A stretch of 47,923 bases of DNA, taken from Gemmatimonadota bacterium. GTDB taxonomy: Bacteria; Gemmatimonadota; Gemmatimonadetes; Gemmatimonadales; Gemmatimonadaceae. The stretch's first letter is position 1. Each line of letters opens with the position of its first letter. Position numbers and translations under genes: made by a program. Below the pieces are notes generated by a model. It made no database searches. It was not told the origin of the DNA and was given only the letters and a program-made list of their open reading frames with translations. The stretch covers positions 1 through 47,923 of the forward strand of contig JAQBPV010000485.1 of assembly GCA_028287345.1 (NCBI GenBank), in the 5' to 3' direction. Below are positions 1-47,923 of this stretch, piece by piece.

Positions 1-127
1 ACCTTAACCGGATTCCTCACCGCCGCGGTCACCAACGGCACGGACTTCCTCGGCGAGTTCTGCGCCAAGGGCGACGTGCTGGTGATCGGACTCGAGGAAT
101 TCATCGGCGACACCGCGCGTCGCCTCA
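1..127. repeat. Terminal direct repeat, left copy
   Basis: The first 127 bases recur exactly as the last 127 bases of the window (47797-47923). The repeat lies inside the primase-helicase gene and keeps its frame across the join. A repeat of exactly 127 bases is what an assembler using a 127-base k-mer leaves on a circular contig, so a circular or circularly permuted genome is the simplest reading. A true short terminal redundancy cannot be excluded from sequence alone. Confidence 0.97.
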
Positions 128-795
128 AGCACTTCGGCGCGAATCCCAAGAAGGTGTTCTTGGTCGATCGCTTTGCGGGCGAACCAGACATGCGGCCAGA
201 GGAATTCCGCGCGCATGTGGAAGCCGTATCGCCCCTGCTGGTCATCATCGACAGCTTGAGCGCCTATTCACGCGGTCAGGTACAGGACGACAACAACGCG
301 TCGCAGATGACGAAGGTTGTCCAGCCACTGACTGACGTAGTGCACCAGATGGGCTGCGCGCTCATCATCATTCACCACGCGACCAAATCCACCGGCCGCG
401 CGCGTGGGTCCACTGCCATTACCGCAGGCGTGGACGTGGTGTGCGAGTTCGACATCCCAGCCGAGGACACCGACCCCACGTTGCGGCGTATCCGCTCCGT
501 GGGCCGTGTCCCGATCCCCCGCGTCTACGATATCCGATTCGATGGCGACACCTACGCACTTGCCGTTGAAGGCGAGGGCGAGGCCCCAATCGACGAACGG
601 ATTATCGCCGTGGTGACCGATCGGCCCAACATCTCGGCGAACGATGTCTGTGATGCCGTCACCGCCCGACGCTCCGATGTCCTGAGCCGGATTACTGCCA
701 TGCTGGCGACCGGCCGACTTCGCAACGTTGGAAAGTACGCTCGGAACCCCAAGCTGGTTGTCCCGGGTCATCCCCTGTCGTTGATGGGCGCATGA
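1..795 (+). CDS. Primase-helicase, C-terminal part (continues from 46813 across the circular join)
   Basis: This is the RecA-like ATPase/helicase half of a bifunctional replication protein; the gene begins at the GTG at 46813 and totals about 592 residues. The Walker A (REKAGKST) sits just before the join. This part shows a Walker B strand (LLVIID, near residue 412) and then HHATK and RGSTAI motifs, typical of RepA/AAA_25-type hexameric helicases. A short C-terminal helical region follows. It probably unwinds DNA at the phage origin and, with its own primase domain, starts lagging-strand synthesis for the host polymerase. The stop overlaps the next ATG (ATGA). GGAACC repeats lie directly downstream. 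The family assignment is firm; whether the primase is active is inferred. Confidence 0.93.
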   Translation, partial: TLTGFLTAAVTNGTDFLGEFCAKGDVLVIGLEEFIGDTARRLKHFGANPKKVFLVDRFAGEPDMRPEEFRAHVEAVSPLLVIIDSLSAYSRGQVQDDNNASQMTKVVQPLTDVVHQMGCALIIIHHATKSTGRARGSTAITAGVDVVCEFDIPAEDTDPTLRRIRSVGRVPIPRVYDIRFDGDTYALAVEGEGEAPIDERIIAVVTDRPNISANDVCDAVTARRSDVLSRITAMLATGRLRNVGKYARNPKLVVPGHPLSLMGA

Positions 796-1088
796 GACCG
801 ACCTCTAAGTTCCCGACCCGCTCTAATGCGGCCGGAACCAAGGCGGAACCGCGCCGGAACCACCGGGGAACCACTCATGGGCTACCGGTTCCGGCTATGG
901 GTGGCCCCTTTAGGGGCCCCCAGCCAGCCGAGCCGATCGGAACCGCCACGTCAATTCCCTACGGCATGACCGCCGACGAATTGCTGGATTGCTGCGGCCC
1001 GTCGTGGAGAGGGATGACCCCCGATCACCGCGCCACGTATCCCCGCATGCGTCACGTCGTCGCCATTCGCGCCACGAGGGCTGCATGA
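792..1088 (+). CDS. Hypothetical 98-residue ORF overlying the iteron region
   Basis: This ORF starts at an ATGA overlap with the primase-helicase stop and ends at an ATGA overlap with the next gene, so it is placed like a translated gene. The N-terminal half is low-complexity and basic and lies over GGAACC repeats spaced 11 bases apart, a period that breaks codon phase. The C-terminal half (from the ATG at 966) looks more protein-like, with an MTADELLDCCGP motif. I do not recognise it. The first half may be a non-coding replication or regulatory region that happens to stay open in GC-rich DNA. Confidence 0.4.
   Translation: MRPTSKFPTRSNAAGTKAEPRRNHRGTTHGLPVPAMGGPFRGPQPAEPIGTATSIPYGMTADELLDCCGPSWRGMTPDHRATYPRMRHVVAIRATRAA
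834..944. repeat. GGAACC iteron array, candidate replication origin or protein-binding region
   Basis: GGAACC occurs at 834-839, 845-850, 856-861 and 867-872, each start exactly 11 bases after the last, about one helical turn. An inverted copy (GGTTCC) is at 887-892 and another direct copy at 939-944; a further copy at 743-748 lies inside the helicase gene. A perfect hairpin, GGCCCC-TTTA-GGGGCC, sits between them at 903-918. Tandem phased repeats beside a primase-helicase gene are typical of phage origins, where an initiator binds the same DNA face. That function is inferred; binding sites for another dimeric regulator are possible. Confidence 0.6.
903..918. other. Perfect 6-bp stem, 4-base loop hairpin within the iteron region
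   Basis: GGCCCC and GGGGCC are separated by TTTA. The stem is all G-C. No T-run follows, so this is not a standard intrinsic terminator. Its place among the GGAACC repeats suggests an origin structural element. Confidence 0.5.
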
Positions 1089-1339
1089 AGCTCACGACCT
1101 ACGAACACGAAGCCGAGCTCTACGCCAACGAGCGGGACGCGGTGGCTGACGCATGGCGATTGGCCCACAAGGACGACTTTCGCCGCATGAACGACGGGAT
1201 CATGGGCCAGTACGGCGCGAATCTCGGCGAGTGGAACCAGCGCTCCGAAGCATTGACCCGCTCGACGGCGCAAGCGGCAGGCTTTCCCGATTTCGCGACG
1301 TGGCTGAACCTGCGCTACTCGCGCTCGGCCGCCGCATGA
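1085..1339 (+). CDS. Hypothetical protein, 84 residues
   Basis: A small hydrophilic, mostly helical protein rich in acidic and basic residues, with no cysteine pairs or membrane segments. The ATG at 1085 overlaps the stop of the preceding ORF (ATGA). Its stop overlaps the ATG of a 12-codon ORF that leads into the next gene. I do not recognise a family. Its place just after the replication gene, in a run of tightly coupled small genes, suggests early expression. Confidence 0.6.
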   Translation: MKLTTYEHEAELYANERDAVADAWRLAHKDDFRRMNDGIMGQYGANLGEWNQRSEALTRSTAQAAGFPDFATWLNLRYSRSAAA

Positions 1340-1374
1340 CCCCGCCGTTCAACCCCCAGGAGGCTGAGACGTGA
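1336..1374 (+). CDS. 12-codon bridging minicistron
   Basis: The ATG overlaps the upstream stop (ATGA) and the TGA overlaps the GTG at 1371. The AGGAGG ribosome-binding site of the next gene (1358-1363) lies inside it. It may only be a translational relay or a chance frame; there is no reason to assign the peptide a function. Confidence 0.25.
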   Translation: MTPPFNPQEAET

Positions 1375-1694
1375 GACAGCAACAGCAGGACGAGTGGATC
1401 GCGGAGCATGTGATGGGTTGGGCGCGCGACGGGCGGCACTTCCGCGACGGCGTGGGTCGGATTCGGACGATTGACGTGACGTCGTTCGGATCGTTCCAAC
1501 CGTCTAGCGACGTGGCGGCGGCCTTTGAAGCGCTCGACAGCGTCGGCGGCATCGTCACGATCCAGCGCAAAATGGGCGAGTGGTTCGTGTCGATCGGCAG
1601 CGAGACGCGATGGGCTGCGACGTTGCCGCTCGCGATCTGCGAGGCGTTGCTGGCGAGTGTGTTGCCCACCCCAAGCGAAGGGAGGGAGGCGTGA
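1371..1694 (+). CDS. Phage ABA-sandwich-like hypothetical protein
   Basis: A 107-residue protein with GTG start, preceded at 7 bases by a strong AGGAGG. The N-terminus is hydrophilic (MRQQQQDEW). The C-terminal half, about residues 45-100, has the pattern of the phage alpha-beta-alpha 'ABA sandwich' domain: a short strand with MGEWFVSIG, then an ATLPLAICEALLA helix. These small proteins are common in temperate phage accessory regions and have no known activity. The family match is by eye and moderate. Confidence 0.55.
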   Translation: MRQQQQDEWIAEHVMGWARDGRHFRDGVGRIRTIDVTSFGSFQPSSDVAAAFEALDSVGGIVTIQRKMGEWFVSIGSETRWAATLPLAICEALLASVLPTPSEGREA

Positions 1695-2065
1695 TGCCAG
1701 CAACAGCAGAAGCAGGAGGGGTGGACCACGAAGGCGCTTCGCTTCGCTCCGCTAATCAACAGCTAGAACCGGAGCCCGTCACCTCAGCTGCGGCGTGGCC
1801 CGAATGGCTTACATCGCTTGTCCACTTCTGGATGGGCGCGGGCTACGCCTTCGGCATCACGCGCAAGTATACGTGGCCAGATGTGGTCATCCTCGTCGCG
1901 GCCACGACGCTCCTCGCGTACTGCCTCACCGTCGCGTTCCGACTGATTCGCCGCGCGTTCGCGACTCGCGCAGGTGACGTGAACGGCGGGAAGGTGTGGG
2001 GCATCATCTGGAGCCGCGACGGCGGAATCTCGTTCGGGCTTGGCGGCAGGACGTGGCGCCCGTGA
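1694..2065 (+). CDS. Small membrane protein
   Basis: A 123-residue protein whose ATG overlaps the preceding stop (TGATG). After a hydrophilic N-terminus it has a hydrophobic stretch around residues 40-55 (HFWMGAGYAFGI) and a clear transmembrane helix at about 63-83 (VVILVAATTLLAYCLTVAFR), followed by arginines that predict a cytoplasmic side. The C-terminus is glycine-rich and soluble. It is last in its run and converges on the minus-strand repressor. Function unknown; a membrane-located phage protein, for example in superinfection exclusion, would fit. Confidence 0.6.
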   Translation: MPATAEAGGVDHEGASLRSANQQLEPEPVTSAAAWPEWLTSLVHFWMGAGYAFGITRKYTWPDVVILVAATTLLAYCLTVAFRLIRRAFATRAGDVNGGKVWGIIWSRDGGISFGLGGRTWRP

Positions 2066-2106
2066 CCCCTTCATCCCCCGTCCTGATAGAGAGCCACCCA
2101 ACAGCG

Positions 2107-2316
2107 TCAGTCGCGGACGTAAGTCAGCAGGTCGCCGGGCTTGCATTTGAGGACGCGGCAGAGCGTGGCGAGGGTGTCGCCGTCAATGCGGGTGGCGTCG
2201 GGCTCGCGCATGAGTTTGTACAGCGTTTGTCGGGAGATGCCCGTCGCGGCGCTGAGCGAGTAGCCCGTGTGCCCCTGCTTCTCTGCGACCTCTCGCAGCC
2301 TCCAGCGTATCGGCAT
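2107..2316 (-). CDS. XRE/Cro-CI family repressor, 69 residues
   Basis: A compact single-domain helix-turn-helix protein. The recognition region at about residues 16-38 includes GYSLSAATGISRQTLYKLM, and the rest (LATLCRVLKCKPGDLL) is typical of the short XRE/HTH_26 type. It lacks a protease or dimerisation tail. It reads away from a divergent promoter region with two GTAAG-N7-CTTAC dyads, one directly in front of its own start, so it probably represses itself and the rightward promoter. The predicted leftward transcript begins at or within a base or two of its ATG, giving a leaderless mRNA. Which lysogeny decision it controls is inferred. Confidence 0.88.
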   Translation of the reverse strand: MPIRWRLREVAEKQGHTGYSLSAATGISRQTLYKLMREPDATRIDGDTLATLCRVLKCKPGDLLTYVRD

Positions 2317-2319
2317 GGC

Positions 2320-2336
2320 GTAAGGATAGCGCTTAC
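2320..2336. promoter_or_regulatory. Operator 1 (GTAAG-N7-CTTAC dyad)
   Basis: Inverted repeat GTAAG/CTTAC with a 7-base spacer, overlapping the -10 of the leftward repressor promoter. It has the same half-sites and spacing as the second dyad 34 bases away. It is probably bound by the repressor encoded at 2107-2316. Confidence 0.7.
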
Positions 2337-2351
2337 ACTGCCTGTTGACAA
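2323..2351 (-). promoter_or_regulatory. Leftward promoter for the XRE repressor
   Basis: On the minus strand, TTGTCA (2351-2346), a 17-base spacer and TATCCT (2328-2323) form a sigma-70 type promoter. Transcription would start about 7 bases beyond the -10, at or next to the repressor's ATG at 2316. Operator 1 covers the -10, which predicts autorepression. Confidence 0.65.
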
Positions 2352-2373
2352 GCGTAAGCGTAACCCTTACTAT
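2345..2373 (+). promoter_or_regulatory. Rightward sigma-70 promoter
   Basis: TTGACA (perfect -35, 2345-2350), a 17-base spacer and TACTAT (-10, 2368-2373). It overlaps the leftward -35 back to back and is covered by the second operator dyad (2354-2370). It should drive the accessory gene run that begins at 2404. Confidence 0.8.
2354..2370. promoter_or_regulatory. Operator 2 (GTAAG-N7-CTTAC dyad)
   Basis: Second inverted repeat with identical half-sites and the same 7-base spacing. It lies in the spacer and first bases of the -10 of the rightward promoter, so repressor binding would block RNA polymerase. Confidence 0.7.
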
Positions 2374-2403
2374 TCGTCATCACTCACGCGGAGTCTGTTG
2401 CCG

Positions 2404-2553
2404 ATGCGCCGTCCCTATCTCGATCACATGACCGTCGAGTTCTGCACGGCGATGAAGGTTGGCCGCTCCGTCTGGCGTGTGGTGTACGCGACGGGGCGAG
2501 TGCTAGTCCTTCGCGCCACGTTCCTGCCGGATCACTACGAGCCGCAGGTGTGA
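2404..2553 (+). CDS. Small hypothetical protein, first gene of the rightward transcript
   Basis: A 49-residue ORF starting at the ATG at 2404, about 23 bases downstream of the expected start of the rightward transcript; an internal ATG at 2428 is an alternative start. It occupies the position of a cro gene but shows no helix-turn-helix. The sequence is basic with a strand-like VWRVVYATGRVLVLRATF segment. Its stop overlaps the GTG of the next gene. The upstream extension of this frame is antisense to the repressor and is not taken as coding. Confidence 0.5.
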   Translation: MRRPYLDHMTVEFCTAMKVGRSVWRVVYATGRVLVLRATFLPDHYEPQV

Positions 2554-2909
2554 CGATGGCCGAAAGAGTTCTCGTCTGCGGCGGTCGTGGTTACAAAGAC
2601 GCGGAGCGCCTGTTTGCCGTTCTGGATGACGTCCACCAGAGCCGCGGAGTGTTCGTTGTTATCAACGGGCGCGCGACCGGCGCGGATGCATTGTCAACCG
2701 AATGGGCGCTGGGCCGCATCCTGAACGTATGGTCATTTCGCGCCGACTGGATAACGCACGGCAACGCCGCAGGGCCCCTGCGCAACCAGCGGATGCTCGA
2801 TGTGGGCAATCCCACACTAGTCGTTGCATTCCCGGGTGGACGCGGCACAGCGGATATGGTCCGCCGCGCGCGAAAGGCAGGAATTGAAATCATGGCTATC
2901 AAACAATGA
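2550..2909 (+). CDS. YspA-like SLOG (DUF2493) domain protein
   Basis: A 119-residue protein with a nearly complete single-domain SLOG fold. The N-terminal VLVCGGRGYKD, the central INGRATGADALSTEWA, then FRADWITHGNAAGPLRNQRML and FPGGRGTADM match the YspA/DUF2493 family. SLOG proteins bind nucleotides or nucleotide-derived signals in a Rossmann-like pocket; the role in phages is not established. GTG at 2550 overlaps the previous stop; ATG at 2556 is an alternative start. It is commonly found among early accessory genes of temperate phages. Family assignment is firm; ligand unknown. Confidence 0.88.
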   Translation: MTMAERVLVCGGRGYKDAERLFAVLDDVHQSRGVFVVINGRATGADALSTEWALGRILNVWSFRADWITHGNAAGPLRNQRMLDVGNPTLVVAFPGGRGTADMVRRARKAGIEIMAIKQ

Positions 2910-3103
2910 CAACGACCGCATTTCTAATCGCCATCGCGGACGCCAACGAACACTTCGAGCGAGTCGCCGCGCGGTTTCACAAAGAGACGGGCTATCTCGC
3001 GCCCGGCAAGAATGTTTCGCTCGCCGAGTGGTCAGAGGAGTATGAGCGAAACCGCCAAGCTGCGTGGCAGGAGTTCATCAACAAGGCGCAACTCACTCGC
3101 TAG
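2906..3103 (+). CDS. Hypothetical protein, 65 residues
   Basis: The ATG overlaps the stop of the SLOG gene (ATGA), so translation is probably coupled. The protein is hydrophilic and predicted helical, with many aromatic and charged residues (EHFERVAARFHKETGY) and no cysteines. Family not recognised. It is followed by a short leader containing a 20-base repeat that recurs in front of the gene at 3403. Confidence 0.6.
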   Translation: MTTTAFLIAIADANEHFERVAARFHKETGYLAPGKNVSLAEWSEEYERNRQAAWQEFINKAQLTR

Positions 3104-3116
3104 TGAGCTCCCCGAC

Positions 3117-3136
3117 CAACCACTCACCAACAGAGG
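3117..3136 (+). repeat. Repeated leader with ribosome-binding site, copy 1
   Basis: A 20-base block ending in ACAGAGG stands 9 bases before the ATG at 3146. An identical block is at 3375-3394 before the GTG at 3403, and a shortened form is at 17774-17787 before the ATG at 17796. The AGAGG end is the Shine-Dalgarno, so the leader itself seems to have been duplicated. Confidence 0.7.
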
Positions 3137-3145
3137 ACCCGATAA

Positions 3146-3406
3146 ATGCCAAGCATCGCAGTTGAACGCTATCACAACCGGCGGCGGAAGGCGACTCGGC
3201 TCCTCAACGATGCTATCGCAGAGGAGATGCAGGCCAACATGCGGGTGAGCGCGGCTCGCGTCTATCGCGAATGGGGCGAGGAGGACAAGGCGCTGGGCGC
3301 GGAGAAAGCGGGGCGCGTGTGGGCTGACCGCGCGGAATCGCTGTTCGATGCCGCTGTGCATGCAGAGGCAACCGCAACCACTCACCAACAGAGGGACGGC
3401 AAGTGA
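3146..3406 (+). CDS. Hypothetical helical protein, 86 residues
   Basis: A highly charged, predicted all-helical protein (many Arg, Glu and Ala) beginning MPSIAVERYHNRRRKATRL. It has no cysteines or membrane segments. The repeated leader provides its ribosome-binding site. Its C-terminal codons encode the second copy of that leader, which suggests the gene end and leader arose by duplication. Family not recognised. Confidence 0.6.
   Translation: MPSIAVERYHNRRRKATRLLNDAIAEEMQANMRVSAARVYREWGEEDKALGAEKAGRVWADRAESLFDAAVHAEATATTHQQRDGK
3375..3394 (+). repeat. Repeated leader with ribosome-binding site, copy 2
   Basis: Identical to 3117-3136. Here it is inside the 3' end of the previous gene and supplies AGAGG to the GTG at 3403. 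Confidence 0.7.
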
Positions 3407-3681
3407 CACGAATTGCATTGGCTTTTCTGCTGCTGCTCGCGGCATGCAAGAGTTCTGAAATCATCCCGACGCGAGCGCATCCCGAGGGCGAGGAGATCAA
3501 GTGCGTCGGGATCAGCGAGAAGGGGAAGCGCGCTGGCATCGACTACGACTGGTCCGCCCGCAATGCGTTCTGGGCGATCGTCGGCATTGAGATCATCGCG
3601 CCGCCGCTCATTGTGTTGCATCACGAGACGTACTGTCCGATCGCGGACACATCGAACGTCGTGCGAAAGGCCAAGCCATGA
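3403..3681 (+). CDS. Small lipoprotein with a second hydrophobic segment
   Basis: A 92-residue protein with GTG start in a GTGA overlap. The N-terminus is a lipoprotein signal: a short basic start, ALAFLLLLAAC with a LAAC lipobox, and mature Cys at about residue 15. A second hydrophobic segment lies at about 56-72 (AFWAIVGIEIIAPPLIV), with later cysteines. It would be exported and lipid-anchored. Phage lipoproteins of this size include superinfection-exclusion factors and outer spanins. Its distance from the lysis genes makes exclusion the more attractive idea, but this is inference. Confidence 0.65.
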   Translation: MTRIALAFLLLLAACKSSEIIPTRAHPEGEEIKCVGISEKGKRAGIDYDWSARNAFWAIVGIEIIAPPLIVLHHETYCPIADTSNVVRKAKP

Positions 3682-4421
3682 CCTCCTCTGAGGACTCCCC
3701 GAGGGGAGGAGCGACGAGGCCCGCATTGAAGCCGATGTGTTGCGTGAAGTGTGGTACGACAGCGTGGCCCCTCACGTTCATCTCGCACAGCGCTGGGTTC
3801 GGCGGCTTCGTGCGCTACGGCGACCTCTGGTGCGACGCATGCCGCGCACCCTCCCCTGCCACCGTCGCGGCAGAGCTCCTGGCGTTGGCTGAGAAGGCGG
3901 AAGCGACGACGACGAAGCTACTCGCCGTGTCCATGAGCGACCCACACCGGCCAGACGCTGCCTTCGCCTATCACGAGGCGCGCAAAGCCTACAACGACGC
4001 GGTGGCGAATGCCGAGTCCATCGCCCTTGTGTGCAAGGCGCTCCTCGAAGGACAGCGGGCAGTGGCGATGACGAACGAGTCCACCACTGATTACCTCGCG
4101 CACTTCAACGCCATTCTCAACCGCTATGGCGAGGTCCAGCGTGGCGATTGGGCAGGCACTCAGGGCTACGCCGACGCCGCCCGTAGCGTGGACGTTCTCG
4201 CAGAGGAGTACGTCAAGGCGGCTGACCTGCTCGACCGTGTTCGCGGGCACTGTCGCGGCGAGACGGAGCGAGCATGTCTGCGCGGCGAGGATTACCGAGC
4301 GGTCGCTGAGCGCTTCGCGATGATCTACCCGCCGATTGCCAACGACCTGCGCGACTTCTGCGAAGTGTTGGAAGTGGCCTATCCTGCCGCATCCACCCCC
4401 GAGGGGACACCCGATGAGTAG
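3678..4421 (+). CDS. Zinc-ribbon hypothetical protein, 247 residues
   Basis: Starts at an ATGA overlap. Near the N-terminus, two Cys pairs (CCVKCG at about 21-26 and CDAC at about 52-55) probably form a zinc ribbon. The remainder is predicted helical, with Ala/Glu-rich segments and possible coiled coil. It is the first of three adjacent, similarly built genes with N-terminal Cys motifs and helical tails, typical of expanding phage accessory genes (Ea22-like). Function unknown. Confidence 0.65.
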   Translation: MTSSEDSPRGGATRPALKPMCCVKCGTTAWPLTFISHSAGFGGFVRYGDLWCDACRAPSPATVAAELLALAEKAEATTTKLLAVSMSDPHRPDAAFAYHEARKAYNDAVANAESIALVCKALLEGQRAVAMTNESTTDYLAHFNAILNRYGEVQRGDWAGTQGYADAARSVDVLAEEYVKAADLLDRVRGHCRGETERACLRGEDYRAVAERFAMIYPPIANDLRDFCEVLEVAYPAASTPEGTPDE

Positions 4422-4968
4422 CCACGCCAAGCCGTACACGGACCGCCATGTCGCGACCAACCACGGTTCCCCCATTCCCGTCGAGCGGTGCGTGTACAAG
4501 TGCGTCCATCGCCACAGCATGCCGAACGTCTACACGCCCTGCCCACACGGCTGCAACGACGAGGCGCCGGTTGCGCGCCTCCCCGCGAGCGAGGTGCGCG
4601 AGACGTGTGACGACCGCGGTTGCTTTGAGCGCGGTTGCGATTGTGGACGAGAGTTTGGCAAGGTCGTCGCCACCCCCTCGCCACGCTCCAGCGACGAGCC
4701 AACGCTCGACGAGTTGTTCGCCACGCTACGCACGGCATGGTCAGCCGACGATCCGCACGCGGTTGCGTCAGCCGCCGAGGCCAGCATCCGCGCCGCGCTC
4801 TCTGCCAGCCAGCAGCGCGAAGCGGCGCTCAGGGAGGCGGCAACAGCGTTGGTCGAGAATGCGCACCTCGTGCCCGAGCATGGCATCTACAGGGTCGCCG
4901 AATATCGAATGGACGACTTGAGCGCCGCTCTGTCATCCGTGGAGGGCTCGCGCAATGTCGCAGACTGA
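4414..4968 (+). CDS. Cysteine-rich hypothetical protein, 184 residues
   Basis: The ATG at 4414 overlaps the previous gene's end by 8 bases. The N-terminal 75 residues hold many Cys and His (CVYKCVHRHS, CPHGC, CDDRGCFERGCDCG), enough for one or two zinc sites. The C-terminal half is helical (SQQREAALREAATALVENA). It resembles its neighbours in plan rather than in sequence. Not assignable to a known family. Confidence 0.6.
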   Translation: MSSHAKPYTDRHVATNHGSPIPVERCVYKCVHRHSMPNVYTPCPHGCNDEAPVARLPASEVRETCDDRGCFERGCDCGREFGKVVATPSPRSSDEPTLDELFATLRTAWSADDPHAVASAAEASIRAALSASQQREAALREAATALVENAHLVPEHGIYRVAEYRMDDLSAALSSVEGSRNVAD

Positions 4969-5458
4969 GACGCCGCACGCCGCCTCCCCCGTCGAGACAG
5001 ACCTGAGAGAGCTCGCACTCGCGGCGCAATCTGAGGCGGCATCTCCGTCGCAGGTCTCCGCGTTCGTCGGCGCGTGCTCCCCTGATGCCATCCTAGCGCT
5101 GCTCAACGAGCGTGACGCCGCGCTCGCACGCGCCAAGAATGCCTCCGGCACCGTCATGGCCGCATTGCAGGCGCAGGCGATCATAGACGGTGTGCTGTCC
5201 ACGTTGCGTGCCGAGCGTGACACAGCGGTCGCAGCGCTGGCAGAAGAGAAGGCAGACGCGGAGCGGTGGCGGTTCGTTCGGACGCGCCTCGAGGTCAACA
5301 ACGAGGAGATGCTGAGCGGCAAGTATCGGAGCACGCTCCAAACGGTGATCGGCAAGAGCGCCCTTGGGGTCGGCTGGCCCCGCACGCGCACCGCAGAGGA
5401 GCTCGACGCCGCCATCGACGCCGCCCGTCTCACGTCCACGGAGAAGAGGGAGCCATGA
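4955..5458 (+). CDS. Ea22-like coiled-coil hypothetical protein, 167 residues
   Basis: The ATG at 4955 has GGAGGG about 8 bases upstream and overlaps the previous gene. The protein is strongly helical, with heptad-like Ala/Glu/Leu segments. The C-terminal part (DAERWRFVRTRL, then a TAEELDAAIDAAR ending) resembles the tail found on Ea22/ead-type phage early proteins, which are mosaic and of unknown function. There are no zinc motifs. Confidence 0.6.
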   Translation: MSQTETPHAASPVETDLRELALAAQSEAASPSQVSAFVGACSPDAILALLNERDAALARAKNASGTVMAALQAQAIIDGVLSTLRAERDTAVAALAEEKADAERWRFVRTRLEVNNEEMLSGKYRSTLQTVIGKSALGVGWPRTRTAEELDAAIDAARLTSTEKREP

Positions 5459-6528
5459 CACACGACCCAATGACTCGCGCGGATTACGCCCTGCGCAATG
5501 GCCCCAGCGCTGAGGCTCTGTGCGCCCGAGAGGGCTGTGGACACTCGCTGAAAATGCACGGTCCGCTATCGGGAGAATGCCTCGCACCTGACGACGGCGG
5601 CCAGCGGTGTCAGTGCGCTGGCTTTGATTGCGTTGTCGTGACAGTCGCCAATGGCGTGACGGCTGGAGCGCCGAAGAAGTGTCCCCGCTGCAACAAGCCG
5701 CTTCTTGACGGCCAGGGAATGGCGCTGTCGCTCGACGGGATGGTTCACGCGGCGTGCGGCAAGGTGGGGAAAGCGCATGGCCGCCTCGTCGAGCCCACTA
5801 CTGCCATCCCCGAGGACGCTGGAACGCCGCCAACGATTCCACCGTGCGCCGCTGCCGCGAGCTGCTACCAACGTCACGGGCTCGCGGCCATCCACGAGGA
5901 CAGCAAGGGGTCGCGGTGCATCGGATGCCACCGCGCCGTCCCCCCGTCTGACAGCGGAGCCTGCGCATGGTGCGTCGCTGAGTTGAAAAAGCTCATGGCC
6001 AACACCGACTTCGTAGGCAGAGGCTTGGGTGATCCCGACGAGCACTTTCCCGACTGCCCATTTCGCGAGCGCGCGGAGACACCGCCAGCACCGACCGACG
6101 CGAACTACGTGCAAGTCGTGGAGGGTTCGTTCCGCGCGTACCCATTCGACGAGGCGGAGCGCGGCATCCTCGCACGCTGGGCTGAGAACATTCGCAACGG
6201 CAAGGACGGGCTTCGCCAGACGTCCGACAAGCTCGCGCATGCGGCCGACGTTCTGCGCTACGAAGCCACGCTTGCCTCCCTGTCCTCCTCGCACGCTGAG
6301 ACAGCCGCTGAACTGGATGCCGAGCGGGCGGCTCACGCGGAGACGCGGCGAGTGTTGAAGGAGTTGCGCCACGCCGGCGCCCTGCTCTCCAACTGCGCCT
6401 ACAACCTCGCCCAGCGCGTTGGCATGACCCTCGACCAAGTCGACGGCGACGCGCTGGACCACTCGCGCAAGGCGTGGGATGCCGCGGTCGCCTCGCTGTC
6501 CCCTACCTCTGGAGGGAAGAACGAATGA
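5455..6528 (+). CDS. Multi-zinc-motif hypothetical protein, 357 residues
   Basis: Starts at an ATGA overlap at 5455. The N-terminal half has several probable zinc-binding groups: CAREGCGH, CQCAGFDC, CPRCNKPL, CIGCHRA and CAWC. The C-terminal half is helical, with a predicted coiled coil at about 270-310 (ETAAELDAERAAHAETRR). It ends in a basic tail. No enzymatic signature is visible. A nucleic-acid or protein adaptor role is possible but unproven. Together with the two preceding genes it forms an accessory cluster. Confidence 0.6.
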   Translation: MTHDPMTRADYALRNGPSAEALCAREGCGHSLKMHGPLSGECLAPDDGGQRCQCAGFDCVVVTVANGVTAGAPKKCPRCNKPLLDGQGMALSLDGMVHAACGKVGKAHGRLVEPTTAIPEDAGTPPTIPPCAAAASCYQRHGLAAIHEDSKGSRCIGCHRAVPPSDSGACAWCVAELKKLMANTDFVGRGLGDPDEHFPDCPFRERAETPPAPTDANYVQVVEGSFRAYPFDEAERGILARWAENIRNGKDGLRQTSDKLAHAADVLRYEATLASLSSSHAETAAELDAERAAHAETRRVLKELRHAGALLSNCAYNLAQRVGMTLDQVDGDALDHSRKAWDAAVASLSPTSGGKNE

Positions 6529-6827
6529 CACAAGCAAAAGCAGAATCAGGGGGAGACCAAGAACAATCAACAGCAAGCACCACCGACGTGGGGGAGAGTT
6601 CGCAGTGGCTCGCCCGCGACCCGTGGCTACTTGGTTACTCTCGCCACGGGCAAACGCTCCACGCTCACTATCCGACGCGCGATGCGAGCGGTGCCACATC
6701 CTACGGCGCTGGCCTCGCATTCGACCACGCGCCCGAGATGCGCCGCTCACCTGACAGCGCGCGGTCAGCGCTGTGGCGAGACATGCTTGCGGTCCACTCG
6801 GTTTCCGCAGCGGGATGTGCCGCATGA
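6525..6827 (+). CDS. Hypothetical protein, 100 residues
   Basis: The ATG has GGAGGGA about 7 bases upstream and overlaps the previous stop. The first 30 residues are low-complexity and polar (Ser/Thr/Gln/Glu); the rest contains WLARDPWLLGY and a histidine-rich segment. No family recognised. Its stop overlaps the sigma-factor ATG, so the two may be co-translated. Confidence 0.5.
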   Translation: MTQAKAESGGDQEQSTASTTDVGESSQWLARDPWLLGYSRHGQTLHAHYPTRDASGATSYGAGLAFDHAPEMRRSPDSARSALWRDMLAVHSVSAAGCAA

Positions 6828-7747
6828 CAGAAGACAAAGTGGCAACGCTGATTGCTGCGGCATCAGATCGCATCCGGGCACAAGCGCGCCGGGGCGTAAA
6901 AGACGCCGCACGGGCCGATGACATTACTCAAGAAGCGTTGCTACGACTGTGGCGCAGTGCCGATAAAATCGACAGCCCGGAGATGTTCGCAGGGTGGGCG
7001 CATGTCATCACCGCGAACCTCATCAAAAACGAGTACAGACGACAGAAGAGCTCTAGTCATATTGTGCTATTCCAGTCGTTTCGAGAGGCAGGTGATACTG
7101 AGCGCGAGCCCGATTACGAGGACGAGGCGGCAGACGTAGAGAAAAGTTTCCTTGACGAGGAGCGTCGTGCAATTCTCCGGGCAAAGATCAAAAGACTCCC
7201 GTACAATTTCCGGCGCGTACTTGAACTCGTCACATTCGATCAACTCAACTACGAAGAAGCCAGCGCAGTCCTTGGGTGTGGTGTTGGCACGGTAAAGTCA
7301 CGCATCCATCGAGCAAGGCAGGCGCTTCTTGAAGTAGAGCCGGTAAGGCTCTACTCAAGGTCACAGCGAACTATTGTAATTCCGACAGCATACCGTGTCG
7401 TGCTGCGACCGACGATTTCCACGGCACCGATCTATGATCGCGTTGCTCGCCAGATTGCTTGGCGCGCCAAGCGCGCGTCAAAGTGGACTCGCTATTTGCT
7501 GGCCTTAAGGGAAAATGGCAGCATAGCAGTAGAGCGCCATATCGGTGTGGCCTTGAGGCGAGAAGTGCAGCACTCAAAGCTGACGATGGCGTGGGACTGG
7601 TCCGCGCAACATGACGGCCAGCTCACGACAATCGTTCGTGGCCCAAAAATCTATCCTGATTACGGAACACTCGCAGAGATGGCAGCGAAACGCATTGAAG
7701 CACTTCACGTGCCCGGCGCGCGAGAGCGCAGCGCGGAGGTCGCATGA
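6824..7747 (+). CDS. ECF-type sigma-70 family factor with long C-terminal extension
   Basis: A 307-residue protein. Sigma region 2 is clear at about residues 25-75 (ADDITQEALLRLWR, then FAGWAHVITANLIKNEYRR). Region 4 is at about 124-165 (LPYNFRRVLELV, then YEEASAVLGCGVGTVKSRIHRARQAL). Regions 1.1 and 3 are absent, as in ECF factors. About 140 extra residues follow, rich in basic and aromatic residues, with no recognised domain. It should bind host core polymerase and direct it to particular phage or host promoters. Base composition is visibly less GC-rich than its neighbours, which suggests recent acquisition. The start at 6824 is chosen for its ATGA overlap; ATG at 6815 is possible. Confidence 0.88.
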   Translation: MTEDKVATLIAAASDRIRAQARRGVKDAARADDITQEALLRLWRSADKIDSPEMFAGWAHVITANLIKNEYRRQKSSSHIVLFQSFREAGDTEREPDYEDEAADVEKSFLDEERRAILRAKIKRLPYNFRRVLELVTFDQLNYEEASAVLGCGVGTVKSRIHRARQALLEVEPVRLYSRSQRTIVIPTAYRVVLRPTISTAPIYDRVARQIAWRAKRASKWTRYLLALRENGSIAVERHIGVALRREVQHSKLTMAWDWSAQHDGQLTTIVRGPKIYPDYGTLAEMAAKRIEALHVPGARERSAEVA

Positions 7748-8073
7748 GCCGCAACATCAAGCGCGCTCGCGAGTCGTGGCTGAACGACGGCGATGACGAC
7801 CACGCCGCCGACTGCGCTCTACTTTGCATGCTGGCGCACCCATGCGAGGAGCGCTGTGCGTTGGAAGGCTTCTGCTTTCGCGGCATCACCAGCCCAGAAG
7901 TCCGCGCAAGCATCGAGGCCCGCCTCACTCGCATCGAAAGGGACATCGCAGAACTGCGTTGGTTCACGTTCGACCAACTGCGCGACCGTGCTCTCACGCG
8001 AACGCAGGACGACGCCACGGCGATTCGCGACAACATTCTTCCCTTTGCGCCAGTGCGAGGAAAGAGCGCATGA
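7744..8073 (+). CDS. Hypothetical protein, 109 residues
   Basis: An ATGA-coupled small protein with four cysteines near residues 24-45 (CALLCMLAHPCEERCALEGFC) that could bind metal, and a helical C-terminal half. Not recognised. It sits between the sigma factor and the zinc finger/nucleotidyltransferase gene, with overlaps on both sides, so the three are probably one operon. Confidence 0.55.
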   Translation: MSRNIKRARESWLNDGDDDHAADCALLCMLAHPCEERCALEGFCFRGITSPEVRASIEARLTRIERDIAELRWFTFDQLRDRALTRTQDDATAIRDNILPFAPVRGKSA

Positions 8074-8870
8074 GCGCCGAATGGTGCGACCGCTGCGACG
8101 GATGCGGATGGTACGAAGGCGACGACGATCTCAATACGACATGCGCGGAATGCCGCGGCACAGGAATCGTGAATGCCGACAGTGGCGTCCCGTCATCAGT
8201 GGTGCTTGCTGTTGATAGTTCTCGGTCTTCTCCTGATGCACCTGCTGCTGCAGTTGCACTCCCGCTGACCCCGCCCCCGCAGGACGGGACACCCGACACG
8301 CCCATCGAACCGCGGGACGAGAAGGTCGCAGCCGTCGAACGGCACGTGGACGCGGTGTGCGAAAAGTTGCGCGACTGGTCACGGCACATGGCGGCTCGCT
8401 TCAACGGCGCCGTGTACCTCGTCGGCTCGACGCTCCATCACCCGACGCCGCGCGACACCGACATCCGGATCGTCATCGCCGATCACGAGTTCGCCGCTCG
8501 GTACGACATGCCAATGGCCGAGATCCCAGCGGAGAAGCAACGCGAGCGAAACGGCGTCACGCGCACCCAAGCGGTGCCGTTCGATGCGGGCATCACGCAG
8601 CGGTGGGTCGATGACATGGCGAAGCTCACCGCCGCCGTCTCCATCCGGCTGACCCACAATGCGGACGTAAAGGTGTGGCCGGACTCCTATTGGCGCGAGC
8701 CATACCCGACGCCCATCACGCTCGCTGCTCCGTCACGGCGGTGGTTCCTCTACAACCGCCACAACCCGAAGCCACCCGCCATCGTGGAGTTCGAGGCACA
8801 AGAAGCCGCCGCCTCCTCCTCCCCTCCTGAGTCGCCGCTGTTCAATCCCATCACGACCGAGGCCCCATGA
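8070..8870 (+). CDS. DnaJ-type zinc finger fused to a nucleotidyltransferase-like domain
   Basis: A 266-residue protein. Residues 6-32 carry two CxxCxGxG-like motifs (CDRCDGCGW, CAECRGTG), as in half of a DnaJ zinc finger. A Pro/Ala-rich linker follows to about residue 75. The second domain has a minimal nucleotidyltransferase signature: YLVGSTL, then DTDIRIVI, giving the GS and DxD catalytic pattern at about 112-128. It probably transfers a nucleotide to a protein or small molecule. Related single-domain proteins occur in phages without known targets. The C-terminus is a disordered Ser/Pro tail. Start by ATGA overlap. Confidence 0.7.
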   Translation: MSAEWCDRCDGCGWYEGDDDLNTTCAECRGTGIVNADSGVPSSVVLAVDSSRSSPDAPAAAVALPLTPPPQDGTPDTPIEPRDEKVAAVERHVDAVCEKLRDWSRHMAARFNGAVYLVGSTLHHPTPRDTDIRIVIADHEFAARYDMPMAEIPAEKQRERNGVTRTQAVPFDAGITQRWVDDMAKLTAAVSIRLTHNADVKVWPDSYWREPYPTPITLAAPSRRWFLYNRHNPKPPAIVEFEAQEAAASSSPPESPLFNPITTEAP

Positions 8871-9574
8871 CCCGCTCATTGCTCGCGGCGCTCCTGCTGC
8901 TGCCAACTACTAATGCTAAACGGCCTGACAATTCACTGACATACAGGCCCACGAGCCGATTCACCGTGACCTGTGCTGCTGGCGCTCGCCAGTGCACGTT
9001 CGACGGCTCAAGCTCGGACTCAAGCGCGTCGGGCGGGATCATCTCGTATCTGTGGGACTGGGGGGACGGTCGCTCCGAATCGCACACGACGCCGACGGCA
9101 AGCAACACATGGCAGCCCGGAAGCTACTGTGTGCGGCTGACGGCGACCGATCGCTCAGGGCTGACGAGCTATTCGACCAAGTACATCACGCTCCCGTATG
9201 TGGCTGGGGCGAAGGTCGCGGCGTGCCCGGCCAAGCCACTGACGCCGAAGCCGGACACGGTGTTCCGCGTCGACACGATCGTCAAGCGCGACACGATCGC
9301 CATGAGTGTGTCGATCCCGACGCCGCTCCCGACGATGAGCGGGATCTACGTTGACTCCGCGATGCAGGGTCAGGCGATCCGTTTCTTTCGCGTCTGCCTG
9401 CTCGGCATGGGCAACGGTCGCCCTGGCGGCGCGGTCGAGGTGTATCCCAACAGCGGCTGGAATCCGGCCGCGAATCAGGTGACGGTCGGCTGGTTTGCTT
9501 CGGCCGGCGTCAAACCATCACTCGCGCTCGCCGCGGCGCAACTCGACTCCACGATCGCGGGCTGCAAGCCGTGA
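8867..9574 (+). CDS. Secreted PKD-domain protein
   Basis: A 235-residue protein with an N-terminal signal peptide (SLLAALLLLPTTNA, likely cut at about residue 17). One PKD-type immunoglobulin-like domain covers about residues 28-105, with the diagnostic YLWDWGDG motif and SYCVRLTATD strand. The disulfide-capable Cys pair (CAAGARQC) is common in secreted bacterial PKD proteins. A second, unrecognised part (120-235) follows. PKD domains mediate protein or carbohydrate contacts outside the cell. A free-standing exported PKD protein far from the virion genes could alter the lysogen surface; this is inference. Confidence 0.7.
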   Translation: MTRSLLAALLLLPTTNAKRPDNSLTYRPTSRFTVTCAAGARQCTFDGSSSDSSASGGIISYLWDWGDGRSESHTTPTASNTWQPGSYCVRLTATDRSGLTSYSTKYITLPYVAGAKVAACPAKPLTPKPDTVFRVDTIVKRDTIAMSVSIPTPLPTMSGIYVDSAMQGQAIRFFRVCLLGMGNGRPGGAVEVYPNSGWNPAANQVTVGWFASAGVKPSLALAAAQLDSTIAGCKP

Positions 9575-9846
9575 GCTCCGTCGTCTTCGTCGCCGTGCAC
9601 CTGCTCGCCCCGTGGGCGCAGAACGTGGTGCCCGAGCACGAGGACCGCCCGACGGTGCACGCGGCCGAACGGCACAACCGCTGGTTCACCGAGATGACGA
9701 ACGCAGGCTGGCGCTACGGTTTTCTGTTGGACCCTGACCGCAAAACACACCCTGATCTCATGCCCTACTCCTCGCTCACCCCCCGCCAGCAAAGCGCCGT
9801 CAGTGCCGCGTTCGCGGCTGATCTGCAACAGAGCCACGCGCCATGA
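9571..9846 (+). CDS. RyR-domain protein
   Basis: A 91-residue protein that is almost entirely one RyR domain, the repeat first seen in ryanodine receptors. The signature is visible: ERHNRWFTEMTNAGWRYG, then a DPDRKTHPDLMPYSSLTPRQ segment. Bacterial and phage single RyR domains are known, but their ligand is not firmly established. GTG start in a GTGA overlap with the PKD gene implies coupled translation. The family call is confident; the function is open. Confidence 0.82.
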   Translation: MSSVVFVAVHLLAPWAQNVVPEHEDRPTVHAAERHNRWFTEMTNAGWRYGFLLDPDRKTHPDLMPYSSLTPRQQSAVSAAFAADLQQSHAP

Positions 9847-9853
9847 TTTGTAA

Positions 9854-9882
9854 TGGAAATAGCAGTGCTCTTAGCGTATATT
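9854..9882 (+). promoter_or_regulatory. Candidate promoter before the HNH gene
   Basis: The roughly 100 bases before the HNH ATG are AT-richer than the flanks. TGGAAA, a 17-base spacer and TATATT give a moderate sigma-70 match. It could have arrived with the HNH gene. Confidence 0.3.
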
Positions 9883-9945
9883 GGGACGCCGAAAGTTAGC
9901 AATTTCCGCAGGAGAAATCCACAATAATCGCGGCGGCTCTAAACC

Positions 9946-10347
9946 ATGACGTTCGACAACCGCCGTTGCGTCTACTGTGGTGATGTCGCCACGACAAAGG
10001 ACCATCTTGTTCCGCGGCGTCGCGCGCAAAATGAGGCGCGACGAGGCTTCCAGAATATGGTATGGGCATGTATGCCGTGTAATAACAACAAAGGCCACCA
10101 ATGGCCCGAAGCGTTTTTCCTTCGCAATCCCAATGCGGCGCGTGAGTTCGTGGTGCGCGCGCCTGCGGGGGTTGATCCTGCGATACGCGCTGCCGCGCAA
10201 CGTTACGCTGGCGCGGGGGGAGACCCTATGACCGAGTCCGTGAGTCCAAGCACGGTTGCTGTCTCGGCGTCGGGCCTCCCGCGTCCAGCCACCAAGGCTA
10301 CGTCCTCCATCATGAAGGCGACGAGCGGCGGGGTGAGCGGACCATGA
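9946..10347 (+). CDS. HNH endonuclease
   Basis: A 133-residue protein with a classic small HNH nuclease at residues 8-50: CVYCG, DHLVPRR (catalytic His), a central aromatic region, then CMPCNNNKG. The C-terminal third is low-complexity (Ser/Ala/Pro). HNH proteins of this type act as free-standing homing endonucleases or help terminase. Its 99-base AT-richer upstream region and its break in the overlapping gene chain suggest a mobile insertion. A packaging role is less likely because it is about 2 kb from the terminase genes. Confidence 0.85.
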   Translation: MTFDNRRCVYCGDVATTKDHLVPRRRAQNEARRGFQNMVWACMPCNNNKGHQWPEAFFLRNPNAAREFVVRAPAGVDPAIRAAAQRYAGAGGDPMTESVSPSTVAVSASGLPRPATKATSSIMKATSGGVSGP

Positions 10348-10412
10348 CCACACTTGAAGCGATCACGCTCGCCCGCGCTGCCCGCTCCTCCACGAACGAG
10401 GGGACGGTATGA
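10344..10412 (+). CDS. 22-codon bridging minicistron
   Basis: Starts at an ATGA overlap with the HNH stop and ends at an ATGA overlap with the ATG at 10409. It has no recognisable protein features. It may carry ribosomes between genes or be a chance frame. Confidence 0.3.
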   Translation: MTTLEAITLARAARSSTNEGTV

Positions 10413-10588
10413 GACTCGACCAAGTGCGCGAATGCGACTGCGCGGAGTGGGCACCGGGGATAGCGAAGATCAACGGGCCGATCGTGCTCCAGCAGATTCG
10501 CAGCGGTCGCCTCGTCGTATCTGACCATTTCGTCCCGTGGGCCTTCTGCCCGTGGTGCGGCAAGGCGCTACTGGAGCCAAAGTCGTGA
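10409..10588 (+). CDS. Small zinc-ribbon protein, 59 residues
   Basis: A compact protein with a CDC motif near residue 10 and CPWCGK near residue 48, spaced as in phage zinc-ribbon proteins of the 'CxC...CPxCG' type. It begins MRLDQVRECDCAEW. ATG overlap upstream and GTGA overlap downstream support translation. Such proteins are frequent in phage early regions and have no known function. Confidence 0.65.
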   Translation: MRLDQVRECDCAEWAPGIAKINGPIVLQQIRSGRLVVSDHFVPWAFCPWCGKALLEPKS

Positions 10589-10770
10589 CCCCCGCAGCCA
10601 CCCTCTACCGCCTCGAGAAGCGGAACGCCGCCACCCGCAAGAAGAAGCGCGGCCCGACCGAGATGGACCGGGCGAACGCGAAGTGGGCGGCGTTCATCGC
10701 CGAGGGCGGACTGTGGCAATCGGACCCGCGTCGGATGCGTCCCAGCGCGAAGCGGAAGCGGAAGCCATGA
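10585..10770 (+). CDS. Basic hypothetical protein, 61 residues
   Basis: GTG start in a GTGA overlap. The protein is very basic (RKKKRGP, KRKRKP C-terminus), with an aromatic segment WAAFIAEGGLW. It is coupled on both sides and precedes the RusA-like gene. A nucleic-acid-binding accessory role is possible; no family recognised. Confidence 0.5.
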   Translation: MTPAATLYRLEKRNAATRKKKRGPTEMDRANAKWAAFIAEGGLWQSDPRRMRPSAKRKRKP

Positions 10771-11165
10771 GCGCCGACCCGCTGACGCTGGTGTTGCCGA
10801 TGCCGGACAACATCGCGAACGGAGCGCATGGCCACTGGCGCACCAAGCACGCTGCGAAGGTGACGTACTGGAAAGCGTTGGACGCAATCCAGATTCACGG
10901 CACGATCGGTCCGTGGATCGTTCCGTCACCGCCGCGCACTCCGTTCGCAAAGGCAACGCTCTCGTCAGTCATGCACCTCGGCGGCGCAATGGACGACTCT
11001 AACGCGATGCGCCGGCACAAATGGGTCGAGGATTGGCTCAAGACGCGTGGCTACATCGTGGACGACCGCAAGAAGTGCCTGACATGGACCGGCTTCCCCG
11101 AACAGATCGTCAAGCGCGACGGCAACCATCGCCTCGTGCTCACCCTCACTCCGATAGCTGCATGA
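10767..11165 (+). CDS. RusA-like Holliday junction resolvase
   Basis: A 132-residue protein of RusA length. It begins with a strand and an Asn-containing loop (LPMPDNIANG), then GHWRTKHAAKVTYW. The acidic core DDSNAMRRHKWVEDWLKTRGYIVDD matches the conserved metal-binding aspartates and lysine of RusA. It would cut four-way junctions made during phage recombination and replication, clearing branches before packaging. The start at 10767 is fixed by the ATGA overlap. Confidence 0.78.
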   Translation: MSADPLTLVLPMPDNIANGAHGHWRTKHAAKVTYWKALDAIQIHGTIGPWIVPSPPRTPFAKATLSSVMHLGGAMDDSNAMRRHKWVEDWLKTRGYIVDDRKKCLTWTGFPEQIVKRDGNHRLVLTLTPIAA

Positions 11166-11214
11166 GCGACACATTCACCCACAGCGAGGGACCGAAATGA
11201 GGGTTATCACATGA
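11162..11214 (+). CDS. Two chained minicistrons (12 and 5 codons)
   Basis: The 12-codon ORF 11162-11200 starts on the RusA stop (ATGA) and ends on the ATG at 11197 of a 5-codon ORF (11197-11214), whose stop overlaps the ATG at 11211 of the next real gene. Three successive ATGA junctions bridge a gap of under 50 bases. They are best viewed as a possible re-initiation relay, not as functional peptides. Confidence 0.3.
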
Positions 11215-11636
11215 TCAACCGCCGAGGGTTTATCGGGCGCGTTGGTGCGCTGGTCGCTGCACTCGGGGTTGCCCCGCGTCTCTTCGCCGCTGGCACGAAG
11301 GCCACGACACCGACTCTCGTGGACGAGCATGTCGCCTATCAGCGGATGCTGAACAGCGAGTACTCAGTGGTCAACGCCGCCACCTTCTACATCGAGGAAC
11401 CGCTCTACGTGCGCGGGAACACTCTGCTGACCAACAGCGCCATTACATGCGGGAAGAACGGACGCGTGATCGCGGAGAATGGCGGTGCGGTCTTGAGTTG
11501 CTTGATTCGGAGCGTGCAGGGGCACATCGGCGGGCCATTGCTTGAGGCACGCGACGAGAAGTCGGCGGAGAGGGTCGCTCATAACTTGATCATGTACCAC
11601 AGCGCCGCGAACGCGAACTACGAGGCGATTCCATGA
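11211..11636 (+). CDS. Tat-signal hypothetical exported protein, 141 residues
   Basis: The N-terminus NRRGFIGRVGALVAALGVAPRLFAAG matches a twin-arginine signal (RRGFI, then a moderate hydrophobic core and AxA-like site at about residue 27). The mature part has strand-like segments (FYIEEPLYVRGNTLL, CGKNGRVIAENGG) suggestive of a beta-helix or sandwich. Export by Tat would place a folded protein outside the cytoplasm. Phage genes with such signals are uncommon. No family is recognised. Confidence 0.6.
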   Translation: MINRRGFIGRVGALVAALGVAPRLFAAGTKATTPTLVDEHVAYQRMLNSEYSVVNAATFYIEEPLYVRGNTLLTNSAITCGKNGRVIAENGGAVLSCLIRSVQGHIGGPLLEARDEKSAERVAHNLIMYHSAANANYEAIP

Positions 11637-11941
11637 GCGACACACCGATCACGCCAGCACTGACGCCGGAAGAATGGAAGGATGCAATTCGGGATCGCGC
11701 AGGGATGGCGGAGGCAATGCAGCGCGCGTGGGGCACCGACGCCGCTACAGGAGATGAACACGCACTCGCCGCGTTGTGTCTGATCTATCAGCCATTCGGC
11801 TTCACGCAGGAGGAGGCGGAGTGGACAAGGAGTCTGGCCAAGCAGTGGGCCGAATACGATCGCGAATGGGGCGAAGACGACGTGCGCCTCGCGTCCTCGG
11901 TCGCCGCCAAGATCGCCGCCCTCTTGCCTCCCACGCCATGA
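11633..11941 (+). CDS. Hypothetical acidic protein, 102 residues
   Basis: An acidic helical protein starting MSDTPITPALTPEEWKDAIRDR. The EEWK segment resembles the first helix of many small phage proteins of unknown role. Both ends are ATGA overlaps. It lies two genes upstream of the terminase small subunit. Confidence 0.6.
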   Translation: MSDTPITPALTPEEWKDAIRDRAGMAEAMQRAWGTDAATGDEHALAALCLIYQPFGFTQEEAEWTRSLAKQWAEYDREWGEDDVRLASSVAAKIAALLPPTP

Positions 11942-12012
11942 GACCCTGGACGATCCGCATCTACCCCCGTTCGATCGGACGCCGCCTCCACAGGCGACGG
12001 GTGGGCTTATGA
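11938..12012 (+). CDS. 24-codon bridging minicistron before terS
   Basis: Begins at ATGA on the upstream stop and ends exactly at the ATGA of the terminase small subunit. The predicted peptide is very basic (SIGRRLHRRRV). Function uncertain; coupling is the more likely role. Confidence 0.35.
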   Translation: MRPWTIRIYPRSIGRRLHRRRVGL

Positions 12013-12524
12013 CCGCGAAGAAGAAGCCAGCCAAGAAGAAACCCACGAAGGCGCTCGCAACTGTGGGGCGTCCAACGAGTTACCAATCTGCCTACGCCCG
12101 TATGGCCGCGACCGCGTGCGAGCTCGGTGCGACAGACGCGGACCTCGCCAAGCTATTCGACGTCGCCGAGTCCACGATTAACCTGTGGAAGCTCGAGCAT
12201 CCCGAGTTTTCGGAGTCCGTAAAAGAGGCTAAGTCATTGCTGGACCAACAGGTAGAGCAATCACTCTATCGCCGCGCGATGGGCTGGGAGCACGACGCGG
12301 TGAAGATCATGGCCGTCGCACAAGGCGAAGGGCTCGGCTCGGCCATTCAGGAAGTGCCCTACGTGGAGCATTACCCCGGCGACACAACCGCCATGATCTT
12401 CTGGCTCAAGAACCGCCAGCCGGCCAGATGGCGCGACCGACAAGAGGTCGAGCACTCCGGCAAGGTCGGACTCGAGGCGATTGTCGCCGGCAGCATGGGC
12501 AAACAGTCCACGTCCGACGAATGA
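12009..12524 (+). CDS. terS: Terminase small subunit
   Basis: A 171-residue protein. A basic Lys/Pro-rich N-terminus (KKKPAKKKPTK) precedes an HTH at about residues 30-65 (ATDADLAKLFDVAESTINLWK). The downstream YRRAMGWEHDAVKI and HYPGDTTAMIFWLKNRQPARWRDR segments are hallmarks of the Terminase_2/TerS family. It recognises the phage packaging site and recruits the large subunit. It is followed by a 37-codon ORF and hairpin, then terL. Confidence 0.93.
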   Translation: MTAKKKPAKKKPTKALATVGRPTSYQSAYARMAATACELGATDADLAKLFDVAESTINLWKLEHPEFSESVKEAKSLLDQQVEQSLYRRAMGWEHDAVKIMAVAQGEGLGSAIQEVPYVEHYPGDTTAMIFWLKNRQPARWRDRQEVEHSGKVGLEAIVAGSMGKQSTSDE

Positions 12525-12634
12525 CGGCCACGTATGTTGCATCCACCACGCGCCAGCCTGTTACAACAGTTGGCGCGCGCTCGGGTAGGTATCGGCGTAT
12601 CGGCTCACGCACGCTACAAACGGTGCATTCGTGA
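12521..12634 (+). CDS. 37-codon ORF bridging terS and terL
   Basis: Starts on the terS stop (ATGA) and ends on the GTG of terL (GTGA). The peptide is basic and Thr/Arg-rich and resembles nothing known. Its DNA holds an interrupted palindrome (12549-12577), so the sequence may be kept for structure rather than for the peptide. Confidence 0.35.
   Translation: MTATYVASTTRQPVTTVGARSGRYRRIGSRTLQTVHS
12549..12577. promoter_or_regulatory. Interrupted palindrome between terS and terL
   Basis: CGCGCCA (12549-12555) pairs with TGGCGCG (12571-12577), and inner CTGTT pairs with AACAG. One extra base on the left arm breaks an otherwise nearly complete hairpin. No T-run follows. It could be a translational control hairpin, or part of a cos or pac packaging site, which often lies next to the terminase genes. 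Confidence 0.55.
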
Positions 12635-14091
12635 ACCCGAAAGCGCTTGCGGCCTTCCAATTACGGCTTGCGGAGTGGCGGCGTTCGCCGTCCATGATGG
12701 CGCAGCAGGAGTTCGGGTTCACTCCGGATCGCTGGCAGCATCAGGCGTTCGAGGCGTTCGCGAATCCGACCAAGCGCGTCGAGCGGATCAGCCTTCAGGC
12801 CTGCGTCGGACCGGGCAAGACGGCGGGTGAAGTGCTCATGGCGCTCAATTTCATCGGGTGCTACTGCTCGCCGGGTGAGCATCCGTCTGCCTTGGCCATC
12901 TCGGAATCGGCGGACAACCTCAAGGACAACTTCTGGAAGGAGCTCGCCAAGTGGCGCGACCGCTCGGCCTTCTTTACCGAAGCGTTCGACCTGACGAATA
13001 CACGGCTGTTCGCCCGCGAGCATCAAAAGACGTGGTTCCTGTCCGCGCGGTCGTTCTCCAAGAGCGCCGACGTCGAAGCGCAGGGGCGTTCGCTGTCCGG
13101 CCTGCATTCCAAGTACATCGCCTACTTCATCGACGAGTCGGGCGATATCCCGCCTGCAGTGCTGCGGTCTGCTGAACAGGGGCTCTCCAACTGCACCTTC
13201 GGCCGGATGGTGCAAGGTGGCAACCCAACGTCACACGACGGGATGCTGTTCTACGCGGCCACGAGCCAGCCGCATTTGTGGACGATCATCCGCATCACTG
13301 GAGATCCGGACGACCCGAACCGCTCGCCGCGAGTGGACATCGAGTGGGCGCGTGAGCAGATCGCCGCATGGGGACGAGACAACGCGTGGGTCAAAGCCTC
13401 GATCCTCGGCGTTTTCCCTGACCAGTCCATCAACGCGCTCCTCGGCCCTGACGACGTCGCCAAGGCCATGAAGCGCCACCTGACGATTGACCAGTACGAG
13501 TACGCGCAAAAGCGCCTCGGCATCGACGTCGCGCGGTTCGGTGACGACTCCACGGTCATCTTCCCGCGCCAAGGGCTCGCCGCTCGCAATCCGGTCATCA
13601 TGCGCGACGCGCGGTCTGAGGACATCGCCGGCCGCGTCATGATGGCCAAGCAGAAGTGGGGCTCCGAGTTCGAGATGATCGACGATACGGGCGGCTGGGG
13701 CGCTGGGACGATCGACGCATGCCGTCTCGGCGGTGTCCACCTGCTGGCCATCAACGCGGGCGGGAAGGCGGACGACCCTCGGATGTTCAACCGCCGCGCC
13801 GAAATGGCCTTCCGGCTGGCGGAATGGGTCAAGGGTGGCGGTGCGTTGCCGAACAACCCGCAGTTGGCTCGTGAGCTGGTCGCGGATCGCTTCTGGTTCG
13901 AGAAGGGCCAATTCCGCGTGCTGGAGAAAGCGCAGGTCAAGATTGCCCTGAACGGCAAATCGCCTGACTTGGCCGACGCGCTCAAGCTCACCTTCGCCCT
14001 GGTGGACATGCCGAGCGCGGCGACGGCGGCACTCGGGATCATGGGCGACGACACGCACCACGCCAAGACGGAATGGGATCCGTACGCGTGA
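12631..14091 (+). CDS. terL: Terminase large subunit
   Basis: A 486-residue packaging motor and nuclease. The ATPase shows a Walker A (CVGPGKT, about residue 58-64) and Walker B (AYFIDES, about 165-171). The C-terminal nuclease has GIDVARFGDD (about 298-307), DDTGGWG and NGKSPDLADAL, the expected acidic residues. It cuts concatemeric DNA and pumps it into the prohead through the portal. GTG start at 12631 overlaps the upstream bridging ORF. The length and domain order are normal for the family. Confidence 0.95.
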   Translation: MNPKALAAFQLRLAEWRRSPSMMAQQEFGFTPDRWQHQAFEAFANPTKRVERISLQACVGPGKTAGEVLMALNFIGCYCSPGEHPSALAISESADNLKDNFWKELAKWRDRSAFFTEAFDLTNTRLFAREHQKTWFLSARSFSKSADVEAQGRSLSGLHSKYIAYFIDESGDIPPAVLRSAEQGLSNCTFGRMVQGGNPTSHDGMLFYAATSQPHLWTIIRITGDPDDPNRSPRVDIEWAREQIAAWGRDNAWVKASILGVFPDQSINALLGPDDVAKAMKRHLTIDQYEYAQKRLGIDVARFGDDSTVIFPRQGLAARNPVIMRDARSEDIAGRVMMAKQKWGSEFEMIDDTGGWGAGTIDACRLGGVHLLAINAGGKADDPRMFNRRAEMAFRLAEWVKGGGALPNNPQLARELVADRFWFEKGQFRVLEKAQVKIALNGKSPDLADALKLTFALVDMPSAATAALGIMGDDTHHAKTEWDPYA

Positions 14092-14366
14092 CGACCCATC
14101 CTAATCCGGCTGCTGGGCCGATGCGTCATGGCGACGTATCGTGCACCATGAGCAACGAAATCGAACTGACCGCGGACCAGAGCAACCTTGGCCTCTGGTG
14201 GGCGGACATGGAAGAGCGCGGCTTCGGGATGATCGAGATTGCCGATGCTCTACAGGCATGGCGCGACGCCCGAGACGATGACGACAACCTCCAAACCCTC
14301 TGTGACCCATGCAACCAAGGGAAATCGGACCGCCCGCCGCACCCGCACGACTGGTCTGGCTCGTGA
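14088..14366 (+). CDS. Small protein with half of an HNH motif
   Basis: A 92-residue ORF coupled to terL (GTGA) and to the next gene (GTGA). Near the C-terminus, NLQTLCDPCNQGKSD exactly matches the second half of an HNH nuclease (Asn, CxxC, Lys), but the first half with the first Cys pair and catalytic His is absent. It may be a decayed HNH gene fused in frame to an unrelated N-terminus (MSNEIELTADQSNLGLWW from the ATG at 14148). HNH genes beside terL often assist packaging. Confidence 0.55.
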   Translation: MTTHPNPAAGPMRHGDVSCTMSNEIELTADQSNLGLWWADMEERGFGMIEIADALQAWRDARDDDDNLQTLCDPCNQGKSDRPPHPHDWSGS

Positions 14367-14572
14367 CGGACCTGCTTTCCCCCCGCGAGCGGGAAGTCGC
14401 CACGCTTGTCTCTGAGGACTTAGCGGACAAGGAGATTGCGTTAATCCTCTGCATCTCGGTGCGGACGGTGCATTCCTACCTCGACTCCATCGCCCGCAAG
14501 ATCGGCGCGCAGGACGAAAAGCGTAGCCGCCGACGCGTCATCACCCGTTGGATAGAGAGGAACGCCGCCTAG
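14363..14572 (+). CDS. Stand-alone LuxR/GerE-type HTH regulator
   Basis: A 69-residue protein consisting almost only of a LuxR-type DNA-binding domain: LSPREREVATLVSEDLADKEIALIL, then ISVRTVHSYLDSIARKIG and a basic end. Every hallmark of the four-helix GerE fold is present, but no receiver or ligand domain. The GTG start overlaps the previous stop. Placed between packaging and head genes, it may control the late operon, whose candidate promoter lies just downstream. That role is inferred. Confidence 0.82.
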   Translation: MTDLLSPREREVATLVSEDLADKEIALILCISVRTVHSYLDSIARKIGAQDEKRSRRRVITRWIERNAA

Positions 14573-14603
14573 GTATTGTTGCGGCTGGTATGTTTGCGAA
14601 TGG

Positions 14604-14631
14604 TTGAGGCGGGCACTGTGACTGATACTGT
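14604..14631 (+). promoter_or_regulatory. Candidate late/head operon promoter
   Basis: TTGAGG, a 16-base spacer and TACTGT, with TG one base before the -10 (extended -10 form), lie in the 64-base gap before the GNAT gene. The gap is one of few non-overlapped spaces in the late region. Match quality is modest. Confidence 0.3.
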
Positions 14632-14636
14632 GGTCC

Positions 14637-15353
14637 ATGGTATCCGTCGCGTTCGCTCGTGAAGCGGTTAGTGCGGACCTCCTGACCGAAGCCCTTCCGT
14701 TGCTCACTGAGCATTGGAAGGAGATTGCCACGCACGCCGACATCCCCCTCGCAGTAGACACGCGCACCTACATCGCTGCTGGCGAGGCGGGTGTCGTGCG
14801 GCTGTTTACGGCCCGACTGCCCGATGCGCTCTATGAGGGCAAGGGCTCGCTCGTCGGCTACGCCTGTTTCTTCGTCAAGCCGCACATGCACTACGCGGGA
14901 TCTGTGCAAGCTGTGCAGGACGTGCTCTATCTGCACCCTGCAGTCCGGGGGGGCACTGGTGCGGAGTTTATCTCGTGGTGTGACGAGCAGCTTCGTTCCG
15001 AAGGGGTGCAGGTAGTCCACCACCACGCGAAGCAGGCGCACCCGCAGCTCGGGAAGGCGCTGGAGCGGCTGGGCTATCAGGCGGTGGAGACGGTCTATTC
15101 GCGTCGGCTGGACTCGTTCACTGGTGCGCTCGCCAAGACAGAGGCCGAAGCACATCCGCTCTACGTGGCAACGTTCGCAGAAGATGGGTCGCTCCGTGCT
15201 ATGTCGCGCGTGGCCCCGCCCCACGGTGCCCGTATCCCATGGAGTGCCGCAGACGCCACGAACGACGCGAACCGCACAGGCCACGACCTGAGCGACTTCT
15301 CGGACCTTATGACCGAAATGGCCGTTGCGTACGACGGCGAGGACGGCGGGTGA
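14637..15353 (+). CDS. GNAT-like acetyltransferase
   Basis: A 238-residue protein. Residues 1-165 follow the GNAT plan: an N-terminal helix, LVGYACFFVKPHMHYAGSVQAVQDVLYLHP as strands 4-5, then RGGTGAEFISWCDEQL as the acetyl-CoA loop and helix, and GKALERLGYQAVETVYSR near the end. Related genes sit beside portal genes in many podoviruses and temperate phages, where the substrate is unknown. The last 70 residues are a polar extension. The stop overlaps the next ATG. Confidence 0.72.
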   Translation: MVSVAFAREAVSADLLTEALPLLTEHWKEIATHADIPLAVDTRTYIAAGEAGVVRLFTARLPDALYEGKGSLVGYACFFVKPHMHYAGSVQAVQDVLYLHPAVRGGTGAEFISWCDEQLRSEGVQVVHHHAKQAHPQLGKALERLGYQAVETVYSRRLDSFTGALAKTEAEAHPLYVATFAEDGSLRAMSRVAPPHGARIPWSAADATNDANRTGHDLSDFSDLMTEMAVAYDGEDGG

Positions 15354-15652
15354 TGGGCGTCTCAGGGACGATCATGGCTGTTGCGGCCGTCGCATCCGCT
15401 GGGGCCAGCATTTACAACTCCATCGCGAACAAGCCCAAGCCTGCGCCGACGTTCGAGTCGCTCCAGCCCCCGAACCCTGCCGATGCGCAGATCAAGGCGG
15501 ACGCGGCGTCGGTGAAGGCGGCTGATGCGCAGCGCAAGAAGACGGCTGGGGCCAAAGGGTTTCAGTCGACCATCCTGACGTCGCCACAGGGCACGCCGCA
15601 GAGCGCATCGCTCCAGCCGGTGACGGGTCGCTCCACGCTGCTCGGCTCATGA
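15353..15652 (+). CDS. Small virion-associated protein, 99 residues
   Basis: Begins with a hydrophobic helix (IMAVAAVASAGASIYNSIA), followed by an Ala/Lys-rich linker and a C-terminal TGRSTLLGS. This plan, and the T(L)LG-type C-terminus, recurs in small proteins encoded just upstream of portal genes in T7-like and BPP-1-like podoviruses. It is probably a minor structural or assembly component. ATG overlaps the GNAT stop. Confidence 0.6.
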   Translation: MGVSGTIMAVAAVASAGASIYNSIANKPKPAPTFESLQPPNPADAQIKADAASVKAADAQRKKTAGAKGFQSTILTSPQGTPQSASLQPVTGRSTLLGS

Positions 15653-15900
15653 GGAGCCCGCGCCAGTTCCTTCGCGCATGGCTCGGCATCGAGGCACAGG
15701 ACGCCACGATCACCGAGGCGGTTGATGCGGTGAATGGCATGTCGCCCATCGTGCTCTCGGTCCACAAGCGACTGAGCCACTACGAGCGCGACGTGCCCGC
15801 CATCCAGCGCATCGCCAAGGCGATCAGAGCGAAGCATCTCCGTGAGCACACGTCCCAGCCTGAGACGATCGGCGAGTCTGCCTCGGGTGAGGTGGCATGA
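15649..15900 (+). CDS. Hypothetical protein, 83 residues
   Basis: A small helical protein beginning MRSPRQFLRAWLGIEAQ. No known family. It is coupled upstream (ATGA) and followed by a 10-codon bridging ORF leading to the portal gene. Confidence 0.55.
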   Translation: MRSPRQFLRAWLGIEAQDATITEAVDAVNGMSPIVLSVHKRLSHYERDVPAIQRIAKAIRAKHLREHTSQPETIGESASGEVA

Positions 15901-15929
15901 CTGTCCTTGGTTACACGTCTTCCGGCTGA
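15897..15929 (+). CDS. 10-codon bridging minicistron before the portal gene
   Basis: Starts on the upstream stop (ATGA) and its TGA overlaps the ATG at 15929. It supports 15929 as the portal start, which lacks a good Shine-Dalgarno of its own. Confidence 0.3.
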   Translation: MTVLGYTSSG

Positions 15930-17770
15930 TGGGGATCTCCAACCTCACCGAGCTTGGCCCGTCCGTTGACATGGGCGTCCTTGGCGCGGGCGGGAAGGCC
16001 TCCGGCTACTCGACGCGGCAACGCTGTGAGCTGGTGCGGTCGCAACTGGAGATGGAGCGCGCGTCGTTCATCTCGCATTGGAAGGAACTGACCGACTACA
16101 TCCTCCCTCGCCGTGGCCGGTTCTACGTCTCGGACGTGAACAAGGGCGACCGTCGCTCGCGCAACATTCTGGACTCGACGGCAACGATGGCGGCGCGCAC
16201 CCTCTCAGCCGGCATGATGAGCGGCGTCACTTCACCTGCCCGCCCGTGGTTCCGCCTCACCGTGCCGGATCAGGGCTTGTCCGAGCAGGAGGACGTGAAG
16301 GCGTGGCTGTTCGAGGTCGAGCAGCGGATGCACACCGTGTTCGGCAAGTCGAACCTCTACGACACGCTGCAGGTCATCTACTCTGACCTCGGCGTGTTCG
16401 GGACTGCGGCGATGGCGGTGTACGAGGACGACGAGGACGTGATTCGCTGCTACGACTTCCCGATCGGCTCCTACGCCATCGCGAACGACAAGCGGATGAA
16501 TGTCCGGACCTTCTCGCGTGTGTTCCGCTACACCGTGCTCCAGGTGGTCGAGGAGTGGGGGAACATTCAGGACGGCGTCCCCGACTTCATGCGCGGCGAG
16601 CCAACGACCCTGAGTCGCAACGTGCAGACGCTGTGGCGTCGTGGTGCCATCGGGGCGTGGATCGATCTCGTCCATCTCGTGCAGACGAATGTTGCCTACG
16701 ACGGCTCCAAGCTGGACGCCAAGTACAAGCGCTACTCGGACATCTACTACGAGCTCGGTGCCTCCGGTGCCGCGCGGGCCGATGTCGAGTCGTATGGCCT
16801 GCTGAGCCACAAGGGGTTCGACGAGTTCCCTGTCTTGGTCCCTCGCTGGGAGAAGAACAGCGAGGACGTGTACGGGACGAACTGCCCCGGCATGACTGCG
16901 TTGGGCGACATCAAGGAACTGCAGACGCGGACGAAGCGGACCGCGCAGGCGGTGGAGAAGATGATTAACCCGCCGATGACCGCACCGTCTGTACTGCGCA
17001 ACGCGAAAGCCTCTCTCCTGCCCGGCGACATCACGTATCAGGACATTCGCGAAGGGCAGCAGGGATTCCGGCCGGCGCACGAGATCAACTTCGGCGCAGC
17101 GTTCGGCCCGATGGAGCAAGGGTCGCAGCAGACGCGACTCCGGATCCAGCGCGCCATGTTCGAGGACTTGTTCCTCATGCTGGCGCAGTCCGACCGTCGC
17201 GAGATCACCGCGCGCGAGATCGACGAGCGGCATGAGGAGAAGCTGTTGGCGTTAGGGCCGGTGCTCGAGCGACTGAACAGCGACATGCTGGATCCGCTCA
17301 TTGAGCGGACGTTCGCCATCATGCAGCGCAAGGGGCTAATCCCTGATCCGCCTGAGTCGCTGAACGGCACGGCGGTGCAGGTCGACTACGTGTCCGTGAT
17401 GGCGCAGGCGCAGAAGATGGTGGGCCTTGCCTCACTGGAACGGTTCGCCGGATTCGCGGGTCAGGTCGCGCAGTTCTCGCCCTCCGTGCTGGACAACATC
17501 GACACGGACGCGCTGATCGAGCAGTACGGCGAAGCGACCGGGACGCCGCCGAAGATCATCCTGCCGAAGGAGCAGGTCATGGCGGCGCGACAGGCGAGAG
17601 AGCAAGCGCAGGCGGCACAAGCGGCTGCACAGAACGCGCCCGGTATCGCAGGCGCGGTGAAGGATTTGGGCGACACACCGATGGACGGCAACAACGCGCT
17701 GGCCGCGTTGCTCGGGAAGGCGAACGCACGAAAGACGTTGAACGCGACGGCGCAGCCCGTGGCCGCGTAA
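15929..17770 (+). CDS. Portal (head-tail connector) protein
   Basis: A 613-residue protein of the podovirus portal family. The conserved N-terminal block reads SFISHWKELTDYILPRRGRF, then NILDSTATMAARTLSAGMMSGVTSPARPWFRL, typical of 'Bbp'-type and T7-like connectors. The ending is Ala/Gln-rich. Twelve copies form the DNA entry ring at one capsid vertex and bind terminase and tail tube. ATG at 15929 is chosen from the conserved start and the stop/start overlap; ATG at 15971 is possible. Confidence 0.93.
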   Translation: MGISNLTELGPSVDMGVLGAGGKASGYSTRQRCELVRSQLEMERASFISHWKELTDYILPRRGRFYVSDVNKGDRRSRNILDSTATMAARTLSAGMMSGVTSPARPWFRLTVPDQGLSEQEDVKAWLFEVEQRMHTVFGKSNLYDTLQVIYSDLGVFGTAAMAVYEDDEDVIRCYDFPIGSYAIANDKRMNVRTFSRVFRYTVLQVVEEWGNIQDGVPDFMRGEPTTLSRNVQTLWRRGAIGAWIDLVHLVQTNVAYDGSKLDAKYKRYSDIYYELGASGAARADVESYGLLSHKGFDEFPVLVPRWEKNSEDVYGTNCPGMTALGDIKELQTRTKRTAQAVEKMINPPMTAPSVLRNAKASLLPGDITYQDIREGQQGFRPAHEINFGAAFGPMEQGSQQTRLRIQRAMFEDLFLMLAQSDRREITAREIDERHEEKLLALGPVLERLNSDMLDPLIERTFAIMQRKGLIPDPPESLNGTAVQVDYVSVMAQAQKMVGLASLERFAGFAGQVAQFSPSVLDNIDTDALIEQYGEATGTPPKIILPKEQVMAARQAREQAQAAQAAAQNAPGIAGAVKDLGDTPMDGNNALAALLGKANARKTLNATAQPVAA

Positions 17771-17773
17771 CCA

Positions 17774-17787
17774 CCACTCGACAGAGG
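17774..17787 (+). promoter_or_regulatory. Shortened copy of the repeated leader/RBS
   Basis: CCACTCGACAGAGG resembles the blocks at 3117-3136 and 3375-3394 and ends in the same AGAGG, 8 bases before the ATG at 17796. Confidence 0.45.
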
Positions 17788-17795
17788 TTGCTCAC

Positions 17796-18188
17796 ATGAT
17801 CGTCCTCGACTCCACCAAGAAGCTCCGTATCGTCCTCGCCGCGGCCAAGACGACCCTCGACGCCTCGGTCACGGTGCACTGGGAAGACGTCCCCGCGGGC
17901 GGCAACTCGGTCGGTGCGCCCGTGTCGGTGTGGGGCTCGCTCTCCACCGTCACGAACGGCACGACCGTCGTGGACATCTGCGCCAGCCCGTCCACGGGCT
18001 ACACGCGCAAGATCACGTCGATCCATCTCTACAACGTCGATACCGGCACGATCACGCCGACCATCTCGACGTATGACGGCACGACCACCTCGCCGCTCAT
18101 CAAGGGCACGCGCGCGACGCTGGAGACGCTCTCGTATGAGGATCGCGGCGGCTGGCAGGGCTACTCGGTCGCGATGGCTCGCCAGTAA
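17796..18188 (+). CDS. Small beta-rich virion protein, 130 residues
   Basis: A strand-rich protein. The pattern ITSIHLYNVDTGTITPTIS followed by a TTSPLIKG segment and LETLSYEDRGGW matches a recurring phage beta-sandwich of about 110-130 residues used in head or tail decoration. The gene at 33028 encodes another protein of the same plan. It stands alone between the portal and scaffold genes, with a good AGAGG site. Confidence 0.6.
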   Translation: MIVLDSTKKLRIVLAAAKTTLDASVTVHWEDVPAGGNSVGAPVSVWGSLSTVTNGTTVVDICASPSTGYTRKITSIHLYNVDTGTITPTISTYDGTTTSPLIKGTRATLETLSYEDRGGWQGYSVAMARQ

Positions 18189-18542
18189 GTGGCGAAGAAG
18201 GCACTCGTCCGCAACGCCGCCGACGCCGCACAGGTCAAGGCGGCGAAGGAGTCGGAACAGTTCCTCTCGGACGAACGGCTCAACGATTGGCGCGCGGTCT
18301 TGTCGTCACCGGAAGGGCGGCGCGTGCTGTGGCGAGTGCTGGGCCAGTGCAACACGAACAAGTCCGTCTTCGCGGTCGATCACGGCACGATCAGCTATCG
18401 CGCAGGCTGGCAGGACGCAGGCCATTACGTGCTGGCCGAGATCAACGAAGCGGACCCGCGCGCATTCCTCCGCATGATCGAGGAAGCCAACCGGATCGAA
18501 GTCAACAAGGTCGAACCACCTGAGACGATAGACGATGCCTGA
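18189..18542 (+). CDS. Bbp19-like phage protein
   Basis: A 117-residue protein with GTG start directly following the previous stop. The central pattern PEGRRVLWRVLGQCNTNKSVF, then AGWQDAGHYVLAEINEADPRAFLRMIEEA, matches the Bbp19 domain of Bordetella phage BPP-1 and its many relatives. This gene regularly sits between portal and scaffold genes. Its role in head assembly is unknown. Confidence 0.83.
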   Translation: MAKKALVRNAADAAQVKAAKESEQFLSDERLNDWRAVLSSPEGRRVLWRVLGQCNTNKSVFAVDHGTISYRAGWQDAGHYVLAEINEADPRAFLRMIEEANRIEVNKVEPPETIDDA

Positions 18543-19161
18543 CGACATTGTAGTCCCACCCGAAGGACAGCCTGACGCAGCGACGCTCGCAGCGCAGGCC
18601 GCTGTCGATGCGGAGACGGCGCGACTCGCCGCTGAGCAGGTGGTTCCTGAGCAGTACGAATACACGCTCCCCGAAGGGCTGGCCGCTGACGCCGCGATCG
18701 TCGAGAGGACAAGCGCCATTGCGCGCGACTTGGGACTCGGGAACGACGCCGCGCAGAAGTTGCTCGAAAAGGGGGTGGCCTCAGAGAAGGAGGCAACTGA
18801 GCAGCGCGAGGCGATCATCGCCTCGTGGCAGAAAGGCGGCTCAGAGTACGTCAAACGCGACGAGACATGGAAGGCGCAAGCACTGGCCGACAAGGATCTC
18901 GGCGCAGGCGATGCGGCGAAGTTCGCCGTCCACGTCGAGAAGGCGCAGCAGGCGTTAGCGAAGTACGGGCCGGAACTAAAGTCGTACCTCGACGAAACGG
19001 GCCTCGGCTCGCATCCCGCGGCGATCAAGTTCCTCTCTCGTGTGGGTGCGGCGATGTCGGAAGGCGCCGCAGTCATCGGCAGCATCGGCAGCACTCCCAA
19101 GCCCAAGTCAGACGCCGAGACGCTATACCCTGCGCATTACGACACCAACAAGTCGGCCTGA
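18535..19161 (+). CDS. Scaffolding protein
   Basis: A 208-residue, acidic, Ala-rich, predicted helical protein immediately upstream of the major capsid gene. The YEYTLPEGLAADAAIVERTSAIARDLGLGNDAAQKLLEKG segment and the C-terminal AETLYPAHYDTNK are typical of podovirus/siphovirus scaffolds, in which the C-terminus contacts the coat protein. It would guide prohead assembly and then leave. It overlaps the Bbp19-like gene by 8 bases. Confidence 0.82.
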   Translation: MPDDIVVPPEGQPDAATLAAQAAVDAETARLAAEQVVPEQYEYTLPEGLAADAAIVERTSAIARDLGLGNDAAQKLLEKGVASEKEATEQREAIIASWQKGGSEYVKRDETWKAQALADKDLGAGDAAKFAVHVEKAQQALAKYGPELKSYLDETGLGSHPAAIKFLSRVGAAMSEGAAVIGSIGSTPKPKSDAETLYPAHYDTNKSA

Positions 19162-19162
19162 T

Positions 19163-19279
19163 ATGTCACCCTCCACCCAATCACTCCACCGCGCGCTGAT
19201 CCGCCTTGCGAAAGGCATGGTCACGGCGTGGGAGAAATGGTTGGACGAACAACGACCACTCACGCAGTCCCCGAACTAA
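19163..19279 (+). CDS. Small conserved-type protein, 38 residues
   Basis: The ATG follows the scaffold stop by one base. The peptide contains LHRALIRLAKGMVTAWEKWLDEQ, an amphipathic helix like those of tiny ORFs found between scaffold and capsid genes in other temperate phages. Its role is not known. It is too short for routine gene calls but its position and composition favour it being real. Confidence 0.5.
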   Translation: MSPSTQSLHRALIRLAKGMVTAWEKWLDEQRPLTQSPN

Positions 19280-19341
19280 CACAACTCCCAAGCTCGCCGC
19301 GCGCCACGCTGCCCTAACAGCCCCGCTCGCGACTGCCTCCC

Positions 19342-19366
19342 TGGGTTACTCAATCGGAGTAACTCA
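19342..19366 (+). promoter_or_regulatory. Hairpin over the capsid gene ribosome-binding site and start
   Basis: GTTACTC (19345-19351) pairs with GAGTAAC (19357-19363) across a 5-base loop, and three further pairs (one G-T) extend the stem to the A of the capsid ATG. The only Shine-Dalgarno (GGAG, 19356-19359) is inside it. It is a likely translational control or mRNA-stability element for the most abundant virion protein. Confidence 0.65.
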
Positions 19367-20364
19367 TGGCTACAATCGGCGCTACCGTCCGGACGATTCT
19401 GGACGTTGCAAAATCGCTTGACCCTGATGGACGGGTCGCGAAGGTCGCGGAGCTCCTCAGCATCCGCAACGAAGTCCTGCAGTACATGCCGTGGATGGAG
19501 GGCAACCTCCCCACCGGCCACCGGACCACGGTCCGCACCGGACTGCCCTCGGTCACGTGGCGTCTGCTCAACAACGGCGTGACGCCGTCGAAGAGCACCA
19601 AGGCACAGATCGACGAGCAGTGCGGCAAGCTCGAAGCGTGGTCCGAGTGCGATGTCGCCGTTGCGAAGCTCGGCGGTGATGTCGGTGCCGCGCGTCTCTC
19701 GGAAGCGAAAGCGTTCCTCGAGGCGATGAATCAGGAGTTCAACGCGGTGCTGCTCTACGGCGCTGCGACCACGCCCGAGAAGTTCGTCGGGCTCGCTCCG
19801 CGCTACTCGTCCCTCTCGGCCGGTAACAGCCAGAACATCATCGACGGCGGCGGCACTGGGACGGACAACACGTCCGTCTATCTGACCGTGTGGGGCGACG
19901 AGACGCTCACGGGCATCTACCCGAAGGGCTCGGCGGTTGGTCTCCAGCACAACGACCTCGGCGAGCAGACCGTGCAGACGTCGACCGGCATCGGCACGGG
20001 TCGGCTTCGCGCGTATCAGGACCAGTTCGTGTGGGACTGCGGTATCGCGTTGAAGGATTGGAGATACGTCGTTCGCCTCTGCAACATCGACATCTCCAAC
20101 CTGATCGCTGAGTCCAGCGCGGTCGACCTGACGAACAAGATGCTCCGCATGATCGCCCGCGTTCCGAACCTGAACGCTGGCCGTCCGGTGTTCCTGATGA
20201 ACCGCACCGTGCACGAGATGCTGACGATCCAGCGTCGGGCGGATGTGCGCGCTGGCGGCCAGCTCTCCTACGAAGTCGTGGACGGCGTGATCCGCTGGTC
20301 GTTCATGGGCATCCCGATCGCCTGCACCGATTCCCTCCTCAACACCGAAACGCGCGTGACCTGA
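19366..20364 (+). CDS. Major capsid protein
   Basis: A 332-residue protein of the BPP-1 (Bbp17-like) coat family, with an HK97-type fold expected. Typical features are the N-terminal TILDVAKSLDPDGRVAKVAELLS and MPWMEGNLPTGHRTTVRTGLPSVTWR blocks and the C-terminal FMGIPIACTDSLLNTET. It lies directly after scaffold and before the cement gene, as in BPP-1. It forms the icosahedral shell. The gene has its own leader of about 85 bases with a hairpin at the ribosome-binding site, consistent with separate control of its high expression. Confidence 0.94.
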   Translation: MATIGATVRTILDVAKSLDPDGRVAKVAELLSIRNEVLQYMPWMEGNLPTGHRTTVRTGLPSVTWRLLNNGVTPSKSTKAQIDEQCGKLEAWSECDVAVAKLGGDVGAARLSEAKAFLEAMNQEFNAVLLYGAATTPEKFVGLAPRYSSLSAGNSQNIIDGGGTGTDNTSVYLTVWGDETLTGIYPKGSAVGLQHNDLGEQTVQTSTGIGTGRLRAYQDQFVWDCGIALKDWRYVVRLCNIDISNLIAESSAVDLTNKMLRMIARVPNLNAGRPVFLMNRTVHEMLTIQRRADVRAGGQLSYEVVDGVIRWSFMGIPIACTDSLLNTETRVT

Positions 20365-20366
20365 GC

Positions 20367-20405
20367 CGAGCGGCTGTTCTCGCTCGCTCGTTCACTCGCG
20401 TTTTT
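20367..20405 (+). terminator. Weak hairpin and T-run between capsid and cement genes
   Basis: CGAGCG and CGCTCG (20367-20386) form a perfect 6-bp stem with an 8-base loop. A run of five T lies at 20401-20405, 14 bases later. The separation is too long for a standard intrinsic terminator, so it may be an attenuator or RNA processing site. Confidence 0.3.
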
Positions 20406-20422
20406 CTCTCTCGGAGATACTC

Positions 20423-20899
20423 ATGATTCCCGACGCACAGACTCAGCTTTCCAGCGCGCAGGCCATCACCGCCGACGCCGTGAGCACGAACGCGTACGAC
20501 CTCGGTGCAGTGCCCACGGGCACGGCTAACGGGGCTGCGCCTGACCCGTCCATCGGCGAGCCGATGGGCATCGTCATCGCGGTCACCGTGGCCGCTGACT
20601 CCACCACGGCGGACGAGACGTACGCGTTCGAGGCGGTCCAGTCCACCGTCACGGCGCTCACCACGCCGGACGTGCTTGTGCGTGTGCCCTTCACCGCGGC
20701 GCAGGCTGCGGCCGGCGCACTCGCGGCGGGCACGGTCATCGTTGTTCCGCTTCCCTCTGGCTCGATCACGAAGCGGTTCATCGGCCTGAACTACGACGTC
20801 GGTGGCACCACGCCAACGATCACCTGCTCGGCGTGGATCGCACCGCTGTCGATGATACAGAAGCAGAAGTTCTACACCTCTGCCATCGTCGTCTCGTAA
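20423..20899 (+). CDS. Bbp16-family capsid cement protein
   Basis: A 158-residue protein whose N-terminus (MIPDAQTQLSSAQAITADAVSTNAYDLG) follows the Bbp16 family start closely. The rest is strand-rich with Ala/Thr segments (TLVR-type strands such as DVLVRVPFTAAQAAAGALAAGTVIVVPLP). In BPP-1 this protein sits on the capsid surface and stabilises the shell. Its position after the coat gene agrees. GGAG precedes the ATG at about 7 bases. Confidence 0.87.
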   Translation: MIPDAQTQLSSAQAITADAVSTNAYDLGAVPTGTANGAAPDPSIGEPMGIVIAVTVAADSTTADETYAFEAVQSTVTALTTPDVLVRVPFTAAQAAAGALAAGTVIVVPLPSGSITKRFIGLNYDVGGTTPTITCSAWIAPLSMIQKQKFYTSAIVVS

Positions 20900-20914
20900 C
20901 GACACACGCGAATT

Positions 20915-20942
20915 GGTCCGGGCCTCGATTGGGGCTCGGGCC
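20915..20942 (+). terminator. Strong GC hairpin after the cement gene
   Basis: GGTCCGGGCC pairs with GGCTCGGGCC over an 8-base loop: ten pairs including two G-T. The following bases (TGTTCGTGT) are only moderately T-rich. It could be a partial terminator lowering expression of downstream head and tail genes, or an mRNA 3' stabiliser. Confidence 0.5.
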
Positions 20943-20968
20943 TGTTCGTGTCCCTCGTGAGGAATCAG

Positions 20969-21349
20969 ATGCCACGGAAAGCAAAGCCAAAGGATGCGGC
21001 CGGCGTCCCGATCGTCAACGTCGCGCTCGCGATTCAGGAGCGGGCGAAGCGCATCGGTCCACCGGCCAAGACGATCGAGCTGAGAGCCACACAGACGGGC
21101 TACTACGGTATCCGCGGACTCGCGGACATCGTGACGCCCGGCCAGGTGTTCCCGTTCGCGGTCAAGGATCTCCAGCCCGCAGGCACGGTGAAAGGCCGCG
21201 AGCAGGTCACGGTCGATGGCACGATGTACGACCTCCCGTCATGGACGACGCTCGCGAGTGCGCCGGTCCGGAATGACGACGACGAGGATGATGAGGACGA
21301 ATACGAAACCACTCCTGCGTCGCGCGATACGAGCGACGACGTGATCTAA
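20969..21349 (+). CDS. Small head/neck-region protein with acidic tail
   Basis: A 126-residue protein. The ATG at 20969 has GTGAGGA upstream at 5 bases; GTG at 20948 is a possible earlier start. A basic N-terminus (PRKAKPKDA) is followed by a small beta domain (LRATQTGYYGIRGLADIVTPGQVFPF), resembling short phage head proteins. The C-terminus is a run of Asp and Glu (about 104-113). Probably a structural accessory; exact role unknown. Confidence 0.6.
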   Translation: MPRKAKPKDAAGVPIVNVALAIQERAKRIGPPAKTIELRATQTGYYGIRGLADIVTPGQVFPFAVKDLQPAGTVKGREQVTVDGTMYDLPSWTTLASAPVRNDDDEDDEDEYETTPASRDTSDDVI

Positions 21350-21365
21350 CGACTGCGAGGATCGC

Positions 21366-21728
21366 ATGGCCGTCATTGCCCCGACCATCACCACGCTCGA
21401 GACGCTGTACGGCCACGCCCATCAGGTGAGTTGGGGGCCGTTCGCGGCGGGCGACACGTTTACCCCCTACCCGAATCCGGGCAGCGCGGACCGCTCCATC
21501 CACGTCTTCGGCACGTTCGGCGCATCGACAATCACCGTCGTTGGCTCGAACGAAACCGCGACACCGACGAGCATGGTGGCGCTGCATGACCCGTCCGGGA
21601 CCGCAATCTCGATTACGGCGGCGGGCATCACGCAAATCAGCGAGGTCACGAACTGGATCGCGCCGGTCTGCACGGGCGGTGCGGCATCAGGCATGACCGC
21701 CGCGCTCGTCATCCGCCGTCCGCTCTAA
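21366..21728 (+). CDS. Small virion protein, 120 residues
   Basis: A strand-rich protein (HVFGTFGASTITVVGSNETATPTSMVALHDPSGT) of a type often found after capsid genes. The alternation of short beta strands and a final TAALVIRRPL suggest a beta-sandwich decoration or head-completion protein. It directly abuts the following gene. Confidence 0.55.
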   Translation: MAVIAPTITTLETLYGHAHQVSWGPFAAGDTFTPYPNPGSADRSIHVFGTFGASTITVVGSNETATPTSMVALHDPSGTAISITAAGITQISEVTNWIAPVCTGGAASGMTAALVIRRPL

Positions 21729-23648
21729 GTGACAGCCATCGCGACGGTTGCCTCCGGCAATTGGGATGTGCCCTTTGGCACGGCCGGAACACCGTGGAGT
21801 GCGGCGGGCTCCGGTACGGGTGGGATCCCTGGCGCTGGTGACACGATCACCAACGGCAACATCGCACACACCGTCACGATCCCGGCTGGCGTCTCTGCTG
21901 TGATTGGCGTAGCTGGTGTGTTCGGGACCGCCGTCACGATCAGCGGCGGCAATGGACTGACTGTCCCTGCGTTCATCATCAACGGGACGCTCAAGACCTA
22001 CGGGACAATCCTGTGGGGGAACCGTCGCATCCACGGCGGCGCTGGTGGCATCCTTGAATTCGACAAGGGGACGCATGCGACCGCGGTGACATTGGCCGGA
22101 ACAACGAACGGCGCGGTCAACTGCAAGCTGATGGATGCGGTCGCGAACGTCCCGACGCCTGCCAGTCCGTTCATCATTCAAGGGGCAACGGGCCAGTCGA
22201 ACAGCGGCCATTGCGTGACGACGGGCGGGTTCACGAACTGCGCGCAGTGTGACATCACCGCGATCGAGTTGAAGCGGCTCGGGAACGCGACCACGCCGGC
22301 ATGGTTGACCGGGATTGTCTCCTCCGGCGACGTCATGCGCGTCGGCCGGATGATTACGGACAGTTGCTACGACTTGGTCGCCTGCCAGTCGAACATCGAC
22401 ACGAATTGCATCTACTCGTTCACCAACGTGACCGAGAACAATCCGCAGTCGAACGTCACGACGGGGATCTCGCTCCATATCCGGAGCGTCAGCGGCGCGA
22501 GCATCACGGGCACTCGGCAACTGGTCCACTGCCGGTTACGCCGCAACCTCAAGAACTACGGCATCAAGCTCAAGCTGTCGGACGTCGTGATTGACCTCGG
22601 CACGGGCGCGAACAACGCGATTGAGAGCTCGAACGCCACGAGCTCGTTCAGCACGATTGACAATCTCGTGACGCGGCATGGGCAGGCGACGCCGATGATG
22701 CTGTCGCCGGGCGACGTCATGAACAGTGCCTACGCACTCGCGACGGGCATCAATACGCGGTGGTGGGGCTTCTCGAGCGGGTGGGACGCAACCGCTGGCG
22801 ATATCACGGTCAACAACTGCATCACGCAGCGCGTCGGCGGCGACAGCGATGGCGACCCGTTCATCAAGAGCTCGAACCCCACCGCGGTGCAGCGGTACGT
22901 CTTCCGCAATTGCTTGTCGCTGCACAACGCGCTCAACCGATTGCAGGACACCGGGAAAATCGCCTCCCCGCTGGCGAATCCGTCCAACGAGCGGTGGAAC
23001 ATCGAGCGCTGCACGTGGGTGACTGGCGGTGGTGGTGGCGAAACCGCGATCAACTTCGGCGAGAACCAGTCGGTCGACGTTGGTACCGGTGTCATGGAGA
23101 GCATCAAGAACAATCTGGCCTTCTCCCCGACAGGGGCGGCAGGATCGGAGAAGTGGATATTGCGCGGCATCCTTGGTGCCGCGGGCTTCTTCCAGACGCC
23201 GATCCTGCTGGCCGCGAACTGCGACTACAATGGCGGGTTCAATCTCTCCACGGACGGATTCGGGAATCCGAACGGCTATCGGAGCCAGAACAACGCGTCC
23301 AACGTCGGGACCAGCGTTGGGGCGCATGATGTACGAGCGGATCCACAATTCCGCGATCCGCGCCTCCGGGACATTGGCCTCTGGTACGCCGACAAGACCG
23401 GCACCACGATCACCGGCAACGAGCAAGCGTGCGTTGACGGGGCCATGGCCGAGATGATGAAGGCCAACGACCTCACCGGCTACGACACCTACTACGACGT
23501 CGCGAACCTGTTCACCTACGTCTATGCCGGGTGGGCCCCGACCGCGGGGGCCTATCGCGGCACGGCCTCGGACGGCGGCACGATGGGCGCGGTGGCGTGG
23601 GCGTCTCTCGGATCGGGTACCACGATGATTCGTCGCCGGAGACGCTGA
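21729..23648 (+). CDS. Large beta-solenoid-like virion protein, 639 residues
   Basis: GTG start immediately after the previous stop. The N-terminus (NWDVPFGTAGTPWSAAGSGTGGIPGAGDTITNGNIAHTVTIPAGV) has the look of a G8-like or pectate-lyase-capping strand region. The central 400 residues are rich in Asn/Thr/Gly strand repeats typical of a right-handed beta-helix. Such a large surface-type protein between head and tail-tube genes is unusual for this layout; head fibre, decoration or second spike are options. The stop overlaps the next ATG. Confidence 0.55.
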   Translation: MTAIATVASGNWDVPFGTAGTPWSAAGSGTGGIPGAGDTITNGNIAHTVTIPAGVSAVIGVAGVFGTAVTISGGNGLTVPAFIINGTLKTYGTILWGNRRIHGGAGGILEFDKGTHATAVTLAGTTNGAVNCKLMDAVANVPTPASPFIIQGATGQSNSGHCVTTGGFTNCAQCDITAIELKRLGNATTPAWLTGIVSSGDVMRVGRMITDSCYDLVACQSNIDTNCIYSFTNVTENNPQSNVTTGISLHIRSVSGASITGTRQLVHCRLRRNLKNYGIKLKLSDVVIDLGTGANNAIESSNATSSFSTIDNLVTRHGQATPMMLSPGDVMNSAYALATGINTRWWGFSSGWDATAGDITVNNCITQRVGGDSDGDPFIKSSNPTAVQRYVFRNCLSLHNALNRLQDTGKIASPLANPSNERWNIERCTWVTGGGGGETAINFGENQSVDVGTGVMESIKNNLAFSPTGAAGSEKWILRGILGAAGFFQTPILLAANCDYNGGFNLSTDGFGNPNGYRSQNNASNVGTSVGAHDVRADPQFRDPRLRDIGLWYADKTGTTITGNEQACVDGAMAEMMKANDLTGYDTYYDVANLFTYVYAGWAPTAGAYRGTASDGGTMGAVAWASLGSGTTMIRRRRR

Positions 23649-24244
23649 TGGCGACCGACCTTGTCTCCGTGTACAACAGGGCGCTGAGCACCCTCGGCAA
23701 CTCCACCGAAGTGCAGAGCGCGGACGAGAACAGCCCCGAAGCGAACGCGTGCCGCCGATTCTACGAGGACGCGCGCGACGAGCTGCTGCAGGGCTTCCCA
23801 TGGCCGTTCGCGACCACGTCGGAAGCACTGGCGCTCGTCGAGAGCGAGCCAACGACGGAGTGGCTGTACTCGTATGCCTATCCCTCGGACTGCCTCAAGT
23901 TCGGGCGCATCCTTGGTGATACCCGCATCGAGACGGCCGAATCACGCGTGCCCTATGTGATCCGGGCTGGCTCGCTGATCTACACGGACCGCGTCGATGC
24001 AGTCGGTGAGTACGTCCAGTCAATCACGGACACCACGCTCTTTTCGCCCGTGTTCACGAAGGCATTGTCCCTTTTGCTGGCCAGCTACATCGCGCCACGT
24101 GTGACGGGGGGTGATCCCTACCAGTTGCAAATCAGGGCAGAAGCGTTGCAGGCGCGTGCGATGGCGTTTGCGCAGGCAAACTGCATCAACGAGGAGCAGC
24201 CGGACCAGTTGCCAGAGTCCGAGTTCATCCGGGCGCGCGACTGA
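23648..24244 (+). CDS. Tail tubular protein A (T7 gp11-like)
   Basis: A 198-residue protein with the standard features: SVYNRALSTLGN near the start, then ANACRRFYEDARDELLQGFPWPFAT, and WLYSYAYPSDCLKFGRI. It forms the ring joining portal to nozzle. Size and position, directly upstream of tail tube B, are as in T7-like podoviruses. Coupled on both sides by TGATG. Confidence 0.92.
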   Translation: MATDLVSVYNRALSTLGNSTEVQSADENSPEANACRRFYEDARDELLQGFPWPFATTSEALALVESEPTTEWLYSYAYPSDCLKFGRILGDTRIETAESRVPYVIRAGSLIYTDRVDAVGEYVQSITDTTLFSPVFTKALSLLLASYIAPRVTGGDPYQLQIRAEALQARAMAFAQANCINEEQPDQLPESEFIRARD

Positions 24245-26544
24245 TGGGCAATGTCTCGCAACACAGCTTCTCATCGGGTGAGGTCAGCCCGGCGTTGTAC
24301 GCGCGGACGGATCTCGGGAAGTACTCCACTGGCCTTCGCACCTGCCGCAACTTCATCGTGCGGAAACAGGGCGGACTTGATAACCGGCCCGGGACTGGGT
24401 ACGCCGGGCCGACGAGTGCGAGTGTGCGGATGTTGCCGTTCGTGTTCAACGACGCGCAGACCTGCCTTCTCGTCTTTACGAACCTGTCTGTTGCATTCGT
24501 GCGCAACGGGGCGTTCATCGCCTATTCACTCGCGACGCCGTACCTCGCGGCGGACCTATCCGCATTGCAGATCACACAGTCGGCGGACGTTGTCACCATC
24601 GTCCATCCGAGCTATCCGCCAGCCACGCTGTCGCGGTTCTCGGATACGAATTGGGTCTACGCGGCGATCTCGTTCGCGCCAAGCATCGCTGCGCCGGCCG
24701 GGTTCGCCCTCACCCCTGCGGCGAGCGGTGGGGTGTTCCATCGCTGGGTAGTGACGTCGCTCGGCTCCAACGGTGCGGAGAGCTACCCGACTGCCGTCCT
24801 TGGTGTCACGAGTGTCGAGGTCCCCCAGGCGCGGACCCTGTCGTGGACGCCGGTCGCTGGTGCGGTGGGCTACAACATCTACGCCGCCTACTACGGCAAC
24901 AGCTTCGGGCTGGTCGGAACTGCGGTTGATCCGTCGTTCTATGACGGAGGACTGACGCCGGATCTTTTCAACCAACCGCCAGCGGCTCGCTCACTGTTCG
25001 ATGCGGCGGGCGAATATCCGAGCGCGGCGAACTACTACCAAGGGCGTCAGTTGTTCGGCGGCCCGAACCTGCTCCCCGGTACGATCTACACGTCGCGCTC
25101 AGCCGATTACCAGAACTTCACGGTCTCCGTGCCGACGCAGGACGACGACGCGATTACGTTCGGCCTCGTCTCCAAGAAGGTCCAGCAGGTGCGGCATATC
25201 GTCGATGCGTCCTCGCTCCTCGTCCTGACGTCGGGCGGTGAATGGATCATCGGTGGCGATAGCTCGGGTGTGTTGCGTCCGACCGACATCAACGCGCTCC
25301 AGTTCTCGCAGCATGGGTCAAGCTTGCTCCCGCCTATCCTGATCGATCATCGGGTGATCTACGTGCAGGCGCGGCAGACCATTGTCCGCGACATCGCGCG
25401 GAACCCGAACACGGGCTACTCCGGCAATGACCTCACGATCATCTCGGGGCATCTGTTCGAGGGGCACACGATTGTCGACTGGTGCTATCAGGAATCCGCG
25501 TCGGTCATCTGGTGCGTCCGTGACGATGGTGTCCTCCTCGGCCTCACCACGGTCGACGAGCAGAACATCCTTGCATGGCACCGCCACGACACGCTGGGCA
25601 CGGTCGTCGGCATCTGCTGCATCCCCGAAGGCTCCGAGGATCGCGTCTATCTGGCCGTGACGCGGAACGGGGCGACGGGGATCGAGCGGATGCATTCGCG
25701 CTTCTTCACCGACATCGAAGACGCGGTGTTCCTCGACTCCAGCCTGACGTATGACGGGCGGAATACGGGAAGCACCACGATGACGCTCTCGGGTGGGACG
25801 GACTGGACGTTCGACGAGCTCCTGACCTGCACAGCGTCGGCGTCAACGTTCACTGCAGGCGATGTCGGGAACGCAGTGTTCTTGGACTTTCCGGACGGGA
25901 CGCAGATCCGCTTTGCGATCGCAGGCTACACGAGCGGGTCTATCGTGACCGGCTTTCCGCAGATGACGGTCCCGGCCGCTGACCGTGGCATTGCAACGAC
26001 GGACTGGGCGCGCGCGGTCGACGTCGTGTCGGGTCTGGACCATCTCGAGGGGCTGAGTCTCGGTGTATTCGCAGACGGCTACGTCGTCGCCTCGCCGAAC
26101 AACCCGCAGGTCACCACGGAATGCATCGTCTCGGGCGGCTCGATCACGCTGGACCGGCCGCATGCCTACATCCACGCCGGATTGCCGTTCGTGTCGGATA
26201 TGGGCCTGCTCGACCTGGATACGCCCGAAGGCCAGTCGATGCGCGACAAGACGCTCCTCATCAACCGCGTCACGCTCGAGGTCAACGCGACGCGCGGTGT
26301 GTTCGCGGGTGGGAGTGAACCCGCCGACGATGGCACCTCGGGCCTCTTCGAGTTGAAGCTCAGGGACACCGAGGACTACAGCACGCCCGTGTCGCAGGTG
26401 GTCGGGGCGATCAAGCAGGCGGTGCAGAACAATTGGGACCAGCGGATCAACGGTCGCGTATTCGTGCGGCAGGTCGATCCGGTGCCGCTCACGATTCTCG
26501 CGGTGATCCCGTCCGGCAATATCCCTCCCGCGGCCACGAGGTAG
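24244..26544 (+). CDS. Tail tubular protein B (T7 gp12-like nozzle)
   Basis: A 766-residue protein. The N-terminal block HSFSSGEVSPALYARTDLGKYSTGLRTCRNFIVRKQGGLDNRPGTGY is diagnostic for the podovirus nozzle family. Long strand-rich regions follow, and the C-terminal LTILAVIPSGNI is also typical. It makes the tip of the short tail and carries the fibres. Length is normal. It establishes podovirus morphology for this phage. Confidence 0.94.
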   Translation: MGNVSQHSFSSGEVSPALYARTDLGKYSTGLRTCRNFIVRKQGGLDNRPGTGYAGPTSASVRMLPFVFNDAQTCLLVFTNLSVAFVRNGAFIAYSLATPYLAADLSALQITQSADVVTIVHPSYPPATLSRFSDTNWVYAAISFAPSIAAPAGFALTPAASGGVFHRWVVTSLGSNGAESYPTAVLGVTSVEVPQARTLSWTPVAGAVGYNIYAAYYGNSFGLVGTAVDPSFYDGGLTPDLFNQPPAARSLFDAAGEYPSAANYYQGRQLFGGPNLLPGTIYTSRSADYQNFTVSVPTQDDDAITFGLVSKKVQQVRHIVDASSLLVLTSGGEWIIGGDSSGVLRPTDINALQFSQHGSSLLPPILIDHRVIYVQARQTIVRDIARNPNTGYSGNDLTIISGHLFEGHTIVDWCYQESASVIWCVRDDGVLLGLTTVDEQNILAWHRHDTLGTVVGICCIPEGSEDRVYLAVTRNGATGIERMHSRFFTDIEDAVFLDSSLTYDGRNTGSTTMTLSGGTDWTFDELLTCTASASTFTAGDVGNAVFLDFPDGTQIRFAIAGYTSGSIVTGFPQMTVPAADRGIATTDWARAVDVVSGLDHLEGLSLGVFADGYVVASPNNPQVTTECIVSGGSITLDRPHAYIHAGLPFVSDMGLLDLDTPEGQSMRDKTLLINRVTLEVNATRGVFAGGSEPADDGTSGLFELKLRDTEDYSTPVSQVVGAIKQAVQNNWDQRINGRVFVRQVDPVPLTILAVIPSGNIPPAATR

Positions 26545-26547
26545 GAC

Positions 26548-27066
26548 ATGGGTGTCACAGCGGGGATTCTCCAAGCAGCGCAGACGACCACGACCTTCCT
26601 CGGCCAGCGGCAGGAAGCGTCGGCGCTGCGCGACTCAGCCGCGTTCGATACGGCGCAGGGCAACTACTTGGCCGGCGAAGCGACGTCGCGCGGCGAGTTC
26701 GACGCGTCTCGTCGTGCGGTGGCTGGTCGTCAAATGGTCGGTGCGCAACGAGCTGCCGCCGCCGCTTCAGGCATCGACGCGAATAGCGGGAGTGCCGCAT
26801 CGATTCAGGCGGACGAGGCGGGGCTGTCTGCCTTCGATGAGCAGATGATCCGCAACAACGCGGCGCGTGAAGCGTGGGGGTTCAAGGCGCAATCCACGCT
26901 GAATGCCGCTGCTAACGAGAACGAGGCTCGAGCAAAAGTCCGCGATAGCTACTCGACGTTGCTCACTGGCGCGGGGAAGACGTACAACATGTTCGGGGGC
27001 AATTCCAGCAAGTCGAGCACAAAGCAGGTTCCGGCCGATGGCTTCCAAGACGCGAGCCGCCGCTGA
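26548..27066 (+). CDS. Internal virion protein (T7 gp14-like)
   Basis: A 172-residue, Ala/Gln-rich helical protein. The pattern QRQEASALRDSAAFDTAQGNYLAGEA, then VGAQRAAAAASGIDANSGSA, is that of gp14-like core proteins, which are ejected into the outer membrane at infection. It is the first of three to four consecutive ejection-protein candidates. Confidence 0.8.
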   Translation: MGVTAGILQAAQTTTTFLGQRQEASALRDSAAFDTAQGNYLAGEATSRGEFDASRRAVAGRQMVGAQRAAAAASGIDANSGSAASIQADEAGLSAFDEQMIRNNAAREAWGFKAQSTLNAAANENEARAKVRDSYSTLLTGAGKTYNMFGGNSSKSSTKQVPADGFQDASRR

Positions 27067-28736
27067 TGGCGAGCCTGCCGATCACGACCGGCCGAGCGGT
27101 TGCGCCGAACGCAACGCCGCAACTGCGCGCGCCCGTACAGGCGTTCGGGGGCGGCTCTGCGGCGCGTCCGGTGGACCTGTCAGGGACAGCGAACCTCGCG
27201 GCGGACATCTACCATCAGGAACGCCAGCAGGCGGACCAGATCGCGGTCCTCGATGCGGCGTCGAAGCTGTCCACGCTCGAGACGGACCGGCTGTGGAATG
27301 AGAAGGACGGCGCGCTCAACGCTCGCGGCAAGGATGCGTTCGGCGTACCCGAGCGACTCGCGGCGGACTGGGAGAAAGGCGTCTCCGATATCGAGAAGGG
27401 GCTGACGACGGACGGGCAGAAGATCCGGTTCCGTCAGGCCGCGCAAGCACACTGGAACGCGGTGAACGAGCAGGTGACGAGCCACGTCGCCAAGGAACGA
27501 GTTGCGTACGCGAACGAACGCACGACGTCGTATGTCGAAGCTGAGCTAAATGCGGCCATTGCGAGCTTCGCTGATCCCAAGCGGGTCGACGAGAGTATCG
27601 CCAATCAGGTCGCGGCCATCACGGACCAAGGCCGCCGTGCAGGCAAGTCACCCGAATGGATCGCCGAGCACACGCAGAAGGTGACGTCACAGACGCGGTA
27701 CAACGTGCTGCGCCAGTACCTCGATACGGGCAAGGACTTGGCAGGCTCGCAGTACTTCGAGCAGCACAAGCGCGAGTTGCGTGGTGCGGACCTCATCAAC
27801 GCGGAGCGGCTGACCGAGGCGGGCAGTGTGCGGGCCGCGTCACAGCAGGCGGCAGACCGCATCGGCAAAGAAACGACGGACCTCACGGCCGGACTCGCGG
27901 CGGCCGCACAGATCGCCGATCCTCGCGTGCGCGACGAGACAGAAGATCGTGTGCGCCGCCACTTCGCCGACATCGCGGTCGCGAGACGACAGAAGCAGCA
28001 GGACGCACTTGACAAGGCGAACGACATCATCGAGCAGACGAACGGCGACATCGACAAGGTGCCGCTCTCGCTGCGCGTGGACATGAGTCCGTCCGACCTG
28101 CGCGCACTGCGCCACACGGCAGACGGGATCAGAAACCCGAAGGACCCCGGCAACCCGGACGCCTTCATGCACTACGCGTCGTTGAACGGGCTGAATCCCG
28201 CCGCGACGAAGGAGTTTCTCAACCTCAACGTGCTCAAGGTCGCGAAGGCCGAGGGACTGTCGAACGGCGAAGCCATGCGCCTGCTGTCCATGCAGCGCGT
28301 GGCACGCGGACAGGACGTGCGCGGCGATGCGACCGAGGAACGTCGAGCTGCCGCACACGCGGCAGAGGCGGAAAAGCTGCGGTTCGAGCGCGAGAACGCG
28401 CTGCTCAAGGCTGTGAATGCACACGGTGGCATGGGTGCCAACCTGTCGGCAGACGACAAGAAAGCACTGGACGCGGAAGTAAAGCGCATCAAGCAGCACT
28501 ACAACGCGCTCCAAGCCGCAGAAGGCATCGCGCCGGTCAGTGCAACTGTCTCGCCGCAGGCCGGTACCGCCCCACACGGCGATGTGGACTTTCGTGCCGC
28601 TGGCGTGCTGCACCCGCTGACGCCCGTACCGGAAGCATGGCAGGCGCGCGTGTTGGCGGACCCGAAATACAAGAAGTTCCTCGCGGACGGCGGATACGAC
28701 GTCGGGTCGGTGAAGCCGTTGCCGGTGGCGAAATGA
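27066..28736 (+). CDS. Internal virion protein (T7 gp15-like position)
   Basis: A 556-residue, almost wholly helical protein rich in Ala, Gln, Glu and Lys, with a Pro/Gly-rich N-terminal 40 residues. The segment ARGKDAFGVPERLAADWEKGVSDIEKGL and later HYASLNGLNPAATKEFLN resemble gp15-like ejection proteins in related podoviruses. It probably forms part of the trans-envelope channel. Assignment rests on position and composition more than strong motif. Confidence 0.7.
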   Translation: MASLPITTGRAVAPNATPQLRAPVQAFGGGSAARPVDLSGTANLAADIYHQERQQADQIAVLDAASKLSTLETDRLWNEKDGALNARGKDAFGVPERLAADWEKGVSDIEKGLTTDGQKIRFRQAAQAHWNAVNEQVTSHVAKERVAYANERTTSYVEAELNAAIASFADPKRVDESIANQVAAITDQGRRAGKSPEWIAEHTQKVTSQTRYNVLRQYLDTGKDLAGSQYFEQHKRELRGADLINAERLTEAGSVRAASQQAADRIGKETTDLTAGLAAAAQIADPRVRDETEDRVRRHFADIAVARRQKQQDALDKANDIIEQTNGDIDKVPLSLRVDMSPSDLRALRHTADGIRNPKDPGNPDAFMHYASLNGLNPAATKEFLNLNVLKVAKAEGLSNGEAMRLLSMQRVARGQDVRGDATEERRAAAHAAEAEKLRFERENALLKAVNAHGGMGANLSADDKKALDAEVKRIKQHYNALQAAEGIAPVSATVSPQAGTAPHGDVDFRAAGVLHPLTPVPEAWQARVLADPKYKKFLADGGYDVGSVKPLPVAK

Positions 28737-30661
28737 TGGATCTCGAAGACGGCCCCAAAAAGCCAAAGAAGAAGGAGCCACCGCATCCATTCTCGCCTGA
28801 AGCGTATGACGCGGCGCAACCGACTGGCATCACGCGCGGACTGTCGCCGGCCGAGTTCGACCAGGCGCAGGGCATGACGCCGACGCAGCTCAAGGCGTGG
28901 AAACTCCCGCCGATGGACGAAGCGGTGAAGTTCGCCCCTCGCGACATGACGCGGACGCCTCGCGTGAAGGGAGCCGATCCGACTGAGAAGGGAACGCCGC
29001 TCGCGCCGTTCAATGTGGCTGACCCGACGACCTACGCGAATCCGATCTTGCGGCAGGTCATCAACCCGGCGCTGGAGAACCCGTTCACGACGGCGGCCGT
29101 TGGTGTGGCTCCGTTCGCGGCGGCTGGCGTCTCTCCCGCACTCGGCGTTGCGGCGGCTGTTGCCGTGACCGCGCCGATGGTATGGAATGTGGCGAAGTAC
29201 GGCTACACGAAAGCGTCCGAAATGATGATGACGCCAGAGGACCGCGCCAAGTCCGAAGCGGATCCGCACCGCGTTTCAGGTGAGGCAGCGGCAGTGCAAG
29301 CGCTGATGCTCGGCCTCGGCCCGCTGATCCACGTCGGGATGAAGTCCGCGGGCGGTCCATCAATTGGAGCAGGGATGATGGAAGCTGGCGCGGAAGGACT
29401 CGCTGGCATGAAGTCACGGTTCTTCGAGAGTGAGGCAGGCGCTACGACGCTCGGCGCGACAGCGGCGCGGCACGGTGTGGCAGCGGATGCAAGCCCGTAC
29501 CCGCCTGACTCGCCGCTGGCCGTGAAGTGGCAGGAGGCGCACACCGCCGCAACGGAATCGTTCAAGGACGTCACGCCCGACGCTGTAGAGCCCTCGGTCG
29601 CAGATGCGATCAAGCCGCGCACACCGAAGAGTGAGCCGACTATCGACCGTTCGCAGTTCCACGTGGACGACAACATCCATTCCCAGTTACTCAATACGAG
29701 GAACGGGGCCGACATCGGAACACTCGGGTCGTTTCTCAAGGGATCCAAACTGCGCGCGCTGTTCGCCGACGTGCTGGAAACTCCTGTGATAAAGATGTCG
29801 GAGCCACCGGGCGGCACACCTGATGGTGTCGAATTCAAGGGCGGCCGTGGGGACTACAACGGCAAGGGCCATATTTTCGTGGCCCCGCAATCAGCAGAGG
29901 AGTTTATCCCAACGCTGTTGGAAGAAGCGGCTCACGAGATGCGTGTGCGTCGTGGTCGCATTGACGCCCCGCAAACGCTCGGTGAAGGATTCGATATCAA
30001 GGCATACGAGAATCTTCCGGCCGAACAGTCGGCGCGAAAGATGGTCGATCATGCGTTGCGGCTCCGCGACGTGGAGCCCGCGCCGGTGTCCGAGCCTGTC
30101 GCAGCGGGCACGGCACCAGCGCAGGCAGCGGTTGAAGGCACCGGACCGACGAAGGTTCGCGGCCTGTCGCGCGGCATCGAAGAGAAGGCGATCGAAGCGC
30201 GACTGACGCAAGGATTCGACGACCTGCCGAAGTACCAGCAGGTGAGCATGGCGGACCAAGCCGCGAAGGCCGCTGACCTGCTCTCCACTGACGCCGCACT
30301 GGCTCGCCGTGTGGCGCTCGGTGAGACACCTGCGCCCGATGGCGTGCTCCCGGAATCCGTCCTCGTCGCAGTGGAGAACAAGGCGATCGCAGACGGCGAC
30401 GTAGCCACACTCCGCGACCTCGCACACGGCAAACTGGCCGAGCAGGCGACCGAGATGGGCCAGCGCATCAGGACACTCGCCGAGCGCGACCCTGAGTCGC
30501 CCGTTGGTGCGATCAAGTCCGTCATCGAAGCGCGGAAGGCCACCACGAAGAGCGTGCCGAAGGCGACCGAGGCGGAAGTCAAAACGATGCGCGACATGAT
30601 CAGCAAGAGCGCCAAGAAGCCGAAGGACTGGAACGCGTTCGTCGACTCCCTCAAGTGCTGA
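28733..30661 (+). CDS. Large ejection protein / polyvalent-type virion protein, N-terminal member
   Basis: A 642-residue protein. The N-terminus is basic and Pro-rich (DGPKKPKKKEPPHPF). A hydrophobic stretch around residues 120-150 (AAVGVAPFAAAGVSPALGVAAAVAVTAPMVW) may span a membrane. A later segment, FIPTLLEEAAHEMRV (about residues 393-407), looks like a decayed HExxH metallopeptidase helix: the first His and Glu are there, the second His is Val. Together with the next gene it resembles a split gp16-like ejection protein. Start in an ATGA overlap; a second ATG follows in frame. Confidence 0.6.
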   Translation: MMDLEDGPKKPKKKEPPHPFSPEAYDAAQPTGITRGLSPAEFDQAQGMTPTQLKAWKLPPMDEAVKFAPRDMTRTPRVKGADPTEKGTPLAPFNVADPTTYANPILRQVINPALENPFTTAAVGVAPFAAAGVSPALGVAAAVAVTAPMVWNVAKYGYTKASEMMMTPEDRAKSEADPHRVSGEAAAVQALMLGLGPLIHVGMKSAGGPSIGAGMMEAGAEGLAGMKSRFFESEAGATTLGATAARHGVAADASPYPPDSPLAVKWQEAHTAATESFKDVTPDAVEPSVADAIKPRTPKSEPTIDRSQFHVDDNIHSQLLNTRNGADIGTLGSFLKGSKLRALFADVLETPVIKMSEPPGGTPDGVEFKGGRGDYNGKGHIFVAPQSAEEFIPTLLEEAAHEMRVRRGRIDAPQTLGEGFDIKAYENLPAEQSARKMVDHALRLRDVEPAPVSEPVAAGTAPAQAAVEGTGPTKVRGLSRGIEEKAIEARLTQGFDDLPKYQQVSMADQAAKAADLLSTDAALARRVALGETPAPDGVLPESVLVAVENKAIADGDVATLRDLAHGKLAEQATEMGQRIRTLAERDPESPVGAIKSVIEARKATTKSVPKATEAEVKTMRDMISKSAKKPKDWNAFVDSLKC

Positions 30662-30666
30662 CCTAG

Positions 30667-32334
30667 ATGCCTGGATTCTGCCTACTGCCCAAGCAGGTCG
30701 AGGAGTTCAAGGCCCGCATCAAAACGGGCGAGTTGAACCCTGACGACTTGATGGCGATGACCAGCGCGGAGCGGCACGCGAAGTTTGCGTCCTTCCTCGG
30801 TGAATCGAACGCGCAGCCCGTCAACGCGATGTTTGAATCGAAACTCCTGCTCAAGCACCAGCAGGAGGGCATCATCGCGTGGGCACAGCGCGTCGGTGGG
30901 CTCAAGCCCGAAGTGCAGCGCGATATCCTCGCGCGAGTCAACCGGATGGACCGCGTACTGGAGCCGAAAGAACTGGACGCGTTCCTGTCTGACCTCGCCG
31001 CGCAGAAGCTCGGGTTCGGCGTGACGATGGAGGAAGCTGGGAAGATCAGCGAGCTCGCCAAGGCGACGAGTGAGGCGAAGGCCGCGATGGAGACGGGCGG
31101 CGATCGGCTGGAGTACGGCGCGGCCAAGGTGTCCTTCTCGCGCTACGTGTCCGACCTGCGCAACGAGGTGAAGCACCCGACGTCGGCGAGTGACCTACTC
31201 AGGAACACGGCAGGCCTCGCCAAGTCGTTGAAGGCATCGGGCGACAATTCGGCCCTCTTCCGGCAGGGATGGAAGACGTTGTTCTCGCACCCTGAGATAT
31301 GGCAGAAGAACGCGCGCCAGTCGTGGGTTGATATCGCACAGACGCTCGGCGGGAAAGAGGTACTGGACGCGGTGGACGCTGACGTGTTCTCACGGCCCAA
31401 TGCGCTCAATGGCCGCTACGCGAAGGCGAAGCTGGCGCTGGGCAATATCGAGGAAGCATTCCCGACCTCGCTCCCCGAGAAGGTGCCCATCCTCGGTCGC
31501 GTCTACAAGGCAGGCGAGGCGGCGTATACCGGCTTCCTCCGTCGCACGCGCGCGGACGTGTTCGACAAGTACATGGACATTGCCGAGAAGTCCGGCGTTG
31601 AGTTGAGCGACCCAGCGGAACTGCAGAGCATCGGCAAGCTGGTCAACTCGCTGACGGGACGCGGCGACCTCGGAAAGGTCGAAGGTGCGGCGGACGTGGT
31701 GAACGTGACGTTCTTCTCGCTGCGCAACTTCAAGAGCAACGTGGATTTCCTGACCGCACACCAGGGTCAGGCAGGCGTGACCCCGTTCGTGCGAAAGCAG
31801 GCGGCACTGAACCTCGCGAAGACAGTCGCAGGCACCGCGGCGATTCTCGCGATTGCTGACGCGGTCGCGCCGGGCTCCGTTGAGTGGAACCCGCAGTCGT
31901 CCGACTTCGGCAAGATCAAGGTGAAGGACACGCGGTTCGACGTGACCGCAGGCATGGGCTCGATCGCCGTGCTCGCGGCGCGCATGGTGACCGGCGCGAA
32001 GAAGAACGCCACGAACGGCAAGGTCACGAAGCTCGACGGCTCCGTGATGGGGCAGAACCGTTGGGACATGGTCGTCAACTTCTTCGAGAACAAGCTGAGC
32101 CCCGCGGCGTCGCTCGTCAAAGACTTGATGAAGGGCCGTGACTTCGACGGGAACACCCCGACGATCACGAGCGAGGCGGACAACCTCGGCACGCCGCTCC
32201 CGATCGCAACGACGCGCGACAACGTGCAGCACTACGGCGCAGACGAACTGCTCGTCTACATCGCAGCGGCGCTCGACTTCGTGGGCATCGGTGCGCAGAC
32301 GTTCACCGACAAGAAAAAGAAGGGCAAGCCGTGA
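30667..32334 (+). CDS. Large ejection / polyvalent-type virion protein, C-terminal member
   Basis: A 555-residue helical protein. The late segment SSDFGKIKVKDTRFDVTAGMGSIAVLAARM, followed by YADELL-like HYGADELLVYIAAAL near the end, is a recurring C-terminal block of phage internal virion and 'large polyvalent protein' families. A hydrophobic stretch precedes it (TVAGTAAILAIADAV). It likely enters the host with the DNA. The gene ends on the GTG of the next gene. Confidence 0.7.
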   Translation: MPGFCLLPKQVEEFKARIKTGELNPDDLMAMTSAERHAKFASFLGESNAQPVNAMFESKLLLKHQQEGIIAWAQRVGGLKPEVQRDILARVNRMDRVLEPKELDAFLSDLAAQKLGFGVTMEEAGKISELAKATSEAKAAMETGGDRLEYGAAKVSFSRYVSDLRNEVKHPTSASDLLRNTAGLAKSLKASGDNSALFRQGWKTLFSHPEIWQKNARQSWVDIAQTLGGKEVLDAVDADVFSRPNALNGRYAKAKLALGNIEEAFPTSLPEKVPILGRVYKAGEAAYTGFLRRTRADVFDKYMDIAEKSGVELSDPAELQSIGKLVNSLTGRGDLGKVEGAADVVNVTFFSLRNFKSNVDFLTAHQGQAGVTPFVRKQAALNLAKTVAGTAAILAIADAVAPGSVEWNPQSSDFGKIKVKDTRFDVTAGMGSIAVLAARMVTGAKKNATNGKVTKLDGSVMGQNRWDMVVNFFENKLSPAASLVKDLMKGRDFDGNTPTITSEADNLGTPLPIATTRDNVQHYGADELLVYIAAALDFVGIGAQTFTDKKKKGKP

Positions 32335-33023
32335 GCACGCAAGATTGGTTCGGCTCCGGCTCAGCCTCGCCGCGTGAGTTGGCAGAACGCATCGTCACCG
32401 AAGCCGTGCGACGGGCGAAGCTCGAGGCGCAGAATGACCCGAACTTCGTTCCGACGGCCTCAGACGCCTCGAACATCTTGGCGGCGCGGCGCTTCGTGTT
32501 GCCCCCTGCCGTGCAGGAGCGCGGGTCGAACGACGCGAATGATGTGATTGCCTCGCGCGTACTAACGCACGTTGATCCGACGGCGAGCTCGGGCACACCA
32601 CTCAATGTGCCGTGGACGTTGGTCCAGCGTGACGTGAACGGCGACTTCGCGGCCTCGACAGTGCAGGTCGTTGCGCTCAAGTCCACGACGCACGCGGGCT
32701 ACGATTTCGCGCTCTATGCGCCGGATGGGACGACGTATATCCTCCGCGTCCCGACTGGCACACAAGACGTTGAACTGCTCGCCGCGCTCAAGACGGCGCA
32801 GAAGATCACGGTACAGGCGGGCGGCGTTGATGTCACCGGCAACAGCACGATCACCGGGACGCTCAACGTAACCGGAGCCATCACCGGCACGGCATCATTG
32901 GCGAATGCGCTGTCACACGCCAACCAGAACGTCGCGGGCGCTGGTTCCAGTGTCGCGCTGCACAACCTGATTACCGCATTGATCGCGGCGGGTATCGATC
33001 TCACCGACAGTACAACCCCGTAA
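32331..33023 (+). CDS. Tail-associated structural protein, 230 residues
   Basis: GTG start in a GTGA overlap. The first 75 residues are helical (SPRELAERIVTEAVRRAKLEA); the middle is strand-rich; about residues 160-190 show GNSTITGTLNVTGAITGTASLA, a pattern seen in phage fibre shafts. It may connect ejection or tail proteins to the spike encoded nearby. No closer family recognised. Confidence 0.6.
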   Translation: MSTQDWFGSGSASPRELAERIVTEAVRRAKLEAQNDPNFVPTASDASNILAARRFVLPPAVQERGSNDANDVIASRVLTHVDPTASSGTPLNVPWTLVQRDVNGDFAASTVQVVALKSTTHAGYDFALYAPDGTTYILRVPTGTQDVELLAALKTAQKITVQAGGVDVTGNSTITGTLNVTGAITGTASLANALSHANQNVAGAGSSVALHNLITALIAAGIDLTDSTTP

Positions 33024-33027
33024 CGAT

Positions 33028-33384
33028 ATGCCTGCCCAATTCAACTACGCCCTGTTGTCTGGCTCGACGAGTGGCCGACCGATTCCGGTCGTGCAGACCG
33101 CGACGCCGGGGACACTGATTCATACCGCCGACGCAGGGTCCGCCACGTTCGACGAGATCTACTTGTTCGCCACCAACGTCACGGCCAACTCCGTCGCGCT
33201 CACGGTCGAGTGGGGCGGCGTGACGACCGGCGATCACATCGCACATCTCTACATCATCCCCGGCAACTCGGCGCGTGTCGTGGTCGTCTCAGGCCAACCG
33301 TTGAACGGTGGGCTGATCGTGCGCGCGTTCGCGGCGACAGCGTCGGCGCTCAACGTGAGCGGGTTCGTCTACAAGATCTCGTAA
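33028..33384 (+). CDS. Small beta-rich virion protein, 118 residues
   Basis: A strand-rich protein similar in plan to the one at 17796: FDEIYLFATNVTANSVALTVEWGG, then LYIIPGNSARVVVVSGQPLNGGLIVRAFA. This is a common phage beta-sandwich. Lying next to the spike gene, it is more likely a tail or fibre accessory here. The two copies could be distant paralogues. Confidence 0.6.
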   Translation: MPAQFNYALLSGSTSGRPIPVVQTATPGTLIHTADAGSATFDEIYLFATNVTANSVALTVEWGGVTTGDHIAHLYIIPGNSARVVVVSGQPLNGGLIVRAFAATASALNVSGFVYKIS

Positions 33385-33485
33385 GTCGTAGGACTCCACG
33401 CACGCCGCAGGTGCCGCGCTCGGAAGAGCCCCGCCCTGCATCCTGCCTCCGTGGTCGCAGAAGCCCTCACAAAGGCGCTCCGACC

Positions 33486-35852
33486 ATGACCGTCAGTTCA
33501 ATCACGAACCGCATCAACTATACGGGATCCGGAATCGTTGGGCCGTATAGCTACCCGTTCCGCGTCCACAACGCGACGGACATCGAGGTCACGCGGACGA
33601 CGACAGCCGGGCTGGCCACGACGCTCGTGTATCCGCAGGACTACTCCGTGACTGGGGTCGGTGTCCGGAACGGCGGATCCATCACGCTCACGTCCGCCCT
33701 GCCCACAGGCTACACGCTGACCATTCGGCGCGTCGTGCCGCTCACGCAGCTCACGAACATTCGCAACCAGGGGGCCTACCTCCCCGAGGTGATCGAGGAC
33801 GGACTGGACCGGGCGACGATGGCCGCGCAGCAACTCGCAGAAGAGAACGCGCGCGCGATGACGATGGCGGTGGCGGTGGATCCGTCCACCTTCTCGGCCC
33901 AGCTCCCGCCGCCCGTCGCGAACAAGGTCCTGATCTACAACACCAGCGGCACGGCCTTGACGACGGCCACGCTGGACACGTCGGCGATTGGAGTGCCGGG
34001 CGAAGGCCGGACGACGTTGGGCGCAACGGCGTACCTGCAGAACAATGCGAAGTACGTGATCAACGACTACTCCGCAGCGGCGGACAACACGACGAACAAC
34101 CTCGCATTTATCCAGAACGCGTTGAACGCGGCTGGTGCGACGCGGGGCACGGTGCTCGTGAAGTACGCCGCGAACTTCTACAAGGTGCTGGGCACGCTCA
34201 CGATCCCAGCGCATACGGCGATTGTGTTCGAACGCGGCGCGCGGCTGAATGTCATCTCCACCGATCAGGCGCTCTACGCGGTCGGTCAGAGTGGCATCGT
34301 GATCGAAGGCGCTGACATCAGTGGCGTCTTCTCGGCCGGAGTCCATGCGGACACCTGCGACAAGCTCGAAGTGGTCAACGGCACCTTTTCCGGCGCAACG
34401 ATTCCCGGCACCCTCGGCGGCGCGGCCGGTGTGTTCCTGCGCGATTGCACCAATTCGACGATCGACCGGAATACGTTCTCCGGCAACGGCGACGGCGTCA
34501 CCGAAACGATGCGCGATATCATGATCGCGGGCGGTGCCTCGTTCGGCAATCGCGACAATCAGGTGACGTTCAACAAGGCGTTGTCGACGACGGTCGATGT
34601 TAATATCGCGATCTTCAACCAAGGCCGAGCCGTCGTCACGGGCAACACGGCCTCGGGCGCGATATCGATTCCCGCGTCGGGGTTTATCCGCGGCGGCATC
34701 GGCATCCTCCTCTACAATGGCACGACGGTACCGCCCTATGATGTGGCGTTCGATTGCACGGTTGGACACAACGTCGTGCACGACGTCGACGGGATCGGCA
34801 TCTACCTGCAGCGGTACCGGAATACCGTCGTCTCGGCGAACGTGGTGCATGACACGGGTGCGGTGACCCTCGACTCATCACTCGGCGTAGCCGGGATCGT
34901 CGATGACGGCGGCACGGGCAACGTGATCACCACCAACAGCGTCTACAACTGCCACAAGGACGGCATTACCATCATCGGCGGTGGCGGTCCGCAGAGCATC
35001 AACACGAGCTCTGTTGTCTCAGCGAATCAGATTGACAACGTGCTTAACTCGGCGTTCCGCGCGATCAGCATTCGCGGCGTACCGAGCGATGGCCTCATCA
35101 GCGGCAATAATATCACGCGGTGCGTCGGCGTTGGCATCGGCGAGTGGAGCGACGGCGGCTCGATCCGCATGTCCGTGCTCGGCAATATCATGAACATCAT
35201 GTCGACGTATGGCGTGTGGGCGCGCGCCTCGTCGGTCGATTGGACGATCGGCGGCAACATCTTCTCCGGCATGGTCGACCCGGCGAATGCCGTTGTGAAT
35301 CAGGGGGCGAACAATCTGGTGTGGGGGAGCCGCGTGAATGGCTCGCGCGTCTTCCCGGTGGACACACTGCAGCAGCGGATCGCCCTCACCGGCCCTGCGA
35401 ATCAGGGTGTGCAACTGCAGCTCGGAACGAACGGCGCGATCAGTGCGCTCGGCTCTCGCTACTCTGGCGGCGAGTGCGTCGGCACCACGAACGCGGTCCA
35501 GACGACGCTCAATGTTGATAGCTGGACACAGTCCGACGCCGCCGCAGAGTCGTCGACCTGGTTCGCGGCACTGAACGGTGACTTCGAGTTCTACGTCGCG
35601 CCCGCGGGCAGGGCACCGGGCAATTTCGCGACCTTCTGGGGTGCGACGCCGAAAGTGTCGCTGATGCGAACAGGCGGCATCAAGGTCAACGGCGTCGCGG
35701 TGCTCGGTCCGCGCGTTACGGGCTGGACCCCGCAGACTGCCGCACCCTCGCGCGCGGACCTCGGCGCGGCCCCGACGACCGCGCAGATCGCCTCATGGAT
35801 CGCGGCGTTGCAGAACGATTTGACGGCCGCCCATCACCTGCTTGGGCCATGA
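33486..35852 (+). CDS. Tail fibre/tailspike with T7-type anchor and beta-helix
   Basis: A 788-residue protein. Residues 1-150 match the T7 gp17 N-terminal anchor that binds the nozzle: YTGSGIVGPYSYPFRVHNATDIEVTR, then YSVTGVGVRNGGSITLTSALPTGYTLTIRR. Residues about 200-600 are a parallel beta-helix with repeated Asn/Gly turns (NSTIDRNTFSGNGDG, NVVHDVDGIGIYLQ). The C-terminus has a separate receptor-type domain and short coiled tail. It is the main receptor-binding protein, perhaps degrading surface polysaccharide. ATG at 33486 is chosen because the anchor begins there; the frame is open upstream. Confidence 0.9.
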   Translation: MTVSSITNRINYTGSGIVGPYSYPFRVHNATDIEVTRTTTAGLATTLVYPQDYSVTGVGVRNGGSITLTSALPTGYTLTIRRVVPLTQLTNIRNQGAYLPEVIEDGLDRATMAAQQLAEENARAMTMAVAVDPSTFSAQLPPPVANKVLIYNTSGTALTTATLDTSAIGVPGEGRTTLGATAYLQNNAKYVINDYSAAADNTTNNLAFIQNALNAAGATRGTVLVKYAANFYKVLGTLTIPAHTAIVFERGARLNVISTDQALYAVGQSGIVIEGADISGVFSAGVHADTCDKLEVVNGTFSGATIPGTLGGAAGVFLRDCTNSTIDRNTFSGNGDGVTETMRDIMIAGGASFGNRDNQVTFNKALSTTVDVNIAIFNQGRAVVTGNTASGAISIPASGFIRGGIGILLYNGTTVPPYDVAFDCTVGHNVVHDVDGIGIYLQRYRNTVVSANVVHDTGAVTLDSSLGVAGIVDDGGTGNVITTNSVYNCHKDGITIIGGGGPQSINTSSVVSANQIDNVLNSAFRAISIRGVPSDGLISGNNITRCVGVGIGEWSDGGSIRMSVLGNIMNIMSTYGVWARASSVDWTIGGNIFSGMVDPANAVVNQGANNLVWGSRVNGSRVFPVDTLQQRIALTGPANQGVQLQLGTNGAISALGSRYSGGECVGTTNAVQTTLNVDSWTQSDAAAESSTWFAALNGDFEFYVAPAGRAPGNFATFWGATPKVSLMRTGGIKVNGVAVLGPRVTGWTPQTAAPSRADLGAAPTTAQIASWIAALQNDLTAAHHLLGP

Positions 35853-36211
35853 TGATGCTCGTTCCGATTCTCGTACTGCAGGCGGTGCATACCGATGCGC
35901 AGAACCCGCTCACGATTGCGGCATACGTCGCGGGGTTCATGCTGTCCGTGCCCATGCTCGTCGTGCTCGTCAAGGCGGTGTTCTTCATCGCTGGCGCAAC
36001 GAACAAGCTGGATGCGGTCGTCGTCAGCGTGGACAAACTGTCGAAGGACATGACGCACCTTCGCGAGTCGGTTGGCAGCGACTCGCAATCCGTCGAGCTC
36101 TCACTGTTCGTGATTGAGACCGACGTCAACGCATTGCAAGAACGGGCGGGCGTCCCGATCCGCGCCTACCCTGATCGTCGCATCGGACCATCCGATCGCC
36201 GCACGGCCTAA
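35849..36211 (+). CDS. Membrane protein with coiled-coil tail (lysis region)
   Basis: A 120-residue protein starting at an ATGA overlap with the spike gene. Two hydrophobic segments are present: a signal-like start (MMMLVPILVLQAV) and a helix at about 22-48 (LTIAAYVAGFMLSVPMLVVLVKAVFFIAGA). A charged helix follows (NKLDAVVVSVDKLSKDMTHLRESV). Position and plan suggest a holin-antiholin component or an inner spanin, but no family is recognised. Confidence 0.55.
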   Translation: MMMLVPILVLQAVHTDAQNPLTIAAYVAGFMLSVPMLVVLVKAVFFIAGATNKLDAVVVSVDKLSKDMTHLRESVGSDSQSVELSLFVIETDVNALQERAGVPIRAYPDRRIGPSDRRTA

Positions 36212-36228
36212 CACCACCCTCTGACACA

Positions 36229-36429
36229 GTGAATCACATGGGCGATTTCCTTTCGCAGTTCAAGAGCAAGACGGTCCTGAGCGCCATTCTCGCGTCCGGC
36301 CTCTGGCTAGCGCAGCAGCCGAACCCGAAGGACATGGCCACGATCGCACAGGCGGCGACCGCGGTCGTTGGCGCGGCCAGTGTGCGCTCCGCGATCAGCA
36401 AGGGTCCGAAGGTCAAGAAGCCGCGATGA
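36229..36429 (+). CDS. Putative holin, 66 residues
   Basis: A very small protein with an amphipathic start (MGDFLSQFKSKT), one hydrophobic segment (VLSAILASGLWLA) and a second weaker one (IAQAATAVVGAAS), ending in a basic tail (KGPKVKKPR). This form is common for small proteins encoded just before an endolysin. It could time lysis by making membrane lesions. Start is GTG at 36229 or ATG at 36238. It overlaps the endolysin gene (ATGA). Confidence 0.6.
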   Translation: MNHMGDFLSQFKSKTVLSAILASGLWLAQQPNPKDMATIAQAATAVVGAASVRSAISKGPKVKKPR

Positions 36430-36908
36430 GCGCCGGGGGGACAGCGGTCCTCGTCAACCGCTCCTTCGTCGGGCTCGCCCCACTGTTCGCAAGAGCGGTG
36501 GTGGCGAGCATCGAGGAGTGCCACGCGAACGGACTGGACGCGTTCGTGTTCGAGACGCTGCGGAGCAATGCGCTGGCGGCCGTCTACTACGCGCGTGGTC
36601 GACCACCGAGCCACGAGTATCCTGAGCCGGTCACGAACGCCCCAGACGCCTCGTGGAGCTGGCACGGCTACGGGCTGGCTGTGGACGTGATCTCGGCATC
36701 GAAGGAGTGGGATGCTGGCGATGCGTGGTTCACGCAGGTGGCCGCGATCTTCGCCACGCACGGGTGCGACTGGGGCGGGACGTGGAAGCATCCTGACCGT
36801 CCGCACTTTCAGTGGGGAAGATGCCGTCCGTCACCGTCGATCATCTCGCGGCGGCTCCACGCGGAAGGACACATTCAGGACGTCTGGCGGCTCGTTCGGG
36901 CCGCCTAA
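36426..36908 (+). CDS. Endolysin, M15-family L-alanyl-D-glutamate/D-Ala peptidase
   Basis: A 160-residue zinc peptidase. The metal site is visible: SWHGYGLAVDVI (His and Asp ligands) and, about 45 residues on, PDRPHFQWG (third His ligand). FETLRSNALAAVYYARGR is the usual N-terminal segment. It cuts peptide cross-bridges or stem peptides in cell wall at lysis. It has no secretion signal, so it depends on the holin. Length is normal for phage M15 lysins. Confidence 0.92.
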   Translation: MSAGGTAVLVNRSFVGLAPLFARAVVASIEECHANGLDAFVFETLRSNALAAVYYARGRPPSHEYPEPVTNAPDASWSWHGYGLAVDVISASKEWDAGDAWFTQVAAIFATHGCDWGGTWKHPDRPHFQWGRCRPSPSIISRRLHAEGHIQDVWRLVRAA

Positions 36909-37291
36909 TGTCGGTACGGATCGCAGCGAGCTCGAACGCGCTTTGCATTCTCCCATGCGTCAAATGCTTCGGGCGAGGCGTACCGTGCATCGTGCGTCGC
37001 GATTGCACGGTCTACTGCGGCGACAAGCGTGTCCGCCGCTGGCACGTTCACGCAGAATGCCACACTGTCGCGCGTGAACTGCGCAGCGGCTTGCGAGCGC
37101 TGAACAGCATTGAACCCGGCCATACCGCCAAGAATGAGGATGGCCGCACCGCTGACCACACCGATGAACGGCAATGCACGCCGCACCATCCGAGGTCCGT
37201 GCCGCTCGAGCGCTACGAGCAACCGCGAAACATAGGGAATAAGCGCCACCCCGAACGCGATGCCGAAAGCAACGGCCAAGAACAGCTTCAC
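36905..37291 (-). CDS. Membrane protein of the moron operon, 128 residues
   Basis: Minus-strand gene starting at GTG 37291 with GGAGGT 10 bases upstream (37307-37302), placed in the end of the methyltransferase gene. Two membrane helices are predicted: KLFLAVAFGIAFGVALIPYV (residues 2-21) and ALPFIGVVSGAAILILGGMAGF (about 42-63). The C-terminal 65 residues are soluble and could face the periplasm. Longer forms of this frame overlap the methyltransferase and are not used. Function unknown; expressed with the methyltransferase, it may act at the lysogen envelope. Confidence 0.6.
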   Translation of the reverse strand: MKLFLAVAFGIAFGVALIPYVSRLLVALERHGPRMVRRALPFIGVVSGAAILILGGMAGFNAVQRSQAAAQFTRDSVAFCVNVPAADTLVAAVDRAIATHDARYASPEAFDAWENAKRVRARCDPYRH

Positions 37292-37299
37292 GGCGCTGG

Positions 37300-38124
37300 T
37301 TACCTCCGGGCCAGCCGGACATAGCACAGCCAGGTGTACCACTGCGCTTCGTCGTAGTAGACCTGCTGCCACGGCTCCGTCACTGAGGCGAGCAAGGGTT
37401 CCGGCGTTGGGTAATTCTCGTTGTCCCACGCATCGCCCCATCGAGTGACGGGCAGGGTAAAGACGGGCGGCATCTCCTCATAGACGTCGATGACCTGCCG
37501 GAGTTTTGCATCATCGGATGCGTTTGGCGTGATCGTGCGATCGCTCCGTGTGCCGATCAATCGGCCGGCGATGGCGCGCCAGTGTTGCGAGGCTTTGAGC
37601 CCGGCGTGCATGAACGCCATCTTGAGCGAGTAGACGTCGCTCCCGTCCTGCGGCGGGTAGTTGTCCTCAAATAGGATGTGCCGGAAGCCGAGCTTCTGGA
37701 CGGCCTGTGTTCGAGCTACCGCGTCGATGTGGTCATCGAAGAAGATGACCGTCTCCTCCTTTGGAACGTGGCTCCAGTCGTGCTTCTCGAAGTCCTTGCT
37801 GAGGTAGGTGGCCTTCGTGGATCGGTAGACGAGGTTCTTCCAGTTGATGTCGATACAGTAGAGTTCCGCGTCAGGGCACGCCTGCTCGATCGCCCACGTC
37901 CCCTGTCCGCGCCAGACCCCGCACTCGATGATGACTTTGGGCTTGAGCGCCTGCATGGCGTACCAGAGCAGGAACAGGTGAGACGAGCTCATGCCGCCCG
38001 CGTTGTTCGTGATGGGCCGGTTGGCGTAGAGTGTGGCGAACGTCTCCAGTTTCGCGCGCATATCGTCGCGGGTCCACGGTGGCGTGCCGATCGCGGTGAG
38101 ATGCGTACTGGTGGTGGCGCTCAT
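37300..38124 (-). CDS. CmcI-type SAM-dependent methyltransferase
   Basis: A 274-residue protein of the cephalosporin-hydroxylase/rhamnosyl O-methyltransferase family. Features: VIIECGVWRGQGTWAIEQA (SAM-binding glycine motif), LYCIDIN (acidic ribose contact), TVIFFDDHIDA (metal-binding Asp pair) and GFRHILFEDNYPP. Members often methylate sugars or small molecules. Encoded against the surrounding virion genes, just past lysis, it is in a classic moron position and may modify a host surface glycan after lysogeny. ATG at 38124 is preferred to an upstream TTG. Confidence 0.8.
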   Translation of the reverse strand: MSATTSTHLTAIGTPPWTRDDMRAKLETFATLYANRPITNNAGGMSSSHLFLLWYAMQALKPKVIIECGVWRGQGTWAIEQACPDAELYCIDINWKNLVYRSTKATYLSKDFEKHDWSHVPKEETVIFFDDHIDAVARTQAVQKLGFRHILFEDNYPPQDGSDVYSLKMAFMHAGLKASQHWRAIAGRLIGTRSDRTITPNASDDAKLRQVIDVYEEMPPVFTLPVTRWGDAWDNENYPTPEPLLASVTEPWQQVYYDEAQWYTWLCYVRLARR

Positions 38125-38627
38125 GACCTTTGGAGTGGGAGTAACCAAGCTTAGAAAATTCTCAGCGTTCCCCAAGGTTCGTCCCTCGGAGGCGTAACGC
38201 CGTATCCGTGCTGCTACCTACGGGTGTTCTGGAAGTGAACGGGTCGGTCAGATGGGTGTAAACAAACGGCGGTTCTGTCCTCTAGCGTGCATTGGTTCTC
38301 GGTCAGATACTTGGCGACCCCCGCGCGCGGAGCCTTGCCGCCGTCCCTCGGATTGCACAGCTTTCCTCACCGAAGCGCACCCGAAACCGCCTATGACACC
38401 CTCTGCTCGTCCGCTGAACGTCCCCGCTGTCTCGATGGAACGAGGGGTGTACCGCTGCGCTAAGATGGTACCCGGCATGGTGGCCTACTTCGCAATCGAC
38501 TGGACTGGCGATCTGCTCGGGGATCGGGTGATCTGTGTGCGACCGGGGGCGACGCGGGAGGCGTGCGTTGTCGCTCGACTCCGACGGATGCTGCTCGAGC
38601 AAGGAGCCCCACGACCCCGGCTGCGGC
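38125..38627. other. Sparse region between methyltransferase and repressor 2
   Basis: About 500 bases with no strongly supported gene. A weak leftward promoter (TTGGGG-N16-TAAGCT on the minus strand, near 38176-38149) could serve the methyltransferase. A doubtful + strand ORF is listed separately. I see no repeats, tRNA or clear terminator. Confidence 0.4.
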
Positions 38628-38710
38628 TCATCCCTTCCCGCCCGCCCGCTTCTGCGGCTTCTTCGCCGCTGGCTTCTTCTTCGGCGACCGTTTCGCTCTC
38701 GCTGCGATAA
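38393..38710 (+). CDS. Doubtful ORF, 105 residues
   Basis: The part from residue 15 (MERGVYRCAKMVPGMVAYFAIDWTGDLLGDRVICVR) looks protein-like, but the C-terminal 27 residues are Ser/Pro/Ala-rich and antisense to the repressor gene. No Shine-Dalgarno is clear. It could be a real small gene converging on the repressor or a chance frame. Confidence 0.25.
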   Translation: MTPSARPLNVPAVSMERGVYRCAKMVPGMVAYFAIDWTGDLLGDRVICVRPGATREACVVARLRRMLLEQGAPRPRLRLIPSRPPASAASSPLASSSATVSLSLR

Positions 38711-39002
38711 CGTCGGCGCGGTCCAGCTCGGGCTCGGTCAGTTGGCGAGCCGACGCGAGTAGCTCGTTAGGCGCGACCGAGACACCGTAGCGCAGGTAGG
38801 CAGGCGCGACACCGAAGAACGCCGCCAACCGGAGCACATCCCCCTCCTTTGGGATACGCAGGCCCTTCTCCCACCGCGAGTAGGCCTGTGGCGTGACGCC
38901 GACCGCCGTAGCGATCTCCTCTTGCTCAATGTCCCGCCGCTCGCGCGAGGCCATTTCTCGTCGCGCCTGTGCGATGCCTTCCGCAACTGTAGTCCACGTC
39001 AT
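38628..39002 (-). CDS. XRE/CI-like repressor 2
   Basis: A 124-residue protein. The HTH covers about residues 21-75: DIEQEEIATAVGVTPQAYSRWEKGLRIPKEGDVLRLAAFFGV, a typical Cro/CI DNA-binding domain. The C-terminal 30 residues are a Lys/Ala/Pro-rich tail (KRSPKKKPAAKKPQKR), unusual for a repressor and like a histone tail. No LexA/CI peptidase domain, so induction cannot be by self-cleavage. It faces a Cro-like gene across a 106-base region and is the most likely lysogeny maintenance repressor. ATG at 39002; an in-frame GTG precedes it. Confidence 0.85.
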   Translation of the reverse strand: MTWTTVAEGIAQARREMASRERRDIEQEEIATAVGVTPQAYSRWEKGLRIPKEGDVLRLAAFFGVAPAYLRYGVSVAPNELLASARQLTEPELDRADVIAARAKRSPKKKPAAKKPQKRAGGKG

Positions 39003-39108
39003 CACTTACCAACCCGTCGAGTGAGTCGCCACTTTGGCTCTTGACGTGGCCAATGTGGTGATTAGATTACCAGCACGAAGTATTACCTGTAACCAAGTGA
39101 CTGGAATC
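39003..39108. promoter_or_regulatory. Divergent control region of switch 2
   Basis: Rightward promoter TTGACG (39041-39046), 16-base spacer, TAGATT (39063-39068). Candidate operators share TTACC: CTTACC at 39005, ATTACC near 39066 and 39082, the last within TTACCTGTAA (39083-39092), a TTAC-N2-GTAA dyad. AAGTGA at 39095 mirrors TCACTT at 39002. The leftward promoter is not obvious. Confidence 0.6.
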
Positions 39109-39321
39109 ATGCCGAGAGCGAAACACAACCGCAAGACGCTGTTCCGGGCGGCGCTCGTGATTGCCGGACTCACGGCTGAGCAGTGGGCCGCGCAGGAAGG
39201 GCTCACCGCTGGGCATGTGTCGCAGGTGCTCGCGGGCAAGCGGGAGAGTGCGCGGCTCGTTGAGAAGATCGACGCATTCGTGCAGGAGCATTTGAAGCAC
39301 AGCGTCGCGCTCGCGTCTTAA
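39109..39321 (+). CDS. Cro-like HTH protein
   Basis: A 70-residue basic protein, opposite repressor 2. The helix-turn-helix is AGLTAEQWAAQEGLTAGHVSQVLAGKRES (about 19-47), followed by a helix (ARLVEKIDAFVQEHL). It has no regulatory domain. By place it is the Cro analogue that would favour lytic growth by blocking the repressor promoter. The ATG at 39109 follows the predicted rightward promoter by about 40 bases. Confidence 0.78.
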   Translation: MPRAKHNRKTLFRAALVIAGLTAEQWAAQEGLTAGHVSQVLAGKRESARLVEKIDAFVQEHLKHSVALAS

Positions 39322-39422
39322 ACGACTGCGAGCAAGGCAGGGCAAGAGGTAGGGCAGCATGGCGCTTCGATGCGGGGGCGCGCGAGAAAGGAACCAATGA
39401 ACTGCGGTGAGGCGCAGTCAAC

Positions 39423-39803
39423 ATGCGACGCAATGCGGTGCGAAAACAGCAAAACACGCAATGGCCGGTGCTGCGGCTCGTTCGCTCGCCGGACGATGTG
39501 ATGGAGAAGGAGTTGGCGCAGCGCATCTACGGGCTGCGGATTCCTGACGGGCATGTACGACCCAGTCGGTTTTACAAGGTGTGCTGTGGACGGCTGTTCC
39601 CTGCGGCGACGATCTCGAAGATGACGGACGACGCCATCGAGGCCGGATGCGACGAGGACGCGTTCGTGGACGCGATCACGATCCCGATCGAGACGATGAT
39701 CCGCGACAAGTACCGCCACGCCAACCGTCGTCCGGCATGGCAGATGGATAGCGGCGAGTTCCCGACGCCGCCCGACGCACCGGCACAGATCAAGGCAGCG
39801 TAA
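39423..39803 (+). CDS. Hypothetical protein, 126 residues
   Basis: First gene after the Cro-like regulator on the rightward transcript. A basic N-terminus is followed by a helical body with paired Cys (FYKVCCGRLFP) and an acidic middle. No family recognised; it sits where delayed-early activators such as CII occur, but no HTH of that type is visible. A 101-base stretch without clear signals precedes it. Confidence 0.55.
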   Translation: MRRNAVRKQQNTQWPVLRLVRSPDDVMEKELAQRIYGLRIPDGHVRPSRFYKVCCGRLFPAATISKMTDDAIEAGCDEDAFVDAITIPIETMIRDKYRHANRRPAWQMDSGEFPTPPDAPAQIKAA

Positions 39804-39910
39804 ACACCTACGCCGCCAGCGTGAGGGCTGACGGCGCAGTGGTACGACGGTCGGAGGAACAAGCCTCAACGACCGCTGAATGAAAGGTAATCCTTCCGAG
39901 GGTTCAAGCA

Positions 39911-40213
39911 ATGAGCGAGGACCAGCAGGTCACGAGCACCGAGGGAGCGTTCCGCTTCCTGGCGGATTTCTGCGCGCCGACCGAGGCAATCTGCACGCAC
40001 GACCAGAACGTCGTCATCGGCGCACCGATCGGTGACGCGTGGGACGATCACGAGCTGGCTCCGGTGTTCTGCATCGGCTGCAAGGGCGTGTTCATGGCGA
40101 CGATCTGGCGCATCGACCGGGAGACGGACTTTCGCGAAATGACCCCGTCGCAGAGAGCGCGATACGTCCCGATGACCACGGCAGAAGTGGGTCGTTCGTG
40201 GAGCGCCGCATGA
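39911..40213 (+). CDS. Hypothetical protein, 100 residues
   Basis: Preceded by a roughly 107-base gap without clear features. Cys and His residues (FCAPTEAICTHDQ, FCIGCKGVFM) may bind zinc. It begins a run of small overlapping genes leading into the recombination genes. Not recognised. Confidence 0.55.
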   Translation: MSEDQQVTSTEGAFRFLADFCAPTEAICTHDQNVVIGAPIGDAWDDHELAPVFCIGCKGVFMATIWRIDRETDFREMTPSQRARYVPMTTAEVGRSWSAA

Positions 40214-40527
40214 GCCACAGCGTCGGCGGGACCATGAACGGCGGCGAGGTCACCACGGTCGAATGCCCGAACATCATCCCGGGCGAGCCAAACGGCGAAC
40301 CGTGCGAAGCGGAGATCGAAGTCGAGCGCACCGCAGGCGGGCTGTGGGTGCTCCCGGTGGAGTGTCCGTACTGCAAGGTGAAATTCGCGGAGCGCCCCGA
40401 GATCGACCAAGCGGTAAAGAAGATCGCGGCGAACATCTTCGATAGCTACGACCCGTCGCCGTGGTGCTCTTACGGCCACATGAGCCGCAAGGAATGCGAC
40501 TGCGGGCCGATCGCGAGGAACGACTGA
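40210..40527 (+). CDS. Zinc-ribbon hypothetical protein, 105 residues
   Basis: ATGA-coupled. Cysteine motifs CPNIIPGEPNGEPC, CPYCKVKF and CSYGHMSRKECDCG indicate at least one zinc ribbon. Small proteins of this type abound in phage early regions, with unknown roles. Confidence 0.55.
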   Translation: MSHSVGGTMNGGEVTTVECPNIIPGEPNGEPCEAEIEVERTAGGLWVLPVECPYCKVKFAERPEIDQAVKKIAANIFDSYDPSPWCSYGHMSRKECDCGPIARND

Positions 40528-40739
40528 TGAGACTCCACTACGTGAAGGTCTACACGCACTACGTGTTCTGCCAGCTCGCGAGCGGCCAGAACGAGACGGT
40601 CAACATGTACCGCGACGGCGTGCCGCGTTGCTCGACCTGTCACCTGACGAGCTGCGAGCACGCGAACGCGGTGGCGGACTACTTCGACGCGGCGTACTCA
40701 GAGGATCTGAGCTACAAGCGGCAGGCGGTGGCCGCGTGA
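40527..40739 (+). CDS. Small zinc-site protein, 70 residues
   Basis: ATG overlaps the previous stop (TGATG). It contains CSTCHLTSCEHA, a compact CxxC...CxH pattern reminiscent of a SWIM-like or other treble-clef site. The ending is helical. Unknown function. Confidence 0.5.
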   Translation: MRLHYVKVYTHYVFCQLASGQNETVNMYRDGVPRCSTCHLTSCEHANAVADYFDAAYSEDLSYKRQAVAA

Positions 40740-40921
40740 ACCTCACTGAAGCAGTCGCCAGCCGTCTCGCGCAGGCGACCTACCGCTTTCGCAATGACCA
40801 GTGGGAGTGCGAGGTCATACCCGGAGAATGGGATCCGAGCGTCGCGCTCGACGGCTACAGCTACGAGGAGGGCGTCACGGTCATCGCGGCGTGCAACTGG
40901 GCGCGGATGGAGGAATCATGA
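40736..40921 (+). CDS. Hypothetical protein, 61 residues
   Basis: GTG start in a GTGA overlap and ATGA overlap at the end. An acidic small protein (WECEVIPGEWDPSVALDGYSYEEGV) with no motifs. Position before the Gam-like gene suggests an early accessory role. Confidence 0.5.
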   Translation: MNLTEAVASRLAQATYRFRNDQWECEVIPGEWDPSVALDGYSYEEGVTVIAACNWARMEES

Positions 40922-41523
40922 CGGACGCCATCGAAGAGACCGAGTTCGCCGTTGAGCTCGCGCCAGACATGGAGCGCGTCGGCGTCACGGTCGGCAACGA
41001 AGCGACCGCCTCACTCGCGGAGCAGCAGGCCGCGCTCACGTTGGTCATGCGCCGGATGAAGGCGATCCAGAAGGGGTTGGACGTGCAGGACGACGCCCAT
41101 GTCCTCGAGGTCCGCGCTCTGACCGACATGCACCACCAGCAGACGGCGAGCGAGCGGGCGCGGTTGGAGGCGTTCAAGCGGTACGCGCTCAATCTCGCCG
41201 AGTTGATGGAGTGGGGGAAGAAGAAGTCGCACGACTCCCCCTACGGCTCGGCCGGCGTGCGCGACTCGGGTGCCAGCGTGGAATGCACCGACCGGCATTC
41301 GTTGGCGATGTGGGCGGCTGAACATGCACCACAGTTCGCGGAATACGAGATGACCGTCCCCGTCTTGTCGGCGCTGGAGCGGTTTAGTCGGACCGAACTG
41401 TCCGAGATGGGCGAACTGGACGTGAAGTGGAACGAGATCAAGAAAACGCTGGACCCTTCGGGCGAGCTCCCCCCTGGCGTTTCGATGACGCCCGCCGCCC
41501 GCACGCCATTCGTGAAGGTCTGA
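40918..41523 (+). CDS. Gam-like host-nuclease inhibitor
   Basis: A 201-residue protein of Mu Gam size and plan: two long helices making an antiparallel coiled coil (about residues 30-95, ALTLVMRRMKAIQKGLDVQDDAHVLEVRALTDMHHQQTASERARLEA), then a strand-rich end with SHDSPYGSAGVRDSG and a helix. Gam binds DNA ends and blocks RecBCD-type nucleases. The Erf gene directly downstream, as in other recombination cassettes, supports this. Sequence match is moderate. Confidence 0.6.
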   Translation: MTDAIEETEFAVELAPDMERVGVTVGNEATASLAEQQAALTLVMRRMKAIQKGLDVQDDAHVLEVRALTDMHHQQTASERARLEAFKRYALNLAELMEWGKKKSHDSPYGSAGVRDSGASVECTDRHSLAMWAAEHAPQFAEYEMTVPVLSALERFSRTELSEMGELDVKWNEIKKTLDPSGELPPGVSMTPAARTPFVKV

Positions 41524-41525
41524 CC

Positions 41526-42269
41526 ATGAAGCAGTCTGAATCAATCGCGTCCCTCTGCGCCGCGCTCGTCAAGGTCCACCAGACCCTTGAGCCGATCATA
41601 AAGGACGCGAACAACCCGCATTTCAAGAAGGCATACGCGTCGCTCGACGCCATCATGGAGTACGTCCGCGCTCCGCTGGCAGGCGAAGGTCTCGCAATCG
41701 TGCAGGGCGGTGGTGCACCGATCTCCAACGTAGAGGGCATCGTTGTCGGTGTCGCAGTTGAAACGATGCTGGTGCATACGAGCGGCGAGTACATGTCCAG
41801 CGCTATCACGCTCCCGCTGGACCGTCCAAGCCCGCAAGCGGTGGGCTCTGCGATTACCTACGGTCGCCGCTACGGAGTGTCCGCGCTGTTGGCGCTGACG
41901 ACCGAAGAGGACGACGACGGGAACGTTGCCACGGCATCGTCGCTCAACGCCCCTGCACTACGCACCGCGGCAACCGCGGCGCTCCAGACGAACGCTGCGA
42001 AGGAACCCGCTAACGCTGTCGCTCGCTCCGCGCCTGCGACGAACGGCGTGAACGATCCGTCTTGCCCAATCTGCGCTGGCCCGATGTGGGACGATCGTCT
42101 CGGCAAGAAGAACCCGAGCGCGCCCGACTTCAAGTGCAAGAACAAGCCGAAGGTGAAGGGTGGTCCCGGTTGCGAGGGGGTGATTTGGCCGCCGAAGGTG
42201 GGCATTCCGCAGACCGCCCCGTCCGAATTCGATGACGGCTGGCGGCCTGACGACGAACCGCCGTTCTGA
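41526..42269 (+). CDS. erf: Erf-family single-strand annealing protein
   Basis: A 247-residue protein. The N-terminal 150 residues carry the Erf/Sak signature: LVKVHQTLEPIIKDANNPHFKKAYASLDAIMEYVRAPLAGEGLAIVQ, then LPLDRPSPQAVGSAITYGRRYGVSALLAL. A zinc-ribbon-like part follows (CPICAGPM..., CKNK, GCEG), and the end is acidic and aromatic (DDGWRPDDEPPF), like an SSB-interaction tail. It pairs complementary single strands for phage recombination and genome circularisation. ATG at 41526. Confidence 0.9.
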   Translation: MKQSESIASLCAALVKVHQTLEPIIKDANNPHFKKAYASLDAIMEYVRAPLAGEGLAIVQGGGAPISNVEGIVVGVAVETMLVHTSGEYMSSAITLPLDRPSPQAVGSAITYGRRYGVSALLALTTEEDDDGNVATASSLNAPALRTAATAALQTNAAKEPANAVARSAPATNGVNDPSCPICAGPMWDDRLGKKNPSAPDFKCKNKPKVKGGPGCEGVIWPPKVGIPQTAPSEFDDGWRPDDEPPF

Positions 42270-42682
42270 TGCCGAAGCGCGACGCAGGCAGCTACGAACC
42301 GGGCCGTCTGCGCCGCGCCGCATTGCTCGCGTGCAAGAAGATCGGCCCGAAGCAATACAGAGTCCGCGGCCAGAACCAACCGTACTACGACGTTTGTCTC
42401 GACACCGATCCAGCCTGTTACTGCCGCGACAAAGAGTATCGAGGGATGATGTGCAAACACGAGCTCTGCGCAAGGCTGCATGATGGCGACTCACGCCTGA
42501 TTCAATCGTTGGGCGACATGCTTTTGAAGGCCGAGAACAACCGCAAGAAGGGAGGTGCCTCGTGTCGATGCCAAGAAAGTCGATTGAAGAAAAGTTCTGG
42601 CCAAAGGTCGATACGTCCGGTGGGCTGGATGCCTGCTGGCTGTGGACCGCCGCAACCGCTGGGAGCGGTTACGGCAACGTAG
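42269..42682 (+). CDS. SWIM zinc-finger protein
   Basis: A 137-residue ORF. The SWIM motif is clear at about residues 50-65: CYCRDKEYRGMMCKHELCARL (CxC...CxH). The N-terminal half is basic. SWIM proteins bind nucleic acids or partners and occur beside recombination genes. The C-terminal 40 residues overlap the HNH gene in another frame and look unnatural; the original end may have been displaced by the HNH insertion. ATG overlaps the Erf stop. Confidence 0.7.
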   Translation: MPKRDAGSYEPGRLRRAALLACKKIGPKQYRVRGQNQPYYDVCLDTDPACYCRDKEYRGMMCKHELCARLHDGDSRLIQSLGDMLLKAENNRKKGGASCRCQESRLKKSSGQRSIRPVGWMPAGCGPPQPLGAVTAT

Positions 42683-43041
42683 GCAATCACAATGGTCGCA
42701 CCGTGTATGCGCATCGTGTGAGCTACGAACTGCACGTCGGTGCTATCCCTGCCGGACATTTCGTTATGCACTCCTGCGACAACCCGCCATGTGTGAACCC
42801 CGCGCACCTCTCTGTTGGGCTACCGAAAGACAACACCCGCGACATGGTGAACAAGGGGCGCTCGTTCGGGCGGCTCCGCGGAGTGACGCACTGCAAGCGG
42901 GGCCACGAGTTCACGCCAGAGAATACGCTGTGGAAGCCCCGCACCACCAGAAAGGGACAGCGGCTGTGCCGCACCTGCAACGTCGAATATCACCGCGAGT
43001 ATCAGCAAGCCAAGAAGCGCCGTCGTTCGGTCGCCGCGTGA
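42562..43041 (+). CDS. HNH homing-type endonuclease
   Basis: A 159-residue protein with the HNH_3 pattern: CWLWTAATAGSGYGNV, HRVSYELHVGAIPAGHFVMHSCDNPPCVNPAHLSVGLPKDNTRDM, then a C-terminal zinc site (CKRGHEF, LCRTCNVEYHREY). This form is typical of free-standing or intron-associated homing nucleases. GGAGGTG stands 4 bases before the GTG at 42562; ATG at 42568 is an alternative. Its 121-base overlap with the SWIM gene points to insertion. Confidence 0.9.
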   Translation: MSMPRKSIEEKFWPKVDTSGGLDACWLWTAATAGSGYGNVGNHNGRTVYAHRVSYELHVGAIPAGHFVMHSCDNPPCVNPAHLSVGLPKDNTRDMVNKGRSFGRLRGVTHCKRGHEFTPENTLWKPRTTRKGQRLCRTCNVEYHREYQQAKKRRRSVAA

Positions 43042-43076
43042 TGCCCGCCTCCCCCGTCCCACCGGAGCAGCCGTAA
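43041..43076 (+). CDS. 11-codon bridging minicistron
   Basis: Starts on the HNH stop (TGATG) and its TAA overlaps the xis-like ATG (TAATG). Proline-rich, unlikely to be a functional peptide. Confidence 0.25.
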   Translation: MPASPVPPEQP

Positions 43077-43258
43077 TGGCCGACACGACGCGACAGCTCA
43101 TCACGCCCGCCAGAGCAGCGGAGATCTTCGGCGTGCACCGCGAGACCATCTATCTCTGGATCAAGGATGGACGGCTCCCCGCGGTGAAGCTGTCGCGTCG
43201 CATGACCCGTATCCGGATGGCGGACGTTGACGCCCTGATCGAGCGGAGCGCCGCGTAA
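43076..43258 (+). CDS. Excisionase-type (MerR/HTH_17) DNA-binding protein
   Basis: A 60-residue protein with the complete excisionase-family winged HTH: LITPARAAEIFGVHRETIYLWIKDGRLPAVKLSRRMTRIRMADVDALI. Its TAA shares a base with the integrase ATG, so the two are co-translated. It likely sets the direction of integration/excision. It could also regulate the integrase. Confidence 0.83.
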   Translation: MADTTRQLITPARAAEIFGVHRETIYLWIKDGRLPAVKLSRRMTRIRMADVDALIERSAA

Positions 43259-44529
43259 TGCCCCGTGCTGCGAAGTGGGGCCGGAACGGAACATCGGAGA
43301 CGCCCAAGCCCATCGACCTTCGGTTCGGCAAGGTTCGGCTCCAGATCTCGTCCGGCGTGTACACGAAGGACGCATGGACGCTGCGCCGCAATGCCATTCG
43401 GGAGTCATGGGCGTTGGGCGGTCTGTGGCGCGACGCGGTGATGGCGCTGATCGCAAAGCGGTTCACCCTCGCCGCGTTCTACGAGGCGCGGCAACAGGGC
43501 GAACCAGCGGTCAGGACACTCATGGCCACATCCGGCTCCGAGCCGTTGAAGGACCTGATCCGCGACTACGTGAAGCAGTCGAAGGCGAAGGACATCCGAC
43601 ACACCACCCAGAAGCTCCAGCGGTACAGCGCCGCGTTGGGCAAGTCGCCGTCCGTGGCCGACGTGACGACCGCGAGCGTGGAAGCGTTCCTGGCTGCGCT
43701 GACGGACATCCGGACGCACCCACGAACGCGCAAGCGACCGTACAAGGGGTGGGTGCCGAGCACGCCCGTTCCGGCCAAAGGCTCCACGATCAACCGCTAC
43801 CGCGCGGCGATCGGTGGGCTCTGCACGTGGGCCGTCAAGAAAGGGCGCATGACGGAGCATCCCATCGCCGGGAAGAAAGTGGAGAAGTACGCCGAGCCGC
43901 ACCACCGCCTGCCGGAAATGTCGGCGGACGAGTACCGAGAGTACATGGCGACCGCCAGAGCGAAGCGGCCGGACGTGGCGGTGGTGTTGCTCCTCCTCAT
44001 TCACACGGGCTGCGACATGGGCGAACTCATGGCCGAGACGCCCCCGGTTCTCGTCGTCCGTGACGTGGACTTCGCGCGGGGGCGGATCCGCTACGACCGC
44101 CCCAAGACGATACGGTGGGGCTCCCTGCCCCGCTATGTCCCGATGCCGGCCGTTGTTGTGGAGGCGATGCGCGCACACGTCGCGGAGTACGGCGTCAAAG
44201 GCGAGCAGGCCGCGTTCGGGATGTTCCAGCGGTCAGAGGCCGAATGGCTGCACAGGCAGGCCGCACAAGCGATCCAGCGCCCAAAGCTGACCATCAAGGA
44301 CCTGCGCCACGTCGCGGCCATCTCGTGGGTCAAGGCGGGCGTTCACATCCGGCTGGTCATGAAGTGGCTCGGCCATAGAAGCCTGAGCCAGACGATGCGG
44401 TACACCGACTACGAGCCGGACGACGCAGTCGGAGCCGAGATGGCCGAACGGGCCGCGCTGACGCTCACCAAGCATTTGAACACTGGCTCTATCCCTAACG
44501 CAATTCCCGGCGCGGAGAAAACCGCATGA
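43258..44529 (+). CDS. int: Tyrosine recombinase (phage integrase)
   Basis: A 423-residue protein with an N-terminal arm domain, a SAM-like core-binding domain (about 85-175: PLKDLIRDYVKQSKAKD) and a C-terminal catalytic domain. Box II is present: KDLRHVAA (second Arg; Lys replaces the usual first His), WLGHRS and nucleophile Tyr in TMRYTDY. Box I reads TGCDMGEL, with Asp where the first catalytic Arg (TGLRxxEL) belongs. It should integrate the phage at the tRNA-Leu site found 33 bases downstream. If Asp is real, the enzyme is either atypical or impaired. Confidence 0.93.
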   Translation: MPRAAKWGRNGTSETPKPIDLRFGKVRLQISSGVYTKDAWTLRRNAIRESWALGGLWRDAVMALIAKRFTLAAFYEARQQGEPAVRTLMATSGSEPLKDLIRDYVKQSKAKDIRHTTQKLQRYSAALGKSPSVADVTTASVEAFLAALTDIRTHPRTRKRPYKGWVPSTPVPAKGSTINRYRAAIGGLCTWAVKKGRMTEHPIAGKKVEKYAEPHHRLPEMSADEYREYMATARAKRPDVAVVLLLLIHTGCDMGELMAETPPVLVVRDVDFARGRIRYDRPKTIRWGSLPRYVPMPAVVVEAMRAHVAEYGVKGEQAAFGMFQRSEAEWLHRQAAQAIQRPKLTIKDLRHVAAISWVKAGVHIRLVMKWLGHRSLSQTMRYTDYEPDDAVGAEMAERAALTLTKHLNTGSIPNAIPGAEKTA

Positions 44530-44561
44530 CACGAAATGCCGTAAGTCGTTGCAGCGTAGAA

Positions 44562-44615
44562 TACCCGGGACGAGACTCGAACTCGTATAACTGTCGCCAG
44601 TTGGAGGATTTTGAG
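44562..44615 (-). other. attP: attP core: 3' part of a leucine tRNA gene
   Basis: Read on the minus strand, the 54 bases begin in an anticodon loop CTCAAAA (anticodon CAA) and its 3' stem. A 5-bp long variable arm (AACTG-GCGA-CAGTT) and a perfect T-arm (ACGAG-TTCGAGT-CTCGT) follow, then an acceptor strand CCCGGGT and discriminator A. The 5' half of a tRNA is absent. A tRNA 3' half next to int is the hallmark of an attachment site that restores the host tRNA after integration. The long variable arm and A73 indicate tRNA-Leu. Confidence 0.88.
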
Positions 44616-44821
44616 GCCCCCGAGTATGTCCAGCACCATCAAACAATAGAAGGGTTCCACGACGCACAAGTAGCCCGCGTCACCCCAACGGCTCCGGTAC
44701 GATCCGGCGCGTTCCAGCGGGTGAACCCTGAGTCTATCCCTAGCCTCGCCGCTGACCATTTCACATGGCAGGCGTCGAGCGGCTGGTGCGTCGCGCTCCT
44801 GCTCCTGCTCGGGGCGGGGCG

Positions 44822-45235
44822 ATGAAGCCGCGCTCGAGCTACATCCGCCGCTCGGCGAAGCCCCCGCAACGGGAGAAGATCCCGAAACGGTCGTGGGTCA
44901 AGCGCCGCAACACGAAGCGGAAGGCTCGCGAATTTGAGCGCGCGTACGGATCGAAAGAGCGGGTCGAGTGGGTGAAGTCGTTGCCGTGCTGCTGGTGCGG
45001 TGCGGTAGGCGAGAGCCAGAACGCGCACACGGTCGGCGGCGGCGCGGGCCGGAAGGCTGACTACGACACCATCGCGCCGCTGTGTTGGTCGATTACTCGC
45101 CTTCCGTGCCACAAGGCATATGACCAACACCTCGGCGTGTTCGCACACGAGGGCGCCCGCGAGTACGTGAAAGCGCAGGCCGCCGAGACGGAGCGCCGCT
45201 GGCTGCTGGCCTCTCGTGAGGGAGACGCAGCGTGA
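44822..45235 (+). CDS. Ref/DUF968-like HNH protein
   Basis: A 137-residue protein. The basic N-terminus (residues 1-45, many Lys/Arg) could hold DNA. CCWCGAVGESQNAHTVGG, then DYDTIAPLCWSITRLPCHKAYDQHLGVF, matches the recombination-associated HNH fold of P1 Ref, DUF968 and NinG-like proteins: CxxC, His, then C...CH...H. It may nick or process recombination intermediates. ATG at 44822 is chosen; the frame is open upstream through the attP-side region (44616-44821), where I see no other gene. Confidence 0.72.
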   Translation: MKPRSSYIRRSAKPPQREKIPKRSWVKRRNTKRKAREFERAYGSKERVEWVKSLPCCWCGAVGESQNAHTVGGGAGRKADYDTIAPLCWSITRLPCHKAYDQHLGVFAHEGAREYVKAQAAETERRWLLASREGDAA

Positions 45236-45561
45236 GCGGGCAATGGATGTATCGCCTCTTTCGGCGCGTGCTGTTCTGTCGCCGTGGTCTACACCGGGAA
45301 AGCGTCGTTGAGTACTACGGAGTTTGGTCCGGCGCGTTTGGTCTGCCGCCCGCCGCTCTGTCATGGAGGTGCATGGACTGCCTAGAGTCGCGGCCCATTG
45401 GCGTTGTCGTGCGCGGCGCAAGCAATCGCCGCATTCGACCGATTGACGTTTGTGCCGAGTGCGGTTGGCTCAAAGCGTATCACGACGCGAACGGCCACAT
45501 CAACATTTCGCCCGTCGTCTGCTACGGATTCCGTCCGACCATCCAAGACGGTGCCGCATGA
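45232..45561 (+). CDS. Zinc-finger hypothetical protein, 109 residues
   Basis: GTGA-coupled to the HNH protein. A basic N-terminus (WMYRLFRRVLFCRRGLH) and two Cys pairs (CMDCLE; CAECGW) suggest one zinc site. Not recognised. Confidence 0.55.
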   Translation: MSGQWMYRLFRRVLFCRRGLHRESVVEYYGVWSGAFGLPPAALSWRCMDCLESRPIGVVVRGASNRRIRPIDVCAECGWLKAYHDANGHINISPVVCYGFRPTIQDGAA

Positions 45562-45608
45562 GTCGCGTCCTTCCTCTGTCGTCGTGGGGGGCGGGGCAGC
45601 GCGGCGCG

Positions 45609-45845
45609 CTACTTCTTGGCGGGCTTTCGCGGGACAGGAGCGTTAGTCAGGAGGGCGCTGGGCTCAACTCCGAGCACCTGACAGAGCGCAGCCGCGAGCC
45701 GAAGGTCCAGCCGCTGAACCGCGCCATCGACGCGAGCCAACCGATAGACAGCCTGATCGGAGACGCCCAGAGCCTTCACGGCTTGGGCGACCTCATAGGT
45801 GGTCATCTCGGCGGATTTCAGCAACTCAGAAAAGCTCACACGCAT
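45609..45845 (-). CDS. XRE-like repressor 3
   Basis: A 78-residue HTH protein: MTTYEVAQAVKALGVSDQAVYRLARVDGAVQRLDLRLAAALCQVLGVEPSALL is a full Cro/CI-type domain, with a short Lys/Pro tail. It reads away from a + strand gene across an 86-base region that contains a perfect 14-bp palindrome, probably its operator. The palindrome sits in the spacer of the opposing promoter, so it would repress the LexA-like gene and probably the downstream primase-helicase operon. Confidence 0.82.
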   Translation of the reverse strand: MRVSFSELLKSAEMTTYEVAQAVKALGVSDQAVYRLARVDGAVQRLDLRLAAALCQVLGVEPSALLTNAPVPRKPAKK

Positions 45846-45874
45846 CTCCGCGAACGGTATGCCACTACTGCCCC

Positions 45875-45904
45875 TTGCGATAGTAACGATATCGTTAGTA
45901 TAAT
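45875..45904 (+). promoter_or_regulatory. Rightward promoter of switch 3
   Basis: TTGCGA (45875-45880), 18-base spacer, perfect TATAAT (45899-45904). It should drive 45932 onward, and through overlapping genes, the primase-helicase. A weak leftward -10 (TACTAT on the minus strand, 45885-45880) overlaps it. Confidence 0.72.
45884..45897. promoter_or_regulatory. Perfect palindromic operator of switch 3
   Basis: TAACGATATCGTTA is an exact 14-bp palindrome in the spacer of the rightward promoter. It is the natural binding site for the divergent XRE repressor, or for the LexA-like protein encoded just downstream. Confidence 0.72.
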
Positions 45905-45931
45905 GCTAGGGGCTGAACAGGAGCCGAAATC

Positions 45932-46222
45932 ATGAGCTTGTACAAAGGCAGTGAGGTTCGTAAGACGGTCTACTGCTCGCGGTGTGCGTGTGAGGTTGCG
46001 AATCATCGCGCCCCGCTGACGCTCAAGCAGTCGGCCATGCTGGACTTCATCGCGGCGCATATCACGGAGCATGGCTACGCGCCGTCGTTTCCAGAGATCG
46101 CGGCGGCGCGTGGCTATCGCTCGCTCGCGACGGTGCATGAACATCTCTGCTCGTTGGAGCGAAAGGGATACATCGTCCGTGGCTACAACGAGTCGCGCTC
46201 TATCACGCTCGTGGCGGCATGA
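45932..46222 (+). CDS. LexA-like winged-helix protein with N-terminal Cys motif
   Basis: A 96-residue protein. Residues 30-95 match the LexA DNA-binding domain: LTLKQSAMLDFIAAHITEHGYAPSFPEIAAARGYRSLATVHEHLCSLERKGYI. The S24 peptidase domain is missing. CSRC and CEVANH at residues 15-25 may bind zinc. Truncated LexA-like proteins could compete with or mimic host LexA, tying phage replication to the SOS state, or autoregulate at the adjacent palindrome. The ATG follows AGGAG by 8 bases. Confidence 0.82.
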   Translation: MSLYKGSEVRKTVYCSRCACEVANHRAPLTLKQSAMLDFIAAHITEHGYAPSFPEIAAARGYRSLATVHEHLCSLERKGYIVRGYNESRSITLVAA

Positions 46223-46515
46223 GCCGCAAGTATCGCGACCGAGTGCAGGCGATCTACCTCGGCAAGCTGTTGGAGGACCATCGCGACGATGACGGAAAGC
46301 CGCGCTACTACACCGGCCACGTCGACACGTTGAACGGTTACGTGACGGTGTATTCGCAGGGTTATGACAGGAAGTGGCGCGCCTTCACCGAAGTGCGTTT
46401 CATCTGGAACGGCCGCGAGTACGCCCGCTCGTGGGACCGCAAGTTCTCCGAGCGCGGGGTGGTCACGATCGCTCGTCGTTTCGCGGCACAAGTTGTCGCC
46501 GGTGAAATCCGGTGA
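46219..46515 (+). CDS. Hypothetical protein, 98 residues
   Basis: ATGA-coupled. A basic, strand-rich protein (YYTGHVDTLNGYVTVYSQGYDRKWRAFTEVRFIWNGREYARSWDRKFSERGVVTIA), like small phage beta-barrel or OB-like proteins, but no family is clear. It lies in the replication operon. Confidence 0.55.
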   Translation: MSRKYRDRVQAIYLGKLLEDHRDDDGKPRYYTGHVDTLNGYVTVYSQGYDRKWRAFTEVRFIWNGREYARSWDRKFSERGVVTIARRFAAQVVAGEIR

Positions 46516-46718
46516 CCCCCCCCGAGCACACGGCAGGACGGGACAGCGCAGGAACGTGCAAATGCGTGACCCCGACGCATTGCGTGAAAGGCCATGTCGC
46601 GATGTGGTGCACCTGCAAGTATTTCCGCCCCGCACCTAACGGGACGTTCAACGACTTCCCGATGATCCGGTATCCCGCGCCGCCATCCTGCTACCGATGC
46701 GGCAAGGCGGAGCCATGA
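46512..46718 (+). CDS. Zinc-site hypothetical protein, 68 residues
   Basis: GTGA-coupled. Motifs CKCVTPTHCVKGH, CTCKYF and CYRCGK suggest one or two zinc sites. The start codon is followed by a run of eight C, so a base-count error there would change the frame. Not recognised. Confidence 0.5.
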   Translation: MTPPEHTAGRDSAGTCKCVTPTHCVKGHVAMWCTCKYFRPAPNGTFNDFPMIRYPAPPSCYRCGKAEP

Positions 46719-46816
46719 GACGCGCCTACGACGAGGTAGAGTACTCGCGTTCGCGCCCCCGACCGGACGAGGGAACGGCGGCACAGAAGTACGCGTCGCG
46801 GTTGGACGCGGCGTGA
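46715..46816 (+). CDS. 33-codon ORF bridging to the primase-helicase
   Basis: Begins at ATGA and ends at the GTGA of the primase-helicase start. The basic peptide (RRAYDEVEYSRSRPRPDEG) has no known relatives. It may couple translation. Confidence 0.4.
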   Translation: MRRAYDEVEYSRSRPRPDEGTAAQKYASRLDAA

Positions 46817-47923
46817 CGGCCATTTCACTACCGACCGAGAAACCAGTGGATCGCGTCCTCGCGAAGCTTGCGCGTGTGAAACCGAACGGCTCCCGCCAGT
46901 GGATGGCGCGCTGTCCGGCGCACGAGGACGACACTGCGTCCCTGTCCATCAAGGAGGGCACGGACGGGCGTGTGCTGCTCAACTGTCACGCGATGTGCCA
47001 GACGGCGGCGGTCGTTGCGGCGATTTCGTTATCCATGTCCGACCTGTACGCGCAATCCAGCGTAAAGCCCGACACGAGCACCACCGTCACACCGGTTGAG
47101 CGTCCGGCGCTCGTCAAGACATACGACTATGTGAACGCGGAAGGCGTGCTGCAATTCCAGGCATGTCGCTTCCGGAAGTCGGACGGCAAGAAGGAATTTC
47201 GCCAGCGTCGCCCCGATGGAAAAGGCGGGTGGATCTGGAACCTCACCGATGTTGAACCGGTGCTGTATCGCCTGCCGGAAACGCTCGCCGCGATCGAAAG
47301 CGGCAAGACGATCTACATCGTGGAAGGCGAGAAGGATGCCGACGCGTTAAGCATGGAAGGCTACTCGGCCACGACCTGCCCAATGGGCGCGGGCAAGTGG
47401 CGCGAGACGTTCAGCGCGGCGCTCAAGGGCGCGTCCGTTGTGATCTTCCCCGACAACGACGAGCCGGGTCAGAGCCACGCGGAACAAGTCGCGGCGAGCC
47501 TTACCGCGGCCGACTGCGCGGTCAAGGTCGTGATGCTGCCCAACTTGCCGCCCAAGGGTGACGTCTCCGACTGGCTGGACTCGCCGGATTGCGACGTGGA
47601 CGTAATGGAGGAGCTGGTTCGCAACACGCCGCGGTGGACTGGCGACGAGCTCCAAGCACGTCACCGCACGCGATGGCGGTTAGACGAGTTGATGGAAAAT
47701 GAGTCCATCATGCGCCCCCCCCCGCCGATCGTTCCGCGGTTAGCGTGGGCTGGTCGGTCCACGTTGCTCGCCGCGAGAGAGAAGGCGGGCAAGTCCACCT
47801 TAACCGGATTCCTCACCGCCGCGGTCACCAACGGCACGGACTTCCTCGGCGAGTTCTGCGCCAAGGGCGACGTGCTGGTGATCGGACTCGAGGAATTCAT
47901 CGGCGACACCGCGCGTCGCCTCA
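46813..47923 (+). CDS. Primase-helicase, N-terminal part (continues at position 1)
   Basis: GTG start in a GTGA overlap. Residues 34-62 form a CHC2-like zinc site (CPAHED, then NCHAMC: Cys34, His37, Cys58, Cys62). A linker and strand region precede the TOPRIM domain: IYIVEGEKDADAL (Glu171) and IFPDNDEPG (Asp214, Asp216), the metal-binding residues that make primers. The Walker A (REKAGKST, about 322-329) begins the helicase and straddles the join to position 1. The order zinc, TOPRIM, RecA-like is that of T7 gp4 and P4-type primase-helicases. There is no stop before the window end. Confidence 0.95.
   Translation, partial: MTAISLPTEKPVDRVLAKLARVKPNGSRQWMARCPAHEDDTASLSIKEGTDGRVLLNCHAMCQTAAVVAAISLSMSDLYAQSSVKPDTSTTVTPVERPALVKTYDYVNAEGVLQFQACRFRKSDGKKEFRQRRPDGKGGWIWNLTDVEPVLYRLPETLAAIESGKTIYIVEGEKDADALSMEGYSATTCPMGAGKWRETFSAALKGASVVIFPDNDEPGQSHAEQVAASLTAADCAVKVVMLPNLPPKGDVSDWLDSPDCDVDVMEELVRNTPRWTGDELQARHRTRWRLDELMENESIMRPPPPIVPRLAWAGRSTLLAAREKAGKSTLTGFLTAAVTNGTDFLGEFCAKGDVLVIGLEEFIGDTARRL
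47797..47923. repeat. Terminal direct repeat, right copy
   Basis: Identical to positions 1-127. See the left copy. It makes the window circular when the two are merged. Confidence 0.97.

Follow-up and report, generated by a model that had tools for sequence, protein, structure and literature searches.

Positions 834-945 of the analysed window, i.e. the whole contig of 47,923 nucleotides, can be read as an iteron-type replication origin of a phage. We infer that this origin is bound, and replication initiated, by the primase-helicase encoded just before it, through a winged helix of the helicase itself, and we give this reading a probability of about 0.74. The pattern across the helicase family is a more interesting result than the single array.

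The window is one contig of a 6.08-Mb MAG. Its bases 1-127 are identical to bases 47797-47923; the assembly is therefore circular, with a phage genome of 47,796 bp that was cut inside the primase-helicase gene. This phage is probably temperate. The genes and sequence elements discussed below are collected in Table 1. Joined over the assembly cut (46813-47923 plus 128-795), the primase-helicase has 592 aa, with a TOPRIM and an AAA_25 domain, and its helicase family profile matches RSF1010 RepA (1g8y, E=2e-9) and RadA (E=1e-10). Elsewhere in the genome, a tRNA-Arg (TCT) is predicted at 26525-26615 (- strand), overlapping the end of a long ORF. A Cro/C1-type HTH gene is located at 2107-2316 (- strand); GCGCTTAC / GTAAGCG repeats lie just before its start, at about 2325-2385, and are possibly its operator. 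Position 2325 is among the AT-richer spots of the phage genome.

Table 1. Features of the phage genome considered in this analysis (window coordinates).
Feature	Position	Strand	Remark
Primase-helicase gene, 3' part: remaining RecA-fold helicase and C-terminal winged helix	1..795	+	AAA_25 E=1.6e-15
Winged helix at the helicase C-terminus, proposed to read the iterons	589..759	+	predicted structure
Mechanical ORF (98 aa) spanning the array, with an ATGA overlap on either side	792..1088	+	no family match
GGAACC iterons, four copies exactly 11 bp apart (834, 845, 856, 867)	834..872	+	
Palindrome made up of inverted iteron, G/C hairpin and direct iteron	886..945	.	both iterons can pair as outer stem
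Inverted iteron (GGTTCC on the + strand)	887..892	-	forms perfect inverted repeats of 9 nt with 831-839 and 853-861
GGCCCCTTTAGGGGCC hairpin, GGCCCC-TTTA-GGGGCC	903..918	.	
Direct iteron	939..944	+	closes the palindrome
Sigma factor, regions 2 and 4	6773-7747		
ERF single-strand annealing protein	41427-42269		
Tyrosine integrase	43258-44529		
Primase-helicase gene, 5' part: zinc/TOPRIM primase region and start of AAA_25 helicase	46813..47923	+	continues at 128-795 across the circular join

The initial annotation of this DNA had described the four evenly spaced GGAACC starts, an inverted copy at 887 and the GC hairpin, and all of these were recovered exactly in the sequence. A further copy, which it had placed at 939, is indeed present there, in direct and not inverted orientation. 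The first iteron begins 39 nt past the primase-helicase stop, and one extra GGAACC of the + strand is found at 743, within the helicase gene. The palindromic element has a predicted DNA fold of -18.3 kcal/mol (z -2.2). Taken alone, its hairpin is statistically ordinary in a genome of 64% GC; the hairpins of two related loci, L050 and L014, are strong. The hairpin core CCCCTTTAGGGG is found again in another related locus, L071, and in reversed form in L050. No Rfam match was found. The hairpin was also considered as a rho-independent terminator and this was rejected: it has no T-run, and 0 terminators were found at 600-1200.

The search by DNA pattern alone brought up the closest relatives, L050 and L071; a protein scan with the C-terminal part of the helicase alone (the first ORF of the window) returned no viral relatives. 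Their primase-helicases are 58% (L050) and 56% (L071) identical to that of the window, in both cases over 581 aa. Behind the stop of the L050 gene there are four GGAACC exactly 11 bp apart (at +15, +26, +37 and +48) plus CAGCCCCCTAAAGGGGCTG. The L071 gene is directly followed by a run of three copies with 11-bp spacing, one inverted copy, CACACCCCTTTAGGGGTGTG and additional direct copies. These two loci otherwise matched little of the window, and the array therefore travels with the helicase. Conservation in relatives had been set as a test by the initial annotation. Array, 11-bp spacing and place beside the helicase are all kept, and its proposal that these are the iterons of an origin next to a replicative helicase is supported by relatives that have the helicase.

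The family was then delimited with a profile (A2) made of the helicase plus its C-terminal part. At E<=1e-8, A2 members are present in 87 of the 394 genomes of the class, many of them being general RadA/DnaB-like proteins. The protein search gave 13 members with a score over 200. A significant repeat cluster (p<=0.01) is seen at the gene end in 8 of these, and 2 more are borderline; the control, other ORF ends in the same loci, gave 3 of 162. In the wider family (score over 60) the proportion is 10/26, against 5/22 for the other helicases of the same set; these helicases without a recognised winged helix make a mixed contrast set, and the comparison is not taken as proof. The gene end of L016, a close member of the family, is free of repeat clusters. 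The repeats lie within the last helicase codons in L010, L015, L300 and L322. In G040, also of this family, a GGAACC array of 9 direct and 3 inverted copies with a CCCCACGTAGTGGGG hairpin is located upstream of the operon and not behind the helicase.

The repeated word differs between members. The family cores are TGTCCC (L009, L010), GGGCAA (L006), AGTGCGC (L014), CGGGACG (L015), AGTACC (L300), GGTTCC (L299) and GGAACC (window, L012, L322), and more distant members have GTCACG (L008), ACTCCA (L307) and TGTACG (L312). Family spacings are mostly one or two helical turns: in the loci picked by protein only, 64 spacings do not exceed 27 bp, of which 28 measure 11 or 12 bp and 18 measure 21-25 bp. 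On the tree, GGAACC users are scattered, and the two TGTCCC loci are the sister group of a GGTTCC user; the word therefore changes, and the arrangement is retained. The TGTCCC pair (L009/L010) is also suggestive of a co-variation of iteron word and recognition helix, too thin a case to be claimed. The priming module varies as well: the window has TOPRIM, L009 and L010 have a DnaB N-domain, and L014 has a domain of NrS-1 type. Despite these swaps, helicase, winged helix and array stay together. Among isolated phages, Rhizobium phage RHph_Y3_1 (L393, MN988490.1) contains GTTCCCA repeats and hairpins in a 306-nt gap (12934-13239 of the record) directly behind its primase/helicase gene. Arthrobacter phages Tank and MellowYellow have no repeat cluster behind the helicase, and have a separate HTH gene just before it.

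The correspondence between arrays and genes was also examined in the reverse direction, arrays first and genes second. The DNA pattern GGAACCN5GGAACCN5GGAACC is present in at least 120 viral contigs, and the following counts cover the 120 listed. The A2 helicase is encoded in 17 of them, and in 16 of these 17 the array is close to the end of the helicase gene, from 375 nt ahead of it to 115 nt past it. Three of these loci (L048, L077, L153) look nearly identical, so that there are fewer independent cases. The ORFs next to the 120 listed arrays include 21 DnaD-like helicase loaders, 17 AAA_25 proteins, 6 Prim-Pol and several replication initiators. With 21 of 97 neighbouring ORFs being DnaD-like, unrelated replication modules appear to share both word and spacing. 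As a null, 77 ORFs taken at random places in the same contigs show terminases, integrases and head, tail or structural genes, and the 25 families listed for these random ORFs include one DnaB and two helicases at most. The control word CCAAGG at the same 11-bp spacing was found in 49 contigs, against at least 120 for GGAACC, with only 1 A2 helicase. The neighbours of the CCAAGG arrays (L342-L390) are also largely replication genes; CCAAGG is therefore a second positive and not a null, which is why random positions were taken as the null. One-turn arrays in phages mark replication modules in general, and the CCAAGG control suggests that a word-free search for such arrays could map phage origins generally.

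Two other observations were made with the GGAACC pattern. In many viral contigs (L047, L059, L103, L067, L113 and others) the array lies inside an ORF of about 240-300 aa. Three GGAACC words with 11-bp spacing are also found in related bacteria, at apparently chromosomal, intergenic places: G116:C1:457052 (L290), G116:C3:332470 (L291), G027:C19:77649 (L289) and G342:C56:9565 (L288). No related primase-helicase was found in the 19-20 kb fetched around each of them. Direct repeats at 11 bp are known for response regulators such as PhoB, which the chromosomal triplets recall.

The candidate for the reading of the repeats is the C-terminus of the helicase. AlphaFold models of it show a compact winged helix; in the model of 84 residues, helices are predicted at 17-27, 33-39 and 44-57, together with a wing, and the core has a pLDDT of about 94. 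According to structural matches this predicted winged helix resembles DNA-binding domains of the MarR/BlaI type. The P4 origin-binding domain is not among the structural matches listed, which is uninformative either way. The separate HTH gene of the array-less Arthrobacter phages fits a winged helix that reads the repeats, being compatible with it and no proof.

We propose the following mechanism. The helicase would bind 834-945 through its own C-terminal winged helix, with one protomer per 11-bp repeat, so that adjacent protomers would be lined up head to tail along one side of the DNA. The RecA-fold helicase would thereby be gathered at the palindrome and hairpin. Opening of the DNA would take place at the hairpin or close to it, where the first primer might be laid by the TOPRIM primase fused to the helicase. 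Three elements of this scheme we infer, namely the place where replication starts, the winged helix as reader and the hairpin as site of opening and priming. Two properties of iteron origins are found directly in the sequence: direct repeats at helical-turn spacing, and repeats adjacent to or within the presumed initiator gene, the latter likewise in L050, L071 and most relatives. An AT-rich unwinding element is usual in iteron plasmids. None is seen here, the AT-richest 50-mer within 500-1400 having 46% AT for a genome mean of 36%, and since this element, which need not be universal, is missing, the claim is limited to a region that works like an iteron origin. The change of GC skew that the initial annotation expected at the array did not appear: detrended skew turns at 3.8 and 25.6 kb. 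In a phage this is only weak evidence, and skew was uninformative as an origin marker.

A regulatory role of the array, alone or in addition to an origin, remains the main rival. The array would then be an operator, at which the winged helix or another phage regulator controls early genes, with replication starting elsewhere. The structural matches of the winged helix are mostly transcription repressors, the G040 array is in a divergent region between early operon and integrase, which is a typical regulatory place, and the chromosomal 11-bp triplets of G116, G027 and G342 are near genes unlinked to replication. All of this is in keeping with an operator. However, most relatives have the array behind the helicase gene or in its last codons rather than ahead of a promoter, the stretch 600-1200 gave no sigma-70-like promoter, and the neighbours of the viral arrays are replication genes of unrelated kinds. 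An operator with replication starting elsewhere is for these reasons rather unlikely.

Much less probable is a role in partition or incompatibility, the array serving a plasmid-like phage as a centromere-like site bound by a winged-helix protein. Direct repeats are usual in partition sites, and the structural matches include AspA (5k5q), a winged-helix protein that binds centromeres. The phage carries an integrase, however, the gene linked to the array is a primase-helicase, and no ParA-like gene was seen among the proteins scanned in a non-exhaustive scan.

The usual -35 core of ECF promoters is GGAAC, and the phage encodes a sigma factor with regions 2 and 4; the initial annotation had accordingly mentioned, as a second and weaker explanation, that the repeats are -35 elements of promoters for this factor. 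We reject this explanation and regard it as highly improbable. No -10 element is found 16-17 bp behind GGAAC; 16 bp behind copies 1 and 2 there is another GGAACC instead. GGAAC-N15-18-CGTC occurs 5 times against 3.7 expected, i.e. at chance level, and never in the array, and the relatives carry quite different words at the same place.

A functionless repeat, arising by chance or from coding, has hardly any probability left, even if the long ORF with its ATGA overlaps spans the array. GGAACC as such is ordinary in the window (25 found, 23.6 expected), whereas GGAACCN5GGAACC is found 3 times against 0.01 expected, and the GGAACC array is the top-scoring tandem array of the window. Four equal 6-mers at a constant period of 7-40 gave 0 arrays in 400 Markov-simulated genomes, and when the codons of the overlapping ORF were shuffled 20,000 times, no such array arose either. 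This ORF is probably not coding in its array half. Codon-position GC over 792-965 is flat (0.60/0.69/0.69, against about 0.62/0.50/0.82 in real genes), the ORF belongs to no family, and L050 and L071 keep the array but neither the ORF nor its frame. The array is therefore best read as non-coding, in agreement with the earlier remark that protein coding does not explain the 11-base period.

Returning to the origin reading, we see about an even chance that it extends to a widespread and undescribed class of self-contained phage initiators. These would be RecA-fold helicases of the RepA/RadA type with an origin-reading winged helix of their own, recruiting themselves to iterons at the 3' end of their own gene without separate initiator or loader; the priming module would be exchangeable and the word would drift or switch, place and spacing being kept. 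If the class is real, each gene would carry its own origin through phage recombination, since place and helical spacing are kept while the word drifts. No description of this pattern was found in the open-access literature. The origins of most phages are unmapped. If the reading is true, one-turn repeats together with a G/C hairpin, looked for where an AAA_25 primase-helicase gene ends, would give a testable origin for many of them. The family would likewise supply naturally matched winged helices and iteron words for studies of how initiator and origin change together, and the "origin behind own helicase" scheme of SaPI, SCCmec and pRN1 would be extended to RecA-fold helicases.

The proposed scheme has precedents from experiments, among several known systems that resemble it in part. 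In phage SPP1, oriL is made of direct repeats inside the initiator gene (PMC6316719). As in SPP1 and lambda, where phage iterons lie within the initiator gene, several relatives here have repeats in the last helicase codons; SPP1 and lambda differ in using separate origin-binding initiators that pass on to a DnaB-type helicase, and SPP1 also has AT-rich unwinding elements, which are not seen at the phage array. In plasmid pRN1 the origin is 3' of the replication gene, and its ORF904 is a primase-helicase with a C-terminal winged helix (PMC4234260). It has a 100-nt stem-loop and no iterons, and combines an archaeo-eukaryotic primase with an SF3 helicase.

The alpha protein of P4 unites a TOPRIM-type primase, a helicase and a repeat-binding winged helix, according to PMC4234260, which cites Ziegelin & Lanka 1995 and Yeo et al. 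2002. The single chain with primase, helicase and winged helix is thus common to both systems, and P4 has ori/crr iterons. The helicase of P4 alpha belongs to SF3. Alpha has no AAA_25 domain, and the P4 iteron word is a different one. The RSF1010 oriV is served by RepC, RepA and RepB', and contains iterons and small hairpins (ssiA/ssiB) where the primase starts (PMC4234260). RSF1010 RepA is the nearest solved plasmid helicase to that of the phage, which is of this hexameric RepA type, and a hairpin beside iterons, a candidate primase start, is present in the window, L050, L071 and others. RSF1010 employs three separate proteins, whereas helicase, primase and presumed iteron reader of the phage are one chain.

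A parallel in arrangement is offered by SaPI Rep and SCCmec Cch2, which bind iterons directly downstream of their own gene via a C-terminal domain, with inverted repeats or hairpins beside the direct repeats (PMC7581432). Their helicases are 3'-to-5' AAA+ initiator helicases; that of the window falls outside the SaPI Rep / Cch class, being a RecA-fold AAA_25 protein, like RSF1010 RepA and RadA, that is joined to a priming module. Origins located behind the gene of their initiator helicase are known as a scheme, and what would be new here is the RecA-fold helicase of the RepA/RadA type.
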